64,000 nucleotides of DNA from NCBI RefSeq assembly GCF_000585375.1, contig NZ_KK073874.1, positions 1,922,001 through 1,986,000 of the forward strand, given 5' to 3'. The translations under genes were made by a program, and so were the position numbers. The notes below the pieces were generated by a model. The model made no database searches and was not told where the DNA came from. It saw only the letters and a program-made list of their open reading frames with translations. The stretch is from Cryptosporangium arvum DSM 44712. GTDB lineage: Bacteria > Actinomycetota > Actinomycetes > Mycobacteriales > Cryptosporangiaceae. This document shows, one piece after another, positions 1 to 64,000 of this stretch. How positions within the stretch are numbered: position 1 is the first letter of the stretch; each line of letters starts with the position of its first letter.

Positions 1-1
1 C

Positions 2-2131
2 GAGCTGTGCCGGGCGTCCGCCGCCTGCGGTTTGGTCTGGCTCGTCGTCTACCAGGTGCTTGCCGTGTTCGCCTCCGATTCGTGGGCCGCGCCGCTGGTC
101 ACCGACGCGCTCTACTTGTTACCGATCGGCGCGGCCGCGGTCGCCGGGGTGTTCGCCGTCCGGGCCAGCAGCGGCCGGCTGCGGAGGATCTGGGCCTGGC
201 TCGCCGTCTCCCACGTCTGCTGGCTGATCGGTGAGGTGATCTGGAGCGTCTGGGGCGTGTGGCTCTCCGACGACCGGCTCGCCGCGGCCGTCGACACGGA
301 CAAGTCGATACCGCTGTCCGACGTCGCCTACACGGTTTCCTACGCCGCGCTGGTGCCGGCCGCGTGGATCGGTTTCGTGGAGACCAGGAGGCTCTGGCGC
401 GCGCGAGCCCTTCTCGACGCGGCCCTGGTCGTCCTCGCCGTCGGTTCGATCGGGTGGCGTCTGCTCAGCGGCTCCGATCCGGTGAACCCCGACGTCCTCG
501 TCGACCTCGCGTACCCCGCCGTCGGCCTGCTCTTCGTCCTCGCGCTGATCGGCGCCGGCCTGTCCGGGCACCGCGGTGTCCCGTGTTCGATCCTGCTCAC
601 GCTCGTCGGGTTCGGGATCGGCATCGTCGCCGACGCCGGCTACGCGTTCGCCGACGCCGGCAACTCGTTCAGCGACACGAGCCCGCTGAACCTCGGTTGG
701 CAGGCGCAGGCCGTCTTCCTCACCCTCGGAGGTGTGGCCGCCATCCGGCATCCGGACGTGGAACCACCCGTCGAACGGTTCGACCACGATCGCGCCTTCG
801 GTGCGGTCCTCATCTCCGGGCTCGTCGTCGCGCTGCTCGTCGGTGTGGACCAGATCCGCAACCAGAAGGTCGACACGGTCTGGCTCGGCGTCACCGCGTT
901 GGTTCTCGCCGGTCTGCTCGCGCGGCAGGCGCTGACGACGCGCGAACGCACCCGCCTCGCCAAAGAACTCGACGAGGCGCTCCAGGAGCAGCGGCGCACC
1001 GCGGTCACCGACGGGCTCACCGGCCTCTACAACCGTCCGTTCTTCCAGGCGCTGCTGGGTGTGGAGGCGCGGCGGGCGCTGCACGGCAACGGGCGGGCCG
1101 CGCTGATCCTCGTCCGCCTCGACTCGTTCGCCGGCATCGGCGAGCAGCACGACTGGGCCGCCGGTGACACGGTGCTGGTGCAGGTCGCCGACCGGCTCCG
1201 GATCGCCGCCCGCCCCGGCGACGTGCTGGCCCGCTACGGCGTCGAAGAGTTCGCCTGTCTGTTGCCGCAGACCGACGAGGAAGCGGCGATGGAGGTCGCG
1301 GAGCGGTTCCGGCAGGCGCTGCGACGGACGTCGATCGTCGTCGGGAGCGGCGCGTCGGTGGCCGTGACCGCCTCGTTCGGCGTCGCCACCGCCACCGGGC
1401 AGACGGCGCTGGCCGAGGACGACGACGAGCCGATGCTCGACATGGACCGGCTGGTGCGCGACGCCGACCGGGCCCTCAACGACGCCAACGAACGGGGCGG
1501 TGACCGCGTCGTCGTGGCCGGGCGGGCCGATCGCCGGACGCTCGCCGACGACGTCGACGTCCCGCCCGAGCTGGCCTGGCTCGCCGACCGGGTCGATCGG
1601 GTGCTCAGCGACCACGAGCACAGCACCGCGGTGGCGCGCTGGTGCCTGCTGGTCGGCGGGTACCTCGCGCTCGACCACATCGAGTTGCGTCAGGTCGTCG
1701 CGGCCGGGCGGTTGCACGACATCGGGAAGTTCGGCGTCGGCGCGGCGATCCTGCGCAAGACCGATCCGCTCACCGACGCCGAATGGGGAGCGCTGCGCTG
1801 TCACCCCGAGGAAGGGGCGCGGCTGCTGCGCGGGGTCGGCGGGCACGCGGCGCTCGCCCCGCTGGTCGCGGCTCACCACGAGCGGTGGGACGGGCTCGGG
1901 TATCCGGAGGGCATCAAAGGTGAGGACATCCCGCTCGGCGCGCGGATCATCGCGGTCTGCGACAGCTGGGCGGCGATGCGCGTCGACCGTCCCTACGCAC
2001 CGGCCCTGAACACCCGCGCGGCCCGCGACGAGATCGAACGCGCCCGCGGCACCCAGTTCGACCCGATAGTCGTCGACGCCTTCCTTGCCCTCCTGGACCA
2101 GGACCTGATCGACGACCCGCTACCTCTGTGA
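2..2131 (+). CDS. Membrane GGDEF/HD-GYP cyclic-di-GMP protein, 5' partial
   Basis: The frame is open to the left edge, so the true start lies outside; the TTG at 32 is only an internal codon. The first roughly 300 residues are a series of hydrophobic segments forming a membrane sensor region. A GGDEF-type domain follows, opening with TDGLTGLYNR near base 1006. Its signature reads GVEEF near 1240 instead of GG(D/E)EF, so cyclase activity is doubtful. The C-terminal third is an HD-GYP domain with HDIGK near 1715 and HHERWDGLGYP near 1875, which keeps the metal-binding and GYP residues of active c-di-GMP phosphodiesterases. The likely role is sensing at the membrane and degrading c-di-GMP, with the GGDEF half regulatory. 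The 3' end overlaps the convergent vanZ-like gene by 12 bases. Confidence 0.9.
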   Translation, partial: ELCRASAACGLVWLVVYQVLAVFASDSWAAPLVTDALYLLPIGAAAVAGVFAVRASSGRLRRIWAWLAVSHVCWLIGEVIWSVWGVWLSDDRLAAAVDTDKSIPLSDVAYTVSYAALVPAAWIGFVETRRLWRARALLDAALVVLAVGSIGWRLLSGSDPVNPDVLVDLAYPAVGLLFVLALIGAGLSGHRGVPCSILLTLVGFGIGIVADAGYAFADAGNSFSDTSPLNLGWQAQAVFLTLGGVAAIRHPDVEPPVERFDHDRAFGAVLISGLVVALLVGVDQIRNQKVDTVWLGVTALVLAGLLARQALTTRERTRLAKELDEALQEQRRTAVTDGLTGLYNRPFFQALLGVEARRALHGNGRAALILVRLDSFAGIGEQHDWAAGDTVLVQVADRLRIAARPGDVLARYGVEEFACLLPQTDEEAAMEVAERFRQALRRTSIVVGSGASVAVTASFGVATATGQTALAEDDDEPMLDMDRLVRDADRALNDANERGGDRVVVAGRADRRTLADDVDVPPELAWLADRVDRVLSDHEHSTAVARWCLLVGGYLALDHIELRQVVAAGRLHDIGKFGVGAAILRKTDPLTDAEWGALRCHPEEGARLLRGVGGHAALAPLVAAHHERWDGLGYPEGIKGEDIPLGARIIAVCDSWAAMRVDRPYAPALNTRAARDEIERARGTQFDPIVVDAFLALLDQDLIDDPLPL

Positions 2132-2674
2132 GCTCCAGGTCCGAGCAACTACGCGCGCCTGGCGGCGCTTCACAAGCACGAGCGCTACGCGGACGCCGAG
2201 AGCGGCGGAAGTGGCGCCGGCCGTATTGAGCAGGACGTCGTCGACGCTCGTCACGCGGCCGATCGACAGTGCGTACTGCGTGAGCTCCACCACCACCGAA
2301 GCCGCGCCGGCCAGGGCGGCCACCGTCCGCACCCGGAGCGGCCATCGCAAAGGCGCGCAGGCGCCGAACGCCGCGAACACCAGCAGGTTGCCGCCGATCT
2401 GCTCGACCGCGACCGCCGGCGCACCACCCAGCTGGTCGATCAGCCCGACCAGCGGCACGGCCTCGACCGACCGTCCCGAGCCGCGCGGCGTCAGGATCAT
2501 CCACAGCCAGGGTGCGGTGCCCACCACCATCCCCACCTCGGCGAACGAGTGCTGCCACCGGTGCGGCCCGCCCCGCCACCGCGCGAGCGCGACGACCGCC
2601 CCGGCCGCCGGGATCAGCGCGAGGAGAGCCACGGCCACGACGCCACCCCAGGCCGACCCGATCACGCGTCGCAT
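2120..2674 (-). CDS. VanZ-family membrane protein
   Basis: A 184-residue protein with about five hydrophobic segments. The VanZ-type core is visible as GGNLLVFAAFGACAPLRWPLR followed by VVVELTQYALSIGRVTSVDD and a LLNTAGA segment, the usual conserved order in this family. The prototype VanZ gives low-level teicoplanin resistance, but most actinobacterial members have no proven role and no other resistance genes are nearby. The ATG at 2674 faces the pirin gene, so both promoters must share the short space to 2744. The C-terminus is basic (KRRQAR) and probably cytoplasmic. Confidence 0.85.
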   Translation of the reverse strand: MRRVIGSAWGGVVAVALLALIPAAGAVVALARWRGGPHRWQHSFAEVGMVVGTAPWLWMILTPRGSGRSVEAVPLVGLIDQLGGAPAVAVEQIGGNLLVFAAFGACAPLRWPLRVRTVAALAGAASVVVELTQYALSIGRVTSVDDVLLNTAGATSAALGVRVALVLVKRRQARVVARTWSSQR

Positions 2675-2693
2675 CGTGCCACAGCGGGAATGG

Positions 2694-2717
2694 TTGACAC
2701 GTCATCTAGATTGAAGG
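2694..2717 (+). promoter_or_regulatory. Possible promoter/operator of the pirin gene
   Basis: A perfect -35-like TTGACA (2694-2699) is followed by the perfect 8-bp palindrome ATCTAGAT (2704-2711) and then TTGA. No good -10 box sits 17 bases after the TTGACA, so the palindrome may be a repressor site rather than part of a simple promoter. It lies between the divergent vanZ-like and pirin genes. Confidence 0.35.
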
Positions 2718-2743
2718 TGGGAAACAACCGAGGGAGGCTCCCG

Positions 2744-3724
2744 ATGCCCGCAGTCACCGTCGAGAACCCGCTGGTCCTGCCGAGGATCGCGCCGATCGAC
2801 CCCGCCGCAGACCGCCCGCGACTCGTCACGAGCGTGACCACCGCACCGCAGGGCTACGAGGGTGAAGGTTTCCCGGTCCGGCGGGCCTTCGCCGGGGTGG
2901 ACCTCCGCGCGCTCGACCCGTTCATCCACATGGACCAGATGGGTGAGGTCGAATACGGCGCCGGTGAGCCGAAAGGCACGCCGTGGCACCCGCACCGGGG
3001 GTTCGAGACCGTCACGTACATGATCGACGGCGAGATGGCCCACCAGGACTCGAACGGCGGCGGCGGGCTGATCACCAACGGCGACACGCAGTGGATGACC
3101 GCTGGTGGGGGCATCCTGCACATCGAAACGCCCCCGGAACACATCGTAGCCAGCGGGGGGTTGTTCCACGGGCTGCAGCTGTGGGTGAACCTGCCCCGCA
3201 CGCTGAAGTTCGCGCCGCCGCGGTACCAGGACATTCGTGGTAACAAGGTCGCGCTGCTCAGCAGCGACGACGGCGGTGCGCTGCTGCGGGTGATCGCCGG
3301 TGAACTCGACGGGCACGCGGGGCCCGGCAGCACCCATACGCCGATCACGATCGTGCACGCGACGCTGAGCCCGGGTGCGGCGGTCACCGTGCCGTGGCGG
3401 CCGGACTTCAACGCGCTGGTGTACGTGCTCGGTGGCGACGGCACGGTCGGGGCCAAGCAGCGCCCGATCCGCACCGGGCAGCTCGCGGTGCTCGAGGACG
3501 GCGACTCGATCACCCTCACCGCCGACGCGAAGCAGGACTCGCGGCACCCGAACCTCGACGTCGTGCTGCTCGGCGGTCAGCCGATCCGGGAGCCGGTCGC
3601 GATGTCCGGGCCGTTCGTGATGAACACCAGGGCCGAGGTCGTGCAGGCCTTCGAGGACTTCCGCGCCGGTCGCCTCGGCAGCATCCCCGCCGCCCACGGC
3701 GACGTCTCCGGCGAGACGGAGTAA
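2744..3724 (+). CDS. Pirin-family bicupin protein
   Basis: A 326-residue protein of usual pirin length. The N-terminal cupin carries the Fe-binding pattern HPHRGFETVTYMIDGEMAHQD, with the histidines expected of a metal-binding pirin, then GDTQWMTAGGGILHIE. The C-terminal cupin-like half includes FNALVYVLGGDGTVG. Pirins are mononuclear iron proteins; some have quercetin dioxygenase activity and others act in transcription or redox stress. The start at ATG 2744 is supported by AGGGAGG at 2731-2737. The longer upstream open frame has no ribosome site and overlaps the vanZ-like gene. It is monocistronic, closed by a strong hairpin. Confidence 0.9.
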   Translation: MPAVTVENPLVLPRIAPIDPAADRPRLVTSVTTAPQGYEGEGFPVRRAFAGVDLRALDPFIHMDQMGEVEYGAGEPKGTPWHPHRGFETVTYMIDGEMAHQDSNGGGGLITNGDTQWMTAGGGILHIETPPEHIVASGGLFHGLQLWVNLPRTLKFAPPRYQDIRGNKVALLSSDDGGALLRVIAGELDGHAGPGSTHTPITIVHATLSPGAAVTVPWRPDFNALVYVLGGDGTVGAKQRPIRTGQLAVLEDGDSITLTADAKQDSRHPNLDVVLLGGQPIREPVAMSGPFVMNTRAEVVQAFEDFRAGRLGSIPAAHGDVSGETE

Positions 3725-3738
3725 CCCACCGCAGGCCA

Positions 3739-3773
3739 CGGGGCCCGGATCGCACCAGGCGATCCGGGCCCCG
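3739..3773. terminator. Hairpin terminator between convergent genes
   Basis: Perfect 14-bp inverted repeat: CGGGGCCCGGATCG at 3739-3752 and its complement at 3760-3773, with a 7-base loop. It lies 14 bases after the pirin stop and 10 bases from the antiporter stop, so it probably terminates both transcripts. There is no T tract, as is common in high-GC actinomycetes. Confidence 0.8.
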
Positions 3774-3783
3774 CGCCGTCCAC

Positions 3784-5037
3784 CTACCGAGAAGCGCTAG
3801 CCGCGTCCTCGGCCGCCGCGGTGGGATCGGCCCCGGCGCGATCGTCCGGAGCCGGTCCCTCCGCGGCCGGGAGGACTCGGACCGGGACGAGGCGCGACAA
3901 CCACTCCGTCCGCACCACCGCCAGCGGCCCGATGATCGCCAGCACCAGCACGTACCCGGCCGCGAACGCCGCCACCCTGGCGTCGAGCCCCGCGCCGATC
4001 GCCAGCGTGCCCAGCACGATCGAGAACTCGCCCCGGGTCAGCACGGTGACGGCCACGTTCGTGCCGGCCCGCCGGTCGAACCCGTACAGCCGCGCCGCTC
4101 CGAGCCCGGCGATCGCGTTCAGCACGATCGTGAGCACCACCGCGATCGCGATCGGCCCCGCCACCGACACCACGTCGCCGGGATCGATCGTCAACCCGAA
4201 CGTGAAGAAGAAGATCGCGGCGAACGCGTCACGCAACGGGTGCACCAGCGTGGTGACGCGCTCGGCGTGCGGCGTCGACCCGATCACCAGGCCGATCATG
4301 AACGCGCCGATCGCGTCGGACACACCGAGCTCCTCGGCGGCCCCCGCGACCACGACCGCGAGCCCCACGAACATCACGACGAGCAGCTCGTCGGCACGGA
4401 CGTCGAGCAGACGCGAAACCAGCCGCGAGCCCCACCGGGCCAGCCCGAACAGCACGACGAGGAACACGAACGCGATCCCGAACTCCACGAACGCCGCGCC
4501 CAGGCTCGCGGCGTCGCCCAGAACGGGCTGCAGCGCCGCCAGGTAGAAAGCCAGAAACACGTCCTCGACCACGATGATGCCGAGGATCAGCCGCGACTCC
4601 GGATTGCGTAGCCGGCCGAGTTCGATGAGCAGTTTGGACACGATCGCCGACGACGAAATACCGACGACGCCGGCCAGCACGAACGCCTCACGCGTTCCCC
4701 AGCCCAGCGCGAACCCGAACGCCAGGCCGCCGCCGATGTTCAGCACCAGATACCCGATCCCGGCCGCGACGAGCCGGCGCCCGCCGTTGATCAGGTCGTC
4801 CAGGTGGAATTCCAGCCCCAGATAGAAGAGCAGGAACACCAGGCCGAGTTTGGACAGCAGCTCGAAATAACTCGGGTCGGAAACGAGCGCGAGCCCGGGT
4901 GTGTGCGGGCCGAGCAGAACCCCGGCCAGGATGAACAGCGGAATCGTCGGCAGGCCGATCTTGGCCCCGAGCCGGGCGAGGATCCCGGCGGCCAGGAACG
5001 CGCCGCCGAGCGCGAGCAGGATCTCTCCGATGTGCAT
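3784..5037 (-). CDS. CPA2-type monovalent cation/proton antiporter
   Basis: A 417-residue, highly hydrophobic protein with about 12 membrane segments, typical of the Kef/GerN (CPA2) sodium-or-potassium/proton exchangers. Conserved stretches include GLPTIPLFILAGVLLGPHT, LLFYLGLEF, GISSSAIVSKLL, GLRNPESR-like spacing before the VVEDVFLAFYL segment, and AIGAFMIGLVIG. There is no C-terminal TrkA-N/RCK domain, so ligand gating like that of KefC is not expected. The ATG at 5037 overlaps the secDF stop (TGATG), implying translational coupling; a longer frame upstream would run inside secDF. Substrate ion is not determinable from sequence. Confidence 0.88.
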   Translation of the reverse strand: MHIGEILLALGGAFLAAGILARLGAKIGLPTIPLFILAGVLLGPHTPGLALVSDPSYFELLSKLGLVFLLFYLGLEFHLDDLINGGRRLVAAGIGYLVLNIGGGLAFGFALGWGTREAFVLAGVVGISSSAIVSKLLIELGRLRNPESRLILGIIVVEDVFLAFYLAALQPVLGDAASLGAAFVEFGIAFVFLVVLFGLARWGSRLVSRLLDVRADELLVVMFVGLAVVVAGAAEELGVSDAIGAFMIGLVIGSTPHAERVTTLVHPLRDAFAAIFFFTFGLTIDPGDVVSVAGPIAIAVVLTIVLNAIAGLGAARLYGFDRRAGTNVAVTVLTRGEFSIVLGTLAIGAGLDARVAAFAAGYVLVLAIIGPLAVVRTEWLSRLVPVRVLPAAEGPAPDDRAGADPTAAAEDAASASR

Positions 5038-7502
5038 CAGACCACCGCGCCGGACCCGGCCTTCACCGGCTGCTTCTTCGCGGACGAATTGTTTCCGCGA
5101 ATGCGTCCCGGCCACCGCTTCTCCAGCACCACCGCGAGCGGCGTGGCGGTCACCGCCGACGACAGCGTGCCGACGACCACACCGGCCAGCAGCGCGATCG
5201 CGAAGTCGGTGAGCGAGTCACCACCCAGGAACGCCAGCGAGCCGAGAATGAACAGCGCACCGAGACCGGTGTTCACGGTGCGGGGCACGGTCTGCAGCAC
5301 GGCCTCGTTGGCCACGTCCGCGAACGGCGTCTTGCGGTTGGCGCCGCGCCAGCGCTCCCGCACCCGGTCGAAAATGACCACGGAGTCGTTCACCGAATAG
5401 CCGATGACCGTGAGCAGCGCCGCGAGGAACACACCGTCCAGGCTCTTTCCGAGCCACGCGAACAAACCCACCACGATGACGACGTCGTGCAGCAGCGCGA
5501 GCACCGAGGAGATCGCGAACGTCCACCGGAATCGCAGCACGAGATACGCGGCTTGCGCGAGCAGTGCCACGGCCAGCCCGATCAGGGCCTTGGTCCGCAG
5601 TTCGTCGCCGAGTGACGGCCCGATCTGCTCGTCACGGATGCGCTCCACTGATCCGCCGGACGCGTCGGCGAGCGCGGTGCGGATCGACTGCTCCTCGTCG
5701 TCGGTGATCTTCTCGGTACGCACGCTGACGTCGGAATCGCCGGACTCGACGACCACCGCACGCGGGAAACCCGCTTCCGCGACGGCCTGACGCGCGTCGC
5801 CGATCGCTATCGACTGTGTCGTCGTGTACTCCATCAACCGGCCGCCGGTGAATTCGACGCCGAGGTTCAGCCCGCGAATCCCGATCCCCGCGAACGCGAG
5901 CACGACCAGGACGGCCGAGACCGACAGGAACACCTTCCGGTGCCGCATCAGGTTGAAATTGCGACTGGTGATCCACCGCTGCACCCGGCCCGGTCCGGAC
6001 AGTCCCGTCCAGCTCGGGTGCTGCCTGACCCATTTCGACGAGACGAGCAGCTCCATCAGCACGCGGGTGAACAGCAGCGCGCTGACCATGGAGGCGAGCA
6101 CACCGAGCGACAACGTCACGCCGAATCCACGGACCGGCCCCGACGCCAGGAAGAACAGCAGCCCGGCGGCGAGGAGCGTGGTGATGTTCGAGTCGGCGAT
6201 CGCCGAGAACGCGTTCTTGAAGCCGCTGCTCACCGCGGCCGGCAGTCCCCGCTTGGACACTCCGCCGGCGAAATCCTCCCGTGAGCGCTCGAAGATCAGC
6301 ACGCACCCGTCGATCGCCATCCCGATCGCGAGGACGAAGCCCGCGAGGCCCGGGAGCGTCAGCGTCGCGCCGAGCGCGGTGAGCGCGCCGTAGGAGAGCG
6401 CGCCGTAGCCGGCCAGCGCGATCGCGGCGACGAGCCCGGAGAGCCGGTAGACCAGCAGCAGGAAGCCGATGGTCAGCGCGACGCCGAGGACGGCGGCCTC
6501 GGCGCTCGCGCGGATCGCGGTGGCGCCGAGCGTCGGGCCGACCGTGCGCTGTTCGACGGTCTCGACCGGAACCGGGAGGGCGCCGGCCTTGACCAGCAGG
6601 GCCAGGTCGTTGGCCTCGGCCTTGGAGAACTGACCGGTGATCTGGGTGGAGCCGCCGGTGATGCCGACGTTGCAGCGCACGTCCTCGCCGACCTGGGGTG
6701 CGGAGACGATCTCCTGGTCGAGCACGATCGCGACGCGGCGGGTGGGGTCACCGGACGGCGAGCACGCGGCCTTGCCGGTGACGGTCTCCCAGGCCTGCTC
6801 GCCGGCGCCGCGGAAGTCGACGGTGACGAACCAGCCGAGGCCGCTCGTCGCGTCGAAGTTCGCCGCCGCGCTGGCGATGCCCTCGCCGGTCAGGGCAGCG
6901 GCGCCGAGCTTCAGCGGTACCCCGGAGTCGTCGGGGAGCGTGATCTCCTTCCCGGGATCGGCCGGGGGCGCCTTCACGTCCGGCGTCGCCGCCGGGGCAC
7001 TCGGCGCGCCGGTGCCCGGGGTGGCCGGGCTCGGGGTGGGGCTGCCGCTGGGCGCGGCCGGCGAACTCGGCGCGGTGGTGCTGCCGGGGCTGGTGCTGCC
7101 GGGGCTGGGGGTGCCGGGCGTGGCGCCGGGCGTGGGGACGGCGGATTCGTCGAACCCGAGCACCGGGCGCACGGTGAGCTGGGCGGTACGGCCGATGACC
7201 GCGGCGGCCTCGGCCGGGTCCTGGACGCCCGGGAGTTCGACGATGATCCGGTTCTCGCCGGATCGGGTGATCGTGGGTTCGGTGACGCCGAGCGCGTCGA
7301 TGCGTCGGCGCAGCACCTCCACCGTGCGGTCGGTGGCTTCGGCGTCGGCTTTCGTGGTCGAGGTGTCGCTGGTCTCCAGCACGATCTGGGTGCCGCCACG
7401 CAGGTCGAGCCCCAGCCGCGGGCTGGACGTGACGGTCAGGTAGATCGAGACGGCGACGATGGCGCACGCAAAAACCGCGCGCGCCAGGGTGGCGCGTGTC
7501 AT
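5037..7502 (-). CDS. secDF: Fused SecD-SecF protein translocase subunit
   Basis: An 821-residue single-chain SecDF. The SecD half has an N-terminal membrane segment, the LGLDLRGGTQIVLE motif near residue 31, a first periplasmic domain, and a conserved membrane region around FVLAIGMAIDGCVLIFERSRED. The SecF half starts near residue 518 with NLGVEFTGGRLMEYT and ends with IGYSVNDSVVIFDRVRE. SecDF uses the proton or sodium gradient to pull exported proteins through SecYEG. A Pro/Ser/Gly/Thr-rich linker (near residues 122-190) sits inside the first extracytoplasmic domain. Most actinomycetes carry separate secD and secF genes beside yajC; this fused copy instead lies between a small secreted protein gene and an antiporter gene, so it may be an extra paralogue. 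Confidence 0.92.
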   Translation of the reverse strand: MTRATLARAVFACAIVAVSIYLTVTSSPRLGLDLRGGTQIVLETSDTSTTKADAEATDRTVEVLRRRIDALGVTEPTITRSGENRIIVELPGVQDPAEAAAVIGRTAQLTVRPVLGFDESAVPTPGATPGTPSPGSTSPGSTTAPSSPAAPSGSPTPSPATPGTGAPSAPAATPDVKAPPADPGKEITLPDDSGVPLKLGAAALTGEGIASAAANFDATSGLGWFVTVDFRGAGEQAWETVTGKAACSPSGDPTRRVAIVLDQEIVSAPQVGEDVRCNVGITGGSTQITGQFSKAEANDLALLVKAGALPVPVETVEQRTVGPTLGATAIRASAEAAVLGVALTIGFLLLVYRLSGLVAAIALAGYGALSYGALTALGATLTLPGLAGFVLAIGMAIDGCVLIFERSREDFAGGVSKRGLPAAVSSGFKNAFSAIADSNITTLLAAGLLFFLASGPVRGFGVTLSLGVLASMVSALLFTRVLMELLVSSKWVRQHPSWTGLSGPGRVQRWITSRNFNLMRHRKVFLSVSAVLVVLAFAGIGIRGLNLGVEFTGGRLMEYTTTQSIAIGDARQAVAEAGFPRAVVVESGDSDVSVRTEKITDDEEQSIRTALADASGGSVERIRDEQIGPSLGDELRTKALIGLAVALLAQAAYLVLRFRWTFAISSVLALLHDVVIVVGLFAWLGKSLDGVFLAALLTVIGYSVNDSVVIFDRVRERWRGANRKTPFADVANEAVLQTVPRTVNTGLGALFILGSLAFLGGDSLTDFAIALLAGVVVGTLSSAVTATPLAVVLEKRWPGRIRGNNSSAKKQPVKAGSGAVV

Positions 7503-7568
7503 GGATGGTCCTTCGGACGAGGGCGGGAACCGGCGCGCGCGCAGCTCAGGCGTCGCGGGCCGGACGGC

Positions 7569-8024
7569 TCAGAGTCGTCCGGAGAAGGGTGGGGCGCGGG
7601 TGTCGGGAAGGCCGGCCGGAGCCGGTGGGGCCCGGCTGGGTGCGCTGGTCAGAGTTCGACCGGCGAGGAGGGTCGGCTCGATCAGGCCGAGCCGGGTGTC
7701 GGTGATCGCGACCGGCAACACGTCGGTCTGGCCGCGGTGCACCGCCGCCTGGACGGGCTTCGAGTTCTCGGGCGGATTGTTCGGGCGGACCCGGTTCGCC
7801 GCCCCGCTGACCGCCCCGTGCCCCACGGCACGCGCGGTCGCGGGCGTCGGCGTCGCGCCGTACCCGACCGAACTGCCGCTGTTCGCCGCCCCGGGAGCCG
7901 CGCCGAACGCGGGTGCGGCCGCGCCGCCCAACCCGACCGCCGCGAGCACCGCCGCACACAGCGCCAGCGCGAACCGGGCTCCGGCCCGCCGCGCACGACG
8001 AAGCGGTCGCGGGGCGTGCGTCAT
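7569..8024 (-). CDS. Small secreted protein of unknown function
   Basis: A 151-residue protein from the ATG at 8024; the open frame extends upstream, but without a better start. It begins with an Arg-rich n-region, a hydrophobic stretch (FALALCAAVLAAVGLGGAA) and an AXA-type cleavage site near PAFGAAPG, so it is probably exported. The mature part is Ala/Pro/Gly-rich with no recognisable domain, though the run LPVAITDTRLGLIEPTLLAGR looks folded. It precedes secDF by 67 bases on the same strand and follows the PP2C gene by 57, suggesting cotranscription. I do not recognise the family. Confidence 0.55.
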   Translation of the reverse strand: MTHAPRPLRRARRAGARFALALCAAVLAAVGLGGAAAPAFGAAPGAANSGSSVGYGATPTPATARAVGHGAVSGAANRVRPNNPPENSKPVQAAVHRGQTDVLPVAITDTRLGLIEPTLLAGRTLTSAPSRAPPAPAGLPDTRAPPFSGRL

Positions 8025-8080
8025 CGGTCGAGGGCGTCCTCTCACAGCTGGCGGTGTCCCCACCTTACGTGAGGAATCGG

Positions 8081-10051
8081 TCAATCGGTGTCCACGTGAC
8101 GCTGGAGCGCCAGCACGCACACGTCGTCCTCCAGGGTTTCCGCCGCCGTCATACCGACGGTGACCTGGTCGATCACCGTCTGGGCCGACACGGCGGCGCC
8201 GCCCGCGACGATCCGCGACAGCATTCCGATCAGCTTCTCCTGACCCCGGTCGAGGTCGGTGTTGCGCCGTTCGATCAGCCCGTCGGTGTACGACAGCAGC
8301 GTGCTGCCCTCGGGCATCATCACCGTGTGGGTGGAGTAGGTGCGGCCGACCGACGCGCCGAGGATGGGATCCGCGCTCTTCAACACGCTCACCTCGGGCA
8401 CCGCCAGCAGCGGGAACGGGTGCCCGGCGTTGGACCAGTCGAGCTGGCCGGTGCCCGGGTCGTACAGGAAGACCACGGCGCTGACGAGCGTCCCGCTCGG
8501 GTACGCGACCACCATCAGCCGGTTGAGCCGGCTGAGCACCGAACCCGGGTCCGGGTGTTCGAGCATGTAACCGCGGTTGACCGCCCTGACCTGCCCCATG
8601 ATCGCCGCGGCCTGCTGGTCGTGCCCGACGACGTCACCGATAGACAGCGCGATCCGGCCGTCGGGCAGCCCGAACGCGTCGTACCAGTCACCGCCGATGT
8701 CGATTCGGTCGGCCACCGCGAGGTAGTCGGCCTTCATGTCCCCGCCGGGCACGTCCGGCAGTTCGGCCGGCAGCATCGCGCGCTGGAACAGCTCCAGCAG
8801 CAGCCGCTCGGCCTCGATCTCCTCGCGGGCGTCGGCGACGTCCCGCTGGGCGGCGACCAGCTCGCCCTGGGTCGCCTCCAGCTCGTCCTCGGCGGCTTTG
8901 GCGTCGGTCACGTCCTGAGCGACCCCCCAGAGCCCGACGACGGCGGCGTCCGGATCGTCGTCGGCGCGGACGGCCTCGGCGTGCACGAGCACCTCACGGA
9001 CCGCGCCGTCGGTGCGGACCATCCGGGTTTCGAGCGTGAACGGCCGACCCGTGGCCAGCGCCCGGCTCTGCACGGCGAGCACCCGCTCGAGCTCGTCGGG
9101 GTGGATGTGCGCGACGGCGTCCTCGTCGGTGGCCGGCGGTGCGTCCCGCCCCATCAGCGCGCACAGTTCCGCCGACCACACGTACCGGGGTTCGGAGAGG
9201 CTGATCTCGAAGCCGGCCAGCTGCGCGATGCGCTGCGACTCCAGCAGCCGGTGCGTGACCCTGGCGGTGACCTGGAGCTGTTCGGCCTCGCGTTCGAGCT
9301 GCTCGAGCCGATTGCGTTCGGTGACGTCGGTGAGCACCACCCCGACGCCGGTGATCACACCCTCGGCGTCGCCGGGCAGCCGGACCGGGAACGCGTCGAC
9401 CATGAGTTGATGCGCCGGGCCCGACCGCGCCGTGGCCTCCAGCGGTTCGTGGCGTACCACCGCACCGGACGTGACCACCGCACGCAGCCGCGCGACCAGC
9501 TCGTCCGGCGCGTCACGCAGCACGTCGGTGAGCGACCGGCCGAGGTGCTCGGCGGCCGGACGCCCCGTCAGCCCGGCCAGGGCCGAGTTCGCCTGCACGA
9601 ACCGCAGGTCCCGATCGAGCAGCGCGATGCCCGCCGGAGCCGCCTCCACCAGCGGGCCCAGGAGCGCGGTGGCGCGGCGGGCGGCGTCGCTCAACAGGTT
9701 GTCGACCCACGCCACCGCCGCGACGGTCAGCCCGAGGAAGACCACCGCCCACGCCCACCGGCCGTCCGGCTGCGGCGTCGCCTCCCGCACCACGAACGTG
9801 GTGGCGAGCGCGGCCGTGGCGACGACGGCCGCGAGCACGCCGGGCCCCCGGCCTCCGATCACCGTCGCGCCGATCACCGCGAACAGGAGCAGGAACGCCG
9901 GCATCACGTCGCCGGTGGGCGTGCCGAGGATGACCACACCGGCGGCGCACGGCAGCAGAGCAGCGACCGGCCACCGGCTGCGACCGGCGATCCAGATCCG
10001 TCGTCGGCCCTGCACCGTGCGCCGCAGCAGGGCCCGCCTAGCGCGCTTCAC
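8081..10051 (-). CDS. Membrane PAS-PAS-PP2C (SpoIIE-type) serine phosphatase
   Basis: About 656 residues. An N-terminal block of four hydrophobic segments is followed by a PAS domain (about 134-245), a second PAS domain (about 270-395, ending AQDVTDAKAAEDELEATQ), a short coiled linker and a SpoIIE/RsbU PP2C domain to the C-terminus. The PP2C motifs ADRIDIGGDWYDAF, IGDVVGHD, NAGHPFPLL and TLEDDVCVLAL retain the metal-binding aspartates. Such enzymes dephosphorylate STAS-domain anti-anti-sigma factors in partner switching. The likely partner lies just upstream of serA. I chose the GTG at 10051, which has GGAG about 9 bases upstream; an in-frame GTG at 10120 would overlap serA by 22 bases. Confidence 0.88.
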   Translation of the reverse strand: MKRARRALLRRTVQGRRRIWIAGRSRWPVAALLPCAAGVVILGTPTGDVMPAFLLLFAVIGATVIGGRGPGVLAAVVATAALATTFVVREATPQPDGRWAWAVVFLGLTVAAVAWVDNLLSDAARRATALLGPLVEAAPAGIALLDRDLRFVQANSALAGLTGRPAAEHLGRSLTDVLRDAPDELVARLRAVVTSGAVVRHEPLEATARSGPAHQLMVDAFPVRLPGDAEGVITGVGVVLTDVTERNRLEQLEREAEQLQVTARVTHRLLESQRIAQLAGFEISLSEPRYVWSAELCALMGRDAPPATDEDAVAHIHPDELERVLAVQSRALATGRPFTLETRMVRTDGAVREVLVHAEAVRADDDPDAAVVGLWGVAQDVTDAKAAEDELEATQGELVAAQRDVADAREEIEAERLLLELFQRAMLPAELPDVPGGDMKADYLAVADRIDIGGDWYDAFGLPDGRIALSIGDVVGHDQQAAAIMGQVRAVNRGYMLEHPDPGSVLSRLNRLMVVAYPSGTLVSAVVFLYDPGTGQLDWSNAGHPFPLLAVPEVSVLKSADPILGASVGRTYSTHTVMMPEGSTLLSYTDGLIERRNTDLDRGQEKLIGMLSRIVAGGAAVSAQTVIDQVTVGMTAAETLEDDVCVLALQRHVDTD

Positions 10052-10098
10052 CCCTGTCGCTCCGTCCGCGAAGGCTCCCGTCCGTCGAGACCGGTGCG

Positions 10099-11298
10099 TC
10101 AGCCTAGCTGGCGCAGGCACACCGTTTCCGGCATCGACTCGAGCGCCGCGAGCACGTCGTCGGAGAGCACACCGGGGATGTCGGTGACGACGTAGCCCAG
10201 CTCGCCGCGCGTGTTCAGCAGCTGACCCTCGATGTTGACGCCGTGCTCGGCCAGGATCCGGTTGACGGTGGCCAGCACACCCGGCGTGTTGCGGTGCAGG
10301 TGCGCGAGCCGGTGGGTGCCCGGCGTCTGGTCGAGGTTGAGCGGCGGCAGGTTGACGCTCAGCGTCGTGCTGCCGGTCTCCAGGAAGCTGCGCAGCTTGC
10401 CGGCGACGAACCGGCCGATGTCCTCCTGCGCTTCCTCGGTGGAGCCGCCGATGTGCGGGGTCAGGATGACGTTCGGCAGGCCACGCAGCTCGGAGTGGAA
10501 CTCGTCGCCGCGCTTCTTGGGCTCCTCCGGGAACACGTCGACGGCGGCGCCGGCCAGGTGCCCGCTGACCATGTGCGCACGCAGCGCCTCCATGTCGACG
10601 AGGAAGCCGCGGGACAGGTTGAGGAAGATCGCGCCCGGGCGCATCCGCGCGAACTGCGCCTCGCCGAACAGCCCGGCGTTGCCCGACCGGCCGTCCACGT
10701 GCAGCGTGACGACGTCGGCCCAGTCGAGCAGGTCGTCGAGGCTGGTGTAGCGGCGGGCGTTGCCCAGCGCGAGCTTGTCGGCGGTGTCGAAGAACCCGAC
10801 CGACATGCCCAGCGCCTCGGCGACGACCGAGAGCTGGCTGCCGATGTTGCCGTAACCGACGATGCCCAGACGGCGTCCGCGCACCTCGTGGCTACCTTCG
10901 GCCGACTTGTCCCAGACGCCCTCGTGCAGCGAGTTGTTCTTCTCGGTCAGACGCCGGGTGAGGGCGATGATCTCGGCCAGCGCGAGCTCGACCACGCTAC
11001 GGGTGTTGGAGAACGGAGCGTTGAAGACCGCGACACCGCGACCGGCCGCGGAGACCAGGTCGATCTGGTTGGTGCCGATGCAGAACGCGCCGATCGCCAG
11101 CAGGTCGGGTGCCTTCTCGAGAACCTGCTCGGTGACCTGCGTCTTCGAGCGGATACCGAGCAGGTGGACGCCGGACAGCGCGTCGATCAGCTCCGACTCG
11201 TCGAGGGCGCCGGACCGGACGTCGACCTCGACGCCGGCCGCACCGAGGATCGCCTCGGCGTGGGGGTGCAGGTTCTCCAGCAGCAGGGCCTTGAGCAT
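10099..11298 (-). CDS. serA: D-3-phosphoglycerate dehydrogenase, short (E. coli-like) form
   Basis: A 399-residue enzyme that oxidises 3-phosphoglycerate with NAD in the first step of serine synthesis. Visible are the dinucleotide-binding GIVGYGNIGSQ near residue 150, the catalytic Arg in LSRGFLVD, Glu in DVFPEEPKK and His in LTPHIGGSTEEAQ, then a C-terminal ACT domain (HRNTPGVLATVNRILAEHGVNIEG) that binds serine in feedback-inhibited forms. It matches the 410-residue E. coli type rather than the 530-residue long form usual in mycobacteria and streptomycetes. It lies 10 bases after a STAS gene and immediately before the PP2C gene. Confidence 0.95.
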   Translation of the reverse strand: MLKALLLENLHPHAEAILGAAGVEVDVRSGALDESELIDALSGVHLLGIRSKTQVTEQVLEKAPDLLAIGAFCIGTNQIDLVSAAGRGVAVFNAPFSNTRSVVELALAEIIALTRRLTEKNNSLHEGVWDKSAEGSHEVRGRRLGIVGYGNIGSQLSVVAEALGMSVGFFDTADKLALGNARRYTSLDDLLDWADVVTLHVDGRSGNAGLFGEAQFARMRPGAIFLNLSRGFLVDMEALRAHMVSGHLAGAAVDVFPEEPKKRGDEFHSELRGLPNVILTPHIGGSTEEAQEDIGRFVAGKLRSFLETGSTTLSVNLPPLNLDQTPGTHRLAHLHRNTPGVLATVNRILAEHGVNIEGQLLNTRGELGYVVTDIPGVLSDDVLAALESMPETVCLRQLG

Positions 11299-11308
11299 GG
11301 CCCTATTG

Positions 11309-11686
11309 TCACTCGCCCGGGCGCTGACCCGAAATCCCGCCCTCTTCGAGCGCGAAGAGAAGGTCGAGACCGACGGTGACCATCGCCTTGCGCACCATCG
11401 GCGGAACGTTGTGCAACGTCGTCAAACGGCCTTGTTCGGCGGTCAGGTGGTGCAGCCGGACGAGAAAGCTCAGGGCCTGCGAGCCGATGAACGTCACACC
11501 GCCGAGGTCGACGACGGCGTCGGCGGGCTGGGCTTCACCGACGGTGGCGAGCGCCTGATCGAGCGACTCGATCACCAGGAGGTCGATCTCGCCGTTGAGC
11601 GTGATCGTGACGAGGCCGGGCGCGACCGCGCATCTGACCCGGGCCTCCGGGGCGTGCCAGCCGTTACGAGAAGTGCGATTGTCCAT
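11309..11686 (-). CDS. STAS-domain anti-sigma factor antagonist-like protein
   Basis: A 125-residue protein, almost entirely a STAS domain (GLVTITLNGEIDLLVIESLD, then AVVDLGGVTFIGSQALSFLV). In classical antagonists the loop reads DSxGLG and its Ser is phosphorylated by an RsbW-type kinase; here it reads GSQALS, keeping a Ser but losing the Asp and the Gly. It may therefore be regulated differently. The ATG at 11686 has GGAGGAC 7 bases upstream. It heads a leftward block with serA 10 bases behind and a PP2C phosphatase after that. No anti-sigma kinase is present in the window. Confidence 0.82.
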   Translation of the reverse strand: MDNRTSRNGWHAPEARVRCAVAPGLVTITLNGEIDLLVIESLDQALATVGEAQPADAVVDLGGVTFIGSQALSFLVRLHHLTAEQGRLTTLHNVPPMVRKAMVTVGLDLLFALEEGGISGQRPGE

Positions 11687-11774
11687 ACGGGGGTCCTCCT
11701 GCGGCGGACGCGGTGACGTGGACACCGCGGACCGACGCGTCGCTCAACGCGTGGAGGCCGTCTGCTCGACCCTG

Positions 11775-11796
11775 GAGTCACACGGGGGCGTGACTC
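11775..11796. promoter_or_regulatory. Inverted repeat in divergent intergenic region
   Basis: Perfect 7-bp arms GAGTCAC (11775-11781) and GTGACTC (11790-11796) separated by 8 bases. It lies in the roughly 240-base space between the leftward STAS gene and the rightward small gene at 11929. It could be an operator for either. No clear -35/-10 pair was seen in the remainder of that space. Confidence 0.4.
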
Positions 11797-11928
11797 GCGG
11801 TCATCTTAGTGGCGGCCACGCTGCACGACGTGACCGGCCTCGCCACCGGGGGACTTTGTGCGAGATCACAACGCGTAGCCGCCGACGCCACGGGTACGTC
11901 GTCAGGCACTCGAGCTCGGGGAGAAACG

Positions 11929-12183
11929 ATGACGATCAGCGGAGAAGCGCGAAGCGCGGGCGCCACCGGCGTAGGACCAGGTCAACTGGCCGACGAGGAC
12001 CTGCTGCGTGAGTTGCTGCGCCTGCACGAGATGCGCCACGAGACGCTCCGTCACGGTTCGGACGACGCGCTCGACGCGCACACCGCGCGGACCGGGGAAC
12101 TGGAGGCCGAGTACCTCCGCCGCTTCCCGCAGCGCGAGGTGGACCCCGGGCGACTCCGTTCGGGGGCGCGCTCGCGGACCTAG
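11929..12183 (+). CDS. Small conserved actinobacterial protein (DUF6158-like)
   Basis: An 84-residue soluble protein. A flexible N-terminus is followed by a helical segment, QLADEDLLRELLRLHEMRHE and TLRHGSDDALDAHTARTGEL, ending in EYLRRFPQREVDP. From memory this pattern fits a small actinobacterial family of unknown function (DUF6158); the assignment is tentative. The start at ATG 11929 follows GGGGAGAA. It ends 9 bases before the aldo/keto reductase gene, so the two may be cotranscribed. Confidence 0.7.
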   Translation: MTISGEARSAGATGVGPGQLADEDLLRELLRLHEMRHETLRHGSDDALDAHTARTGELEAEYLRRFPQREVDPGRLRSGARSRT

Positions 12184-12192
12184 CATCCGGGT

Positions 12193-13140
12193 ATGCGCTA
12201 TCTACCGCTGGGGAATTCCGGCCTGCTGGTGTCCGCGGTCGGGCTCGGCTGCAACAACTTCGGCGGCCGGCTCGACGTCGACCGCACGCGCGCGGTGGTC
12301 GACGCGGCCCTCGACACCGGGATCACGCTGCTCGACACCGCGGACACCTACGGGGGTGGTGGAGCGTCGGAGTCGGTCCTGGGCGAGGTGCTCGCCGGCC
12401 GCCGCGACGAGGTCGTGCTCGCGACGAAGTTCGGCCACCGGCGCACCGACCTGGGGTACGGGGCCGCCGCCGGAGCCAAGGGTGGGCGCGCCTACGTCCG
12501 GCGTGCGGTCGAGGAGTCGCTGCGGCGGCTGCGCACCGACCACATCGACCTGCTGCAACTGCACACGCCCGACCCGGTGACGCCGATCAGCGAGACGCTC
12601 TCCGCTCTCGACGAGCTGGTGCGTGACGGGAAGGTCCGTTACCTCGGTCACTCGAACTTCGCCGGCTGGCAGCTGGCCGAGGCCGCGCACGTCGCCCGCG
12701 AACTGGGCACGGTGCCGTTCGTCTCGGCGCAGAACCACTGGTCGCTGCTGGAACGCGACGTCGAGCGCGAGCTGGTGCCGGCGGCCAGGCACTACGGCGT
12801 CGGCGTGCTGCCGTACTTCCCGCTGGCCAACGGGCTGCTGACCGGCAAGGTGCGCCGGGGGCAGCCGGTGCCGGAGAACTCGCGGCTGGCCGGGCGGGAC
12901 GGGTACGTCACCGAGGAGAAGCTCGACCGGGTCGAGGCGCTCGTGAAGTGGGGCGACGAGGCCGGGCGGTCGCTGCTCGAGATCGCGATCGGTGGGCTCG
13001 CCGCACAGCCCGGCTGCGGCTCGGTGATCGCCGGCGCGACCAGCCCTGAGCAGGTACGGGCGAACGCGGCGGCGGGGGAGTGGGTCCCGTCGGCGGCGGA
13101 ACTGACCGCCCTCGACGAGCTCGTGCCACCGCCGGCCTGA
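12193..13140 (+). CDS. Aldo/keto reductase
   Basis: A 315-residue TIM-barrel oxidoreductase using NADPH. The catalytic tetrad is visible: Asp48 and Tyr53 in LLDTADTYGG, Lys79 in LATKFG and His124 in LLQLHTPD. The C-terminal cofactor loop SVIAGATSPEQVRANAAA is typical. The substrate is unknown; such enzymes reduce sugar and other aldehydes. The ATG at 12193 is 9 bases after the preceding small gene. A 25-bp triple tandem repeat begins directly after the stop codon. Confidence 0.92.
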   Translation: MRYLPLGNSGLLVSAVGLGCNNFGGRLDVDRTRAVVDAALDTGITLLDTADTYGGGGASESVLGEVLAGRRDEVVLATKFGHRRTDLGYGAAAGAKGGRAYVRRAVEESLRRLRTDHIDLLQLHTPDPVTPISETLSALDELVRDGKVRYLGHSNFAGWQLAEAAHVARELGTVPFVSAQNHWSLLERDVERELVPAARHYGVGVLPYFPLANGLLTGKVRRGQPVPENSRLAGRDGYVTEEKLDRVEALVKWGDEAGRSLLEIAIGGLAAQPGCGSVIAGATSPEQVRANAAAGEWVPSAAELTALDELVPPPA

Positions 13141-13215
13141 GCCTGGTTCCCGGCGGCCGGCGCGGGCCTGGTTCCTGGCGGCCGGCGTGGGCCTGGTTCC
13201 TGGCGGCCGGCGTGG
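13141..13215. repeat. Three 25-bp tandem repeats
   Basis: Units at 13141-13165, 13166-13190 and 13191-13215. The second and third are identical; the first differs at two positions. Each contains GCCTGGTTCC and GGCGGCCGGCG. The array starts on the base after the aldo/keto reductase stop codon and ends about 50 bases before the DNA polymerase start, so it fills most of the intergenic space. Its origin looks like slippage duplication; a regulatory role is unproven. Confidence 0.9.
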
Positions 13216-13263
13216 GCCGCGACGGAATTGTCGGGGGGTCGGGGCATCATCGGCGCTGTGGTG

Positions 13264-15072
13264 ATGGGGTTGGTTCCGGCGTGGGGCGGTGGCGGCTGGC
13301 TGGCGGAGATCGATGCCGCCGGCCAGGTCACCGGCCCCGTACGGTGGTGCGCCGACGGGGCCGCGCTGGCCCGGGCGGTCGCCGAACGAGAAGCCGCGGA
13401 GAAGCCGCGCTGGCTCTGGCCCACCGCCACGGCCGTCTACCCGGCGCTGCTGGCGGCCGGCGTCCGGGTCGAGCGGTGCCACGACGTCGAACTGGTCGAG
13501 TCGCTTCTGGTCGGCTACGAGGGGCACTGGGGGGAACCCCGGTCGCTGGCCGCCGCGCTGGCCCGGGCCCGGGGCCTGCCGGTGCCCCCCGACCGGCCGC
13601 CGCGCCCGCGCGACACCCAGCCGGTGCTGTTCGCCGCCGACGTCGAGGCGACCGTCGAGACCACCGAATCCCTCGACGTGCTGGCCGAGGTCTACCGCGC
13701 CCAGCTGCGCCGGATCGCCGCGGTGGAGCACCCCGACCGGTTCCGGCTCCTCGTCGCGGCCGAGTCCGCCGGTGCGCTGGCCGCGGCCGAGATGGGGCAC
13801 GACGGCCTGCCCTGGTCGGCCGAGCGGCACGACGCGCTGCTGGAGTCGATGCTCGGGGCGCGGCCGCTCCCCGGTGATCTCCCGGCGCGCCTGCACGAGC
13901 TCGCGGCCGACGTGCGTGCCGCGTTCGGCGGGATGAAGGTCAACCCCGATGCCCCGGCCGACGTCGTGCGCGCGTTCGGGCGGGTCGGTATCCAGATCCC
14001 GTCGACCCGCTCCTGGGTGCTCAAGCGGGTCGAGCATCCGGCCGTCGCGCCGATCCTCGCGTACAAGGAACTGTCCCGGATCTTCGCCGCCCATGGCTGG
14101 AGCTGGCAGGACACCTGGGTATCGGGCGGGCGGATGCGGCCGGAGTACGTAGCCGGTGGCGTGGTCTCGGGGCGGTGGGCCACGCGCGGCGGCGCGGCGC
14201 TCCAGCTGCCGAAGGCCGTGCGTCAGGCCGTGGTGGCCGATCCGGGCCACGTGTTCGTCGCCGCCGACGCCTCGGCGCTGGAGCCGCGGGTGCTCGCGGC
14301 GATGTCCGGCGATCGGCGGCTGGCCGAGTTCGCCGCCGCCGGAGATCTATACACCGCGCTGGCCGCGGACGCGTTCGACAACGACAGGGCCAGGGCGAAA
14401 CTCGGGATGCTCGGCGCGCTCTACGGGCAGACGAGCGGGGAGGGTGGCCGCTTGGCGCACGTGCTGCGCCGGCGTTTTCCCGACGCGCTGGCCGCGGTCG
14501 ACTCCGCCGCCCGAGCCGGCGAGGAGGGTCGGCTGGTGCGTTCCCGGCTCGGGCGCACCTGCCCGCCGCCGGGCCGGTCCTGGCTCTCCGACCCCGGCGG
14601 CGAGGGTTCCCCCACCGGTGAGGCCCCGGCGCTCGACGCCATCGGTGGCCGGTCCGGCGGGGGCGGCACGGACGGAGCGGGAGGCGGGGCCGGGGGCCAT
14701 GGCGACGGGGCGAGTGGTGACGGGGGCTTCGGAGACGCCGGGGAGGGTGAACCGGGGGCGGCGGATCAGGCGCGGCGCGCCGCTCGGGGGCGGTTCACGC
14801 GGAATTTCCTCGTGCAGGCCACAGCCGCGGAGTGGGCGCTGATCTGGCTGGTCGGGCTACGGCGGCGGCTGGGTCCGACCGAGGCCGCCGGCGCCCGGCT
14901 GGTGTTCTTCGTGCACGACGAGGTCGTCGTGCACTGCCCGGAGCCGATGGCCGACGAGGTCCGCACGGCCGTGCTGGCCGCCGCCGACGAGGCCCGCCGG
15001 CTGCTGTTCGGCGAGACGCCGGTGCGCTTCCCGCTCGACGTGGCGGTCGTCCGCTCCTACGCGGACGCGTGA
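13264..15072 (+). CDS. Family-A DNA polymerase lacking 5'-nuclease domain
   Basis: About 602 residues from ATG 13264; in-frame GTG codons at 13258 and 13261 and a TTG at 13228 are alternatives. The C-terminal half is a Pol I-type polymerase: motif A VAADASALEPRVLA (near residue 332), motif B RARAKLGMLGALYG (near 379) and motif C FFVHDEVVVH (near 550) keep the catalytic aspartates. The O-helix aromatic (Phe762 in E. coli Pol I) is replaced by Leu. No 5'-3' exonuclease domain is present, and the N-terminal 3'-5' exonuclease-like region lacks a visible DxE motif. Between motifs B and C lies a roughly 70-residue Gly/Asp/Ala-rich insertion (about 433-509). This is probably an accessory repair polymerase distinct from polA. 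Confidence 0.85.
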   Translation: MGLVPAWGGGGWLAEIDAAGQVTGPVRWCADGAALARAVAEREAAEKPRWLWPTATAVYPALLAAGVRVERCHDVELVESLLVGYEGHWGEPRSLAAALARARGLPVPPDRPPRPRDTQPVLFAADVEATVETTESLDVLAEVYRAQLRRIAAVEHPDRFRLLVAAESAGALAAAEMGHDGLPWSAERHDALLESMLGARPLPGDLPARLHELAADVRAAFGGMKVNPDAPADVVRAFGRVGIQIPSTRSWVLKRVEHPAVAPILAYKELSRIFAAHGWSWQDTWVSGGRMRPEYVAGGVVSGRWATRGGAALQLPKAVRQAVVADPGHVFVAADASALEPRVLAAMSGDRRLAEFAAAGDLYTALAADAFDNDRARAKLGMLGALYGQTSGEGGRLAHVLRRRFPDALAAVDSAARAGEEGRLVRSRLGRTCPPPGRSWLSDPGGEGSPTGEAPALDAIGGRSGGGGTDGAGGGAGGHGDGASGDGGFGDAGEGEPGAADQARRAARGRFTRNFLVQATAAEWALIWLVGLRRRLGPTEAAGARLVFFVHDEVVVHCPEPMADEVRTAVLAAADEARRLLFGETPVRFPLDVAVVRSYADA

Positions 15073-15118
15073 ACCGGCCGTGCGGTCCGGGGCGGAGGCG
15101 TGAATGGGCCGCGCGGTG

Positions 15119-15460
15119 CTAGGCGGAGGCGGGAACGCCGTCGCGTGGCTCGAGTCGGGCGACCGCCTGGCGGTGCACCCGGCGCTCGATGACGAACGAG
15201 AGGAACGGGATCGTGCCGGCGAGCATCACGCCGATGATCTTCAGCGCCGGCCAGCGCAGCCGCATCGCCAGATCGAGCGTCACGCCGAGGTACACCATGT
15301 AGAGGAAGCCGTGGATCGGGCTGACGATCGAGCTCACCTCGGGGGTGTCGCCGAAGTACTTCAGCGGCATCGCCACCAGCACGAGCACCAGCAGTCCCAC
15401 ACCCACGACGTACGCGGCGATCCGGAAGCGGGTCAGGGCCGCTTTCACTCCAGGATTCAC
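15119..15460 (-). CDS. DUF3817 membrane protein
   Basis: A 113-residue protein with three membrane segments. The features GFLYMVYLGVTLDLAMRLRW and IIGVMLAGTIPFLSFVIERR are those of the DUF3817 (YdzA-like) family, common in actinomycetes and of unknown function. Its ATG at 15460 overlaps the stop of the upstream gene (ATGA, 15457-15460). It is the last gene of a leftward group that includes the PlsC-like and STAS genes. Confidence 0.88.
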   Translation of the reverse strand: MNPGVKAALTRFRIAAYVVGVGLLVLVLVAMPLKYFGDTPEVSSIVSPIHGFLYMVYLGVTLDLAMRLRWPALKIIGVMLAGTIPFLSFVIERRVHRQAVARLEPRDGVPASA

Positions 15461-16788
15461 GGAGAGGTCTCCTCGGTCTTCGGGGCACGGTTCGATGGGG
15501 GGTTCAGCGAAGCGAGATATGCGTTGTAGGCGGCCAGCTGCTCGTCCGCGGGGTCGGCGTTCTCCACCGCCGCCGGCCGGTAGTGCCGCCGCACCCGGAC
15601 CATCCGCGGCGCTCCCTCGGTTCCGGAGCCGTCCACACCGGCACCCGCCCCAGGACCGCCCGCCCCCACAGCCACGCCCATGCCACCAAGATCCGCGCCG
15701 CTTCCGGTCGCGCTGTCCGTGCCGCTCAGGGTCGCACCGTCCGTGCCGCTCCCGGTCGCACCGTCCGTGCCGCTTCCGGTCGCACCGTCCGTGCCGCTTC
15801 CGGTCGCACCGTCCGTGCCGCTTCCGGTCGCGCCGTTCAGGGGCGCACCGGCCGCGCCACTCGCACGAACAGCGCTTTCGCCGCTCGTGGTGCCTTCGCC
15901 GCCCGCGTTAGCAGCACTCCTGGGGCTCGCGGTAGCAGCACTTTCGCTGCACGAGACAGGAGCGCTCGCGGCAGCATCGCTCTTGCTGCTCGCGGCCGCA
16001 GCGTTCGCGCCGCTCACATGATCAGCGCGCCCGCCGCTCCCGGTGACAGCGCCTCCGCCGGTGGCAGTAGCAGCGCCTCCGCCGGTGGCAGTAGCAGCGC
16101 CTTCGCCGCTCGCGGTGGCAGCGCCTCCGCCGGTCGCGATAGCAGTACTCCCAGGGGTCGCGGCAGCAGCGCTTTCGCTGTTGACGGGCCTAGCGCTCGC
16201 GGCGTTCACATGATCAGCGCCTTCACCGCTCGCGGTGGCAGCGCCTTCGCCGCTCGTGGCAGCGGTACTCCCAGGGCTCGCGGCAGCAGGACCTTCGCCG
16301 CTCGCGGGCGCAGCGCTCGTGCCGCTCACGTTCACCGCGCCAGCCCGTGCCGCGCCACCGTCCGTCGACCCACCGCCCACGTTCGCCGTTGTCGTGCCTG
16401 CGCCGCTTCGCTCCGTGCTGGACCCGTCGGCCGCGCGGGCGCCGACAGCACGGGCGCCGACAGCACGGGCGCCGACAGCACGGGAGTCGACCGCGCGAGC
16501 GCCACCAGCGCGGGCGCCACCGCTCCGGGCGCCACCGCGCCGGGCGCCGACCGCGCGGGGAGCCTCGGTCGGGGGGTGTAGTTCGAGGCGGAGCATGCGA
16601 TACCACGCGTACCCGACAAAGGCCGCGAATGCCGGCCACTGCAGTGCGTATCCCAGGTTCTGGGCGGTGCCGCTGAGTGAATGCGCGCGCCCCCACTGCC
16701 ACCAGGCGAGCCCGAGACAGATCCCGATCAGCACGATCGCCACGGCGTGGCGCACCAGCCACCGCCGGGAGAGAAGAAGCGACCGCAC
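15457..16788 (-). CDS. Membrane protein expanded by long Ala/Gly/Ser/Thr repeats
   Basis: 443 residues. The first 75 or so (two membrane segments with CLGLAWWQWGRAHSLSGTAQ and LQWPAFAAFVGYAWYRMLRL) and the last 45 (ending DEQLAAYNAYLASLNPP) match a small actinobacterial membrane protein usually found next to a DUF3817 gene. Between them lies about 300 residues of low complexity: five-residue AVGAR units, then mixed Ser/Gly/Thr/Glu stretches, then eight-residue GTDGATGS units. The normal family member is, from memory, far shorter. The reading frame stays intact through all repeats. The start is GTG 16788. A glucitol-operon regulator label sometimes given to this family is not supported by its sequence. 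Confidence 0.75.
   Translation of the reverse strand: MRSLLLSRRWLVRHAVAIVLIGICLGLAWWQWGRAHSLSGTAQNLGYALQWPAFAAFVGYAWYRMLRLELHPPTEAPRAVGARRGGARSGGARAGGARAVDSRAVGARAVGARAVGARAADGSSTERSGAGTTTANVGGGSTDGGAARAGAVNVSGTSAAPASGEGPAAASPGSTAATSGEGAATASGEGADHVNAASARPVNSESAAAATPGSTAIATGGGAATASGEGAATATGGGAATATGGGAVTGSGGRADHVSGANAAAASSKSDAAASAPVSCSESAATASPRSAANAGGEGTTSGESAVRASGAAGAPLNGATGSGTDGATGSGTDGATGSGTDGATGSGTDGATLSGTDSATGSGADLGGMGVAVGAGGPGAGAGVDGSGTEGAPRMVRVRRHYRPAAVENADPADEQLAAYNAYLASLNPPSNRAPKTEETSP
15706..15825 (-). repeat. Five 24-bp tandem repeats inside a coding region
   Basis: Five consecutive 24-bp units, starting at 15706, 15730, 15754, 15778 and 15802, share GGTCGCACCGTCCGTGCCGC. They encode the eight-residue unit GTDGATGS on the minus strand. 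The last three copies are identical and the outer ones slightly degraded, as expected for slippage or unequal recombination. The unit length is a multiple of three, so copy changes preserve the frame. Confidence 0.92.
16437..16496 (-). repeat. 15-bp tandem repeats inside the same coding region
   Basis: Three identical 15-bp units GGGCGCCGACAGCAC (16437-16451, 16452-16466, 16467-16481) plus a degenerate fourth encode repeated AVGAR. Further 24-bp units occur around 16040-16130. The whole stretch from about 15690 to 16560 is made of related short repeats. Confidence 0.88.
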
Positions 16789-16810
16789 AACCCGAAGGCT
16801 ACTCGAATGC

Positions 16811-17230
16811 CTACGCGAGGTCGAAGAGTGCGTCCACCCCGGTGATCTCCAGTATCCGGGTGGCCGTCGGCGACGGGCGCGACACCTGGAACTTGCCGCC
16901 GGCGTTGCGGGCCTCGTGCCACAGCGTCACCAGCACGCCCAGCCCGGTCGAGTCGAGGAACGTCACCTCGGCCAGGTCGACGGTGAGCGTGGGGGCGGAG
17001 TGCGCCTGCCGGAGCGCGGACGTCGCGGCCGAGCGGAGCCGACCGGCGGTGTCGAGATCGAGCGCGCCGCTCGCGCGCAGAACGGTCTCGCTCCCGACCT
17101 GTTCGATCGTGAGCGACCACGGCGTGCTGTCCAGCGTCGGCTCCTTCCGGACAGAGACGGCGACACCGACTCTAACGGCGTCCCTTCCGTGCCGGTCGTA
17201 GAGCGACCGCGGTCGGTCAGGTATCGGCAT
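16811..17230 (-). CDS. STAS-domain anti-anti-sigma factor
   Basis: A 139-residue protein with a canonical STAS domain: VLRASGALDLDTAGRLRSAA, then TVDLAEVTFLDSTGLGVLVT. The DSTGLG loop carries the Ser phosphorylated in RsbV/SpoIIAA-type antagonists, unlike the degenerate loop of the STAS protein at 11309-11686. The N-terminal 35 residues precede the domain; ATG 17230 is the only good start codon and overlaps the PlsC-like gene by 14 bases. It probably works in partner switching with a kinase and sigma factor encoded elsewhere. Confidence 0.88.
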   Translation of the reverse strand: MPIPDRPRSLYDRHGRDAVRVGVAVSVRKEPTLDSTPWSLTIEQVGSETVLRASGALDLDTAGRLRSAATSALRQAHSAPTLTVDLAEVTFLDSTGLGVLVTLWHEARNAGGKFQVSRPSPTATRILEITGVDALFDLA

Positions 17231-17900
17231 CGGGGTCCGCGTTCCGTTTCGGAGCGTAATGGGGGACGTACTCCTGGCCCGACAGCTCGCCGATGGCGGC
17301 CACGATCTGGTCGGTAACCGCCCGCCGGGCCCTCGCCTTCCCGGCCTGCCCCTTGAAGTCCTCGAACGTCATCGGCGGCCCGAACCGGATTCCGACCTTC
17401 ACCGGCCGCGGAACCCGGCTGCCGGGCGGGAGCGCGCGCTCGGTGTTGAGCATCGCGACCGGCACGACCGGTACGTCGGCGGTCAGCGCGAGCCACGCCA
17501 CCCCGGTGCGGCCCCGGTACAGCCGCGCGTCGGGGGAGCGCGTGCCCTCCGGGTAGATGCCGAACAGGCCACCGGCCTTCAGGACGCCGAGGCTCGCGTC
17601 CAGCGCTTCCTGCGCGGCCCGGTTGTTGCCCCGGTTCACCGGCAGCTGCCCGGAGTTGCGCATGAACCGGGCGGTCAGCCGGTCGATCGGGCGGGTGCCG
17701 GTGAAGTACTCCTGCTTCGCCACGAAAATGACGTCCCGGTCGAGGACGAGGGGCAGGAACACCGAGTCCATGATCGAGAGATGGTTCGAGGCGAGGATGG
17801 CCGCCCCGCTCTCCGGGACGTACTGCCGTCCTTCGACCCACGGACGAAACGCGAGGTGGAGGATGGGGCCACCGACCTTCTTACTCAGGTCGTACGCCAT
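17217..17900 (-). CDS. PlsC-type 1-acylglycerol-3-phosphate acyltransferase
   Basis: A 227-residue membrane-associated acyltransferase that adds a fatty acyl chain to lysophosphatidate or a related lipid. The catalytic NHLSIMD (HX4D), FVAKQEYF, NRGN and IYPEGTRSPD motifs are all in the family order. The start at ATG 17900 is backed by AGAGGAGGAGC just upstream; the longer frame to 18011 has no such site. It opens a leftward group with a STAS gene and two membrane protein genes. Acyl donor and exact acceptor are unknown. Confidence 0.92.
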   Translation of the reverse strand: MAYDLSKKVGGPILHLAFRPWVEGRQYVPESGAAILASNHLSIMDSVFLPLVLDRDVIFVAKQEYFTGTRPIDRLTARFMRNSGQLPVNRGNNRAAQEALDASLGVLKAGGLFGIYPEGTRSPDARLYRGRTGVAWLALTADVPVVPVAMLNTERALPPGSRVPRPVKVGIRFGPPMTFEDFKGQAGKARARRAVTDQIVAAIGELSGQEYVPHYAPKRNADPDADT

Positions 17901-18011
17901 GGGGAGCTCCTCCTCTGGCACCGCAGTGATTCCGGGTAACCCTACGGCTCCGAGCTTGGGGGCATGGTGGCCGGGCGTCGCCCAACATCGGAAAATAGTG
18001 ACCCTTGGCAC

Positions 18012-19184
18012 TTAGAAAGTAACGGAGAGTTCCTCTTCGTCCCGGTGGAGAAGGTCCGTATCGCGGTGAATCGCCGCGTTCAACGTGGACAGCCGCGCCC
18101 CCGATCCGCCCCACCGGCCGGCGACGATCTCGGCCGCGATGCTCACCGCGGTCTCCTCGGGCGTGCGCGCTCCCAGATCGAGCCCGATCGGCGACGCCAG
18201 GCGAGCGGACTCCTCGGCGGTGAGCCCGGCCTCGCGGAGGCGCTGCAACCGGTCCTCGTGGGTACGTCGTGACCCCATCGCGCCGACGTAAGCGGCGGGT
18301 ATCCGCAGTGCCACCTCGAGTACCGGGACGTCGAACTTCGGATCGTGGGTGAGCACGCACAGCACGGCCCGCTCGTCCACGCGCCCGGCGTCCGCCTCGG
18401 CCCGCAGGTACCGGTGCGGCCACTCGACGACCACCTCGTCGGCGTCCGGGAAGCGCTTGGCGGTGGCGAACACCGGCCGGGCGTCGCAGACCGTCACCCG
18501 GTAGCCGAGGAACGCGCCGATCCGGGCCAGCGCGGCGGCGAAGTCGATCGCCCCGAACACGATCATCCGGGGCCGCGGAGCGAACGAGGACACGAACAGG
18601 GTCAGATCGTCGCCGCGGCGCTCGCCGTCGTGACCGTAGTGGACGGTGGTGGTGCGACCGGTCGCGAGCAGGCCGCGGACGTCGTCGGTGACCGCCTCGT
18701 CGAGCCGGGCGGAGCCGAGCGAACCGGCGACCCGGTCGGGCCAGACCACCAGCCGGTGGCCCACCCGGTCGTCACCGGTCGGCGCCGCCGCGCTGGCGAC
18801 GCACGTCACCACCGCGACCGGCGCACCGTCGCGGACCGAGGCCACCACGTCGCCGAACTCCGGGTACGACTCCCTGTCGATCCGCTCGACCCAGATGTCG
18901 AGGATGCCGCCGCAGGTCAGGCCGACCGCGAACGCGTCGTCGTCGGAGACGCCGTAGCGCTCCAGGCCGGGCGAGCCGGTGGCGATCGCCTCCTGGGCGC
19001 GCTCGTAGACCGCGCCCTCCACACAACCGCCGGAGACGCTGCCCACCGCGGTGCCGTCGGGGCCGACGAGCATCGACGCACCCGCCGGTCGGGGCGCGCT
19101 CTTCCAGGTGGCCACGACCGTGCCGACGCCTACCGACTTACCGGCGTCCCACCAGCCGAACAGATCGTCGAGTACCTCACGCAT
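18012..19184 (-). CDS. XdhC/CoxI-family molybdenum-cofactor protein
   Basis: A 390-residue two-domain protein. The N-terminal XdhC/CoxI domain has GTVVATWKSAPRPAGASM and GSVSGGCVEGAVYERAQEA. The C-terminal Rossmann domain has the VFGAIDFAAALARIGAFLGY pattern and ends with YVGAMGSRRTHEDRLQRL and SPIGLDLGARTPEETAVSIA. Members bind and sulfurate the molybdenum cofactor before insertion into xanthine-dehydrogenase-type enzymes. No molybdenum hydroxylase genes are in the window, so its client is elsewhere. A small membrane protein gene lies 45 bases upstream on the same strand. Confidence 0.92.
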   Translation of the reverse strand: MREVLDDLFGWWDAGKSVGVGTVVATWKSAPRPAGASMLVGPDGTAVGSVSGGCVEGAVYERAQEAIATGSPGLERYGVSDDDAFAVGLTCGGILDIWVERIDRESYPEFGDVVASVRDGAPVAVVTCVASAAAPTGDDRVGHRLVVWPDRVAGSLGSARLDEAVTDDVRGLLATGRTTTVHYGHDGERRGDDLTLFVSSFAPRPRMIVFGAIDFAAALARIGAFLGYRVTVCDARPVFATAKRFPDADEVVVEWPHRYLRAEADAGRVDERAVLCVLTHDPKFDVPVLEVALRIPAAYVGAMGSRRTHEDRLQRLREAGLTAEESARLASPIGLDLGARTPEETAVSIAAEIVAGRWGGSGARLSTLNAAIHRDTDLLHRDEEELSVTF

Positions 19185-19229
19185 ACGCCATCACCCCGAC
19201 ACCACTATTACCCGTTCCGGGGGCAGAAG

Positions 19230-19445
19230 CTACGCGGCGTTCACGTTGTAGACGAAGCCGTAGAACACGCCGCCGAGGATCAGCGCTCCGATGCCGATGA
19301 AAAACACCCGGTTCCGGAAGGACATCCCTTTCATCCACTTGCGCTGGAACCAGTTGAGCAGCAGCCCGGCGAGGATGACGAACACGATGATGACGATGGC
19401 GCGAGGGTTGTTCTCCAAGCCGCCGGCGTCCTGACCGAGCTGCAC
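19230..19445 (-). CDS. Small two-helix membrane protein
   Basis: 71 residues from GTG 19445, chosen because GGGAGGA sits about 6 bases upstream. The longer in-frame extension is charged, lacks a ribosome site and runs into the divergent promoter. Two hydrophobic segments (AIVIIVFVILAGLLLNWF and VFFIGIGALILGGVFYGFVY) flank a basic loop, QRKWMKGMSFRNR. The function is unknown. It is probably cotranscribed with the XdhC gene. Confidence 0.7.
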   Translation of the reverse strand: MQLGQDAGGLENNPRAIVIIVFVILAGLLLNWFQRKWMKGMSFRNRVFFIGIGALILGGVFYGFVYNVNAA

Positions 19446-19528
19446 GCGACTCCTCCCAGTGACGAGATGCTTCCTCAAAGTTACTTCGGGATCGAGGGCC
19501 CCGGGTCCACTCGCGCAGGGTAGTGGGG

Positions 19529-19924
19529 ATGAACGAACATGAGCCCATGGCATCCCGCTGGAAGAAGGCGTCCCCGGTCCTGCTCGCCGGTGGGCTCGCG
19601 ACGATCGGCGTGCTCCACTTCGTCGCGCCGAAGCCGTTCACGCGCATCGTCCCGAGGGCCCTGCCCAACCCGGAGGCGCTGGTGGCCATCAGCGGCGCGG
19701 CCGAGCTGGCGTGCGCCGCGCTGGTGGCGATCCCCAGGACCCGGCGGTTCGGGGCGCTCGCGTCCGCCGCGTTGTTCGTCGGGGTCTACCCGGCCAACGT
19801 GCAGATGGCGGTCGACGCCAGCAGAACGTCGAACGCGACGTACAAGGCGATCGCCTACGGCCGCCTGCCGATGCAGTTCCCGCTCATCGCGTGGGCGCTC
19901 TCAGTGGCCCGTCCACGCGAGTAG
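19529..19924 (+). CDS. DoxX-like membrane protein
   Basis: About 131 residues with four hydrophobic segments and the pattern GVLHFVAPKPFTRIVPRALPNPEALVAISGAAELACAALV, which fits the DoxX-like family in actinomycetes (written here only in outline: HFxxPKPF followed by PxxLVxxSGxAEL). ATG 19529 is used; GTG 19523 and ATG 19547 are possible. The 3' end overlaps the convergent PHP gene by 24 bases. A redox or stress role is known for some relatives only. Confidence 0.75.
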   Translation: MNEHEPMASRWKKASPVLLAGGLATIGVLHFVAPKPFTRIVPRALPNPEALVAISGAAELACAALVAIPRTRRFGALASAALFVGVYPANVQMAVDASRTSNATYKAIAYGRLPMQFPLIAWALSVARPRE

Positions 19925-20941
19925 GTCCTCGGCCGACCAGGTGTTGATCACCCGGGCGGGGTCGACGCCGCACTGGGCCGCCCGGGCGCACCCGTAGGGC
20001 TGCCAGTCGAGCTGGCCCGGTGCGTGCGCGTCGGTGTCGATCGCGAAGTGGCACCCGGCCTCGACGGCCAGCCGGAGCAGGCGCTTCGGCGGGTCGAGCC
20101 GTTCCGGCCGCGAGTTGATCTCCACCGCGACGCCGCGCTCGGCGCACGCGGCGAACACCGCGTCGGCGTCGAACTGGCTCTCGGGGCGTTTGCCCTGACC
20201 GGTGGATTCGCGGCCGGTCACCAGGCGCCCGGTGCAGTGCCCGAGCACGTCGGTGTGCGGGTTCCCGATCGCGGCCAGCATGCGCTTGGTCATCGTGTCG
20301 GCCGGGTCACGCAGCTTCGAGTGCACGCTGGCCACGACGACGTCGAGCCGGGCCAGCAGCTCGTCGGACTGGTCGAGCGACCCGTCGTCGAGGATGTCGA
20401 CCTCGATGCCGGTGAGGATGCGGAACGGTGCGAGCTCCCGGTTCAGCTCGGCCACCACGTCGAGCTGCTCGCGCAGCCGCGCGGCCGACAGGCCGTTGGC
20501 GACGGTCAGCCGCGGCGAGTGATCGGTGAGGACGACGTACTGGTGGCCGATGCTGCGCGCCGCCTCGGCCATCTCCCGGATCGGCGAACCGCCGTCGGAC
20601 CAGTCGGAGTGCGTGTGGCAGTCACCACGCAGCAGCGCGCGCAGCTCGGCCCCGGCCTCGTCGACCGAGGTGCCCGCGGTGGCCTCCAGCCGGCGCAGGT
20701 ACACCGGCTCCTCGCCGGCCAGCGACTCGGCCACGCACCGCGCGGTGACGTCGCCGATGCCTGGCAGCTTCTTGAGCGTCCCGGCGGTGGCGCGCTCGCT
20801 CAACTCGTCCGCGTCGAGCTTCTCCACGGCCGCGGCGGCCGAGCGGAACGCCCGGACCCGGTAGGTGGCTTCGTGTGCGCGTTCCAGCAGGAACGCGATG
20901 CGCCGCAGGTCGGCGACCGGGTCACGAGTGGCGTCCGTCAC
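19901..20941 (-). CDS. PHP-domain phosphoesterase with N-terminal HhH (PolX C-half-like)
   Basis: 346 residues. The N-terminal 90 are helical, with a helix-hairpin-helix motif KLPGIGDVTARCVAESLAG resembling the DNA-binding part of family-X polymerases. The C-terminal PHP domain has DCHTHSDWSDG, VLTDHSPR, GIEVDIL, VASVHS, GHCTGR, EINSRPERLDPP and DTDAHAPG, which supply the metal-binding residues. There is no nucleotidyl-transferase palm, so it is not a polymerase; a phosphoesterase or nuclease acting on DNA is likely. GTG 20941 is the only suitable start, with AGGT upstream. A much longer open frame continuing upstream is an artefact of high GC. Confidence 0.88.
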   Translation of the reverse strand: MTDATRDPVADLRRIAFLLERAHEATYRVRAFRSAAAAVEKLDADELSERATAGTLKKLPGIGDVTARCVAESLAGEEPVYLRRLEATAGTSVDEAGAELRALLRGDCHTHSDWSDGGSPIREMAEAARSIGHQYVVLTDHSPRLTVANGLSAARLREQLDVVAELNRELAPFRILTGIEVDILDDGSLDQSDELLARLDVVVASVHSKLRDPADTMTKRMLAAIGNPHTDVLGHCTGRLVTGRESTGQGKRPESQFDADAVFAACAERGVAVEINSRPERLDPPKRLLRLAVEAGCHFAIDTDAHAPGQLDWQPYGCARAAQCGVDPARVINTWSAEDLLAWTGH

Positions 20942-20974
20942 GAGCTCACCGTACCTGTGTGAAACCCTTGCACC

Positions 20975-21754
20975 ATGACCTCGCGCAAGAGCATCGACTG
21001 CTGGCTGATGGACATGGACGGCGTCCTGGTGCACGAGGGCGTCCCGGTGCCCGGTGCGCCGGAGTTCCTCGGGAAACTGGTCGAGAAGGGCCGTCCGCAC
21101 CTGGTGCTGACGAACAACTCGATCTACACGCCGCGTGACCTCTCGGCGCGGCTGCAGCGGGCCGGTATCAACGTGCCGGCGGAGTCGATCTGGACCTCGG
21201 CGCTGGCCACCGCGAAGTTCCTGGAGGACCAGCGTCCGGGCGGCACGGCGCACGTGGTCGGAGAGGCCGGTCTCACGACCGCGCTGCACGAGATCGGGTA
21301 CGTCCTCACCGACGCCGACCCCGACTACGTCGTGCTGGGGGAGACCCGGAACTACAGCTTCGAGGCGATCACGACCGCGATCCGGCTGATCGACCGGGGT
21401 GCGCGGTTCATCGCGACGAACCCCGACCCGACCGGACCGTCGCACGAGGGCGCGCTCCCGGCCACCGGGGCGGTCGCCGCGCTGATCAGCAAGGCCACCG
21501 GCGTCGAGCCGTACTTCGTCGGCAAGCCGAACCCGCTGATGATGCGCTCGGCGCTCAACGCGGTCGACGGGCACAGCGAGAGCACGGTGATGATCGGCGA
21601 CCGGATGGACACCGACGTCATCGCCGGCATGGAGGCCGGGCTGGAGACCGTTCTCGTGCTGACCGGCGTCACCCGGGCCGAGGACGTGAACCGGTTCCCC
21701 TTCCGCCCCTCCCGCATCCTGAACTCGGTCGCGGATCTCGTCGACGAGGTCTGA
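20975..21754 (+). CDS. HAD-IIA family phosphatase (NagD-like)
   Basis: 259 residues. The HAD motifs are clear: [11 protein letters not shown] (nucleophile Asp), VLTNNS, the Lys in FVGKPNP and [11 protein letters not shown]. The cap domain between motifs II and III is of the IIA type, like NagD and 4-nitrophenylphosphatases, which dephosphorylate nucleotides or small sugar phosphates. ATG 20975 lies 33 bases from the divergent PHP start, so the two share a compact promoter region. The physiological substrate is unknown. Confidence 0.93.
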
Positions 21755-21775
21755 GCCGAGCGCGCCCATGGCACC

Positions 21776-22570
21776 ATGAGTGACGAGATGGAGCGGCGCG
21801 GCGAAGGCTCGGAACGGCGGCTGGCGACCCGTCCGGCCGGTGATCGTCGCGTCGCGCGGCGGCTGGCCAACCGCCAGGTCGTGGAGGACGCCGCGCTGCG
21901 ACTGTTCGCGCGGAACGGGTTCGAGGCCACCACCGTCGACGAGATCGCCGCCGCGGCCGGCGTCAGCGTGCGATCGTTCCACCACCACTTCCCGACGAAG
22001 CGCGACGTGCTGGTGGGGGACCTGAGCGGGCCGTCGGAGCGGCTGGCCGCGGCGCTGGCCGAGCAGCCAGAGGGGGCGCATCCGCTGGTGGCGTTCCGGG
22101 CCGCGTTGCGCACGGTCGGGCTGCAGAAGGACGCCGGTCATCGCGAGCGGATTCTGCTGCGGGCCCGCATCCTGCGTGCCGAGCCGCACCTGGTGCCGAT
22201 CGCGCACGAGTTGTTCCGCGGGTTCGGCCGGATCCTGGCCGAGGACGTCGCGCGGCGGTCCGGGCTCGACCCGGAGCGGGACGCGTACCCGCGGCTGGTC
22301 GCCGCGGTGGCGGTGGCCGCGCTCGGCGCGACGATGCTGTCGCTGGCGCCGGAGCGCTGCGATCAGGGTGCGCTCGAGGAGGCCATCGACAGCGCGTTCG
22401 ACTGCGTCCTGGCCGGGCTGCCGGCCCCGTGCGCCGCGAGCACCGCCCCGCCCGTCCGGGTCGCCGACTCCGCGCCGCCCGAGCCTCCCGCGCCCGCCGC
22501 CTCGAGCGGGTCGCCGGCCGCGTCGGCCGCGGGTGCGGACGGGAAGATGTGCAGGCCCAGCAGTACGTAG
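21776..22570 (+). CDS. TetR/AcrR-family transcriptional regulator
   Basis: 264 residues. The helix-turn-helix region is ALRLFARNGFEATTVDEIAA, then AAGVSVRSFHHHFPTKRDVL, a standard TetR DNA-binding domain starting near residue 35. The ligand domain runs to about residue 218. The last 45 residues are a Pro/Ala/Ser tail encoded antisense to the end of the PAP2-GtrA gene, a 208-base convergent overlap. It lies 21 bases after the HAD gene. Its target is not evident; the perfect inverted repeat upstream of the PAP2-GtrA gene is one candidate. Confidence 0.88.
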   Translation: MSDEMERRGEGSERRLATRPAGDRRVARRLANRQVVEDAALRLFARNGFEATTVDEIAAAAGVSVRSFHHHFPTKRDVLVGDLSGPSERLAAALAEQPEGAHPLVAFRAALRTVGLQKDAGHRERILLRARILRAEPHLVPIAHELFRGFGRILAEDVARRSGLDPERDAYPRLVAAVAVAALGATMLSLAPERCDQGALEEAIDSAFDCVLAGLPAPCAASTAPPVRVADSAPPEPPAPAASSGSPAASAAGADGKMCRPSST

Positions 22571-23655
22571 CGGGCCAGGCCGGCCACCGCGGACGCGGCG
22601 AGCATCACGGTCAGTTCGAGGGTGGCGCTCGCGTGCGGCACGGTCAGGTCGAGGACGAGCAGCGATCCGGTCGTGGCCACGTAGGAGATCAGCACGGTGC
22701 CGGCCGCGGCCACCCGGGGCAGGAGGCCGCCGCGGTCGCTGCGGAACACCCAGGAGCGGTTCGCCTCGTTGGAGGCCAGCGTGGAGATGATCGCGGCCAC
22801 GGTGTTCGCGGCGGCCGAGGGCATGAGTGCGAGCAGCGGCACGAAGATCACGACCGAGAGCAGCGTCGACGCCCCGCCGACGACGACGAACCGCATCATC
22901 GGCCACGCGTGCTCGCGTGCCACCGACACTGTCCGCGCCGCCGCCGCGGCCACCGCCCCCACCGGGACGGTGAAAGCCCGGGAGCGGGTGATCGCCAGCG
23001 CCAGGACCAGCAGGGCACACCCGACGACGGCGTCGAGCCAGTAGTGGTTCCCGGTCACGATCACGACGGCGACCGTGGTCACCGGGTGCAGCACCGCGAG
23101 CCACCGCCACGGGCCGCGCGCCACCCGGACGACCGCGAGCGCGACCAGCACCGCCCACGCCACGTGCAGCGACGGCATCGCGGCGAACTGGTTGGCCACC
23201 CCGGTGCCGACCGGCCCGTACACGGACTGCCCGTACACGTGCGCGGTGTCGACGATGCCGTGGCCGGCCAGCATCCGCGGCGGCGCCAGCGGGTAGAGGA
23301 CGTGCCCGACCAGCGCGAACCCGGTCAGCCAGGCGAGCGTCCGGCGGAACCACGGGTACCGCTCGGGGTGCCAGACGAACAGCCACACCAGCGCGGCCAC
23401 GGTCGCGGGGAAGTGCACCCCGGCGTAGTAGGAGTCGAAGAACTCGACGAGCGCCTGCCAGTGCAGCGCGGCCTGCTGGACGCTGTGCTCACTCGGTAGG
23501 TGCAGCCACCGCTCGAACGACCACACCGACTCGGCGTGGTCGAAGGCGGGGCCGGTGAGACGCGCGGCCACCACCCGCCCGCCCGCGTACGCGAGATAGA
23601 GCGCGGCGATCAACGGCACCTCGCGTAACGCGCGCTGCACCACGTCATTTCGCAC
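22363..23655 (-). CDS. PAP2 phosphatase-GtrA fusion membrane protein
   Basis: 430 residues in two parts. The N-terminal half is a PAP2/AUR1-like lipid phosphatase or phosphotransferase with LYPLAPPRML, FAAMPSLHVAWA and TGNHYWLDAVVG, including the catalytic histidines. From about residue 255 it is a GtrA-like four-helix domain (MRFVVVGGASTLLSVVIF, then LASNEANRSWVFRSDR); GtrA proteins move lipid-linked sugars or assist cell-wall glycan assembly. The C-terminus is a low-complexity tail overlapping the TetR gene. GTG 23655 is chosen because GAAGGAGGTG lies about 6 bases upstream; the ATG at 23697 would leave this site inside the gene. The fusion suggests recycling of a polyprenyl or lipid carrier. 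Confidence 0.88.
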   Translation of the reverse strand: MRNDVVQRALREVPLIAALYLAYAGGRVVAARLTGPAFDHAESVWSFERWLHLPSEHSVQQAALHWQALVEFFDSYYAGVHFPATVAALVWLFVWHPERYPWFRRTLAWLTGFALVGHVLYPLAPPRMLAGHGIVDTAHVYGQSVYGPVGTGVANQFAAMPSLHVAWAVLVALAVVRVARGPWRWLAVLHPVTTVAVVIVTGNHYWLDAVVGCALLVLALAITRSRAFTVPVGAVAAAAARTVSVAREHAWPMMRFVVVGGASTLLSVVIFVPLLALMPSAAANTVAAIISTLASNEANRSWVFRSDRGGLLPRVAAAGTVLISYVATTGSLLVLDLTVPHASATLELTVMLAASAVAGLARYVLLGLHIFPSAPAADAAGDPLEAAGAGGSGGAESATRTGGAVLAAHGAGSPARTQSNALSMASSSAP

Positions 23656-23676
23656 CCGGCCCACCTCCTTCGCATG

Positions 23677-23707
23677 GGAGACTACTGCGCAATGCAAAGT
23701 AGTCTCC
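23677..23707. promoter_or_regulatory. Perfect inverted repeat upstream of PAP2-GtrA gene
   Basis: GGAGACTACT (23677-23686) and AGTAGTCTCC (23698-23707) are exact complements separated by 11 bases. The repeat ends 22 bases upstream of the GTG start in an unusually AT-rich intergenic stretch. On the minus strand TACTTT within it resembles a -10 box, so a bound protein could block the promoter. The motif CAAAGT recurs near 23696, 23743 and 23778. Confidence 0.55.
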
Positions 23708-23802
23708 AGAGCGAAGCAGCTGGACCGGCATCATTGCTGGTCACAAAGTTACGGTCGCACTTATTTTCAGATTCTGCAAAGTTGCTTAGTACATGTTGTT
23801 CG

Positions 23803-24801
23803 TCACAGGGCCGGCTTGGGCGGCCCGCTCGACGCCCGAACCACGAGTTCGGGGGAGAACCGCACCTGGCGGTGCACGTGCGGCCCCGCCGCGTCGGCCT
23901 CCGCGACCAGCAGCTCCGCCGCCGTGCGCCCCAGCAGATGCCGGGGCTGACGCACCGAGCTGAGCGGCACCGCGGCCGCGGCGGCGAATTCGATGTCGTC
24001 GTAACCGACGATCGAGATGTCACCCGGGACCGACAGCCCACGGGCCACCATCACCTGCAGGACGCCCAGGGCCAGCAGGTCGTTGGCGCAGAACACCGCC
24101 GTCGGAGGGGTGCGCAGCCCGAGTAGCCGCTCGCCGGCGTCCCGGCCGGAGGCGACGTTCAACGCCGTCCCGGCGAGAATCTCCAGCTCGCCGCCCGCGA
24201 TCGCGCCCCGGTACCGGTCGGCGCACTGCGCGAGGCTCATCGGCCCGCTCACGTAGGCGATGCGCTCGTGGCCGAGGTCGCGCAGGTGGGCCGCGGCCAG
24301 TTCGCCGCCGAGGACGTCGTCCACCGCGACCGAGCAGTAGTCGCCCTCGCCGGCGTGCCGATCGAGCAGCACCACCGGGACACCGCGCCGGCGCAGCCGG
24401 GACAGGCGGTCGCCGTCGACGTCGACCGGCGTGATCAGTACGCCCTGGACGCGCTGCTCCTCGAGCAGATCGAGGTAGGCCTGCTCCTTGTCGCGCCGCT
24501 CGTCGGAGTTGCAGAGGATGACCGCGAGCCCGGCGTCGTTCGCGGCGTCCTCCACGCCGCGGGCGACGTCGGTGAAGAACGGGTTGGTGACGTCGAGGAC
24601 CACCAGGCCCAGCGTGCGGCTGCGCCCGGCGCGCAGATGGCGGGCCGACTCGTTCCGGACGAACCCGAGGTCGTCGATCGCCCGGCGGACGCGTTCGCGG
24701 GTCGCCGGGGCCACCGCGTCGGGGCGGTTGAGCACGTTGGAGACGGTCCCGACCGACACGCCGGCTCGCTCCGCGACCTCGCGGATGCTCGTCGTCCCCA
24801 T
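23803..24801 (-). CDS. LacI-family regulator, probable rhamnose repressor
   Basis: 332 residues. The N-terminal LacI helix-turn-helix reads [20 protein letters not shown] then LNRPDAVAP, followed by the periplasmic-binding-like sugar domain ([40 protein letters not shown]). ATG 24801 is preceded by GGGAGGC; the longer frame lacks a site. It is divergent from the rhamnose importer operon, and two TGAAAC-type palindromes lie between them. I infer that it represses the rhamnose genes and itself, with L-rhamnose or a derivative as inducer. It would be the analogue of LacI-type RhaR regulators in other actinomycetes. Confidence 0.9.
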
Positions 24802-24852
24802 CTGGCGCCTCCCGTGGTGATCTGCGCGAGCGTACTGGCTGCCAGGGGGTTT

Positions 24853-24866
24853 TTGAAACGTCTCAA
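24853..24866. promoter_or_regulatory. LacI-type operator 1 (regulator side)
   Basis: TTGAAACGTCTCAA is a near-perfect palindrome with one mismatch per half-site and a central CG, the usual form for LacI-family operators. It lies 51 bases upstream of the regulator ATG, a position suited to autoregulation. Confidence 0.7.
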
Positions 24867-24930
24867 CCACTTTCTGCCACCGACGCCGGAAGCGGCGCCG
24901 AGTCACGGGAATGTCACGCAGGCGAAACCA

Positions 24931-24960
24931 TTGACACGTGACGGCGCTCACTCATACGGT
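24931..24960 (+). promoter_or_regulatory. Promoter of the rhamnose operon
   Basis: Consensus -35 TTGACA (24931-24936), an 18-base spacer and -10 TACGGT (24955-24960). The start of transcription would fall just before operator 2, and the first gene starts 63 bases downstream of the -10. Confidence 0.6.
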
Positions 24961-24973
24961 CATCGCCACCGCA

Positions 24974-24987
24974 TTGAAACGATTCAT
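24974..24987. promoter_or_regulatory. LacI-type operator 2 (operon side)
   Basis: TTGAAACGATTCAT contains TGAAAC and GATTCA, a palindrome with one mismatch that matches operator 1. It lies just downstream of the predicted transcription start, where a bound repressor would block initiation or clearance. Confidence 0.7.
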
Positions 24988-25023
24988 TTCCGTGACGAAG
25001 AGACCTGCAACGGAGCGTGTCCC

Positions 25024-26541
25024 GTGACCAACAGCGAGCCCGCCCGGCCGCTGCTCTCCCTGGAGGGGGTGGGCAAGACGTTCGGGGCGTTGCGTGCGCT
25101 CGACGGCGTCTCGCTCGACCTCCACCCCGGCGAGGTGCACGCCCTCATGGGGGAGAACGGTGCCGGCAAGTCCACTCTGGTCCGCATCCTCGCGGGCGTG
25201 CACAAGCCCGACGCCGGCGTGGTCCGCCTCGACGGCGAGGACGTGACGTTCGCCGACCCGGCCGCCGCGCGTGACGCCGGCATCGCGGTGATCTACCAGG
25301 AGCCGACGCTCTTCGGCGATCTCTCGGTGACCGAGAACGTCTTCATGGGCCGCCAGCCGCTCGGCCGTTTCCGCGCGATCGACCGCAAGGCGATGCGCAC
25401 CCAGGTGGAGGCGCTGTTCGCCCGCCTCGGGGTCGCGCTCGACCCGGACCGCCCGGCCAGCGGCCTCTCGATCGCCGACCAGCAGCTGGTCGAGATCGCG
25501 AAGGCGCTCTCGCTGAACGCGCGGGTCATCATCATGGACGAGCCGACCGCTGCGCTCTCGTCCCGCGAGGTCGAGCGGCTGTTCACGGTCGCGCGCACGC
25601 TCCGGGAGAGCGGCTCGGCGCTGGTCTTCATCTCGCACCGCCTCGACGAGGTCTACGCGCTCTGCGACCGGGTCACGGTGCTGCGTGACGGCAAGTTCGT
25701 CTCCTCCGACCCGCTGGCCGACGTCACCGAGGACGAGCTCGTCCGCCGGATGGTCGGGCGGGACCTGGACGCGCTGTTCCCGAAGCTCGACACGACGCCC
25801 GGCGAGGTCGCGCTCAAGGTCGAGCGCCTCACCCGTGAGGGCGTCTTCACCGACGTGTCGTTCGAGGTGCGCGCGGGCGAGATCGTCGCGCTGGCCGGGC
25901 TGGTCGGCTCCGGCCGCAGCGAGGTCGCCCGGTGCGTGTTCGGCATCGACGGCTACGACGCCGGCTCGGTCACGGTCCGGGGCAGCGCGCTCAAGCCCGG
26001 GCGGCCGGCCAAAGCCATCGACGCCGGCCTCGCGCTCGTCCCGGAGGACCGCCGCCAACAGGGCCTGGTCATGGAGCTCTCGATCGAGCGCAACGCCACG
26101 ATGACGCAGCTGGGCGGGCTCGCGCGCTTCGGTCTGCTCGGCGGCCGCGCGGAGCGGGCCCGCGCCAAGGAGTGGGCCACCCGCCTCCAGCTCAAGTACC
26201 GCAGGCTCTCCGACGCCGTCGGGGTGCTCTCCGGCGGCAACCAGCAGAAGGTCGTCCTGGCCAAGTGGCTGGCGACCGCTCCGAAGGTGCTGATCGTCGA
26301 CGAGCCCACCCGGGGCATCGACGTCGGCACCAAGGCGGAGGTCCACCGGCTGCTCTCCCAGCTGGCGTCCGAGGGGGTCGCGGTGCTGATGATCTCCTCC
26401 GAGCTCCCGGAGGTGCTCGGGATGGCCGACCGGGTGCTGGTCATGCGTGAAGGCCGGCTCGCCGCCGAGCTCGACCGCACCGAGGCCACCGAGGAGACCG
26501 TGCTCTCCGCCGCCGTCGGCCGTCCGGGGCGTGCGGCATGA
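25024..26541 (+). CDS. rhaT: Rhamnose ABC importer, tandem ATP-binding subunit
   Basis: 505 residues with two ATPase domains as in CUT2 sugar importers. The first has GENGAGKST, the degenerate signature [10 protein letters not shown] and [12 protein letters not shown]; the second has the altered Walker [11 protein letters not shown], the signature LSGGNQQKV and [13 protein letters not shown]. It powers import through the two permeases encoded next. GTG 25024 is used, with GGAGC about 9 bases upstream. It ends in an ATGA overlap with the next gene. Here rhaT follows the Rhizobium naming of the ABC ATPase, not the E. coli proton symporter. Confidence 0.92.
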
Positions 26542-27824
26542 GCGCGCCGATCGTGGCCGGTGGGCCGGGCGGCACCGGCGGCGCGGGCCCGGGCCTGCCC
26601 GCCGTCGCGGAGAAGCAACGGTCGGCGGCCGCGCTGCTGGGGCGGCTCGCTCGCGCTCGTGAGCTGGGCCTCGTCGTCGCGCTGTTCCTGCTCTTCGGCG
26701 TCACCGCGATCGTCAACCCGCGGTTCATCGGGGTGCAGAGCTTCAAGGACATCCTGCTCAACACCGCGATCGTCGGGTTACTGGCGGTGGGCCAGACGCT
26801 CGTCGTCGTCACCCGCAACATCGACCTGTCGGTCGGCTCGGTGCTGGGCCTCTCGGCGTTCGTCACCGGTCTGCTGTTCGCCGACCACCAGGTGCCGATC
26901 GTCGTCGCGTTCCTCGTCGGCACGCTGATCGGCGCGGTGTGCGGGGTCATCAACGGGGTGCTGGTGGCGGTCTGCCGGATCCCCGCGCTGGTGGTGACGC
27001 TCGGCACGATGTACGTGTTCCGCGGGGCCGACTACTGGCTCGCCGAGGGGCGGCAGGTCAACGCCGCCGACATGCCGTCGGCGTTCCTGAAGATCGGCAG
27101 CGGCTCGGTGCTCGGGATCCCGATCCTGCCGCTGATCGCGCTGGTGCTGCTCGCTCTCGCCGCCTGGGGAATGCGTAACCTGCGCTCCGGTCGCGAGCTG
27201 TACGCGATCGGGTCCAACCCGGACGCCGCCCGGCTGGCGGGCATTCCCGTCGGCCGGCGCCTGTTCGTCGCGTTCGTGCTGACCGGGACGCTGTCCGGCA
27301 TCGCCGGTGTGCTCTGGGCCGCGCGGTACGGAACGGTCGACGCCACCGCGGCGACCGGGTTCGAGCTGAACGTCGTCGCGGCGGTCGTCGTCGGCGGGGT
27401 GGCGATCTTCGGTGGCAGCGGCACCGTCGTGGGTGCCGCGCTCGGTGCACTGCTGCTGTCGACGATCGGCAGCGCGCTCGTCGTGCTGAAGGTCGAGGCG
27501 CTCTGGGAGCGGGCCATCGACGGTGCGCTGCTGCTCCTCGCGATCACCCTCGACCGGGTGCTTGCCCTCCGCGCCGAACGCGCCCTCCGCGCGTCGGCCA
27601 GCCGCGGCGCGACGACGCTCCCGGCCGACGGCGCTACCGGTACACCTACCCGTGACGGCGCTGCCGCCGCGCCCAGCTCTGACGGCGCTGCCGCCGCGCC
27701 CAGCCCCGACGGCGCCGGTGGTGCGCCGCCTGGTGCGGGTGCGAAGGGGCCGGGCGCCACGCCCGCCGACGGGGCCCCCGCGGGCGAGGCCGCCGCTGAC
27801 GTCGCCCAGGGAGGCACACGATGA
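26538..27824 (+). CDS. rhaP: Rhamnose ABC importer permease 1
   Basis: 428 residues. About ten membrane segments of the ribose/rhamnose permease family are visible, with [44 protein letters not shown] and [18 protein letters not shown]. An unusual tail of about 75 residues after the last helix is rich in Ala, Pro and Gly, with two repeated SDGAAAAP-like units (GAAAAPSSD and GAAAAPSPD). The tail is not part of the family and is predicted cytoplasmic. Both ends overlap neighbours by four bases, so translation is coupled. Confidence 0.9.
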
Positions 27825-28849
27825 GCACCACGGTTCTGCCTCCGCCGGAGACGAGTTCGCCGGCCTCCTTCGCGGAGCACTCGCCGCTGCGCCGGCTGCT
27901 CTCGTGGGAGGGCGCGATCACCGCGCTGCTGATCTTCGCGGTGCTGGTCGCCGGCTTCGGCGTGGACGGGTTCGCCGACTCGTTCAACCTCGCGAACGCG
28001 CAGCTCGACATCGTCGAGATCGCGATCCTGTCGTTGACCCTGACGCTGCTCGTCGTGATCGGGGAGATCGACCTCTCGATCGCCTCGAACCTCGGCATGT
28101 GCAGCGCGCTGATGGGCGTGCTCTGGAACGCCGGGCTGTCGATCGAGACGATCATCCCGCTGACGATCGTGGTCGGCGCGATCGCCGGTGCGCTCAACGG
28201 CTTCCTGGTGACGGTCGTCGGCCTGCCGAGCCTCGCGGTGACGATCGGCACGCTCGCGCTCTACCGCGGTATGGCCTACGTGCTGCTCGGCGACAAAGCC
28301 GTCGCGGACTTCCCGGTCAGCTACACGTCCTGGCCCGGCAAGACTTTCGCCGACCTGATCCCGTACCCGACGATCCTGGTGATCGTGCTGGCGATCGTCG
28401 TCGGCGTGATCCTGCACGCGACGCCGATCGGCCGCTCGCTCTACGCGATCGGCTCCAACAAGGAGGCGGCCCGCTTCGCCGGCATCCGGGTCAAGCGGAT
28501 CACGTTCTGGCTGTTCGTGGCGTCGGGCGCGTTCGCCGGCCTGGCCGCGGTCATCTACACGTTCCGGTTCTCCAGCGCCCGCGCCGACAACGCGAACGGG
28601 CTGGAGCTCACGGTCGTCGCCGCCGTCCTGCTCGGTGGGGTCTCGATCTTCGGCGGACGCGGCACGCTGCCCGGCGTCCTCGTGGCGGTTCTGCTGGTGG
28701 GGGTGCTGCGCAACGCGCTGATCCTCGACGACGTCTCGACCGAGACGCTGATGCTCGTCACCGGTGGGCTGCTGATCTTCTCCGTGCTCGCGCCGAACGC
28801 CGTCACCTGGGCCCGCGAGCGCCTGCGACTGCGAAAACTTTCCTCCTAA
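27821..28849 (+). CDS. rhaQ: Rhamnose ABC importer permease 2
   Basis: 342 residues with about ten membrane segments of the same permease family: GEIDLSIASNLGMCSALMG, GTLALYRGMAYVLLGD, AIGSNKEAARFAGIRV and VLLGGVSIFGGRGTLPG. It pairs with the preceding permease to form the membrane channel. Unlike that protein it has no low-complexity tail and ends soon after the last helix. The ATG overlaps the previous stop (27821-27824). Confidence 0.92.
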   Translation: MSTTVLPPPETSSPASFAEHSPLRRLLSWEGAITALLIFAVLVAGFGVDGFADSFNLANAQLDIVEIAILSLTLTLLVVIGEIDLSIASNLGMCSALMGVLWNAGLSIETIIPLTIVVGAIAGALNGFLVTVVGLPSLAVTIGTLALYRGMAYVLLGDKAVADFPVSYTSWPGKTFADLIPYPTILVIVLAIVVGVILHATPIGRSLYAIGSNKEAARFAGIRVKRITFWLFVASGAFAGLAAVIYTFRFSSARADNANGLELTVVAAVLLGGVSIFGGRGTLPGVLVAVLLVGVLRNALILDDVSTETLMLVTGGLLIFSVLAPNAVTWARERLRLRKLSS

Positions 28850-28877
28850 CCCCCCCACCACCCGAAAGGGACCGACA

Positions 28878-29951
28878 ATGATGTTGCTCCGTGCACGGAG
28901 AAGCGTTGCGTTCTCCGCCGCGCTGGTCGCGGTGACGCTCGCCGCGGCCGCCTGCGGTGGCACCACCAAGGACTCCACCGACAACGCGTCGGCGGGCCCG
29001 GCCTCGTCCGCTTCGGCGAACCCGGACGCTCCTCTCAAGGAGGGGCTGAAGATCGCGTTCCTGCCCAAGCAGGTGAACAACCCCTACTTCACGGTGTCCG
29101 ACAAGGGCGGCGAGAAGGCGGTCACCGAGTTCAAGGGCACGTACAAGGAGGTCGGTCCCTCCGACGCGAGCGCCTCCTCGCAGGTCCAGTACATCAACAC
29201 GCTGACCCAGCAGGGCCAGGACGGCATCTGCGTCTCGGCCAACGACGCCAACGCGATCGTCCCGGCGCTGACCCAGGCCCGTCAGCGCGGGGTCAAGGTC
29301 GTCACGTTCGACTCGGACGCCGCGGTCGCCGGCCGGGACGCGTTCGTGAACCAGGCCGACCCGGAGGCGCTCGGCCGCACCGAGGTGCAGCTCCTGGCCA
29401 AGCAGATCGGCGAGAAGGGCAAGATCGCGATCCTGTCCGCCACGCCGAACGCCACGAACCAGAACGCCTGGATCGAGTTCATGAAGGACGAACTCAAGAA
29501 GTACCCGGGCATGCAGCTGGTGAAGGTCGCCTACGGCAACGACGACGACCAGAAGTCGTTCCAGGAGACGCAGGGTCTGCTCCAGGCGTACCCCGACCTC
29601 AAGGGCATCATCTCGCCGACCACGGTGGGCATCGCCGCGGCCGCTCGCTACCTGTCGAGCTCGCCGTACAAGGGCAAGGTGCAGCTGACCGGTCTCGGCA
29701 CGCCGAACCAGATGCGTCAGTACGTCAAGGACGGCACGGTCAAGGAGTTCGAGCTCTGGGACCCGGCCAAGCTCGGCTACCTGTGCGCGTACACCGCGGC
29801 CGCGCTGGCCTCCGGGCAGATCACCGGCGCGGAAGGCGAGAAGTTCAAGGCCGGTGAGCTGGGCGAGTACACGCTCGGCAAGGACGGAGCCATCCTCCTC
29901 GGCCCGCCCCAGGTCTTCGACACCAAAAACATCGACCAGTTCAACTTCTAG
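28878..29951 (+). CDS. rhaS: Rhamnose-binding lipoprotein of the ABC importer
   Basis: 357 residues. A basic start, a hydrophobic h-region and the lipobox LAAAACGG indicate a lipid-anchored extracytoplasmic protein. The mature part is a periplasmic-binding type 1 fold: IAFLPKQVNNPYFTVSDKGG, ICVSANDANAIVPALTQARQ, VVTFDSDA and the hinge-region FELWDPAKLGYL. It binds the sugar and delivers it to the permeases. Its 28-base leader contains GAAAGGGACC. A long hairpin directly after the stop may let this gene product be made in excess over the enzymes. Confidence 0.92.
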   Translation: MMLLRARRSVAFSAALVAVTLAAAACGGTTKDSTDNASAGPASSASANPDAPLKEGLKIAFLPKQVNNPYFTVSDKGGEKAVTEFKGTYKEVGPSDASASSQVQYINTLTQQGQDGICVSANDANAIVPALTQARQRGVKVVTFDSDAAVAGRDAFVNQADPEALGRTEVQLLAKQIGEKGKIAILSATPNATNQNAWIEFMKDELKKYPGMQLVKVAYGNDDDQKSFQETQGLLQAYPDLKGIISPTTVGIAAAARYLSSSPYKGKVQLTGLGTPNQMRQYVKDGTVKEFELWDPAKLGYLCAYTAAALASGQITGAEGEKFKAGELGEYTLGKDGAILLGPPQVFDTKNIDQFNF

Positions 29952-29958
29952 TGGGCGG

Positions 29959-30001
29959 CCCGCTGAGGGCCACGCTGCCCGGCAGCGAGGCCCTCAGCGG
30001 G
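29959..30001 (+). terminator. Long intercistronic hairpin (attenuator or RNA stabiliser)
   Basis: Perfect 13-bp arms CCCGCTGAGGGCC (29959-29971) and GGCCCTCAGCGGG (29989-30001). The loop contains a second inverted repeat, CGCTGCC and GGCAGCG (29973-29979 and 29981-29987). It follows the binding-protein stop by 7 bases and precedes rhaM by 25. Because downstream rhamnose enzymes must still be expressed, it is probably a partial terminator or a 3' RNA protector rather than an operon end. Confidence 0.75.
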
Positions 30002-30026
30002 CTCCAGGTTCATACGAAGGACAAAA

Positions 30027-30347
30027 ATGCAGCGGGTTTGTCTTTTGGGCCGGGTTGATCCGTCACGGCTCGATGAGTATCGGGAGCGGCACGCTGCGGT
30101 GTGGCCGGAGATGCTTGCCGCTTTGACCAGGCACGGCTGGACGAACTACTCGCTGTTCCTGAAGGACGACGGTCTTCTGATCGGCTACCTGGAGACCGAG
30201 GACTACGCCGCGGGCCTGGCCGGGATGGCCGGCGAAGAAGTGAACGCCCGCTGGCAGGCGGAAATGGGGCCGTTCTTCGTCGGCCTCGGCGATCGCCGCC
30301 CGGACGAGGGCTTCCTGATCGTCCCCGAAGTGTTCCACCTCGACTGA
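30027..30347 (+). CDS. rhaM: L-rhamnose mutarotase
   Basis: 106 residues, the usual size. It interconverts alpha and beta anomers of L-rhamnose, giving the isomerase its preferred form. Family features are RVDPSRLDEYRERHAAVWPEM, the NYSLFLKDDGLLIGYLE strand pair and the late RPDEGF...PEVFHLD end. The His of the YRERHAAVWPEM helix and the C-terminal acidic residues are at the expected places. GAAGGAC precedes ATG 30027. It is followed 12 bases later by rhaI. Confidence 0.93.
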   Translation: MQRVCLLGRVDPSRLDEYRERHAAVWPEMLAALTRHGWTNYSLFLKDDGLLIGYLETEDYAAGLAGMAGEEVNARWQAEMGPFFVGLGDRRPDEGFLIVPEVFHLD

Positions 30348-30359
30348 AAGAACGGCGCC

Positions 30360-31525
30360 ATGTCCCGAGTGACCGACGTACTCAACCGCCAGCACATCGA
30401 GCTGCCCTCGTGGGCGTTCGCCAACTCCGGGACCCGGTTCAAGGTTTTTCCCCAGGCCGGCGTCCCGCGCGACCCGTACGAGAAGGTCGCCGACGCCGCC
30501 CAGGTGCACAAGTACACCGGCGCCGCTCCGACGGTCGCGCTGCACATCCCGTGGGACAAGACCGACGACTACGCCGACCTGGCCCGCTTCGCCCAGGAGC
30601 AGGGCGTCACGCTGGGCACGATCAACTCGAACGTGTTCCAGGACAACGACTACATGCTCGGCAGCGTGACCAACCCGGACGCCGGCGTTCGCCGGAAGGC
30701 CACCGACCACCTGCTCGAGTGCATCGACATCATGGACCGGACCGGGTCGCGCGACCTGAAGCTCTGGTTCTCCGACGGCATCAACTACCCGGGTCAGGAC
30801 GACATCCGCGAGCGCCAGGACCGCTTGGCCGCGGCGCTGGCCGAGGTCTACGCCCGGCTCGGTGACCACCAGCGGATGCTGCTGGAGTACAAGCTGTTCG
30901 AGCCCGCGTTCTACGCCACCGACGTGCCGGACTGGGGCACCGCCTATGCGCACACGCTGACGCTCGGCGAGAAGGCCGTCGTCTGCGTCGACACCGGACA
31001 CCACGCGCCGAGCACGAACATCGAGTTCATCGTCGCGGTGCTGCTGCGGGCCGGGAAGCTCGGCGCGTTCGACTTCAACTCCCGCTTCTACGCCGACGAC
31101 GACCTGATGGTCGGTGCCGCGGACCCGTTCCAGCTGTTCCGCATCCTGTTCGAGGTGCTGCGCGGAGGCGGCTTCGACCGCGATCCCGGCGCGATGGACG
31201 AGATCGCTTTCATGCTCGACCAGTGCCACAACATCGAGCCGAAGATCCCCGGTCAGATCCGCTCGGTGATGAACGTGCAGGAAGCGACGGCCAAGGCGCT
31301 GCTCGTCGACCGCGAGGCGCTGGCCGCTGCGCAGGCCGAAGGCGACGTGCTCGGCGCGAACGCCGTGTTCATGGACGCCTACAACACCGACGTGCGCCCG
31401 CTGCTGGCCTCGCTGCGGGAGGAGAAGGGGCTCGACCCCGACCCGATGGGCGCCTACCGGCGCTCCGGGTACGCCGAGAAGATCGTCGCCGAGCGCATCG
31501 GCGGAACCCAAGCGGGATGGGGAGC

Positions 31526-31529
<4 letters not shown>
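30360..31529 (+). CDS. rhaI: L-rhamnose isomerase, RhaI type
   Basis: 389 residues. This is the Pseudomonas stutzeri/RhaI type of xylose-isomerase-like barrel, not E. coli RhaA. It converts L-rhamnose to L-rhamnulose with divalent metals. Characteristic segments are HIELPSWAFANSGTRFKVF, ALHIPWDKTDDY, LKLWFSDGINYPGQDD, LLEYKLFEPAFY, VCVDTGHHAP and DFNSRFYADDDLMVG, containing the expected metal-binding Glu, Asp and His. The stop overlaps the next start (ATGA). Confidence 0.94.
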
Positions 31530-33559
<2,030 letters not shown>

Positions 33560-33570
33560 CCGGGTCTGCG

Positions 33571-35031
33571 ATGAACGTCGATGGCATTTCCTCGTTCGCT
33601 GCGGTCGACCTCGGCGCGTCCTCCGGGCGCGTCGTGGCCGGCCGGGTCGGCCCGGACACCCTGGAGCTCACCGAGGCGCACCGGTTCGTCAACGAGCCGG
33701 TGCGCCTGGCCGGCACGCTCCACTGGAACGTGACCGGCCTCTACGCCGAGATCCTGCGCGGTCTCCGCTTCCTCGGTCGCGACCACGCCGTGCCCCGGTC
33801 GATCGGCGTCGACTCCTGGGCGGTCGACTACGGTCTGCTCGACGCCGAGGGCGCGTTGCTCGGCGCGCCCGTGCACTACCGCGACGAGCGCACCGAGGGG
33901 GTGGCCGCCGCGGTCGCGGCCGAGATCGGGGCGGCGTCGCTCTACCGGCGGACCGGCCTGCAGACCCTGCCGTTCAACACCGTGTACCAGCTGGTCGCGG
34001 GTCGGAAGAGCGCGGCGTACCAGGCGGCGGGCGCGCTCCTGCTCATCCCGGACCTGATCGGCTACTGGCTCACCGGGGCGCAGGGCGCCGAGGTCACGAA
34101 CGCCTCGACGACCCAGCTGCTCGACGTCCACCGCCGCAGTTGGGACGTGGAGCTGGCCACGGACCTGCGCCTGCGCCCGGAGCTGCTGCCGCCGCTGCGG
34201 CAGCCCGGCGACCGGCTCGGCGGGCTGCGCGAGGACGTCGCGGCCGAGGTCGGGTTCGACGCTCCGGTGGTGGCGGTCGCGTCGCACGACACCGCGTCGG
34301 CGGTGATCGGGGTGCCCGCGGTGGGGGACCGGTTCGCGTACATCTCGTGCGGCACCTGGGGCCTGGCCGGGCTGGAGCTCGACCGGCCGGTGCTCTCCGA
34401 GGCGAGCCGCGAAGCCAACTTCACCAACGAGGCCGGCATCGACGGCACGGTCCGCTACCTGCGCAACGTGATGGGGCTGTGGTTGCTGCAGGAGTCGGTG
34501 CGGTGGTGGGAACGCTCCGGATCGGGCTCCGACCTGCCGACACTCCTGGCCGACGCCGCCGAGGTGCCCGCCGGTCGCACGGTGATCGACGTCGACGACG
34601 CCCGGTTCCTGCCCCCGGGCGACATGCCGTCGCGGATCGCGGCCTTCGCGAGGGAGACGGGCCAGCCGGTCCCGGCGACGCGCGGCGAGGTCGTGCGGTG
34701 CATCCTCGACAGCTTGGCGCTGGCCTTCCGGCGCACCATCCACCAGGCGTCGTCGTTGGCGTCGCACGACGTGGACGTGGTGCACCTCGTGGGCGGGGGA
34801 GCGCGTAACGCGCTGCTGTGCCGGCTGACCGCGGACGCGACCGGGTTGCCGGTGGTCGCGGGCCCGGTGGAGGCCACCGCGCTGGGCAACGTGCTGGTGC
34901 AGGCGCGCGCCGCAGGCGTGGTGGGTGACCTCGGAGAGGCCCGCGCGCTCCTGGCCGCGACCCAGCCGACCGTGCGCTACGACCCTCGTCCCGGCATCGA
35001 CTGGGACACCCTCGCCGCTCGGCTAGCCTGA
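33571..35031 (+). CDS. rhaB: L-rhamnulokinase
   Basis: 486 residues of the FGGY sugar-kinase fold. It phosphorylates L-rhamnulose with ATP, supplying the aldolase. Visible motifs are AVDLGASSGRVVAGRVG (phosphate loop), IGVDSWAVDYGLLD, HYRDERTEG, VASHDTASAVIGVP, ISCGTWGLAG and VHLVGGGARNALLC (adenine site). The start ATG 33571 lies 11 bases after rhaEW and is the last enzyme of the pathway block. A phosphoesterase gene follows 5 bases later and may be cotranscribed. Confidence 0.94.
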   Translation: MNVDGISSFAAVDLGASSGRVVAGRVGPDTLELTEAHRFVNEPVRLAGTLHWNVTGLYAEILRGLRFLGRDHAVPRSIGVDSWAVDYGLLDAEGALLGAPVHYRDERTEGVAAAVAAEIGAASLYRRTGLQTLPFNTVYQLVAGRKSAAYQAAGALLLIPDLIGYWLTGAQGAEVTNASTTQLLDVHRRSWDVELATDLRLRPELLPPLRQPGDRLGGLREDVAAEVGFDAPVVAVASHDTASAVIGVPAVGDRFAYISCGTWGLAGLELDRPVLSEASREANFTNEAGIDGTVRYLRNVMGLWLLQESVRWWERSGSGSDLPTLLADAAEVPAGRTVIDVDDARFLPPGDMPSRIAAFARETGQPVPATRGEVVRCILDSLALAFRRTIHQASSLASHDVDVVHLVGGGARNALLCRLTADATGLPVVAGPVEATALGNVLVQARAAGVVGDLGEARALLAATQPTVRYDPRPGIDWDTLAARLA

Positions 35032-35036
35032 AGAGG

Positions 35037-35867
35037 GTGGGCAACCTCCTCGCGGTCAGCGATCTGCACGTCGGGTACAAGGAAAATCGCGACGTGGTGC
35101 GGTCGCTCCGGCCGCTCGCGGAGGACGACTGGCTGATCGTGGCGGGTGACGTCGCGGAGCGGCTCGAGCACGTCGCCTGGACCCTGAAGGTGCTGACGCT
35201 CTCGTTCGCGAAAGTGATCTGGGTGCCGGGCAACCACGAGCTCTGGACGTCGCCGAAGGACCCGGGCTCCCCGCGCGGTGCCCTGAAGTACGACATGCTC
35301 GTCGAAGCGTGCCGCGCGCTGGGGGTGACCACCCCGGAAGACCCGTACCCGACGTTCGACGGCGGCGCCGAGCCGGTGACGATCGCCCCGTTGTTCACGT
35401 TCTACGACTACTCGTTCCGCCCGGAGGGTCAGACGCAGGAGCAGGCCCTCGCGCAGGCCTACGACGTCGGCGTCGTCTGCACCGACGAGGCGGTCCTGCA
35501 CCCCGACCCGTACGGGACCCGGGGTGACTGGTGCCGGGCGCGGGTCGAGTCGACGGCCGCCCGGCTCGACGCCGAGCTGCCGCCCGACCAGCGGACCGTG
35601 CTGATCTCGCACTGGCCACTGCACCCGGCGCCGACCAAGCGCCTGCGCTACCCGGAGTTCGCCCAGTGGTGCGGGACGACGCTGACCTCGGACTGGCACC
35701 TGCGGTACCGGGCGGCGGTCGCGGTCTACGGCCACCTGCACATTCCGCTGAGCGACGTCGTCGACGGCGTTCCGTTCGAGGAGGTGTCCCTCGGCTACCC
35801 GCGCGAGTGGCGTCCCCGCTCGCGCCCCCACGGCCTGCCGAGGGTCGTCCTCCCCGCCGCCGGCTAG
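35037..35867 (+). CDS. Calcineurin-like metallophosphoesterase
   Basis: 276 residues. The dinuclear metal motifs are all present: VSDLHVGY, VAGDVAE, VPGNHELW, LISHWPLHP and VYGHLHIPLSD. The GTG at 35037 lies 5 bases after rhaB, with GAAGAGG just upstream inside the rhaB end. The substrate is unknown; no known step of rhamnose breakdown needs it, so its position may be only positional. The 3' end overlaps the convergent GH31 gene by four bases. Confidence 0.9.
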   Translation: MGNLLAVSDLHVGYKENRDVVRSLRPLAEDDWLIVAGDVAERLEHVAWTLKVLTLSFAKVIWVPGNHELWTSPKDPGSPRGALKYDMLVEACRALGVTTPEDPYPTFDGGAEPVTIAPLFTFYDYSFRPEGQTQEQALAQAYDVGVVCTDEAVLHPDPYGTRGDWCRARVESTAARLDAELPPDQRTVLISHWPLHPAPTKRLRYPEFAQWCGTTLTSDWHLRYRAAVAVYGHLHIPLSDVVDGVPFEEVSLGYPREWRPRSRPHGLPRVVLPAAG

Positions 35868-37831
35868 CCCGCCACCGGTACGTCGGCGCCGTCGCGCAGG
35901 TAGACCGGGATCTGCTCGAGCGGGGCGTCGGCCTCGATCGTCGTGCCGCCCTCGAACACCTCACCCGAGAACGCGTGGGTCCACCGGGCGCCGGCCGGCA
36001 GGTACACCGGCCGGGAGCGGGCGCCCGCCTCCAGCACCGGCGCGACGAGCACGTCCGGGCCGAACATCAGCTGGTCGTCGACCTCCCACGCCCGGGCGTC
36101 GTCGGGGAAGTCGACGAAGAGCGGACGCATTGCCGGAAGCCCCTCGGACGAGGCCCGATCCAGCTGGGCGTGCAGGTACGGGCGCAGCCGCTCCCGCATG
36201 AACATCACGTCCTTGATGATCGGGAAAGCGGTGTCCCCGAACTCCCACACCTCGTTCGGGCCGCCGGTCATGTCCCAGCCGGTCGACATCCGGGGTTCGC
36301 GGTTGCCGTGCAGCCGGAACAGCGGGCAGAACGCGCCGTACTGGAACCAGCGGACCATGAGCTCCCGGTACGCCTCGTCGGACGCGTCACCGCCGTGGAA
36401 ACCGCCGATGTCGGTGGTCCACCACGGGATTCCGGCGATCGCGATCGACAGCCCGGCACGCACCTGGCGGCGCAGCGCGTCCCAGGTCGCGGGGATGTCA
36501 CCCGACCACACCGCGGCGGCGTACTTCTGCGAGCCGGCCCAGGCCGAGCGGCAGAGCAGCACGGTCTCCGGGTCGTCGGTCGCGGCCATCCCGTCGTAGA
36601 ACATCCGCGCGGTGTCCCGCGGATACACGTTCACCACCTCCGCGCCCGGGCCCGCGTGCAGCGAGAGGTTCGCCGGATGGCCCGGGTTCAGCTCCGGCTC
36701 GCACGCGTCCAGCCACCACACGCGGACGCCGAGGTCGAAGTAGTTCTTCTTCGCCACCGACCACAGGAACTCGCGGGTCGCCGGGTTCGTCGGGTCGTGG
36801 AACGTGATCGGCATCGGCACCGGCATGCCCTTGTCCCGGATCGTGGCGTGGAACTCCGCGCCCTGATCGGTGCCGATGAGCATTCCCTCGTCGCGCAGCT
36901 TCGGATAGTTCTCCGACAGCGGCGAGATCGTCGGCCAGATCGACACCATCAGCCGGACCCCGAGCTCGTCGAGTTCGGACATCATCGCCGCCGGGTCCGG
37001 GTACTCCTCCGGGTCGAACTTGTAGTCGCCCATCGCCGTCCAGTGGAAGAAGTCGCTGACGATCACCTCCAGCGGCAGCCCCCGGCGCTTGTGTTCGCGC
37101 GCGACCTCGAGGAGCTCTTCCTGGTTGCGGTAGCGCAGCTTGCACTGCCAGAACCCCGACGCCCACGACGGCAGCTTCGGCGCGTGGCCGGTGGCGTCGG
37201 CGTACCGGGACAGGATCGAGGCCGGGGAACCCACCGTGATCCAGTAGTCGATGGCCCGCGCCTGGGTCGCCGTCCACCGGGTCACGTTGTCGGCGAACTC
37301 CACCCGCCCGACCGCCGGGTTGTTCCAGAGGAAACCGTAGCCGCGGTTGCTCAGCACGAACGGGATCGACACCTCGGCGTTGCGCTGCACCAGGTCGAGC
37401 GCGAGTCCCTTGTGGTCGAGCCGGCCGTGGGTGCGCTGCCCCATCCCGTAGAGCCGCTCGCCGGGGTAGGCCTTGAACTGCTGGTGCAGCTCGCCGGCGC
37501 CCGACCGGTTGCCGTAGTGCACCCGCGCGCCCGGCCACCAGAAGTGTTCGCGCTCCTCGGCGAGCAGTTCCTCGCCGGTCGAGGTCCGCACGAAACGCAC
37601 GAGCGGGAACGGGTACCCGTCGTCCTCCGGCAGCTCGACGAGGACGGTCAGCTCGCCGTTGACCAGCTTCCCGTCCTCGACGGTGACCGGGCCGGATTCC
37701 GGGCGGTCCTGCAGCGCCCCGACGTCGGACGCCGGGATCTGCTCGCGCGCGGACCGGACCCGCACGCTGTCGGTTCCCCATGGCTCGATCCGGAGTACTT
37801 CGTGTTGAAAGCGGACTTCCAAGGCGTCCAT
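35864..37831 (-). CDS. GH31 alpha-glycosidase (alpha-xylosidase/alpha-glucosidase)
   Basis: 655 residues, cytoplasmic (no signal peptide). The GH31 barrel shows YGMGQRTHGRLDHKG, the nucleophile region VRVWWLDACEPELN, the acid/base region AAVWSGDIPATWD and IPWWTTDIGGFHGG. A beta-sandwich N-terminal domain and C-terminal strands flank it. The nucleophile motif WLDACEPE differs from the WxDMNE of typical alpha-glucosidases and recalls alpha-xylosidase-like subgroups; the exact substrate is uncertain. It is the last gene of an ABC importer operon, so it probably hydrolyses the imported disaccharide or alpha-glycoside. The start at 37831 is 10 bases after the permease stop. Confidence 0.92.
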   Translation of the reverse strand: MDALEVRFQHEVLRIEPWGTDSVRVRSAREQIPASDVGALQDRPESGPVTVEDGKLVNGELTVLVELPEDDGYPFPLVRFVRTSTGEELLAEEREHFWWPGARVHYGNRSGAGELHQQFKAYPGERLYGMGQRTHGRLDHKGLALDLVQRNAEVSIPFVLSNRGYGFLWNNPAVGRVEFADNVTRWTATQARAIDYWITVGSPASILSRYADATGHAPKLPSWASGFWQCKLRYRNQEELLEVAREHKRRGLPLEVIVSDFFHWTAMGDYKFDPEEYPDPAAMMSELDELGVRLMVSIWPTISPLSENYPKLRDEGMLIGTDQGAEFHATIRDKGMPVPMPITFHDPTNPATREFLWSVAKKNYFDLGVRVWWLDACEPELNPGHPANLSLHAGPGAEVVNVYPRDTARMFYDGMAATDDPETVLLCRSAWAGSQKYAAAVWSGDIPATWDALRRQVRAGLSIAIAGIPWWTTDIGGFHGGDASDEAYRELMVRWFQYGAFCPLFRLHGNREPRMSTGWDMTGGPNEVWEFGDTAFPIIKDVMFMRERLRPYLHAQLDRASSEGLPAMRPLFVDFPDDARAWEVDDQLMFGPDVLVAPVLEAGARSRPVYLPAGARWTHAFSGEVFEGGTTIEADAPLEQIPVYLRDGADVPVAG

Positions 37832-37841
37832 GGCTTATCTC

Positions 37842-38642
37842 CTACTTGAGCGAGCCGGCGGTGGTACCGGCGGCGACGTACCGCTGCGCGACCACGAGCA
37901 GCACGACCGCGGGGATCGACGCGAGGACCGCGGTGGCCATCACCGAACTCCAGTCCTTCACGAAACTTCCGACGTACGTGTACAGACCGAGCGTCACCGG
38001 CCGGACGTCCTCGGTCGTGGTGAGCGTGAGGGCGAACAGGAAGTCGCCCCAGGTGAACAGGAACGTGAAGAGCGCACCGGTGACCAGCGCGTTGCGGCTC
38101 ATCGGCAGCACGATCGACCGGAACGTCCGCACCGGACCGGCGCCGTCGACCCACGCGGCCTCGATCACCTCGCGCGGCAGCGCGCCCATGAACGCGCGCA
38201 GGATGAGCATCGCGAACGGGATACCGGCGGTGGAGTCCGCGAGGATCAGGCCGAGGTACGAGTTCAGCAGGCCCAGGTCGTTGTACGCGGTGTAGAGCGC
38301 GTTGGCGACGACGATGCCCGGCACCATCTGGCTGAGCAGCACACCGAGCAGCACGACCCCGGCCCCGCGGACGCGGAAGTGGGCCAGCGCGTAGGCCGCC
38401 GGTGTCGCGATCAGCAGGCTGAGCACGACGCTGCCCACCGAGATGATCAGGCTGGTCATCAAGTGACCGCCCTGGTCACGGAACGCTTTGGTGTAGCCGG
38501 AGAAGTCGAGCTCCACCGGCACCCACGGTGTGAACGCCGCCCCGCTCGACGGCTGCAGCGAGACGTTGACCATCCAGTAGATCGGGAACAGCACCACGGC
38601 CAGGATGAGCACCCCGCCGGCCGTCCAGCCCCAGCCCTTCAT
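37842..38642 (-). CDS. Sugar ABC permease, MalG-like
   Basis: 266 residues with six membrane segments of the MalG/CUT1 type. The cytoplasmic coupling loop EAAWVDGAGPVRTFRSIVLPM contains the EAA motif (E-A-A-x3-G) that docks the ATPase. ATG 38642 overlaps the stop of the preceding permease (ATGA); the open frame above it lies antisense-free inside that gene and is not used. No ATP-binding subunit is encoded in the operon, so a shared MsiK-like ATPase elsewhere is likely. Confidence 0.92.
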   Translation of the reverse strand: MKGWGWTAGGVLILAVVLFPIYWMVNVSLQPSSGAAFTPWVPVELDFSGYTKAFRDQGGHLMTSLIISVGSVVLSLLIATPAAYALAHFRVRGAGVVLLGVLLSQMVPGIVVANALYTAYNDLGLLNSYLGLILADSTAGIPFAMLILRAFMGALPREVIEAAWVDGAGPVRTFRSIVLPMSRNALVTGALFTFLFTWGDFLFALTLTTTEDVRPVTLGLYTYVGSFVKDWSSVMATAVLASIPAVVLLVVAQRYVAAGTTAGSLK

Positions 38643-39508
38643 GCTTCCCTCCGGGCCGAGCGCAGGTAGACGAACGCGAACACCAGCGAGATCACGATCA
38701 GGATGTTGCCCAGCGCCGCTCCCTGGCCGAAGTCGAACTCGACGAACGACAGCTGGTAGGACTGCGTGGCAAGCGTCTGGGTGGCGTTCGCCGGGCCACC
38801 CCGGGTGAGGCCGAGGATCAGGTCGAGCACCTTGATCGTGTAGACCAGCCCGAGCACCAGGACGACGTTCACCACCGGTCTCAGCAGCGGCCAGGTGACG
38901 TACCGGAACGCCCGCCAGCCGGTGGCCCCGTCGAGCGCCGCCGCCTCGTAGAGATCGGGCGGGATGTCCTGCAGCCCGCCGTACAGGATCGTCGTGTTGA
39001 ACGGGATCCCGATCCAGATGTTGACGATGATGCACGCGATCAGCGCGAGCGACGTGCTCGTCAACCAGCCCGGGCTACCGGGGATCACCCGGTTCAGCGC
39101 CCCGTTGTCCTGATCGAGGATCCAGCGCCAGATGGCGCTCGCCACGATCAGCGGGATCAGCCAGGGCAGCAGGATCAGTGACCGCAGCAGCCCCGACAGC
39201 GGGAACCGCCGCCGGAAGTACAGCGCGATCCCCAGGCCGAGCACGAACTGCCCGGCGATCGAGGCCACCGTGAACACGGCGGTGTTGAGCAGCGCCTTGC
39301 CGAAGACCGACGAGCCGATCACCGCGCTGTAGTTCGCGAACCCCACCCACGGTGCCTCGCCGGTGTAGAACGTCGAGGTCGTGTACTCCTGGAAGCCCAT
39401 CGTGAGGTTCTTGACGATCGGGTACCCGAAGAACAGCACGAGGTAGGCCACCGCCGGCACCAGGAACAGGATTTCCAGTGCCCGGTGCCGGCGACGTGAA
39501 TCAACCAT
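38639..39508 (-). CDS. Sugar ABC permease, MalF-like
   Basis: 289 residues with six membrane segments. The EAA loop reads YEAAALDGATGWRAFRYVTW. The opening LFLVPAVAYLVLFFGYPIVK is typical of CUT1 permeases. The ATG at 39508 overlaps the binding-protein gene by 8 bases. It forms the channel with the MalG-like partner encoded immediately downstream. Confidence 0.92.
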   Translation of the reverse strand: MVDSRRRHRALEILFLVPAVAYLVLFFGYPIVKNLTMGFQEYTTSTFYTGEAPWVGFANYSAVIGSSVFGKALLNTAVFTVASIAGQFVLGLGIALYFRRRFPLSGLLRSLILLPWLIPLIVASAIWRWILDQDNGALNRVIPGSPGWLTSTSLALIACIIVNIWIGIPFNTTILYGGLQDIPPDLYEAAALDGATGWRAFRYVTWPLLRPVVNVVLVLGLVYTIKVLDLILGLTRGGPANATQTLATQSYQLSFVEFDFGQGAALGNILIVISLVFAFVYLRSARREA

Positions 39509-40724
39509 TCTGTGCGTCCTGCAGCGCCTTCTGCGGTGTCGCGCCGCCGGTCAGCGCGGCCTGGACGGCGGTGTAGATCTTCGTCGCGGCCTTCGGCCAG
39601 TCCGCGCCGAGCTCACCGGTGCGGGCGCGGGCGTCCTTCACCAGCGTGCTGAACGCCTTCATGCTCGGCACCTCGGTGACGAACTTGTCCTGCAGCGACG
39701 TCTTCGTCGGGACCGTCTGCCGCTCCTTGGCCAGCAGCAGCTGGTTCTCGTCGCTGTTGAGGCACTCGACGATCTTCGCGGCGTTCTTCTGCTTGTCCTT
39801 GTTGCCGGTGTTCGGGATCGTCCAGGTCTCGCCGCCGAGCGGGGCGACCGCGGTGCCACCGGCCTTCGGCGCCGGGATCGGCACCACGTCGTAGTGCAGC
39901 TTCGTGTCCTCGTTGAGCACCGGGAACTGCCAGGGGCCGTTGACCATCATCGCGGCGTTCCCGGCCTTGAACTGGTCGTTGACGTCGGCCTGGGTCCAGT
40001 TCAGCACCGACTTGGAGGCGGACCCGTCCTTGACCAGGTCGACCCAGAGCTGCAGGGCCGCCGCGGTCTCGGGCGTGGCGATGTTCTTCTCGTCCCCGCC
40101 GTTCGACCACATGAACGGCAGGAACTGCCAGGTGCCCTCGTAGTTGGCGGGCGCGGAGAACCCGATGCCGTACTGCTTGCCCTTGGTGAGCTTCTTGGCC
40201 GCGGCACGCAGCTCTTCCCAGGTCGTCGGCGGCTGCACGCCGGCCGCGGCCAGGATGTCCTTGTTGTAGAACAGCCCGATCGTGTTCGTGACCGGCTGCA
40301 GGCCGTAGAGCTTGTCCTTGTAGGTCGAGGCCGCGACGACGCCCGGCACGTAGCCGTCGGCCTTCAGGTCGTAGTCGCTGAGCGGGGAGAGCGCACCGGT
40401 CGCCGCGATCTGCTGCAGGTCGGGGTTGTCGAGCATCAGGACGTCCGGCAGCGTCCGGGAGGAGCTCTGCTGCAGCACCTTCTGGATGAGCGTGTCGCCG
40501 GGCACGGCCTCGCGCTGGATCGTCACCTTGTTCTCGGCGGCGCAGGCGTTCAGCACCTTGGTGTAAACGGCTTTGTCGGGTTCGTTGTTGTAGTAGTCGA
40601 GGACGCGTAACTTCGTCGGGTCTCCGCCCGAGTCGCTCCCTCCGCCGCCGCACCCGGCGAGTGCGAGCGGGAGCGCCAGAGCCAGTGCGGCTGCGGCGCG
40701 AACCATCGATCGACGCTGATCCAT
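39501..40724 (-). CDS. Sugar-binding lipoprotein of CUT1 ABC importer
   Basis: 407 residues. The signal peptide ends in the lipobox LALAGCGGGG. The mature part is a type-1 extracellular solute-binding protein: LRVLDYYNNEPDKAVYTKVL, GLQPVTNTIGLFYNKDILAA, FKAGNAAMMVNGPWQF and PLGGETWTIPNTG. It captures the sugar substrate outside the cell. ATG 40724 has GGAAGGACC upstream. A 14-bp perfect palindrome lies 34 bases before the start, matching the site before the LacI gene. A longer frame continuing upstream is read antisense to nothing and across the regulator gene, and is rejected. Confidence 0.93.
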   Translation of the reverse strand: MDQRRSMVRAAAALALALPLALAGCGGGGSDSGGDPTKLRVLDYYNNEPDKAVYTKVLNACAAENKVTIQREAVPGDTLIQKVLQQSSSRTLPDVLMLDNPDLQQIAATGALSPLSDYDLKADGYVPGVVAASTYKDKLYGLQPVTNTIGLFYNKDILAAAGVQPPTTWEELRAAAKKLTKGKQYGIGFSAPANYEGTWQFLPFMWSNGGDEKNIATPETAAALQLWVDLVKDGSASKSVLNWTQADVNDQFKAGNAAMMVNGPWQFPVLNEDTKLHYDVVPIPAPKAGGTAVAPLGGETWTIPNTGNKDKQKNAAKIVECLNSDENQLLLAKERQTVPTKTSLQDKFVTEVPSMKAFSTLVKDARARTGELGADWPKAATKIYTAVQAALTGGATPQKALQDAQNG

Positions 40725-40757
40725 GAGCTGGGGTCCTTCCGAGATGGGGGTTGATCG

Positions 40758-40771
40758 TCGATACGTATCGA
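40758..40771. promoter_or_regulatory. LacI-type operator before the binding-protein gene
   Basis: TCGATACGTATCGA is a perfect 14-bp palindrome with a central CG, lying in the 83-base space between the LacI stop and the binding-protein start. The same sequence with one change precedes the LacI gene. Confidence 0.75.
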
Positions 40772-40807
40772 TGAACGGCACGTGGAGTGCCCCGACCGGG
40801 GGAAGAG

Positions 40808-41824
40808 CTACGGGCCGGGCAGTACCGTCTGTCGTCGGGTGAGTTGCGGGGTGATCAAGTCGATCAGGGGCGGTGCGGTCCGGTCCTCGAGCAGGCGGAA
40901 CAGTGTCTGCATCGCCCGCCGGGAGACGTCCCGCGGTTCCAGCGAGACGTTCGTGACCGGCGGCTCGCCCTCGGCGGCCGCGGCGTCGGTGAGCAGGCCG
41001 ATCACCGACAGGTCCCGTCCGGGCACCAGACCGCGGGCGTTGAGCGCGTGCAGCAGCGGCTGAACGGTGTTCGACGCCGGCACGACGACGCCCAGCCGCC
41101 GGGCGTCGATCGCGGCCAGCCGTGCCGCGGCGTCCCCCGCGGCTTCCCGGCCCCATTCGACCGGCGCGATGATCTCCAGCGGCAGGCCGTGGCCCGCGGC
41201 CGCCGACCGGGCGGCGTCGGCGAAGCGCCGGACGTAGTTGAGGTCGCGGAGCACGATGTCGGCCGGGTGACCGATCAGCGCCAGCCGATCGTGGCCGGTC
41301 GCGGCGAGCTCGCCGACCGCGAGCCGGGCGGCTTCGGCGAAGTCGAGATCGACGCAGTGCATGCCGTGCGGGTCGGCCGGGACGCCGATCAGGATCACCG
41401 GCGTGCGGACGTTCGCCGCCACCGCGAGCCGGTCGTCGACGGTCTGCAGGTCCATCAGGATGATCGCGTCGCACAGCGACCGGCCGGCCAGCCGCCGGAT
41501 GCCGGCCGAGCCCTCGTCCGCGGTCACGAGCAGCACGTCGTGGTCGCGGGCGCGGGCGGCACCCGCGATCGTCTCGATGAACGGCAGCAGGCCGGTGGTG
41601 TCGACGCCCACCCCGAACGGCACCACCAGCCCGACGACCTTCGTCCGCTGGCTGGCGAGGGCGCGGGCACCGGCGTTCGGCTCGTAGGTGAGGCGGTCGA
41701 TCGCGTCGAGTACGCGGCGCCGGGTCTCCTCGGAGATCGGGCGCTTGCCGCTCATCACGTAGGAGACCGTGCTCTGCGAGACACCGGCGAGGCGGGCGAC
41801 GTCCTTGCTCGTGAACGTGGCCAC
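40808..41824 (-). CDS. LacI-family regulator of the GH31/ABC operon
   Basis: 338 residues. The helix-turn-helix reads FTSKDVARLAGVSQSTVSYV and MSGKRPISEETRRRVL, followed by a sugar-binding domain (VVGLVVPFGVGVD; VILIGVPADP; GVVVPASNTVQPLL; SVIGLLTDAA). GTG 41824 is the start, with GGGAGGG just upstream. It heads the leftward sugar operon and presumably represses both it and itself through the ATCGATACGTATCGAT-type sites. It shares the same fold with the rhamnose regulator, but its predicted operator differs completely. Confidence 0.92.
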   Translation of the reverse strand: MATFTSKDVARLAGVSQSTVSYVMSGKRPISEETRRRVLDAIDRLTYEPNAGARALASQRTKVVGLVVPFGVGVDTTGLLPFIETIAGAARARDHDVLLVTADEGSAGIRRLAGRSLCDAIILMDLQTVDDRLAVAANVRTPVILIGVPADPHGMHCVDLDFAEAARLAVGELAATGHDRLALIGHPADIVLRDLNYVRRFADAARSAAAGHGLPLEIIAPVEWGREAAGDAAARLAAIDARRLGVVVPASNTVQPLLHALNARGLVPGRDLSVIGLLTDAAAAEGEPPVTNVSLEPRDVSRRAMQTLFRLLEDRTAPPLIDLITPQLTRRQTVLPGP

Positions 41825-41841
41825 CGCGCCCTCCCACCTGT

Positions 41842-41857
41842 ATCGATGCGTATCGAT
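41842..41857. promoter_or_regulatory. LacI-type operator before the regulator gene
   Basis: ATCGATGCGTATCGAT is a 16-bp palindrome with one mismatch per half, 18 bases upstream of the GTG start. It matches the site at 40758-40771, supporting autoregulation. Confidence 0.72.
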
Positions 41858-41904
41858 GGCGGCGAGGTTAAGCGCTCCCGCGGCGTCCGCGCAAGGGTCG
41901 AGTT

Positions 41905-42183
41905 TCAGGACCGCTCGTCCGGGCGCCCGACGATACGGACGACGCGGACGATCGGACCGACCTCCAAGGTGGCCACGTTGCCCCACTCGACGACCAGATC
42001 ACCGTCGGCGGTGGAGTACTGGAGACGCCCGCCGCGGTGGAGATCCTGACCGAACCGGCGCAGCGCGTCCTGGGGCGAACGCGCCACCACTCGAACAATT
42101 CGGGCAGTACCGTCAATCGCGACCCGTACCCAGAATTCACGCGCCGGTTCCGGACTGTTTTCTGACGGGCGTTCGCGCTGCAT
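41905..42183 (-). CDS. Small protein of unknown function under a LexA box
   Basis: 92 residues. After a charged N-terminus the rest alternates hydrophobic and polar residues (FWVRVAIDGTARIVRVVA; GDLVVEWGNVATLEVG), suggesting a small beta-rich fold with one helix, SPQDALRRFGQDLHRG. No signal peptide, membrane segment or known domain is seen. ATG 42183 lies only 13 bases downstream of a perfect actinobacterial SOS box, and the leader is too short for a strong ribosome site. I infer induction by DNA damage. It is separated from the LacI gene by 80 bases. Confidence 0.65.
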   Translation of the reverse strand: MQRERPSENSPEPAREFWVRVAIDGTARIVRVVARSPQDALRRFGQDLHRGGRLQYSTADGDLVVEWGNVATLEVGPIVRVVRIVGRPDERS

Positions 42184-42195
42184 AGGGGCACAGTA

Positions 42196-42211
42196 TCGAA
42201 CTCTCGTTCGA
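42196..42211. promoter_or_regulatory. Perfect LexA (SOS) box
   Basis: TCGAAC-TCTC-GTTCGA matches exactly the TCGAACnnnnGTTCGA consensus known for LexA in mycobacteria and relatives. On the minus strand it is followed by GATACT, a possible -10, and the ATG of the 92-residue protein at 42183, so LexA bound here would cover that promoter. Confidence 0.8.
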
Positions 42212-42462
42212 AAGTTCGTGCGGGTGGTACCGGCGCGCCCGCCGGGATGATCGAGGTGTCTGAGTAGGTCGGGACACCGAGTAATCAGACGGGGTCGCGA
42301 GCCGATTCACTCACGTTCCTTCGGGAGGTGATCCCTACTTACTTGGCGTCAGCCCGTGCTTTTCTGACAACTACTCTTCAGAATTGAATATGCACCCTCA
42401 GCGACGAGGGTCGGGGCGTGGAAGTTCTACTGGTCCGTGGCGACGGGATCGGAGACAAAGTC
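42212..42462 (+). other. Intergenic leader region with hairpins and extended Shine-Dalgarno match
   Basis: This 250-base stretch precedes the membrane protein at 42463. It contains a 6-bp hairpin GGTGTC/GACACC (42255-42278), the sequence GGGAGGTGATCC (42323-42334), which matches the complement of the 16S rRNA 3' end unusually well, and a CCCTC/GAGGG hairpin (42395-42410). A 19-codon frame starts at GTG 42328 but overlaps the Shine-Dalgarno match itself, so I do not call it. The 16-base run CGTTCCTTCGGGAGGT (42314-42329) recurs exactly at 44181-44196 before the DUF3145 gene. Confidence 0.4.
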
Positions 42463-43185
42463 ATGGGTCGTTACGTCAAGAAGCGCGGGGACGACGCGGA
42501 GACGCAGTACTGGTACCCGGGCGAGAAGGTCGACTGGATGCAGGGCGCGATCGCCATCGGCGGCGGCGTGATCGCGGGGGTGGCGATCCGGCTCGTCACC
42601 GACAGCACCATGTGGGGTGCCGCGGTCGGGTTCTCGGTGACCGCCGGGCTCGCCGGCATGTACCTCGGCCGACGCGACGCCCGGGCGCTCGCCGTGACCG
42701 ACACGACCCGATTGTCGGGCTTGGTGCTGATCGGGATGGCGTTCCTCCGTGCCCTGGCCAAGGGGTCGGGTGCGGCGCTGGCCGCGATCGTCATCTCCAG
42801 GGCGGCGACGCCGGGGATCTGGACCGAGTGGCTCCTGCCGCTGGTGCCGGCGGTGATCGGCGCGGTGGCCCACCACCTCGGCATGTTCTACGAGAACCTG
42901 GAGAAGGCGTCGCAGGTCCAGGTCAAGGCGTCGGAGTCGGAGCTGGCGAAGTTCGCGGCCGAGATGCGCAAGGCCAAGGAGACCCAGGCCGCCGCTCCGC
43001 CGGTCGAGACCCCGACCGAGGCGCTGCCGCCGGTTCCCGAGCGTCAGGACATCCCGGCCGCGTCCCTGCCCGGCGAGGTCGACGACAAGCCGCGGTGGCC
43101 GCAGCGGGCCGGCACGGAGAGCACCGGGTTCCACTCGGAGAGCGGCGCGGTGTTTTCCCGGCGTCGGCCCGCCGACGCACGCTAG
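42463..43185 (+). CDS. Membrane protein of unknown function
   Basis: 240 residues. Four hydrophobic segments between about residues 25 and 140 (AIAIGGGVIAGVAIRLV; AAVGFSVTAGLAGMYLG; LIGMAFLRALAKGSG; LLPLVPAVIGAVAHHLGMFY) are followed by a helical charged part (KASESELAKFAAEMRKAKET) and a Pro-rich cytoplasmic tail. ATG 42463 has GGAGAC upstream and is preferred to the GTG at 42418. No family recognised. A potassium-channel gene follows 32 bases later on the same strand. Confidence 0.75.
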   Translation: MGRYVKKRGDDAETQYWYPGEKVDWMQGAIAIGGGVIAGVAIRLVTDSTMWGAAVGFSVTAGLAGMYLGRRDARALAVTDTTRLSGLVLIGMAFLRALAKGSGAALAAIVISRAATPGIWTEWLLPLVPAVIGAVAHHLGMFYENLEKASQVQVKASESELAKFAAEMRKAKETQAAAPPVETPTEALPPVPERQDIPAASLPGEVDDKPRWPQRAGTESTGFHSESGAVFSRRRPADAR

Positions 43186-43217
43186 TTTTTGCTCGAAAGT
43201 TTTTGCACACTCGGTGA

Positions 43218-44090
43218 ATGCGCTGGTGGGGTGCCCGTGACGGCTGGCTGACGAGAGCCCGCCGCGACGGCGCCTACCAGCGCTTCGTCGATCGCACCGA
43301 CGACGTGATGCTCGGGCTCTCGGTGGTGTTCGTCGTCGTGCTGGTCTGGCCGGTGCTCGACCAAGGCCTCTCGGCGTCGGCGCGGGAGTGGTTCCACTGG
43401 GCCGACGTCACGATCTGGGTCATTTTTGTCGTCGAGTACACGACCCGCTTCGTCCTGGCGCCCGAACGCGCGCGATTCGTCCGGGATCATCTGCCTGACC
43501 TCGTCGTCGTCCTCATTCCGCCGCTGCGTGGTCTGCGCATCGTCGCGGTGCTGCCGCGGCTGCTGGGGCTCGTCAGCATGGTCGGGCGTCTCTCTCGGCA
43601 GAGCCTGGCCGTGCGGACCGGCACCTACACCGCGATCCTGGCGATCGGCGTGCTGTTCGCGGGGGCGGTGACCGTCTACGGCGCCGAGCGCGACCACCCC
43701 GACGCGAACATCCGCACGTTCCCGGACGCCGTCTGGTGGGCGATGACCACGATGACGACCGTCGGGTACGGGGACCGGTTCCCGGTGACCGCTCAGGGCC
43801 GGGCGATGGCCGCCGTCCTGATGCTGGCCGGCATCGCGATCCTCGGCATCGTGACTGCGAGCATCGCGGCCTGGTTCATCGGGCAGTTCACGGCGGTCGC
43901 CTCCGCGGTCGAGGAGGAGGTCGATCGGGACGTCGAGATCCTCTCCGCGGTGAGAGAACTGTCTCAGCGGTTGGAGCGTTTAGAGAGTCGACTTGACGAC
44001 GTGGTGGGTCGGGTTGACGACACGCGACACGCCGAAAAGGGCAGAACCGGTACAGAACCGGCTCTGACACGCGATGATCTAGGCATCTGA
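43218..44090 (+). CDS. Voltage-gated-type potassium channel
   Basis: 290 residues. Several membrane segments resemble a reduced S1-S4 region (VEYTTRFVLAPERARFVRDH; LRGLRIVAVLPRLLGL with spaced arginines), followed by a pore helix and selectivity filter MTTMTTVGYGDRFPVT and an inner helix. TVGYGD is the potassium filter signature. A C-terminal coiled coil (VRELSQRLERLESRLDDVVG) probably assembles the tetramer. It carries ions at the cytoplasmic membrane; the physiological role is unknown. ATG 43218 is used. Confidence 0.93.
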   Translation: MRWWGARDGWLTRARRDGAYQRFVDRTDDVMLGLSVVFVVVLVWPVLDQGLSASAREWFHWADVTIWVIFVVEYTTRFVLAPERARFVRDHLPDLVVVLIPPLRGLRIVAVLPRLLGLVSMVGRLSRQSLAVRTGTYTAILAIGVLFAGAVTVYGAERDHPDANIRTFPDAVWWAMTTMTTVGYGDRFPVTAQGRAMAAVLMLAGIAILGIVTASIAAWFIGQFTAVASAVEEEVDRDVEILSAVRELSQRLERLESRLDDVVGRVDDTRHAEKGRTGTEPALTRDDLGI

Positions 44091-44201
44091 CCGGGCAGAA
44101 CGGCTTGGCACGACACCCGCCCCGAGGGCATCATGAGTGTCGACCTATCGATGGACGAGAGCGTTGGGGAAGGCGTACCTCGTTCCTTCGGGAGGTCTCC
44201 G

Positions 44202-44693
44202 GTGTCAGCACGTGGCGTTTTGTACGTCCACTCCTGCCCGCCTGCGGTGTGCCCGCATGTGGAGTGGGCTGTCGCACGGGTCCTTGGCGTGCCCGTGAAT
44301 CTCAAGTGGACGGCACAACACGCCGATCCTACGACCCTGCGTACCGAGTCCCAGTGGACCGGTAGCCCGGGGACGGCGGGTGAGATCGCCACGGCGCTGC
44401 GCGCTTGGCCGATGACTCGTTTCGAGATCACCGAGGAACCCAGCCCCGGCGTCGACGGGGAGCGCATCATGCACGTCCCCGGGCGGGGGGTGCACCGCAG
44501 CACGATGAGCGCCAACGGCGACATCATGGTGTCCGAGGACCGCCTGCGCAGCCTGCTGGCCACCGCGGCCGGCCCGGACGCGCTCGCGCACGGCCTGGAG
44601 AAGCTCCTGGCCGCCGAGTGGGACATCGAACTCGAGCCGTACCGGCACGCGGGAGACGGCGCCCCGGTCACCTGGCTGCACCGGACAGGCTGA
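44202..44693 (+). CDS. DUF3145 protein
   Basis: 163 residues. The start GTG 44202 gives the family's usual opening ARGVLYVHSCPPAVCPHVEW, with GGGAGGT (44190-44196) five bases upstream; a longer frame to 44133 is not needed. Further DUF3145 features are EITEEPSPGVDGER and SANGDIMVSEDRLRSLL. The family is widespread and conserved in actinomycetes; no function is known to me. It is cytoplasmic, without membrane segments. Confidence 0.9.
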   Translation: MSARGVLYVHSCPPAVCPHVEWAVARVLGVPVNLKWTAQHADPTTLRTESQWTGSPGTAGEIATALRAWPMTRFEITEEPSPGVDGERIMHVPGRGVHRSTMSANGDIMVSEDRLRSLLATAAGPDALAHGLEKLLAAEWDIELEPYRHAGDGAPVTWLHRTG

Positions 44694-44706
44694 GTACGGT
44701 GGGGCA

Positions 44707-46449
44707 GTGGCCCGTCACGCTCGGATTGCCCCCAGCCGGTTCGACCGTCCCGGGGGTGGATCCCGGCGACCGCTGTTCCTCGCGATCGCCGGGGTCGTCG
44801 TCATCGGGCTCGTGGTCGGCGGCGTGTGGGTGACGCGTGAGCGGCCGTCGTCGCCGTCACCGGACGGCACCTCGGCGCCCGCCCCGTCGGGAGACACCGC
44901 CGCCCAGGCGCGGGCCATCGCCTCGAAGCTCGAGGACGTCGACTTAGTCGGGCAGATGCTCATGCCGTTCGTCTACGGCGACGACCCGGACGAGGTCAGC
45001 GCCTCCACGCGCGAGCTGAACCAGGCCCGCACCGGAGCCGGGACACCCGCCGAGATCATCACGAAGTACCGGCTCGGCGGCGTGATCCTGGTCCGCAGGG
45101 CCTCCGACGACCCGACGGCGCCCACGAACCCCGCGTCGAACATCGGCTCGCCGGCCCAGGTACGCAAACTCACCGACGGGCTGCAGAAGACCGCCGCCGA
45201 GCTGCCCGCCGGCGTCCCGCTGATGATCGGCGTCGACCAGGAGCACGGCACCGTGACCCGGATCCGCGACGGGGTCACCCGGCTGCCCACCGCGATGGCG
45301 TTCGGCGCCGCCGACGACCCGGCGCTGACCGAGCAGGCCGCCGCCGTGTCCGGCTCGGAACTCGCGGCGCTCGGCATCGACGTCGACTTCGCGCCGGACG
45401 CGGACGTGATCGGCGGTCCGGGCAACACGGTGATCGGTTCCCGGTCGTTCGGCGCCGACCCGGGGCTGGTGAGCCGCCACGTCGTGGCCTCCGTTCGCGG
45501 GTACCAGAAGGCGGGCGTGGCCACCGCGCTCAAGCACTTCCCCGGCCACGGCCACACCGACGTCGACAGCCACGAGGCGATCCCGGTGCTGGGGCAGGAC
45601 CGGTCCGCGCTCGACCAGGACGACCTGGCGCCGTTCAAGGCCGGTATCGACGCCGGGAGCCGGATCGTGATGTCCGGCCACCTGGACGTCGAGGCGATCG
45701 ATCCCGGCACCCCCGCCTCGCTGAGCCACAAGGTGCTCACCGACCTGCTCCGCGGCGAACTGGGGTTCACCGGGATGGTGGTCACCGACGGGTTGGACAT
45801 GAAGGCGCTCACCGACAGGTACCCGGCCGGTGAGGTGGCCGTGCGTGCGGTGCTGGCCGGCAACGACCTGCTGCTGCTCCCGCCCGACGTGAAGGGGGCC
45901 CAGCAGGCGCTGCTGGGGGCGCTGAAGTCCGGGCGGCTGCCCCGGGAGCGGGCGGTGGAGGCCGTGACGCGTGTCCTCACGGTCAAGCTCGCGTCGCGGC
46001 CGGCCGCGCCGGGGCTGGACTCGCTGAAGTCGGCCCAGCACGTGTCGGCGGTGGAGCGGGCCTCGGCGGCCGCGATCACCGTGCTGCGCGGCAAGTGCTC
46101 CGGGCCGCTGGTGCGAGGCCCGGTGACGATCACGGGCGGGTCGTCCGAGGCCCGGGCGTTCCTGACCGCGGCGTTGGACCGGGTCGGGGTGAAGATCGGC
46201 GCCGGTGGGGACTCGATCCACCTGGCGGGATACCTGGACACGGCCGCGGACCTCCGCCCCGCGTCGGTGACGGTGGCCACGGACACGCCGTACGTGCTGG
46301 CGTCGGCGAAGTCCCCGACGCTGCTGGCCACGTACGGGACCGTGGAGTCCTCGATGAAGGCGCTGGCGAACGTCCTGGTGGGCCGGGCCAAGGCTCCAGG
46401 AAAAGCACCCGTACCCGTGAGTGGCCTCCCCCGCTCGGCCTGCTCGTAA
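44707..46449 (+). CDS. GH3 beta-N-acetylhexosaminidase (NagZ-like), membrane-anchored
   Basis: 580 residues. An N-terminal membrane segment (LFLAIAGVVVIGLVVGGVWV) anchors it facing outside. The GH3 barrel contains LMIGVDQEHGTVTRI, KHFPGHGHTDVDSH (the His-Asp dyad of NagZ-type acid/base catalysis) and VVTDGLDMKAL (nucleophile Asp). After the barrel comes a second domain of about 150 residues that binds neither site visibly. It probably removes N-acetylglucosamine from peptidoglycan fragments. GTG 44707 starts 13 bases after the DUF3145 stop. Confidence 0.88.
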   Translation: MARHARIAPSRFDRPGGGSRRPLFLAIAGVVVIGLVVGGVWVTRERPSSPSPDGTSAPAPSGDTAAQARAIASKLEDVDLVGQMLMPFVYGDDPDEVSASTRELNQARTGAGTPAEIITKYRLGGVILVRRASDDPTAPTNPASNIGSPAQVRKLTDGLQKTAAELPAGVPLMIGVDQEHGTVTRIRDGVTRLPTAMAFGAADDPALTEQAAAVSGSELAALGIDVDFAPDADVIGGPGNTVIGSRSFGADPGLVSRHVVASVRGYQKAGVATALKHFPGHGHTDVDSHEAIPVLGQDRSALDQDDLAPFKAGIDAGSRIVMSGHLDVEAIDPGTPASLSHKVLTDLLRGELGFTGMVVTDGLDMKALTDRYPAGEVAVRAVLAGNDLLLLPPDVKGAQQALLGALKSGRLPRERAVEAVTRVLTVKLASRPAAPGLDSLKSAQHVSAVERASAAAITVLRGKCSGPLVRGPVTITGGSSEARAFLTAALDRVGVKIGAGGDSIHLAGYLDTAADLRPASVTVATDTPYVLASAKSPTLLATYGTVESSMKALANVLVGRAKAPGKAPVPVSGLPRSACS

Positions 46450-46495
46450 GACCGTCCTCGGCGCGGACCCGCCCCGCTGTGACCCCGGAAACACG

Positions 46496-46530
46496 TCGGG
46501 CCCGATCCCCACGAGGAGGACCGGGCCCGA
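46496..46530. terminator. Hairpin terminator between convergent genes
   Basis: Arms TCGGGCCCG (46496-46504) and CGGGCCCGA (46522-46530) separated by 17 bases, with extra TCC/GGA pairing inside. It lies between the GH3 stop and the fabF stop and could end both transcripts. Confidence 0.7.
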
Positions 46531-46541
46531 GCGGGCAGAAC

Positions 46542-47834
46542 TCAGAGCTCGCGGAACGCCAGCGCCACGTTGTGGCCGCCGAAGCCGAACGAGTCGTTGA
46601 TCGCCGCGGTGATCTTCATCTTCCGCGCCGTGTTCGCGGCGATGTCCAGGCACACGCCGTCGTCCGGGTTCTCCAGGTTGATGGTCGGCGGTACGACGCC
46701 GTCCCGGATCGCCAGCACGGTCGCGATCGCCTCCACCGCTCCGGCCGCGCCGAGCAGGTGCCCGGTCATCGACTTGGTCGCGGTGACGACCGGGTGGTCG
46801 CCGATCGCCTTCTGCAGCGCGATCAGCTCACCCATGTCGCCGGCGGGCGTCGACGTGGAGTGGCCGTTGACGTGCTGGATGTCGGCGCCGGTGAGGCCAC
46901 CGTCGGCCAGGGCCTCCGCGACGGCCCGGGCCTGACCCGACCCCGAGGGGTCCGGCTGCACGATGTCGTACCCGTCGGCCGTGATGCCGGCGCCGGCCAG
47001 TACCGCGTACCCGGAGCGGCCCCGGGCCCGGGCGTGTTCGGCCCGCTCGAGCACGACCATGCCGCCGCCCTCACCCAGGACGAACCCGTCCCGGGCCTTG
47101 TCGAACGGACGCGAGGCGCGCTCGGGTTCGTCGTTGCGCGTCGACATCGCGCGCATGGCGCCGAAGCCGGCCATCGGCAGCGGGTGGATGCAGGCTTCCG
47201 CGCCACCGGCCAGCACGACGTCCGCCTTGCCGGTGCGGATCAGCTCCAGGCCGATGGCGATCGCCTCGGCGCCGGTCGCACACGCGGAGACCGGTGCGCG
47301 CACGGCGGCCTTCGCGCCGACCTCGAGCCCGACCACAGCAGCGGGCCCGTTCGGCATCAGCATCGGGATGGTGAGCGGGGAGACCCGACGGGGGCCCTTT
47401 TCACGCAGCACGTCCCACTGGCCGAGCAGCGTCAGCGCGCCGCCGATACCGGAGCCGACCACGACGGCCAACCGCTCCGGGTCGACGTCGGGGGAACCCG
47501 CGTCGGACCAGGCCTCGCGCGCGGCCACGACGGCCACCTGCTGCACGCGGTCCATGCGGCGCGCCTTGACGCGCTCGATGATCTCGGTGGGCTCGACCGC
47601 CAGCTTGGCGGCGATCCGCACCGGTAGGTCGGTGGCCCAGTCGTCGGTCAGGGCCGCGACGCCGGACTTGCCGTCCAGCATCGCCTGCCAGGTGGTGGAG
47701 ACGTCGCCACCGAGCGGGGTGGTGGCACCCAGCCCGGTGACGAGCACCTCGACGTTCGCCCCGGCGCCGGTGGGCGCCGAGGCGGCGGAAACCGCCTGAG
47801 CGGCGGAGACCTCAGCGGAGGGGCGCTCGGTCAT
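46542..47834 (-). CDS. fabF: 3-oxoacyl-ACP synthase II
   Basis: 430 residues. It elongates acyl-ACP with malonyl-ACP. The catalytic triad is Cys in VSACATGAEA, His in NGHSTSTPAGD and His in KSMTGHLLGAAGA. The first His motif differs from the common NAHxTSTPxxD by an Ala-to-Gly change. A flexible Ala/Ser N-terminus of about 25 residues precedes the thiolase fold. It lies 4 bases after acpP and ends the fab operon. Confidence 0.96.
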   Translation of the reverse strand: MTERPSAEVSAAQAVSAASAPTGAGANVEVLVTGLGATTPLGGDVSTTWQAMLDGKSGVAALTDDWATDLPVRIAAKLAVEPTEIIERVKARRMDRVQQVAVVAAREAWSDAGSPDVDPERLAVVVGSGIGGALTLLGQWDVLREKGPRRVSPLTIPMLMPNGPAAVVGLEVGAKAAVRAPVSACATGAEAIAIGLELIRTGKADVVLAGGAEACIHPLPMAGFGAMRAMSTRNDEPERASRPFDKARDGFVLGEGGGMVVLERAEHARARGRSGYAVLAGAGITADGYDIVQPDPSGSGQARAVAEALADGGLTGADIQHVNGHSTSTPAGDMGELIALQKAIGDHPVVTATKSMTGHLLGAAGAVEAIATVLAIRDGVVPPTINLENPDDGVCLDIAANTARKMKITAAINDSFGFGGHNVALAFREL

Positions 47835-47838
47835 TCGA

Positions 47839-48084
47839 TCAGGCCTGCGCCTGGGAGATGTAAGCCACCGCGTCGCCGACGGTCTTCAGACCCTGGACGT
47901 CGTCGTCCGGGATCTTGACGCCGAACTTCTCCTCCGCGGCCACCACGACCTCGACCATGGACAGCGAGTCCACGTCCAGGTCGTCGGTGAACGACTTGTC
48001 GTCGGCGACGTCGTCCTTCTGGACGTCGGCGATCTCCTCGAGGATCTCAGCCAGACCGGCGCGGATCTCGTCGTTGCTGCTCAC
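47839..48084 (-). CDS. acpP: Acyl carrier protein
   Basis: 81 residues, acidic. The 4'-phosphopantetheine site is Ser in DLDVDSLSMVEV. It carries the growing acyl chain between the fab enzymes. It lies between fabH and fabF, 32 bases after fabH. Confidence 0.96.
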   Translation of the reverse strand: MSSNDEIRAGLAEILEEIADVQKDDVADDKSFTDDLDVDSLSMVEVVVAAEEKFGVKIPDDDVQGLKTVGDAVAYISQAQA

Positions 48085-48116
48085 TGTTGACGCATTCCTC
48101 TCTGTGGTGAGACGGC

Positions 48117-49076
48117 TCAGGGGATGGTAATGACCTGGCCGGCGTACGTGAGACCCCCACCGAAGCCGAACAGCAGGGCCGGGCCGCCGGAGGGCAGCTC
48201 ACCCCGCTCGACCAGCTTGGAGAGGGCCAGTGGGATCGAGGCCGACGACGTGTTGCCGGACTCGACGATGTCCCGGGCGATCACCGCGTTCGTCGCCCCG
48301 AGGCGCTTGGCGATGTGATCGATGATGCGGACGTTGGCCTGGTGCGGAACGAACGCTACCAACTCGGTCGGGTCGATGCCCGCGCGCTCGCAGGCCAGCC
48401 GGGCGAACGGGGCCAGCGCGGTGGTGGCCCAGCGGAAGACCGCCTGGCCCTCCTGCCGGATGTAACCCCCGTCGTCGATGTGGAGCACGTCACCGCGCGG
48501 ACCGTCACTGCCCCAGTACACCGGGCCGATGCCGTTCTGCTCGGCCGCGGTGACCACCGCGGCCCCCGCGCCGTCGGCGAACAGGATGCACGTGGTGCGG
48601 TCGGCGAAGTCGATCACGTCGGTGAGCTTCTCGGCGCCGATCACCAGCGCGGTCTTCGCCGCACCGGAGACGATCGCGTGCTGCGCGGTGGCCAGCCCGT
48701 AGCTGAAGCCCGAGCAGGCCGTGTTGACGTCGAACGCGCCGGGCGCGTTGATGCCCAGCCGCGCGGCGACCTGGCTGGCGACGTTCGGCAGCATCGTCGG
48801 CGGGGAGAGCGTCGCGACGATGACGAGGTCGACGTCGCCGGCCTCGATGCCCGCGTTGGCCAGCGCCTTGCCGGCCGCGGCCACCGACATGTCGAGCGCG
48901 GTCTCGCCGTCGGCCGCGAACCGGCGGGCCTTGATGCCGACCCGGTCCTGGATCCAGGCGTCGTTGGTCTCGACGCCGAACTGGGTGGTCAGGTCGTCGT
49001 TGGTGACGATGCGGGCGGGTTGGTAGTGACCGAGGCCGACGATGCGAGCGCCGGATCCTTCGGTGTAGCGGCTCAT
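48117..49076 (-). CDS. fabH: 3-oxoacyl-ACP synthase III
   Basis: 319 residues. It condenses a starter acyl-CoA with malonyl-ACP to begin fatty acid synthesis. The catalytic Cys is in VNTACSGFSYGL, His in VPHQANVRIIDH and Asn in VESGNTSSASIP. ATG 49076 overlaps the fabD stop (ATGA). In actinomycetes this enzyme accepts branched starters such as isobutyryl-CoA; that is inferred here. Confidence 0.96.
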   Translation of the reverse strand: MSRYTEGSGARIVGLGHYQPARIVTNDDLTTQFGVETNDAWIQDRVGIKARRFAADGETALDMSVAAAGKALANAGIEAGDVDLVIVATLSPPTMLPNVASQVAARLGINAPGAFDVNTACSGFSYGLATAQHAIVSGAAKTALVIGAEKLTDVIDFADRTTCILFADGAGAAVVTAAEQNGIGPVYWGSDGPRGDVLHIDDGGYIRQEGQAVFRWATTALAPFARLACERAGIDPTELVAFVPHQANVRIIDHIAKRLGATNAVIARDIVESGNTSSASIPLALSKLVERGELPSGGPALLFGFGGGLTYAGQVITIP

Positions 49077-50002
49077 CGGGAGGCCTCCGAACTGTGCGCG
49101 GCGATCAGCTCGGCGGCAGCCGGCAGGTCGTCGGGTGTGTTGACGGTGACGACCTGGACGCCCTTCATCGCGCGCTTGGCCAGCCCGGCGAGCGTACCGG
49201 CCGGGGCGAGTTCGATCGCCGCGGTGACCCCGAGCTCCAGCAGGGTGGCCTGGCAGGAGTCCCACCGCACCGGCGAGGTGACCTGCCGGACGATCCGGTC
49301 CCAGGCGTCCGCGCCGGAGTCGACGGCGGTGCCGTCGGAGTTCGAGAGAAGCGTGCGCTGCGGTTCGGCCACCGAGACGTCGAGCGCCCCGAGAGCGTCC
49401 CGCGCGGGGCCCATGAACGGCGTGTGGAACGCCCCCGCCACCTGGAGCGCGATCACGCGCGCCCGGGCCGGCGGGTCGTCGGACAGCTTCGCCAGGGCCG
49501 GCAGCGGCCCGGCGGCGACGATCTGACCGGCACCGTTGCGGTTCGCGGGGTACAGGCCGAGTGAGTCCAGGCGCTCCAGCACCTCGGCCTCGACGCCGCC
49601 GAGGACCGCGCTCATACCGGTGGGTTCCAGCGCGCACGCGGCGGCCATCTCCCGTCCGCGCGCGGCGGCCAGCGACACCGCGTCCGACGGCGTGAGCACA
49701 CCGGCAAGCGCGGCGGCCGTCAGCTCACCGATGCTGTGACCGGCCACGACCGACGCGCGTTCGATCGGGAGGAAAGCCGCGACGGCGAGGCCGGCGGCGA
49801 CCAGAAGGGGCTGGGTCTTGGACGTGTCCCGGATCTCGTCCGCATCAGCTTCGGTTCCGAGGCGCACCAGGTCCAGACCGGTGGCGGCCGAGTGGTCACC
49901 GAGCACAGCGGTGGCCCGGTCGGCGCCGTCCCAACCGGTGAGCCACGGGGTGAGGAAACCTGGCTTCTGCGAGCCCTGTCCGGGGGCGAGTAGGGCGAGC
50001 AC
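49073..50002 (-). CDS. fabD: Malonyl-CoA:ACP transacylase
   Basis: 309 residues. It loads malonyl groups onto ACP. The motifs are LAPGQGSQKPGF, the active Ser in VAGHSIGELTAAAL and His in AGAFHTPFM. GTG 50002 is the start. It is the first gene of the fabD-fabH-acpP-fabF operon, whose promoter contains three inverted repeats. Confidence 0.95.
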   Translation of the reverse strand: MLALLAPGQGSQKPGFLTPWLTGWDGADRATAVLGDHSAATGLDLVRLGTEADADEIRDTSKTQPLLVAAGLAVAAFLPIERASVVAGHSIGELTAAALAGVLTPSDAVSLAAARGREMAAACALEPTGMSAVLGGVEAEVLERLDSLGLYPANRNGAGQIVAAGPLPALAKLSDDPPARARVIALQVAGAFHTPFMGPARDALGALDVSVAEPQRTLLSNSDGTAVDSGADAWDRIVRQVTSPVRWDSCQATLLELGVTAAIELAPAGTLAGLAKRAMKGVQVVTVNTPDDLPAAAELIAAHSSEASR

Positions 50003-50020
50003 GTAAGAAGCCTCGCAACT

Positions 50021-50113
50021 GAACCGGTTCTTTCGCGGTAGGGCGAGCGACTAACTCCTACGCAGGTTTTTGGAGGAAACCTCCAAAGGATGACCGGTAC
50101 GCGCGACGCGCGT
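50021..50113. promoter_or_regulatory. Three inverted repeats in the fab promoter (probable FasR sites)
   Basis: GAACCGGTTC (50021-50030) is a perfect 10-bp palindrome. TTTGGAGG and CCTCCAAA (50069-50076 and 50080-50087) are perfect arms around AAA. ACGCGCG and CGCGCGT (50099-50105 and 50107-50113) are perfect arms around one base. All lie in the 152 bases between the fasR stop and the fabD start. In Streptomyces coelicolor FasR binds the fabD promoter, so one or more of these are candidate FasR sites; which one is inference. Confidence 0.6.
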
Positions 50114-50154
50114 CACTCGCTGAGCTCTTTTCCACCCCAAGTCGGTCGAAGGAC

Positions 50155-51357
50155 TCAGTGCCCGTGCATGCGTCCGATCGCGAGGGCGAGCCGCAGGCTG
50201 AACGCCTCGCGCGGGTTCGTCGGTGCCAGGCCGGTGATCTCGGAGATCCGACGCAGACGGTAACGCACGGTGTTGGGGTGGACGAACAACATCCGGGCAG
50301 TGCCTTCGAGGGTGCCGCCGCTGTCGAGGTACACCGAGAGCGTCTCGACGAGAGTCGGCCCGGCCGCGTCGAGCGGCTTGTAGACGTCGGACACCAACCG
50401 GCGCCGGGCCTCGGTGTCCCCGGCGAGCACCCGCTCGGGCAGCAGGTCGGCGGCGGCGACCGGGCGGGGTGCCGCCGGCCAGGCCGCGACGGCCCGCCAG
50501 CCCGCCTCCGCCGCGCGTGCCGATTCCGGCGCTCCGGAGAGCGTCGGCACCGCGTGGCCGACCACCACCGGCCCCGGCCCGAACTCCGCGAGCAGCATCT
50601 GGGTGGCCCGCACCGGGTCGTCGGCACCACCCAGCACCGCGACCAGCCGTTGCCCCTGGACGCCGGCCAGCACGTCCAGCCCGGCCCGGCGGCCGATGTG
50701 CACGAGGCTGTCGACGATCTGGTCGGAGTCGGCCACGGTGGCCGACCCGGGCGCGGTGCCGATCACCACCGAGACGGGGGAGAGGTCGGTCCAGCCCAGT
50801 GCGGCCGCCCGGCTGGCCAGCGCGTCGGCCGGGTCGCCGCGCAGCAGGGCGTCGACCAGGAGGGCCTGCAGGCGCAGGTCCCACGCCCCGCGGGTCTCGG
50901 CCGCCCTGGCGTAGACCTCGGCCGTCGCGAACGCGACCTCGCGCGAGTACCGCAGGATCGCTTCCCGCAGCTCGGACTCCTCGCCCGGCGCGGCCAGCTC
51001 GCCGGCCTGCTCCTCGGCCACCTCGACGGTGATCTTCACCATCGCCAGCGCCTGCTGCAGCGTCACCGAGCGGGCCATCTCGCGCGGTGCGGCGCCGAAC
51101 ACGTCGCCGGTGACCTTGGGCCGGCTGATCGGGCTGCGCATCCACTGCACCAGCGAGCCGATGCCGGCCTGTACGACGAGCGTCACCCAGGAGCGCTGGT
51201 CGGCCGGGAGTGCGCGGAACCAGGGGAGCGTGTCGTCCATGCGTGCCACGCTCCGCGTCGCCAGCGCACCGGAGGCCCGTTCGATCCGGCGGAGCGTCGC
51301 GGCGAGTGGAGCGGAGGTCACGGGCGAAGCGTCCCACGTCGACGCCGGGAGTGACAT
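50155..51357 (-). CDS. fasR: PucR-type activator of fatty acid synthesis
   Basis: 400 residues. A C-terminal PucR-type helix-turn-helix is visible (LSVYLDSGGTLEGTARMLFV then HPNTVRYRLRRISEITGL), preceded by a GGDEF-like regulatory region. Location directly upstream of fabD on the same strand is that of FasR in Streptomyces, which activates the fab operon. ATG 51357 overlaps a perfect 12-bp palindrome shared with the divergent marR promoter. It probably senses acyl-CoA or ACP status; the ligand is inferred. Confidence 0.9.
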   Translation of the reverse strand: MSLPASTWDASPVTSAPLAATLRRIERASGALATRSVARMDDTLPWFRALPADQRSWVTLVVQAGIGSLVQWMRSPISRPKVTGDVFGAAPREMARSVTLQQALAMVKITVEVAEEQAGELAAPGEESELREAILRYSREVAFATAEVYARAAETRGAWDLRLQALLVDALLRGDPADALASRAAALGWTDLSPVSVVIGTAPGSATVADSDQIVDSLVHIGRRAGLDVLAGVQGQRLVAVLGGADDPVRATQMLLAEFGPGPVVVGHAVPTLSGAPESARAAEAGWRAVAAWPAAPRPVAAADLLPERVLAGDTEARRRLVSDVYKPLDAAGPTLVETLSVYLDSGGTLEGTARMLFVHPNTVRYRLRRISEITGLAPTNPREAFSLRLALAIGRMHGH

Positions 51358-51379
51358 AACTAGTTATATAGCGCAACTA
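51356..51379. promoter_or_regulatory. Palindromic operator between fasR and marR
   Basis: ATAACTAGTTAT (51356-51367) is a perfect palindrome that includes the fasR start codon. TAGTT (51361-51365) and AACTA (51375-51379) form a second nested repeat. The 40-base gap is AT-rich, unlike its surroundings. Such sites fit a MarR dimer, so the MarR protein may control both directions. Confidence 0.6.
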
Positions 51380-51397
51380 TGTAGTAGTGTCGACGGC

Positions 51398-51805
51398 GTG
51401 CTAGGCGAAGAGCTGTACGTCCGGATCGCCCGGCTGCACCGGTTGATCGCCACCGACGTCGTCGCCGGGCCGAGCGTCGCCCAGGCGCGGACGCTCGGGC
51501 GGCTGCTGGCCGACGGTCCGCAGCGCGTCAGCGCGCTCGCGGCGGCCGAACGGACCGCGCAGCCGTCGATGACCGCGCTCGTCGACCGCATGGAGAAGGC
51601 CGGCTGGGTCACGCGCGCCCCCGACCCGACCGACGGCCGCGCGGTCACCGTGACCGTCACCGAACGCGGCGCCGCCGAGGTCGCCGCGGTGCGCGTGGCC
51701 TCCGGCCGGGCGCTGGACGAGCGCCTGGCCCTGCTCTCCGAGACCGACCGCACGGCCCTCCGGGCCGCACTACCCGCGCTCGACGTCCTGTTGGCGACCG
51801 ACTGA
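51398..51805 (+). CDS. MarR-family regulator
   Basis: 135 residues from GTG 51398. The winged helix reads RVSALAAAERTAQPSMTALV then DRMEKAGWVTRAPDPTDGRA, the MarR core, with helical dimer ends on both sides. The start has no strong ribosome site; a possible TATGTA -10 upstream (51378-51383) suggests a very short leader. A transporter gene follows 78 bases later, the common MarR-efflux arrangement. The start is the least certain part. Confidence 0.85.
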   Translation: MLGEELYVRIARLHRLIATDVVAGPSVAQARTLGRLLADGPQRVSALAAAERTAQPSMTALVDRMEKAGWVTRAPDPTDGRAVTVTVTERGAAEVAAVRVASGRALDERLALLSETDRTALRAALPALDVLLATD

Positions 51806-51883
51806 CCCTGACGACTTCGTCATCGACGCCGAGCGGCGAACCGCGGCGAGGCGGCTGACGTGACACGAACCGAGGGAGACGAC

Positions 51884-53131
51884 ATGACCGACCTCGCCCA
51901 CCGGGAAGAGGCGCCGGCCGCCGCGCCGAGCATCCTCCGGCAGCCCATGGCGGTGTGGGCGGTGGCGTTCGCCTCGGTGATCGCGTTCATGGGGATCGGG
52001 CTGGTGGACCCGATCCTGCCGGCGATCGCCCGCGACCTGGACGCCACCCCGAGCCAGACCTCGCTGCTGTTCACCAGCTACATGGCCGTGACCGGCGTCG
52101 CGATGCTGATCACCGGCGTGGTCTCGAGCCGGATCGGGCCGCGATGGACGTTGCTCTCGGGGCTCGCGGTGATCGTCGTGTTCGCGGCGCTGGCCGGGGC
52201 GTCCGACTCGATCGGCGCGATCGTCGGGTTCCGGGCCGGTTGGGGCCTGGGTAACGCGCTGTTCATCGCGACCGCGCTCGCGACCGTCGTCGGGGCCGCG
52301 AGCGGTGGCGTGGCCAGCGCGATCATCCTCTACGAGGCCGCGCTCGGGCTCGGCATCGCGACCGGGCCGCTGCTCGGTGGTGTGCTCGGGGGCATCAGCT
52401 GGCGTGGGCCGTTCTACGGTGTCGCGGTGCTGATGGCGGTCGCGTTCGTCGCGATCCTGGCGCTGTTGCCGCCGATCCCGAAGGCCACCCGCACCACGTC
52501 GGTGCTCGACCCGTTCCGGGCGCTGCGCCACCGCGGCCTGCTGACCCTCGGGCTGACCGCGCTGCTCTACAACTTCGGGTTCTTCACGCTGCTGGCCTAC
52601 ACCCCGTTCCCGCTCGGCCTGGACGCGCACGGCCTCGGCCTGGTGTTCTTCGGCTGGGGCCTGTGCCTGGCGTTCACGTCGGTGTTCGTCGCGCCGCGGC
52701 TGCAGCGGGTCTTCGGCACGCTGCCGACGATGTACGTGAACCTCGCCGCGCTGTCGCTGCTGCTGGTCGTGATGGGGCTCGGGGTCTCCTCGCCCACCAC
52801 GCTCGTCGTCTGCGTCGTCGCGGCCGGCCTGCTGCTCGGCATCAACAACACGCTGATCACCGAGTGCGTGATGGAGGCCGCGCCGGTCGAGCGCGGGGTG
52901 GCGTCGGCGGCGTACAGCTTCGTGCGGTTCATCGGCGGTGCGATCGCGCCGTACCTGGCGACGAAGCTCGCCGAGGAGGTCAACGCCCAGATCCCGTTCT
53001 ACGTCGGGGCGCTCGGGGTGGGGCTGGCGGTCGTGGTGCTCCGGCTCGGCCGCGGGTACCTGCGTCACGTCGACCGCCACGAGCCCGCCCCGGCGTCCGC
53101 GGCGGTCGTGACCGCCGCCGACGCCGACTGA
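51884..53131 (+). CDS. MFS transporter, drug-efflux type
   Basis: 415 residues with 12 predicted membrane segments. MFS features include GIGLVDPILPAIARDLDATP after helix 1, GFRAGWGLGNALFIATALA and GLLLGINNTLITEC. The start ATG 51884 has GGGAG 6 bases upstream. With the MarR gene before it, it is probably a substrate-inducible exporter. The substrate is unknown. Confidence 0.9.
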   Translation: MTDLAHREEAPAAAPSILRQPMAVWAVAFASVIAFMGIGLVDPILPAIARDLDATPSQTSLLFTSYMAVTGVAMLITGVVSSRIGPRWTLLSGLAVIVVFAALAGASDSIGAIVGFRAGWGLGNALFIATALATVVGAASGGVASAIILYEAALGLGIATGPLLGGVLGGISWRGPFYGVAVLMAVAFVAILALLPPIPKATRTTSVLDPFRALRHRGLLTLGLTALLYNFGFFTLLAYTPFPLGLDAHGLGLVFFGWGLCLAFTSVFVAPRLQRVFGTLPTMYVNLAALSLLLVVMGLGVSSPTTLVVCVVAAGLLLGINNTLITECVMEAAPVERGVASAAYSFVRFIGGAIAPYLATKLAEEVNAQIPFYVGALGVGLAVVVLRLGRGYLRHVDRHEPAPASAAVVTAADAD

Positions 53132-53183
53132 TCCCCGGGCACCCGGTGGCCGGGCGCGGCCGGGGGCGGGTTACAAACGGGGC

Positions 53184-53957
53184 ATGAGCGAACCGTTGCC
53201 GGAGGGTGGCCGCCCGGGTCGGCCGGTGGCCTACGGACCCGGGCCGGAGCAGGTGGCCGAGTTCTACGAGGTGCCCGACCCGGCCGCGGTGGTGCTGTTC
53301 CTGCACGGCGGCTACTGGCGTGCCCGGTACGACCGGTCGCACGCGCGTCCGCTCGCGACCGCGCTCGCCGACGCCGGTTACGCGGTCCTCCTGGCCGAGT
53401 ACCGCCGCGTGGGGCAGCCGGGTGGCGGCTACCCCGGCACGCTGGAGGACGTCGCCACGCTCGTCGACACGCTCCCGGCCGCGGTCGCGCCGGGCCGGCC
53501 GCTGATCCTCGCCGGACACTCGGCCGGCGGCCAGCTGGCCCTCTGGGCCGCCGCCCGCCGGTCTCTTCCCCCGGGAGCCCCCGGCGCGCCACTCGCTCCG
53601 GTCGCGATCGCGGGGGTGGTGGCGCTGGCGCCGGTCGCCGATCTGCGCGTGGGGGCGGAGCTGGGGCTGGGGGACGGGGCGATCGAGGACTTTCTCGGCG
53701 GTTCGCCGGGTTCGGTGCCCGAACGGTACGCGATCGCGGACCCCACCGGCCTGCCCCGGCCGGCCGTCCCGGTGACGATCCTGCACGGCGAGGCCGACGA
53801 CGTCGTCACCCCGGACGTCTCGCGCAACTACGCCGCCGACGGCCGGGCCGACCTGATCCTCATCCCCGGCGCGGACCACTTCGGCGTCATCACGCCGGGC
53901 TCGCGCGAATGGCCACGAGTGCTCACTGCGCTAAGTGCGCAGATATATCCCTTTTGA
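53184..53957 (+). CDS. Alpha/beta hydrolase, arylformamidase-like
   Basis: 257 residues. The HGGYW oxyanion motif, nucleophile elbow AGHSAGG, and the late Asp (GEADDVV) and His (GADHFGV) form the catalytic triad. HGGYWRARYDRSHARPLA resembles kynurenine formamidases and related esterases. No tryptophan-degradation genes are nearby, so substrate is open. ATG 53184 is used. It may be cotranscribed with the following PAS gene but 36 bases and a TAATAT box separate them. Confidence 0.88.
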   Translation: MSEPLPEGGRPGRPVAYGPGPEQVAEFYEVPDPAAVVLFLHGGYWRARYDRSHARPLATALADAGYAVLLAEYRRVGQPGGGYPGTLEDVATLVDTLPAAVAPGRPLILAGHSAGGQLALWAAARRSLPPGAPGAPLAPVAIAGVVALAPVADLRVGAELGLGDGAIEDFLGGSPGSVPERYAIADPTGLPRPAVPVTILHGEADDVVTPDVSRNYAADGRADLILIPGADHFGVITPGSREWPRVLTALSAQIYPF

Positions 53958-53993
53958 TCCAGTAATATCCCCTCGCTGGCAAGGCCAAGGGGG

Positions 53994-54554
53994 ATGGCAG
54001 TGGCGGAGCGAACACGCAAGGCGGTCGTACCGAGCGGGGTCGAGCGCACGATGGCCGAGGACGAGCTGATCGTGAGCAAGACCGACGCCAGAGGGATCAT
54101 GACCTACGTCAACGACGTGTTCCTTCGGGTCTCGGCGTACCCGGAGAGCGAAGTGCTGGGGCAGCCGCACAACATGATCCGGCACCCCGACATGCCGCGC
54201 TGCGTCTTCAAGCTGCTCTGGGACACGATCAAGTCCGGGCAGGAGATCTTCGCCTACGTCGTGAACCTGGCCGGCGACGGCGCGCACTACTGGGTGCTCG
54301 CCCACGTCACGCCGTCGTTCGGGCCGGGCGGCCAGATCATCGGCTACCACTCCAACCGGCGGACGCCCGACCGCGCCGGCATGGACGTGATCCGCCCGCT
54401 CTACGGCCAGCTGGCCGCCGAGGAGCGCCGGCACGCCAAGTCGTCCGACGCGCTGGCGGCCTCCGCCGCGATGCTCGCCCGCAAAGCCGAGGAGCACGGC
54501 GGGTACGAGCGCTTCGTCTGGTCGCTCGAGTCGGCGCGGGCGGGTGCCCGGTGA
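53994..54554 (+). CDS. Aer-like PAS sensor protein
   Basis: 186 residues. A PAS domain of the Aer (FAD, oxygen/redox) type fills the first 130: [20 protein letters not shown], the hallmark [39 protein letters not shown] and [13 protein letters not shown]. There is no membrane anchor. It ends in a helical tail and overlaps the chemoreceptor gene (GTGA, 54551-54554). TAATAT at 53963-53968 is a possible -10. ATG 53994 is given; GTG 54000 is better spaced from AAGGGGG (53987-53993). Together the two proteins make a split version of an Aer receptor. Confidence 0.85.
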
Positions 54555-55477
54555 AGAACGTGGACGGACAGTCGGAGGTCGAAATCTACCGCGGCGCGCT
54601 GCGTGCGCTGGCCGTCGCGTGCGAGGCCACCGGCAAGGGCGACTTCGAGGTGCGGGTGCCGCAGCTGCCGGGTGAGGACCGCTACCCGGACGTCGCCACG
54701 ATCCGGCACAGCCTCAACCATCTGCTCGACATGACCGACGCGTTCATCCGCGAGGCCGCAGCCTCGCTCGCCTCGGCCACCGAGGGCCGGTTCCACCGGA
54801 AGTTCCTCGAGCGCGGCATGCAGGGCACGTTCCGCTCCGGGGCCCGGTCGATAAACGTGGCCCGCGAGGCCATGCAGGCCAGCGCTCGGCGGGTCGAGGA
54901 GGTGACGGAACACCAGCTCGCGCTCGCGGCCGATTTTGAGAACGCCGTGCTCTCGGTCTCCGAAACCGTGGCCGCGGCCTCCACCGAGCTCGGTGCGTCG
55001 GCGCAGACGCTGGCCGGCGCGACCAGCAAGGCCGTCGAGTCCACCGACCAGGCCACCGCCACGATCCAGACGATGAGCGAGGCGTCGGCGCAGATCGAGC
55101 AGATCGTCCAGATCATCACGAAGATCTCGGCGCAGACGCGGCTGCTGGCGCTCAACGCGACGATCGAGGCGGCCAGGGCCGGGGAGGCCGGCAAGGGCTT
55201 CGGCGTCGTCGCCACCGAGGTCAAGCAGCTCGCCGACGAGACCTCGCGCGCCAGCGAGCGCATTCTCGAGCAGGTCACGGATGCGAGCTCGCGCACCGAC
55301 GACGCGGTCGCCGCGATCCGCAGCGTCACCGCGTCGGTCTCGGAGATGGACCAGATGGCCGCCGGTATCGCCGAGGCGGTCGAGGGCGGAGGCGTCGGGT
55401 CCGGCGGCTTGTCCCAGATGGCCGAGACGCTCAGCAGCGAGGTCACGAAGTTCCTGGGAGTGCTGCGCCAGGCGTGA
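54551..55477 (+). CDS. Soluble methyl-accepting chemotaxis protein (split Aer partner)
   Basis: 308 residues with no membrane segment. The first 120 look like linked HAMP-type units ([20 protein letters not shown] then [16 protein letters not shown] and [15 protein letters not shown]). The signalling hairpin tip reads [20 protein letters not shown] and [20 protein letters not shown], the MCP core, with Arg where QTNLLALNA usually has Asn. It probably relays redox signals from the PAS protein to CheA/CheW. No other chemotaxis gene is in the window. GTG 54551 overlaps the PAS stop, so translation is coupled. Confidence 0.88.
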
Positions 55478-55502
55478 CACGACGCAATCACGGGTGTGTC
55501 AC
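55474..55502. promoter_or_regulatory. Inverted repeat at the end of the chemoreceptor gene
   Basis: GTGACAC (55474-55480) and GTGTCAC (55496-55502) are perfect 7-bp arms with a 15-base loop. The left arm includes the stop codon. It could be a weak terminator for the PAS/chemoreceptor pair or an operator for the gene at 55542. Confidence 0.4.
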
Positions 55503-55529
55503 ATTCGTGTAATTACGTCACCGAAGTTC

Positions 55530-55535
55530 TAATCT
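55530..55535 (+). promoter_or_regulatory. -10 box of a leaderless gene
   Basis: TAATCT ends six bases before the ATG at 55542. In actinomycetes transcription then starts at or next to the A of ATG, and no ribosome site is seen, so the mRNA is probably leaderless. Confidence 0.5.
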
Positions 55536-55541
55536 GTGCGC

Positions 55542-56036
55542 ATGGCGAAGCATCGTGCGATTTGTCCGTCTCTGGTTACTGTCGCGTCTCTCTTGACCCT
55601 GTTGCTCGGGGCCGCGGTGATGGCCGAGGTCGCGGTCGCCGCGGTGCCGGGCGTGCTGATCTGGCAGCTGGCCGTGGCCTGGGTGGCCTGCTCCGTCGCC
55701 CTCGGCCTGCGTGAAGGTCGCTCCTGGGCGCTCTACGCCACCGCGATCCTGGCCGTGGCGAGTCCCGGCCTCGCGATCGCCGCCGCCGACGTGGTCGGCC
55801 CGGTTGCCGCGGCGCCGTTCCTCCTGGCGCCCGCCGCCGTCGCGCTGCTCGTTCCCGAGCGGTCGGCGCGCTGGCTGCGGCGCCGCCGGCCGGCCTCGGC
55901 TCCCACCGGGCGCATCATGGTCAGCACCCCGGTGACCGGGAGCACGACCCGGACGTCGGCGGCGCTGGCGGTGCAGAGCGACTACGCGCTCGTCGGTGCG
56001 GTGCCGGCCCAGGGTTCGGCCGGCGCCTCGGTGTAG
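55542..56036 (+). CDS. Small membrane protein of unknown function
   Basis: 164 residues. Four hydrophobic segments span about residues 10 to 105 (VTVASLLTLLLGAAVMAEVA; VLIWQLAVAWVACSVALG; ALYATAILAVASPGLAIAAA; FLLAPAAVALLVP), then a basic stretch and a Ser/Thr/Ala cytoplasmic tail. No family recognised. It is probably leaderless and monocistronic, ending before a strong hairpin. Confidence 0.7.
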   Translation: MAKHRAICPSLVTVASLLTLLLGAAVMAEVAVAAVPGVLIWQLAVAWVACSVALGLREGRSWALYATAILAVASPGLAIAAADVVGPVAAAPFLLAPAAVALLVPERSARWLRRRRPASAPTGRIMVSTPVTGSTTRTSAALAVQSDYALVGAVPAQGSAGASV

Positions 56037-56129
56037 GGCTCGCACCGGGTGGCCGTGCGAGCGGCCGACGTCCGGAGCGCAGGGGCTCCCTGGGGCTGAG
56101 GGCCGGTCGGTGACCGGTCGGGGAGCACG

Positions 56130-56158
56130 GGCCGGGCAGCGCGCCGCGCTGCCCGGCC
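56130..56158. terminator. Perfect hairpin terminator between convergent genes
   Basis: Arms GGCCGGGCAGCGC (56130-56142) and GCGCTGCCCGGCC (56146-56158) with a three-base loop. It lies between the small membrane gene and the LLM oxidoreductase stop and is likely bidirectional. Confidence 0.85.
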
Positions 56159-56168
56159 GTTGGCGTCG

Positions 56169-57041
56169 TCAGATGTCGCGCAGCCGCGGGAGAACCCGCT
56201 CGCACACCTCGGTGGCCCAGCTCGGCGGGTCGTCGACACCCCGGTTGCCGACCCACACCTGCTCGACGCCGATCTTCGCGTACTGCTCCATCGTGCGCAG
56301 GAACGTGTCGGTGTCCCCGAGCGCGTCGAGGCCGGTGATTATCGTCTTCTCGATCTCCGCCGGGTCGCGGCCCACGTCCGCGCAGTGCTGGTTCAGCACC
56401 TCGATCTTGTGCGCCACGGTCTCGACGTCCGGCGCGAACAGGTTGCACAGATCGCCGTACTGCGCGACCAGCCGGAGCGTCTTCTTCTCGCCGGAACCGC
56501 CGATCATCACCGGCGGACCGGGCTGCTGGATGGGTCGCGGCACGCAGAGCGTCTCCGCGAGCCGGTAGTGCCTGCCCTCGAACGGGCCGTCGTCGTCGCT
56601 GAACATCTGCCGGGAGATCCGCACCGTCTCCTCCAGCCGCTCGAACCGCTCGGCCAGCGGCGGGAACGGGACGCCCAGCGCGTGGTGCTCCTTCTCGTAC
56701 CAGGCGGCGCCGACTCCGAACATCGCCCGCCCCTCGGAGAGCACGTCGAGCGTCGCGACGGTCTTGGCCAGCAGGCCGGGATGGCGGTAGGTGACGCCGG
56801 TGACCAGCAGGCCGAGCTTGATCCGGCGGGTGATCCCGGCCAGGAAGCCCAGGCCCGTGTAGCCCTCGAGCATCGGCTCGGTGGCGGGCGCGACGGTCTC
56901 CATCTGGAACCAGTGGTCCATCAACGTGAAGGTGGTCGCGCCGCCCTCGTCGGCGGCACGAGCGGTCGCTGCGAGCAGCGGCGCGATCGCGGTGTTCCCG
57001 CCCGGAAAGGAGAAGTTCGGGTAGTGGATCGCAAGTTTCAC
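56169..57041 (-). CDS. LLM-class F420-dependent oxidoreductase
   Basis: 290 residues of the luciferase-like barrel. MKLAIHYPNF, TFTLMDHWFQM, LGLLVTGVTYRHPGLLAKTV, GRAMFGVGAAWYEKEHHALG and PPVMIGGSGEKKTLRLVAQY are typical of actinobacterial F420 enzymes. Substrate unknown. GTG 57041 follows TACGGT by six bases, so it may have its own leaderless promoter, or be read through from the radical SAM gene 17 bases upstream. The pairing with the radical SAM gene is unusual. Confidence 0.88.
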   Translation of the reverse strand: MKLAIHYPNFSFPGGNTAIAPLLAATARAADEGGATTFTLMDHWFQMETVAPATEPMLEGYTGLGFLAGITRRIKLGLLVTGVTYRHPGLLAKTVATLDVLSEGRAMFGVGAAWYEKEHHALGVPFPPLAERFERLEETVRISRQMFSDDDGPFEGRHYRLAETLCVPRPIQQPGPPVMIGGSGEKKTLRLVAQYGDLCNLFAPDVETVAHKIEVLNQHCADVGRDPAEIEKTIITGLDALGDTDTFLRTMEQYAKIGVEQVWVGNRGVDDPPSWATEVCERVLPRLRDI

Positions 57042-57058
57042 CGACCAACCGTAAGACG

Positions 57059-58360
57059 TCAGCCGGTGGTGCGCCTGCGGGGCGCGCGGCGCGGATAGGC
57101 CTTCGCCGTCTCGGCCAGCCGCGACGCGTGCTCGGCCTGGCGCCGCCAGTGGCCGTAGAGCGCGCCGCTCGCCGCCAGCTGGTCGAACGTCGAGATCGTG
57201 TCGGCCGACACGAACGCCGGCTCGGCGTCGCGCCAGGGCGTGCCGGGCAGCGGCATGAACGTGTGGGCGTGCACGCGCCCGCCGAGGGCCGCCACGGCTT
57301 CGGCCAGCCGCAGCGAGGCCTCCGCGTCCTCGGCGTCCTCGCCCGGCATCCCGAACAGGAAGTCGACGTTGGGCCGGAAGCCCTCCGCGGCGGCGATCCG
57401 CACCGCGTCCAGCACCGGACCGGCGCCGTGGCCGCGCCGGGACGCCGCGAGCATCCGGTCGGAGCCCGACTGGGCGCCGATGATGATGTTGTCGTTCGAC
57501 ACGTACCTGCGCAGCATCCGCATCGCGCCCGGCGTGACGTGCTCGGGCCGCACCTCGGAGGGGAACGACCCGAAGAACAGCCGGCCGTGCGGCGGCAGCT
57601 CGGCCCGTACCGTGCCGAGCAGCTCCTCCACCGCGTCGAGGTCGGGCTCCTCGGTCTGGGTGCCGTAGGACAGCGACGTCGGCGTCGTGAAACGCACGTC
57701 CTTCAGGCCGTCGGCGACCATCGCACGCACGTGCCAGCGGACGTTCTCGACGCTGCGGTGCCGGAAGCGCGCGGAGAACATGAACGGGGTCTGGCAGAAC
57801 TTGCAGGCGTAGATGCAGCCGCGGGTGAGCTCGATCGGACCGTACTTGTGGTACTTCAGCGAGAACGAGCCGAACGCGTCGAGCTCCCGGGTGATCGCCG
57901 GGCCGGTACGCAGGGCCACGCCGTCGGAGTCCCGGACGGCCAGCCCGCGGACGCCGGTCAGCGGAGCCCCCGTGCCGACCGCGTCGACGAGCCGGACGAT
58001 CGTCGTCTCCCCCTCGCCGATCGCGGCGACGTCCCAGCCCGCGTCGAGCACCTGCTGCGGTTCGGCGGTGGCGTGCACCCCGCCGGCCACGTGCAGCACG
58101 CGCTCGTCGTCCACCAGGGCGCGGACGGCGGCGAGCTCGACGGCGAGCGCGTCGGCGTCGGGGGAGTAGAAGGACCAGAGCACCAGCACGCGGTCGGCTT
58201 CGTCCAGTGCGGAGCCGACCGCGGCCGCGGTCTGTTCCGGGGAGGTCGCGAACGCGACCGTGAACGGGGTCTCCGGAGGTTCGGCCTCCAGCGCCCCGAG
58301 CAGGGCGTGGTGGCCGTAGGTCACGGCCTTGCGGTACCGGAGGACGACGGCGACGCTCAC
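57059..58360 (-). CDS. B12-binding-domain radical SAM protein
   Basis: 433 residues. The N-terminal 150 are a cobalamin-binding-like Rossmann domain (VLHVAGGVHATAEPQQVLDA; AIGEGETT) without a clear DxHxxG histidine. The radical SAM cluster is the CxxxCxxC of LTRGCIYACKFCQTPFMFSA, followed by RFRHRSVENV and VNYxFG-equivalent FRPNVDFLFGMPGEDAEDAE. From memory this matches the MJ_1487-type family (TIGR04013), mostly archaeal. The reaction is unknown. It is translated just ahead of an F420-type oxidoreductase. Confidence 0.8.
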   Translation of the reverse strand: MSVAVVLRYRKAVTYGHHALLGALEAEPPETPFTVAFATSPEQTAAAVGSALDEADRVLVLWSFYSPDADALAVELAAVRALVDDERVLHVAGGVHATAEPQQVLDAGWDVAAIGEGETTIVRLVDAVGTGAPLTGVRGLAVRDSDGVALRTGPAITRELDAFGSFSLKYHKYGPIELTRGCIYACKFCQTPFMFSARFRHRSVENVRWHVRAMVADGLKDVRFTTPTSLSYGTQTEEPDLDAVEELLGTVRAELPPHGRLFFGSFPSEVRPEHVTPGAMRMLRRYVSNDNIIIGAQSGSDRMLAASRRGHGAGPVLDAVRIAAAEGFRPNVDFLFGMPGEDAEDAEASLRLAEAVAALGGRVHAHTFMPLPGTPWRDAEPAFVSADTISTFDQLAASGALYGHWRRQAEHASRLAETAKAYPRRAPRRRTTG

Positions 58361-58399
58361 GCCGCCATTCTGGCAGCGGCGGCGCCCGCGGGCCGTGCC

Positions 58400-58711
58400 C
58401 TACCGGATCGTGGGCGGGGCGGCTCCGGGCCGCTGGGTCGGGACGACGACGCCCGGCGGCGGGCCCGGGGGAGCGTCGGCGGCCGACGGCGGGCGTTCCG
58501 GGGCCACGTTCCACGACACGGTCACCGAGACCGGGGCGCGGGCGCCGACGGTCGGCGTGTCGTAGTGGACGTCGACCCGATCGGGCCGTCCCGGGGTGCC
58601 GTCGCAGATGCGCTCGGCCAGCCACGTCCCGGAGTAGGTCCGGTCGGGGCCGCCGGTCGGGGAGTGGATGACGACGGCGGTGCCGTCGGGGAGTCGGATT
58701 TCGGAGGGCAT
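58400..58711 (-). CDS. Small protein of unknown function
   Basis: 103 residues. The N-terminal 65 alternate strand-like stretches (EIRLPDGTAVVIHSPTGG; DRTYSGTWLAERICDG; RVDVHYDTPTVGARAPVSVT) and the rest is Pro-rich. The opening pattern suggests a small beta-fold. ATG 58711 has GGGAG about 10 bases upstream. No family recognised; the stop lies 39 bases from the radical SAM start, so cotranscription is possible. Confidence 0.55.
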   Translation of the reverse strand: MPSEIRLPDGTAVVIHSPTGGPDRTYSGTWLAERICDGTPGRPDRVDVHYDTPTVGARAPVSVTVSWNVAPERPPSAADAPPGPPPGVVVPTQRPGAAPPTIR

Positions 58712-58881
58712 GGGGGAGGGTCTCCCTCAGTTGTACTGAATGGAGTAAGAAGGCTGATCAGGATTGTCACCGGGTGGTAGCTCATGGTTACCCGTTCGGT
58801 CGGGAGGCTGAAACGGATCAGCCCGGGGGCGTACGCCCGGAGGCCACTGTGCTGCCGGGCGGCCCTGGTTACCGTGAGCGG

Positions 58882-59958
58882 ATGCGGCGGCTGCGCGTTC
58901 TTCCGGTGATCGTCGTCGTACTGCTCTGCGCGCTGTTCGTCGCCGCTTACGGCAACCGCGGCGGTCCCGGTGTAGTGGTGCCGCTGTTCGTCGTGCTGGC
59001 CTGGCCGGTCCTGTGGTCGGCCCGACCGGTCCTCGGGCTGGGGCTCGTGCTCCTGCTCACCGCGCTGCTCACCCCGCTCTACGACCCCGAGACGGTCGGG
59101 CCGGTCGGCTGCGCGGCGGTCCTCGTCGCGGTGGGCCGGCTGGCCACCGTCCGGCCGTGGCGGGTGTCGCTGCCGGGCGCCGGGGTCGCGTTCGCGGTGC
59201 TCGCGCTGCTCGGAGCGGCGTTCTACGTGGAGAGCGGCGGGGCGTTCACCACCGCGCTCGTGCTCGCGCTGGCGGTCGGGTGCGTGTGGGCGGTGGGCAA
59301 CACGATCCGGCAGGGCCGGGAGAACGCGGGCGCGCGGCGTCGGGAGGAGACCGAGCTCGCGGTCGCGGCCGAGCGGTTGCGGATCGCGCGGGAGCTGCAC
59401 GACCTGGTCGCGCACAGCATGGGCGTGATCGCGTTCCAGGCCGGCGCCGGGCGGCGGGTGATCGAGACCCAGCCGCGCGAGGCGCGCAACGCGCTGGACG
59501 CGATCGAGACGACGTCCCGCGAGGCGCTGGCCGAGCTGCGCCGGACGCTGGCCGCGCTCCGGCGCTCGGAACCGGCCGGCGCACCGACGATCCCGACGCC
59601 CCGGCTGGCCGACCTCGACCGGCTGGCCGCCTCCGTGCGCGTCGAGGTCACCCGCACCGGCGCGGTCCGGGAGCTCCCGGCCAACCTCGAACTCTCGGCG
59701 TACCGGATCGTGCAGGAGTCGGTGACGAACGTGGTTCGCCACGCCGGCACCGACGCCTGCTGGGTACGGCTGGACTACCGGGGCTCCGAACTGGGGGTCG
59801 AGGTGCTGGATTCCGGCTCCGGAACCGGCCCTCCGGGCACCGGGTACGGCATCGTCGGCATGCGCGAGCGGGTGACGCTGCTGAACGGGACGTTCGCCGC
59901 CGGACCTCGCCCGGAGGGTGGCTTCCGGGTGGCGGCGACAATCCCCCTTCATGATTAG
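58882..59958 (+). CDS. NarL-type sensor histidine kinase
   Basis: 358 residues. Four or five membrane segments occupy the first 150, followed by the HisKA_3 dimerisation region RLRIARELHDLVAHSMGVIA (phosphorylated His in RELHD) and a HATPase domain (ESVTNVVRHAG; GTGYGIVGMRERV). The membrane part lacks a large extracellular loop, so it senses within or near the membrane. ATG 58882 is chosen over an upstream frame without membrane start. It overlaps the response regulator gene by eight bases. Confidence 0.92.
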   Translation: MRRLRVLPVIVVVLLCALFVAAYGNRGGPGVVVPLFVVLAWPVLWSARPVLGLGLVLLLTALLTPLYDPETVGPVGCAAVLVAVGRLATVRPWRVSLPGAGVAFAVLALLGAAFYVESGGAFTTALVLALAVGCVWAVGNTIRQGRENAGARRREETELAVAAERLRIARELHDLVAHSMGVIAFQAGAGRRVIETQPREARNALDAIETTSREALAELRRTLAALRRSEPAGAPTIPTPRLADLDRLAASVRVEVTRTGAVRELPANLELSAYRIVQESVTNVVRHAGTDACWVRLDYRGSELGVEVLDSGSGTGPPGTGYGIVGMRERVTLLNGTFAAGPRPEGGFRVAATIPLHD

Positions 59959-60604
59959 TGTCGTCCTGGCTGACGATCAGCCGCTGATCCGGTCCGCGCT
60001 GCGTGTGCTGCTGGCCGAGACGGCCGACCTCGAGCTGGTGGGGGAGGCCTCGACCGGCACCGAGGCGGTCGCGCTCGCGCGCGAGCACCGGCCCGACGTC
60101 GTCGTGATGGACCTGCGGATGCCGGAGCTGGACGGGATCGCCGCCACCGCGAAGATCGCCGAGACGCTGCCGGACACCCGCGTCGTGGTGCTGACGACGT
60201 TCGACGACGACGAGTACCTCTACGGGGCGCTGCGTGCCGGGGCCAGCGGGTTCCTGGTCAAGGACATGGGACTCGACGACATCCTGGCCGCGATCCGGGT
60301 GGTCGCGGGCGGGGACGCGCTCATCGCGCCGAGCGTCACCCGGCGGCTCGTCGACACGCTGGCGGGACGCACGCCGGCGCCGGCGGCCCGTCCCTCGATC
60401 GCCGGGGTCACCGACCGGGAACGCGAGGTCCTGACGCTCGTCGGGCGCGGGCTGTCGAACGCCGAGATCGCGGCCGAGCTGTTCATCAGCATCGCCACGG
60501 CGAAGGCACACGTGGCCCGGTTGCTGACGAAACTGGACGCCCGGGACCGGGTGCAGCTGGTGATCCTGGCCTACCAGTTCGGGTTGGTCAGCCCGGAGGA
60601 TTAG
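59951..60604 (+). CDS. LuxR/NarL-type response regulator
   Basis: 217 residues. The receiver has acidic residues in VVLADDQPLIR, the phosphorylated Asp in VVVMDLRMPELDG and Lys in FLVKDMG. The C-terminal LuxR helix-turn-helix reads TDREREVLTLVGRGLSNAEI and AELFISIATAKAHVARLL. It is the partner of the overlapping kinase. Target genes are not evident; the glycosyltransferase gene follows 72 bases later. Confidence 0.95.
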   Translation: MISVVLADDQPLIRSALRVLLAETADLELVGEASTGTEAVALAREHRPDVVVMDLRMPELDGIAATAKIAETLPDTRVVVLTTFDDDEYLYGALRAGASGFLVKDMGLDDILAAIRVVAGGDALIAPSVTRRLVDTLAGRTPAPAARPSIAGVTDREREVLTLVGRGLSNAEIAAELFISIATAKAHVARLLTKLDARDRVQLVILAYQFGLVSPED

Positions 60605-60676
60605 GCCTGCTGACCAGGTCGTCTGTCGTCCACGGACCGATGTGGACGACCGGGGTTCCGGGCGACCGTTCCGGGC

Positions 60677-61789
60677 ATGAAGCTGCCCGATCGTTTCCGG
60701 TTACCCAGTGTGTTCGGGGTTCAGGTTCTGCTCGTCGTGGTGTTCGCGGTGCTGTGGAATCCGCTGGACTTCTTCATCTACCGGCTCGGTGGTCAGGTCG
60801 TCGGGGACGGTGCCCGGCTCTACCTGGAGCAGCAGGCCGCGCACTGGTTCACGTACACGCCGTTCGCAGCCGTGTTGTTCGAGCCGCTGTCGTGGGTGCC
60901 CCTGGTGCCGGCCCGGGTGCTCTGGGAGCTGGTGTCGGTCGGGGCGTTCGCCGTGGCCTGCCGTCAGTTCGTCCCGTGGCGGTGGGTGGTGCCCGGGCTG
61001 ATGCTGGAACCGGTCTGGCACTCGCTGTTCCTGGGCCAGATCAACCTGCTCCTCCTCGCGCTGGTCGCGATCGACTTCCGGCGGGTCGCGGCGGGCAAGC
61101 CGGCGGGGATCGGCATCGGGATCGCGGCGGCGGTCAAGCTCACGCCGGGCATCTTCGTCGTGCTGCTGCTGGCCGCCGGGCGGGTGCGTGCGGCGGTCGT
61201 CGCCGGGGTCACGTTCGGGGCCGCGACGCTCGGCGCGTGGATCGTCGCGCCCGAGGCCTCGCTCGTGTACTGGCGCGACACGTTCTACGACAGCACCCGC
61301 GTCGGCGTCCCGTACGTCAGCAACCAGTCGCCGTACGGCGCGCTGACGCGTCTGCTGGGCGACGTCGGCAGCTGGTATCACGTCCTCCCGGCGGTGCTGT
61401 CGGCGGTGGGCATCGCGGTGGCGGTGCGGTACGCCCGGCGCGACGACTGGCTGGGGGCGTTCGCGGTGGCCGGGCTTACCGGCCTGCTGGTGTCGCCGAT
61501 CTCGTGGAGCCACCACTGGGTGTGGGCGCTGCCGGCGCTGGCGGTGCTGTGGCGGGACGGCTACCGCCGGGCGTTCCTGGCCACCGGAGCGGTGCTGGCG
61601 CTCTCACCGATGTGGGCGACGCAGTTCGTCGACCACCCCAACGACGTCTGGGTGCTGCTGCCGGTCCGGAACGCCTACCTGCTGCTCGGGCTGGCCCTGC
61701 TGACCCACTTCGCGGTCCGGACAGCAAAACGCTCCGGCACCGCCGAAGCGGTACCGGAGCGTGTTCTGGCGACGCGGGACGCGCGTTAG
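60677..61789 (+). CDS. GT87-family membrane mannosyltransferase
   Basis: 370 residues with about ten membrane segments. The GT-C fold is seen in the early loop [20 protein letters not shown], whose Asp is the likely catalytic base, then [22 protein letters not shown]87 (DUF2029) enzymes add alpha-mannose from polyprenyl-phosphate-mannose to PIM, LAM or proteins. The acceptor is unknown. Codons near the 3' end contain a hairpin that serves the convergent aceE. The stop overlaps aceE by four bases. Confidence 0.88.
61729..61762 (-). terminator. Intrinsic terminator of aceE inside the convergent gene
   Basis: Arms ACGCTCCGG (61729-61737) and CCGGAGCGT (61754-61762) with an additional ACCG/CGGT inner pair. 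On the minus strand the stem is followed by GTTTTG, a T-run, 24 bases after the aceE stop. The stem is also read as codons [12 protein letters not shown] of the glycosyltransferase, so one sequence does both jobs. Confidence 0.75.
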
Positions 61790-64000
61790 GACGCCCCGCC
61801 CGTCTCGCCGGGCGGGGCCGCCGTGACGTCGTCGATGCGGTACTTCGCCAGCGCGTCCGACGCCACCGAGGCCTCGATCTCGCCCCGCTTGGCCAGCGCC
61901 CGCAGCGTCGCCACCGCGATCGACTCCGCGTCGACCTTGAAGTGGCGACGAAGCGCGTGCCGGGTGTCGGACGCACCGAAGCCGTCGGTGCCCAGCGAGG
62001 TGTAGTCGCCGGGAACCCAGCGCGAGATCTGGTCCGGTACCGCGCGCATCCAGTCGCTGGACGCCACGACCGGACCCTGCGCCTCGGCCAGCTGGGCGGT
62101 GACCCACGGGGTCCGCGCCTCGCCGTCGGGGTGCAGCAACGCCTCTTCCTCGGCCTCGACGGCGTCCCGGCGCAGCTCCGTCCAGGACGTGACCGACCAC
62201 ACGTCGGCCGCGACGTTCCAGTCCTCGGCGAGCAGCTGCTGGGCCTTGAGCGCCCACGGCAGCGCGACCCCGGAGGCGAGCAACTGCGCCTTCGGAGCGC
62301 CCTCGGTGGTCAGCGTGGCCGGCGCGTACCGGTACAGGCCGCGGAGGATGCCCTCCTCGTCCACGTGGTCCGGCATCGCCGGCATCACCATCGGCTCGTT
62401 GTAGACGGTGAAGTAGTAGAAGATGTTCTCCGGGTTCTCCCCGTACATCCGGCGCAGGCCGTCCTCGGTGATCACCGCGACCTCGTAGGCGTACGCCGGG
62501 TCGTACGCGACGACGGCCGGGTTCGTCGAGGCCAGCAGCAGCGAGTGGCCGTCCTCGTGCTGGAGGCCCTCACCGTTGAGCGTGGTGCGCCCGGCGGTGG
62601 CCCCGAGCACGAACCCGCGGCCCAGCTGGTCGGCGACGGCCCAGAAGCCGTCGCCGGTGCGCTGGAACCCGAACATCGAGTAGAAGATGTAGATCGGGAT
62701 CATCGGCTCGCCCTGCGTGGCGTACGACGTCGCCACCGCGGTGAACGACGCCACCGATCCGGCCTCGTTGATGCCCTCGTGCAGGATCTGGCCCTGCTGG
62801 GACTCCTTGTAGGCCAGCATCAGCTCGCGGTCGACCGACGTGTACTGCTGGCCGTGCGGCGAGTAGATCTTCGCCGTCGGGAACAGCGAGTCCATGCCGA
62901 ACGTCCGCGCTTCGTCGGGAATGATCGGCACGAAGCGGTCGCCGATGTTCTTGTCCTTCATCAGGTCTTTCAGCAACCGGACGAAGGCCATCGTGGTGGC
63001 GATCTTCTGCTTGCCGGAGCCCTTCTTCAGCTGGGCGTACATCTCCTTGCCCGGCAGGGCCAGCGGCTTGCTGCGGTCGACGCGCTTCGGGATCGCGCCA
63101 CCGAGCTGGCGGCGACGCTCCATCAGGTACTGGTACTCGTCCGAGTCCTTACCGGGGTGGTAGTACGGCGGCAGGTACTTGTCGAGCTTCTCGTCCGGGA
63201 TCTCCAGGAAGAGCCGGTCCCGGAACTCCTTCAGGTCGTCCTCGGTCAGCTTCTTCATCTGGTGGGTGGCGTTGCGGGCCTCGAAGTGGCTGCCCAGCGT
63301 CCAGCCCTTGATCGTCTTGGCGAGGATCACGGTCGGCTGCCCGGTGTGCTCGGTGGCCGACTTGTAGGCCGCGTAGAGCTTCCGGTAGTCGTGGCCACCG
63401 CGCTTGAGGTTCCAGATCTCGTCGTCGCTCAGGTGCTCGACCATCTTGCGGGTGCGCGGGTCGCGCCCGAAGAAGTGCTCGCGGACGAACGCGCCGGACT
63501 CGGCCTTGTAGGTCTGGTAGTCGCCGTCGGGCGTGGTGTTCATCAGGTTGACGAGCGCGCCGTCGGTGTCGGCGGCCAGCAGCGGGTCCCACTCGCGGCC
63601 CCAGACGACCTTGATCACGTTCCAGCCGGCGCCGCGGAAGAACGCCTCGAGCTCCTGCATGACCTTGCCGTTGCCGCGGACCGGCCCGTCGAGGCGCTGC
63701 AGGTTGCAGTTGATGACGAACGTCAGGTTGTCGAGCTCCTCGCGGGCGGCGACGCCGATCGCGCCGAGCGACTCGACCTCGTCCATCTCACCGTCGCCGA
63801 GGAACGCCCAGACGTGCTGCTGGCTGGTGTCCTTGATGCCGCGCGAGTGCAGGTACCGGTTGAACCGGGCCTGGTAGATCGCGTTGATCGGGCCCAGACC
63901 CATGGAGACGGTCGGGAACTCCCAGAAGTCAGGCATCAGGCGTGGGTGGGGGTAGCTGGAGAGACCCCCACCGGAGTGCGAGAACTCCTGGCGGAACCCG
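61786..64000 (-). CDS. aceE: Pyruvate dehydrogenase E1 component, homodimeric type, N-terminus missing
   Basis: About 737 residues are inside the window, of about 900 in full-length AceE; the frame stays open to the right edge and the ATG at 63936 is internal, since FRQEF...[14 protein letters not shown] continues upstream. The thiamine-diphosphate motif region is visible as [20 protein letters not shown] with NCNLQRLDG, and later domains carry [20 protein letters not shown] and [20 protein letters not shown]. It decarboxylates pyruvate and passes the acetyl group to the E2 lipoyl domain, feeding acetyl-CoA into the TCA cycle and the nearby fatty acid pathway. Confidence 0.96.

Follow-up and report, generated by a model that had tools for sequence, protein, structure and literature searches.

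A gene for a 92-residue protein of no recognised family in the actinobacterium Cryptosporangium arvum DSM 44712 lies directly behind a perfect predicted LexA (SOS) box. As judged from the DNA, regulation of this gene by LexA and its induction upon DNA damage are almost certain, because the predicted LexA site stands in the same place in each of the five species compared and is part of a promoter layout of the type that relatives have at error-prone polymerase genes. The finding is sound; it adds an orphan gene to a known regulon and does not represent a new kind of system. All positions given here refer to the analysed stretch of 64,000 nucleotides (contig NZ_KK073874.1, positions 1,922,001 to 1,986,000), which we call the window.

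The coding sequence (41905..42183, minus strand) runs from an ATG at 42183 to a stop at 41905 and specifies 92 amino acids, and the small gene of that length proposed by the first-pass annotation is a real one. Single-copy orthologues are present in all five genomes of the family, the reference included, and their products share 84–90% identity with the C. arvum protein within the genus and 53% in the other genus, which we use as the outgroup. Among the four genus members, pairs of orthologues differ at 28–40 third codon positions vs 5–9 first and second positions and dN/dS is approximately 0.08–0.20; because of this codon-position bias the open reading frame is coding, and it is under purifying selection. 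In addition to the orthologues, genome G002 has a paralogue that lacks the box (44% identity) and genome G004 a weak second paralogue (27 bits). Outside the family, no convincing homologue was found in scans of 85,000 species genomes, in a profile search of 399 genomes of the order and 395 of the class, or in phage, plasmid and viral collections. We rejected an alphaproteobacterial match (L032), a short low-GC frame with no further similarity that is probably antisense to another gene, as well as weak order-wide matches that are partial and lie in long frames that appear antisense to other genes. As far as searched, the gene appears to be restricted to one small actinobacterial family.

The predicted LexA box, the palindrome TCGAAC-N4-GTTCGA, occupies positions 42196..42211 on the minus strand. 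The exact consensus match that had been claimed for it is indeed there (TCGAACTCTCGTTCGA at 42196-42211), and it is the sole perfect LexA palindrome within the window; 100 dinucleotide shuffles of the same DNA yielded no such match. The distance between the box and the ATG is 12 bases, not 13 as first described. Genome-wide, there are five perfect boxes in 9.2 Mb, while boxes with one mismatch are common (105), the background for the box having been estimated from shuffles and from reversed-pattern controls.

A search for the same box before orthologues had been suggested at the outset, and a perfect palindrome is located at the same place upstream of every one of the five, the four-base spacer being different in each. 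When the five upstream regions are compared, 12 of 12 arm columns are invariant, as against 0 of 4 in the spacer. With a background of 25% invariant columns in these regions, the arm pattern has a chance probability of about 8e-8. The extended sequence TCGAACNNNNGTTCGATA, which carries the box two bases into the −10 element, has a single occurrence per genome in all five, in every case at the gene for the 92-residue protein, and its reversed-pattern controls gave zero occurrences in the same genomes.

The gene is located at a synteny break. An upstream block consisting of fabF, an acyl carrier protein gene (ACP), an ion channel gene and a gene for a 240-residue membrane-type protein without a family is common to the genus, while the downstream side differs. 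The last of these upstream genes is the divergent neighbour (42463..43185, plus strand); its start is 252 bp from the box, and it is found genus-wide and is absent from the outgroup. The outgroup shares neither flank and its flanking genes are unrelated, yet the 92-residue gene and its box stay together, from which we conclude that the box belongs to this gene. The divergent gene is probably not controlled by it. Between 42250 and 42463, upstream of the divergent gene, there are intergenic blocks conserved in the genus, among them an inverted repeat (CCCTCAGCGACGAGGG) at approximately position 42396, close before that gene.

On the gene strand the promoter reads TCGAAC-GAGA-GTTCGA-TACTGT-GCCCCT-ATG. 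The hexamer TACTGT (42190..42195, minus strand), a match to TANNNT that directly adjoins the box, is invariant at six of six bases in the four genus members and is the likely −10 element. It ends six bases before the ATG in these four genomes and therefore a leaderless transcript is expected; in the outgroup TAGACT is followed by seven bases and a GTG. A generic sigma-70 scan found no −35/−10 pair here, which is unsurprising since the operator takes up the promoter spacer region. The promoter thus looks leaderless from its sequence, and the lexA gene of Mycobacterium tuberculosis is itself leaderless (PMC2897130). In the mechanism we propose, a LexA dimer would sit on the palindrome, occupy the DNA immediately before the −10 element and so block RNA polymerase; RecA on single-stranded DNA would trigger self-cleavage of LexA, transcription would then yield a leaderless mRNA that begins with the ATG and a small soluble protein with the predicted order beta-beta-alpha-beta-beta-beta would accumulate.

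The genome encodes the regulators that such a mechanism would use. RecA is present and recA has a box with one mismatch (CCGAACTTATGTTCGA); a LexA DNA-binding domain occurs in three of the encoded proteins (L027, L028 and L029), one of which is canonical in layout, with several degenerate sites resembling the box upstream of its gene. The other perfect boxes are found at a gene for a PcrA/UvrD helicase, at an Rv2578c-family radical SAM gene, at a saccharopine-dehydrogenase-like gene and, in a divergent position, between a class-III aminotransferase gene on one side and an SAV_6107-HEPN gene, with imuA′ further downstream, on the other. In Streptomyces venezuelae the LexA motif is tCGAAC-N4-GNNCGa and a radical SAM gene is among the members of the Streptomyces LexA regulon (PMC9380542). 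Compared with this actinobacterial SOS regulon (PMC9380542), C. arvum has an identical box at a repression-compatible position, encodes both LexA and RecA and has further boxes at genes for a helicase and a radical SAM protein and at genes in the mutasome region; it differs in that the target described here is an orphan gene confined to one bacterial family.

The same arrangement is found well beyond the family. Of 399 genomes of the order, 89 contain the pattern box-TANNNT-N(5-8)-RTG, for which the controls gave zero matches, and we read the genes behind it at 70 sites (30 loci and a further 40). At these 70 sites the layout precedes dnaE2 in family f8, dinB in family f9 and, in family f4, imuB-like genes, the last called from weak Y-family matches together with reading of the sequence. 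It also precedes dprA, DUF222/HNH-type genes, genes for PNPOx-type oxidoreductases and, in family f15, the gene for a conserved tryptophan-rich protein of 74–82 aa. On fragments behind the layout NCBIfam supports the assignments as error-prone DNA polymerase, Pol IV and DprA, although several of these matches fell short of the full-length cut-off, the stretches read being only about 1 kb long. A few sites are followed by only very short frames and may be due to chance. Within the family of C. arvum, only the 92-residue gene occupies this slot. Its promoter shares with the leaderless SOS promoters of dnaE2, the imuB-like genes and dinB a perfect box, TANNNT, a gap of 5–8 bases and a start codon; unlike those promoters, it drives a protein that is unrelated in sequence to the polymerases, and there is no detectable homologue of this protein among the other layout-driven genes that were read.

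Several other genes behind the layout are of note in their own right. Order family f15 has a conserved tryptophan-rich protein of 74–99 aa (MEQRRHWWNGKWGRLARRDVFLR...) behind a leaderless LexA-box promoter, mostly one per genome (loci L091-L099, L101, L104, L108-L111, L143 and L145). It has no Pfam or NCBIfam match and its sequence context makes it a candidate for another uncharacterised SOS gene; homology to the 92-residue protein was considered and is not significant. The same family has a PNPOx-type, possibly F420-dependent, oxidoreductase behind a leaderless LexA-box promoter (L100, L103, L105-L107, L144, L146 and L152), an unexpected candidate SOS target. More uncharacterised small proteins, of 149–159 aa and 88–100 aa, are encoded behind the layout in families f9 (L083 and L115) and f4 (L126 and L147).

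A possible link to the mutasome, which in mycobacteria is formed by ImuA′, ImuB and DnaE2 (PMC10421592), comes from the paralogue in G002. On contig C16 of that genome the ATG of the paralogue overlaps the stop codon of imuA′ in an ATGA arrangement (imuA′ at L037 8958-9821; NF058630, 170.6 bits vs a cut-off of 65). The contig is 32 kb long, has weak ArdC/IrrE-type domains and is probably a plasmid or an integrative element. In actinobacterial plasmid records, imuA′-like genes are found in 81, and three of four loci inspected carry no annotated Y-family polymerase in the vicinity. Since none of these four plasmid imuA′ loci of other genera has such a neighbour, the link is a single case and we reject imuA′ linkage as a general rule. 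The 92-residue protein has no Pfam or NCBIfam family match that would relate it to ImuA′, ImuB or DnaE2. Taken together, the likeness to the mutasome genes consists of this overlap and of the promoter type shared with dnaE2 and imuB-like genes of relatives; in contrast to the mutasome (PMC10421592), the protein resembles no component and its chromosomal copy stands alone.

The protein itself has no recognised domain, as had been stated from the sequence: Pfam gives no match up to E 1, and the protein belongs to no family of NCBIfam, PHROG or PADLOC. When PDB sequences were searched with a profile, no match was better than E 0.019, and Rfam gave only a sub-threshold match. AlphaFold2, using a six-sequence alignment, predicts a compact soluble fold with a confident core (pLDDT >90 for 63 residues) in the order beta-beta-alpha-beta-beta-beta, and the AlphaFold model of the outgroup protein shows the same arrangement. 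Searched against the PDB, both models match Rv3208A (DUF3107) best, and Hfq entries are among those that follow; by Foldseek the match to Rv3208A is not significant (E 0.11–0.24, TM approximately 0.5 to the target, rmsd approximately 5 Å). Another DUF3107 structure has been deposited as ‘Small RNA-Binding protein’. Size is similar and the order of strands and helix is compatible between the 92-residue protein and these proteins (PF11305; PDB 7rur, 7rus, 9nip), but the match to DUF3107 (PF11305) is not significant by Foldseek or by profile comparison. We rejected DUF3107 homology on the grounds that Pfam gives no match and that a profile comparison with the DUF3107 proteins of the same genomes, each of the five family genomes having a separate DUF3107 gene, is not significant. 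The modelled likeness to DUF3107 and Hfq may be a lead on how the protein works, rather than a sign of family membership.

It is very improbable that we have been misled by a chance palindrome or a box that serves the divergent gene, with a spurious reading frame beside it. The divergent gene is kept across the genus and one-mismatch boxes are numerous, but arms conserved exactly around a free spacer in five genomes, an outgroup that keeps box and gene without the divergent gene, and codon-position bias in the frame all argue against it. An improbable alternative, though less so, is that a mobile-element gene was captured along with its SOS control and domesticated, serving spread of the element or counter-defence and not repair. 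This would suit the plasmid-like contig of the paralogue, with its weak ArdC/IrrE-type domains, and the synteny break at the C. arvum gene; it fits poorly with a single-copy orthologue under purifying selection in every family genome and with the lack of relatives in the phage, plasmid and viral collections. In other bacteria, small proteins induced in the SOS response often halt division, as do SulA, YneA and DivS, or tune RecA and LexA, as do DinI and RecX. A checkpoint or recombination modulator of this sort, for which such precedents and a tight single-box control suited to a protein made only upon damage both speak, is nonetheless unlikely here, given a predicted compact soluble fold that shows no obvious YneA/DivS-type membrane or LysM segment, and no DinI or RecX homology in Pfam.

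Also unlikely, if slightly less so, is an SOS-induced RNA-binding protein, similar to DUF3107 (Rv3208A/TB9.4) or Hfq and perhaps oligomeric, that reshapes expression after damage. The ranking of Rv3208A first and Hfq next for both models and the name given to the other DUF3107 structure point in this direction, while Foldseek E values of 0.11 or worse, the modest TM and rmsd values and the non-significant profile comparison point away from it. The function to which we give the largest single share, although one well below even odds, is, tentatively and by inference, that of an accessory factor in mutagenic DNA-damage tolerance, acting near the ImuA′-ImuB-DnaE2 mutasome or its substrates. In support of LexA control combined with this role are the conservation of box, −10 element and start in all five genomes, the retention of gene and box together in unrelated surroundings, the imuA′ overlap of the G002 paralogue and the same fused layout before dnaE2, imuB-like genes and dinB. 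Against a mutagenesis role, the layout also drives genes that are not tied to mutagenesis, such as those for the PNPOx-type oxidoreductases, no sequence homologue has a known function and the imuA′ link is confined to one locus. As a compromise between its two parts, we regard the whole explanation, LexA control and mutagenic-tolerance role together, as evenly balanced between right and wrong. With considerable reserve, we would conjecture that the protein is the first of a new family of mutasome cofactors induced by SOS, or alternatively an SOS-induced RNA-binding regulator, which this bacterial family employs in addition to the standard ImuA′-ImuB-DnaE2 set.

The description of the gene as a candidate new DNA-damage factor is a fair one, as a candidate, in view of the box at all five orthologues, the layout shared with dnaE2, imuB-like genes and dinB, and the canonical LexA, the RecA and the other perfect boxes at SOS-type genes of the genome. 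The actinobacterial SOS response thereby gains a well-supported orphan gene. In addition, the analysis defines a promoter grammar—a LexA box fused to a leaderless −10 element—that, applied to a sample of genomes from one order, retrieves genes for error-prone polymerases as well as other uncharacterised small genes. Which uncharacterised genes LexA controls most tightly thus becomes a question with a list of candidates to test.

Follow-up and report, generated by a model that had tools for sequence, protein, structure and literature searches.

The window, a 64,000-nucleotide stretch of the Cryptosporangium arvum DSM 44712 genome (a single contig of 9,195,993 bases), carries two overlapping genes on the + strand. 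The first (53994–54554, stop included) encodes a stand-alone PAS protein of the Aer/CetB type with 186 amino acids, recognised through Pfam PAS, the Aer structure 8dik, AlphaFold2 and Foldseek. The second (54551–55477, stop included) encodes a soluble chemoreceptor of 308 amino acids. Its GTG start is placed over the PAS stop codon and the genes share the bases GTGA (54551–54554). The upstream neighbour of the pair is an alpha/beta hydrolase gene, preceded by one for an MFS transporter, and the open reading frame downstream has no Pfam match. There is no chemotaxis gene among these three flanking reading frames, and the pair thus seems to form a locus of its own. The overlap, the [13 protein letters not shown] motif (PAS residues 56–68) and the arginine at the receptor tip, to which an earlier note on this DNA had drawn attention, are all present in the sequence.

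The PAS protein matches PF00989 (E 6.3e-11) and consists of the PAS domain alone, with neither a transmembrane segment nor an output domain; as in the CetB family, its gene adjoins a HAMP-MCP gene. The closest solved relative by sequence is the FAD-binding PAS domain of E. coli Aer (8dik, E 6.2e-28), which is also the best Foldseek match of the AlphaFold2 model (8dik_A, TM(target) 0.92, rmsd 1.1; mean pLDDT of the model 94.9). The [16 protein letters not shown]-site hallmark lies at PAS residues 56–68 (54159–54197, + strand), as judged from the sequence and the 8dik alignment. Within and near it, H59, R63 and F72 are invariant in 41 of 41 family members. CetB2 of Magnetospirillum gryphiswaldense, for which FAD binding has been proven, contacts the cofactor through His54, Asn55, Arg58, Phe67, Trp71, Asn86, Val100 and Arg117, according to the excerpted text of PMC12442639. 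These eight residues correspond to identical ones in the window protein (H59, N60, R63, F72, W76, N91, V105 and R122), at a constant offset of +5 that we took from the motif and not from the CetB2 sequence. Likewise, the Aer contacts H53, N85 and R115 align with H59, N91 and R122 in the 8dik alignment. With all CetB2 and Aer contact residues kept and 8dik as the best match, the earlier description of an Aer-type PAS domain with a predicted FAD site holds.

To stabilise the PAS domain of E. coli Aer on its own, three changes (S28G, A65V and A99V; GVV) had to be engineered into it. In the window protein these residues are native (G34, V71 and V105), as they are in C. jejuni CetB at the Aer suppressor positions (Elliott and DiRita; PMC2628428, excerpt). 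Across the 41 family members the three sites hold Gly in 41, Val in 37 and Val in 40. The native GVV residues fit a PAS protein able to fold and to retain FAD when not tethered to HAMP. At a position occupied by Asp in both Aer and the window protein, C. jejuni CetB carries Glu. Following the PAS core, the AlphaFold2 model and family comparison reveal a C-terminal tail at residues 127–185 (54372–54548, + strand) with three helices (127–145, 150–166 and 171–185), extending past the region covered by 8dik (query residues 19–139) and ending in a family-wide Y..FV.SL-type motif. It is possible, as a guess, that this tail is the part that docks on the receptor.

The receptor matches MCPsignal (PF00015, E 2e-26, profile positions 4–128 of 172) and has the hairpin with conserved tip that marks the MCP superfamily. 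No membrane segment was found in it: on the N-terminal side of the tip, Kyte-Doolittle means over 19 residues reach at most 1.03, compared with 2.1–2.8 in the membrane-anchored partners of Bradyrhizobium. The AlphaFold2 model (mean pLDDT 84.5, pTM 0.44; helices 9–28, 46–77, 93–210, 215–278 and 287–307) likewise has no membrane hairpin, and both lines agree with the earlier claim of a separate soluble receptor. At residues of about 9–106 (54575–54868, + strand) the model has the order helix-connector-helix-connector-helix, which, together with HAMP matches in relatives, we read as two probable HAMP-like units in tandem before the hairpin. HAMP scores below the Pfam cut-off in the window receptor itself (E 0.21) and is matched in 8 of 27 relatives (best E 9.5e-8); the receptor profile also touches the Aer2 structure 3vol (E 0.0068). 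An alignment of 40 receptors places the same module in membrane-anchored, CetA-like partners across phyla. A fold search with the receptor returned chemoreceptors first and coiled coils of other families close behind, and was set aside as evidence because it added little beyond the sequence.

Solubility is not special to actinobacteria, since 26 of the 60 other receptors are also TM-less by hydropathy, the only basis of these calls (threshold 1.6). TM-less bipartite receptors occur in Alphaproteobacteria and Planctomycetes as well, which the earlier note had overlooked. Among Phycisphaerae-type MAGs, three soluble pair receptors (L088, L092 and L105) have 239–260 amino acids and an N-arm of 55 residues, shorter than the actinobacterial one.

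The hairpin of the window receptor departs from the usual form in three respects. At the tip (QTRLLALNA), residues 195–197 read QTR (55133–55141, + strand), with Arg197 replacing the usual Asn, which is also found at the tip of E. coli Aer. This agrees with what had been noted earlier, a basic residue where Asn is usual. Among the matches listed, the third tip letter is Arg in 29 and Gln in one of 30 actinobacterial rows (28 of 29 by script, L051 by eye), and Asn in 61 and Glu in one of 62 other rows (60 of 60 by script, L108 and L114 by eye). From Tsr work we take the Asn position to adjoin trimer contacts; speculatively, a basic residue there could alter trimer or CheW packing.

The arms are also shortened. 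In the rows among the matches listed, the N-arm, measured from the end of HAMP to the tip, has 91 residues in 27 of 29 actinobacterial receptors and 87 in the other two, as against 133 in 37 of 60 non-actinobacterial receptors, the others ranging from 55 to 166. The difference between 133 and 91 is 42 residues, or exactly six heptads. The C-arm, from the tip to the AETL-type end, measures 95–113 residues in the actinobacterial rows and 140 in 53 of the 60 others (matches listed). In the window receptor it is interrupted by a Gly-rich break at residues 279–286 (55385–55408, + strand), where longer relatives have an EEQ methylation segment. Should the longer hairpin belong to class 38H, to which CetA2 has been assigned, the shortened one would count as 26H, and no such class is among the twelve length classes of MiST3.

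Finally, the arms of the window receptor do not contain the methylation-site consensus, which is missing from all 29 actinobacterial rows and present in 51 of 60 others (matches listed). As a control within the same genome, the consensus was found in 13 of 14 receptors with a QTN tip and in none of five with another tip letter. The earlier note had mentioned neither the arms' loss of six heptads nor the missing methylation sites nor the di-HAMP-like input module.

Two further receptors of the window genome, L020 and L023 (at 6.01 and 1.80 Mb), have the order GAF-GAF-MCP. Like the window receptor they are TM-less by hydropathy, have short C-arms and are without methylation consensus, and L023 has a Lys tip (QTK); unlike it, they carry two GAF domains in the same chain and not a PAS partner. 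Short receptors without methylation sites may thus be a recurrent form in this genome. At 3.02 Mb, a very short MCP-like frame (L026) has a QTK tip and little else, and is possibly a fragment.

A search for the window PAS protein (P0001) in 121 relatives gave a match at E 1e-15 or better in 15. One of these, in G010, is a different, larger protein with no receptor downstream, in a genome without flagellin or CheA; the remaining 14 genomes hold 15 pairs. A scan of named genomes added 79 loci, drawn from the best 80 of 309 stretches encoding a relative; those listed come from Actinomycetota, Bradyrhizobium and other Alphaproteobacteria, Planctomycetota and Acidobacteria. Among the matches listed, a receptor gene lies directly downstream in 93 of 95 loci (the window and 94 others), the exceptions being L046 and L072. 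The script found 89 of these and four were assigned by eye (L051, L108, L114 and L081, the last a contig-end fragment), leaving six of 95 loci without a receptor by script (L046, L051, L072, L081, L108 and L114). Since the pair recurs across phyla, it is not a chance feature, and the possibility raised earlier that the two proteins belong to different clusters elsewhere is not borne out. Three loci (L065, L110 and L111) hold two PAS-receptor pairs in tandem.

In phylogenetic trees, a branch with an SH-aLRT of 92 separates the actinobacterial receptors from the rest (77 rows), and their PAS partners are set apart in the same way in a tree of their own (SH-aLRT 89; 86 rows). Both trees leave out the six loci just named as well as L038, L042 and L056, and the receptor tree also leaves out nine receptors without a matched HAMP pattern. 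Rows were not de-duplicated, and the receptors of L035 and L050, one from an order-mate and one from Micromonospora pattaloongensis, are identical over the tree columns (zero branch).

Among the 121 relatives, all 15 matches to QTR fell inside pairs, with none in the reversed control. In a class-wide sample of 394 genomes, the PAS protein (cut-off E 1e-40) was present in 13, one copy having an in-frame stop. The tips in these 13 genomes are Arg in seven (counted as pattern matches at pair distance), Lys in four and Asn in one (G482), while the receptor of the thirteenth (G362) lacks the tip segment. QTR had ten matches in this sample, seven inside pairs and three in other receptors. With seven of ten matches in pairs and seven of 13 PAS-bearing genomes, we dropped the QTR tip as an exclusive mark of the pair; a basic tip is usual, not universal, in actinobacterial pairs. 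In G362 (L138, on C18), the receptor frame after an intact PAS gene has apparently lost its tip segment through an in-frame deletion, next to a stretch of N.

The class sample also contains an actinomycete pair receptor (L147, in G131) that combines long arms with a QTR tip and a methylation consensus in the N-arm. A coupling of the tip Arg to arm shortening is ruled out by this receptor, which argues that arm loss arose separately from the basic tip. L147 is possibly an intermediate that precedes arm shortening. In G153, the distance from PAS to tip is like that in G131.

The two-protein layout of the pair has been described in other bacteria. CetA and CetB form a two-protein, Aer-like redox receptor in C. 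jejuni, where it mediates energy taxis (PMC2628428), and in M. gryphiswaldense (PMC12442639), as far as the excerpts of both papers go. In the latter, CetB2/CetA2 match the window pair in their overlapping cetB-cetA genes, a small cytoplasmic PAS protein and a separate transducer. The view in the earlier note that these modules normally form one chain with a membrane anchor is therefore incomplete, and its suggestion that a two-protein redox receptor would be a new architecture has to be given up. E. coli Aer does differ from the window pair in that manner, being one chain with a membrane anchor and a longer signalling domain; the Aer order of PAS, anchor, HAMP and MCP in a single chain is not found at the window locus.

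Like CetA, the window receptor has a HAMP-type module followed by an MCP domain and no sensor domain of its own, the HAMP scoring weakly in the window protein. Unlike C. jejuni CetA, which has two membrane helices, it shows no two-helix membrane hairpin before HAMP, by hydropathy or in the model. CetA2 is membrane-anchored and 38H (PMC12442639, excerpt), whereas the window receptor lacks a membrane segment and the methylation consensus and has shorter arms and a basic tip. Compared with the most frequent long form, its N-arm lacks 42 residues, which sets it apart from a 38H domain by residue counts and not by heptad-class HMMs. As it has neither the membrane hairpin nor the 38H length, we see in it a relative that is soluble and shortened and would function in the manner of CetA. 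In Aer2, haem is bound by the receptor chain itself, and we know of no separate PAS partner for either Aer2 or FrzCD. Both are similar to the window receptor in being cytosolic, with tandem HAMP units before the hairpin (FrzCD: PMC12077210, excerpt).

Taken together, the products of the two genes are likely to act as a single redox (energy) taxis receptor made of two proteins, in which an FAD-PAS protein docks on a di-HAMP module and a methylation-independent receptor feeds the flagellar F5 CheA. Judging from its conserved residues, the PAS protein would bind FAD and report the redox state of respiration. That the two genes stay paired, and that CetB2 contacts CetA2, suggests that it docks on the HAMP-like module of the receptor. 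The latter would be a cytosolic dimer, whose hairpin is reduced by six heptads per arm and by both methylation segments. Because these segments are lost, no CheR/CheB adaptation is expected, and signalling would proceed without it, as reported for E. coli Aer (review PMC13401364, excerpt). The receptor tip probably feeds the flagellar F5-type CheA/CheW, as gene co-occurrence indicates, and its basic residue might, speculatively, alter packing.

This co-occurrence holds for every genome with the pair among the 121 relatives. Flagellin was found in 14 of 14 pair genomes (own included) compared with 40 of 121 overall, and CheA in 14 of 14 (own included) compared with 33 of 121, figures that are inflated by kinship as the 14 genomes fall in six genera. 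A flagellated host with CheA and CheW genes, as had been supposed, is confirmed by flagellin, CheA and CheW in the window genome, and swimming spores are plausible in this host. A single CheA is present in 11 of the 14 pair genomes, and in all eleven the CheA frame contains two CheW domains and is accompanied by one separate CheW. This make-up is the F5 hallmark, described for actinobacteria (PMC10746217, excerpt), and the pair must use an F5-type CheA in these genomes. In the window genome, a cluster at 2.15 Mb comprises CheA (with two CheW domains), CheW, an unmatched reading frame, CheB, CheR and CheX, about 38 kb from flagellin. There is, however, a second CheA at 8.41 Mb, and the partner of the pair is accordingly not certain in this strain. 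The pair could be a genuine receptor that feeds this second system, or another output, and not flagellar F5. Both the window genome and two pair-bearing congeners have two CheAs, and the congener without the pair (G001) has one; nevertheless, the single F5-type CheA in 11 of 14 pair genomes makes such an output unlikely. G001 has flagellin and CheA without the pair, so the pair is dispensable.

The motif CTCA-N16-GCCGA, which we take to resemble flagellar sigma promoters, precedes 8 of 27 actinobacterial pairs among the matches listed at a distance of no more than 150 bases, compared with 0.16 expected, an enrichment that is partly post hoc since the 16-base spacer was picked after inspection of the data. 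The same motif with a 15-base spacer gave no match, and CTCA-N16-GCCGA is absent upstream of the window pair and of the pairs of both congeners.

A second alternative is that the PAS protein does not contact the receptor, the genes being merely co-transcribed and the receptor sensing otherwise through its HAMP-like module. The receptor indeed has a conserved input module of its own, and the PAS-receptor contact is a prediction. We regard this as quite improbable, given that pairing is kept in 93 of 95 listed loci from several phyla, that in the PAS tree as well as in the receptor tree the actinobacterial rows all fall on the same side of a branch, and that contact has been demonstrated for the homologous CetB2-CetA2 (PMC12442639, excerpt). 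Still less probable is a PAS domain with another cofactor, for example FMN as in a LOV photosensor, or haem, in which case the pair would not be a redox sensor. Many LOV structures match the PAS protein weakly in sequence and fold, but the match to Aer is much better than any of these, every residue that contacts FAD is conserved and the sole Cys (C70) lies outside the hallmark motif. A single-chain Aer broken by a frameshift or sequencing error, or with a decaying receptor, which the gene overlap and the Gly-rich break in the C-arm might suggest, can practically be dismissed, as the split recurs with its own stop and start in independent genomes (among the matches listed, a gap of -4 in 19 and +1 in 8 of 29 actinobacterial rows) and the shortened arm has the same length in 27 of 29.

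Returning to the two-protein redox receptor, what looks new is its actinobacterial form: soluble, arm-shortened, without methylation consensus and with a basic tip, with the exceptions seen in the class sample. Judged by their titles and abstract openings, none of the papers listed in our literature searches describes such a bipartite receptor for actinobacteria, and a mention in Elliott et al. 2009 or in supplementary tables is possible. The words actinobacteria and actinomycet are absent from a 2026 aerotaxis review (PMC13401364). A broader proposal is tentative and, in our opinion, rather doubtful. Flagellated actinomycetes might possess a distinct class of cytosolic bipartite redox receptors that have lost, in register, six heptads per arm and with them both methylation segments, giving a 26-heptad class outside the twelve of MiST3. 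Placed together with 38H membrane receptors in a mixed F5 array, such a receptor would set the redox bias without adapting, and its basic tip would tune the packing.

If the two-protein reading is true, the pair is both a candidate for energy taxis in Actinomycetes and a small redox receptor, soluble and in two parts, of which the sensor can be purified and exchanged independently of the transducer. It would also raise the question of how a short receptor devoid of methylation sites functions within arrays whose other receptors are long, methylated and membrane-bound. As a separate observation on CheW, a 551-codon frame (L131; G000:C1:7529917-7531407, - strand) contains three CheW domains and adjoins a 1022-codon PAS-rich receptor; similar triple-CheW frames are present in G001, G002, G003, G019 and G040.
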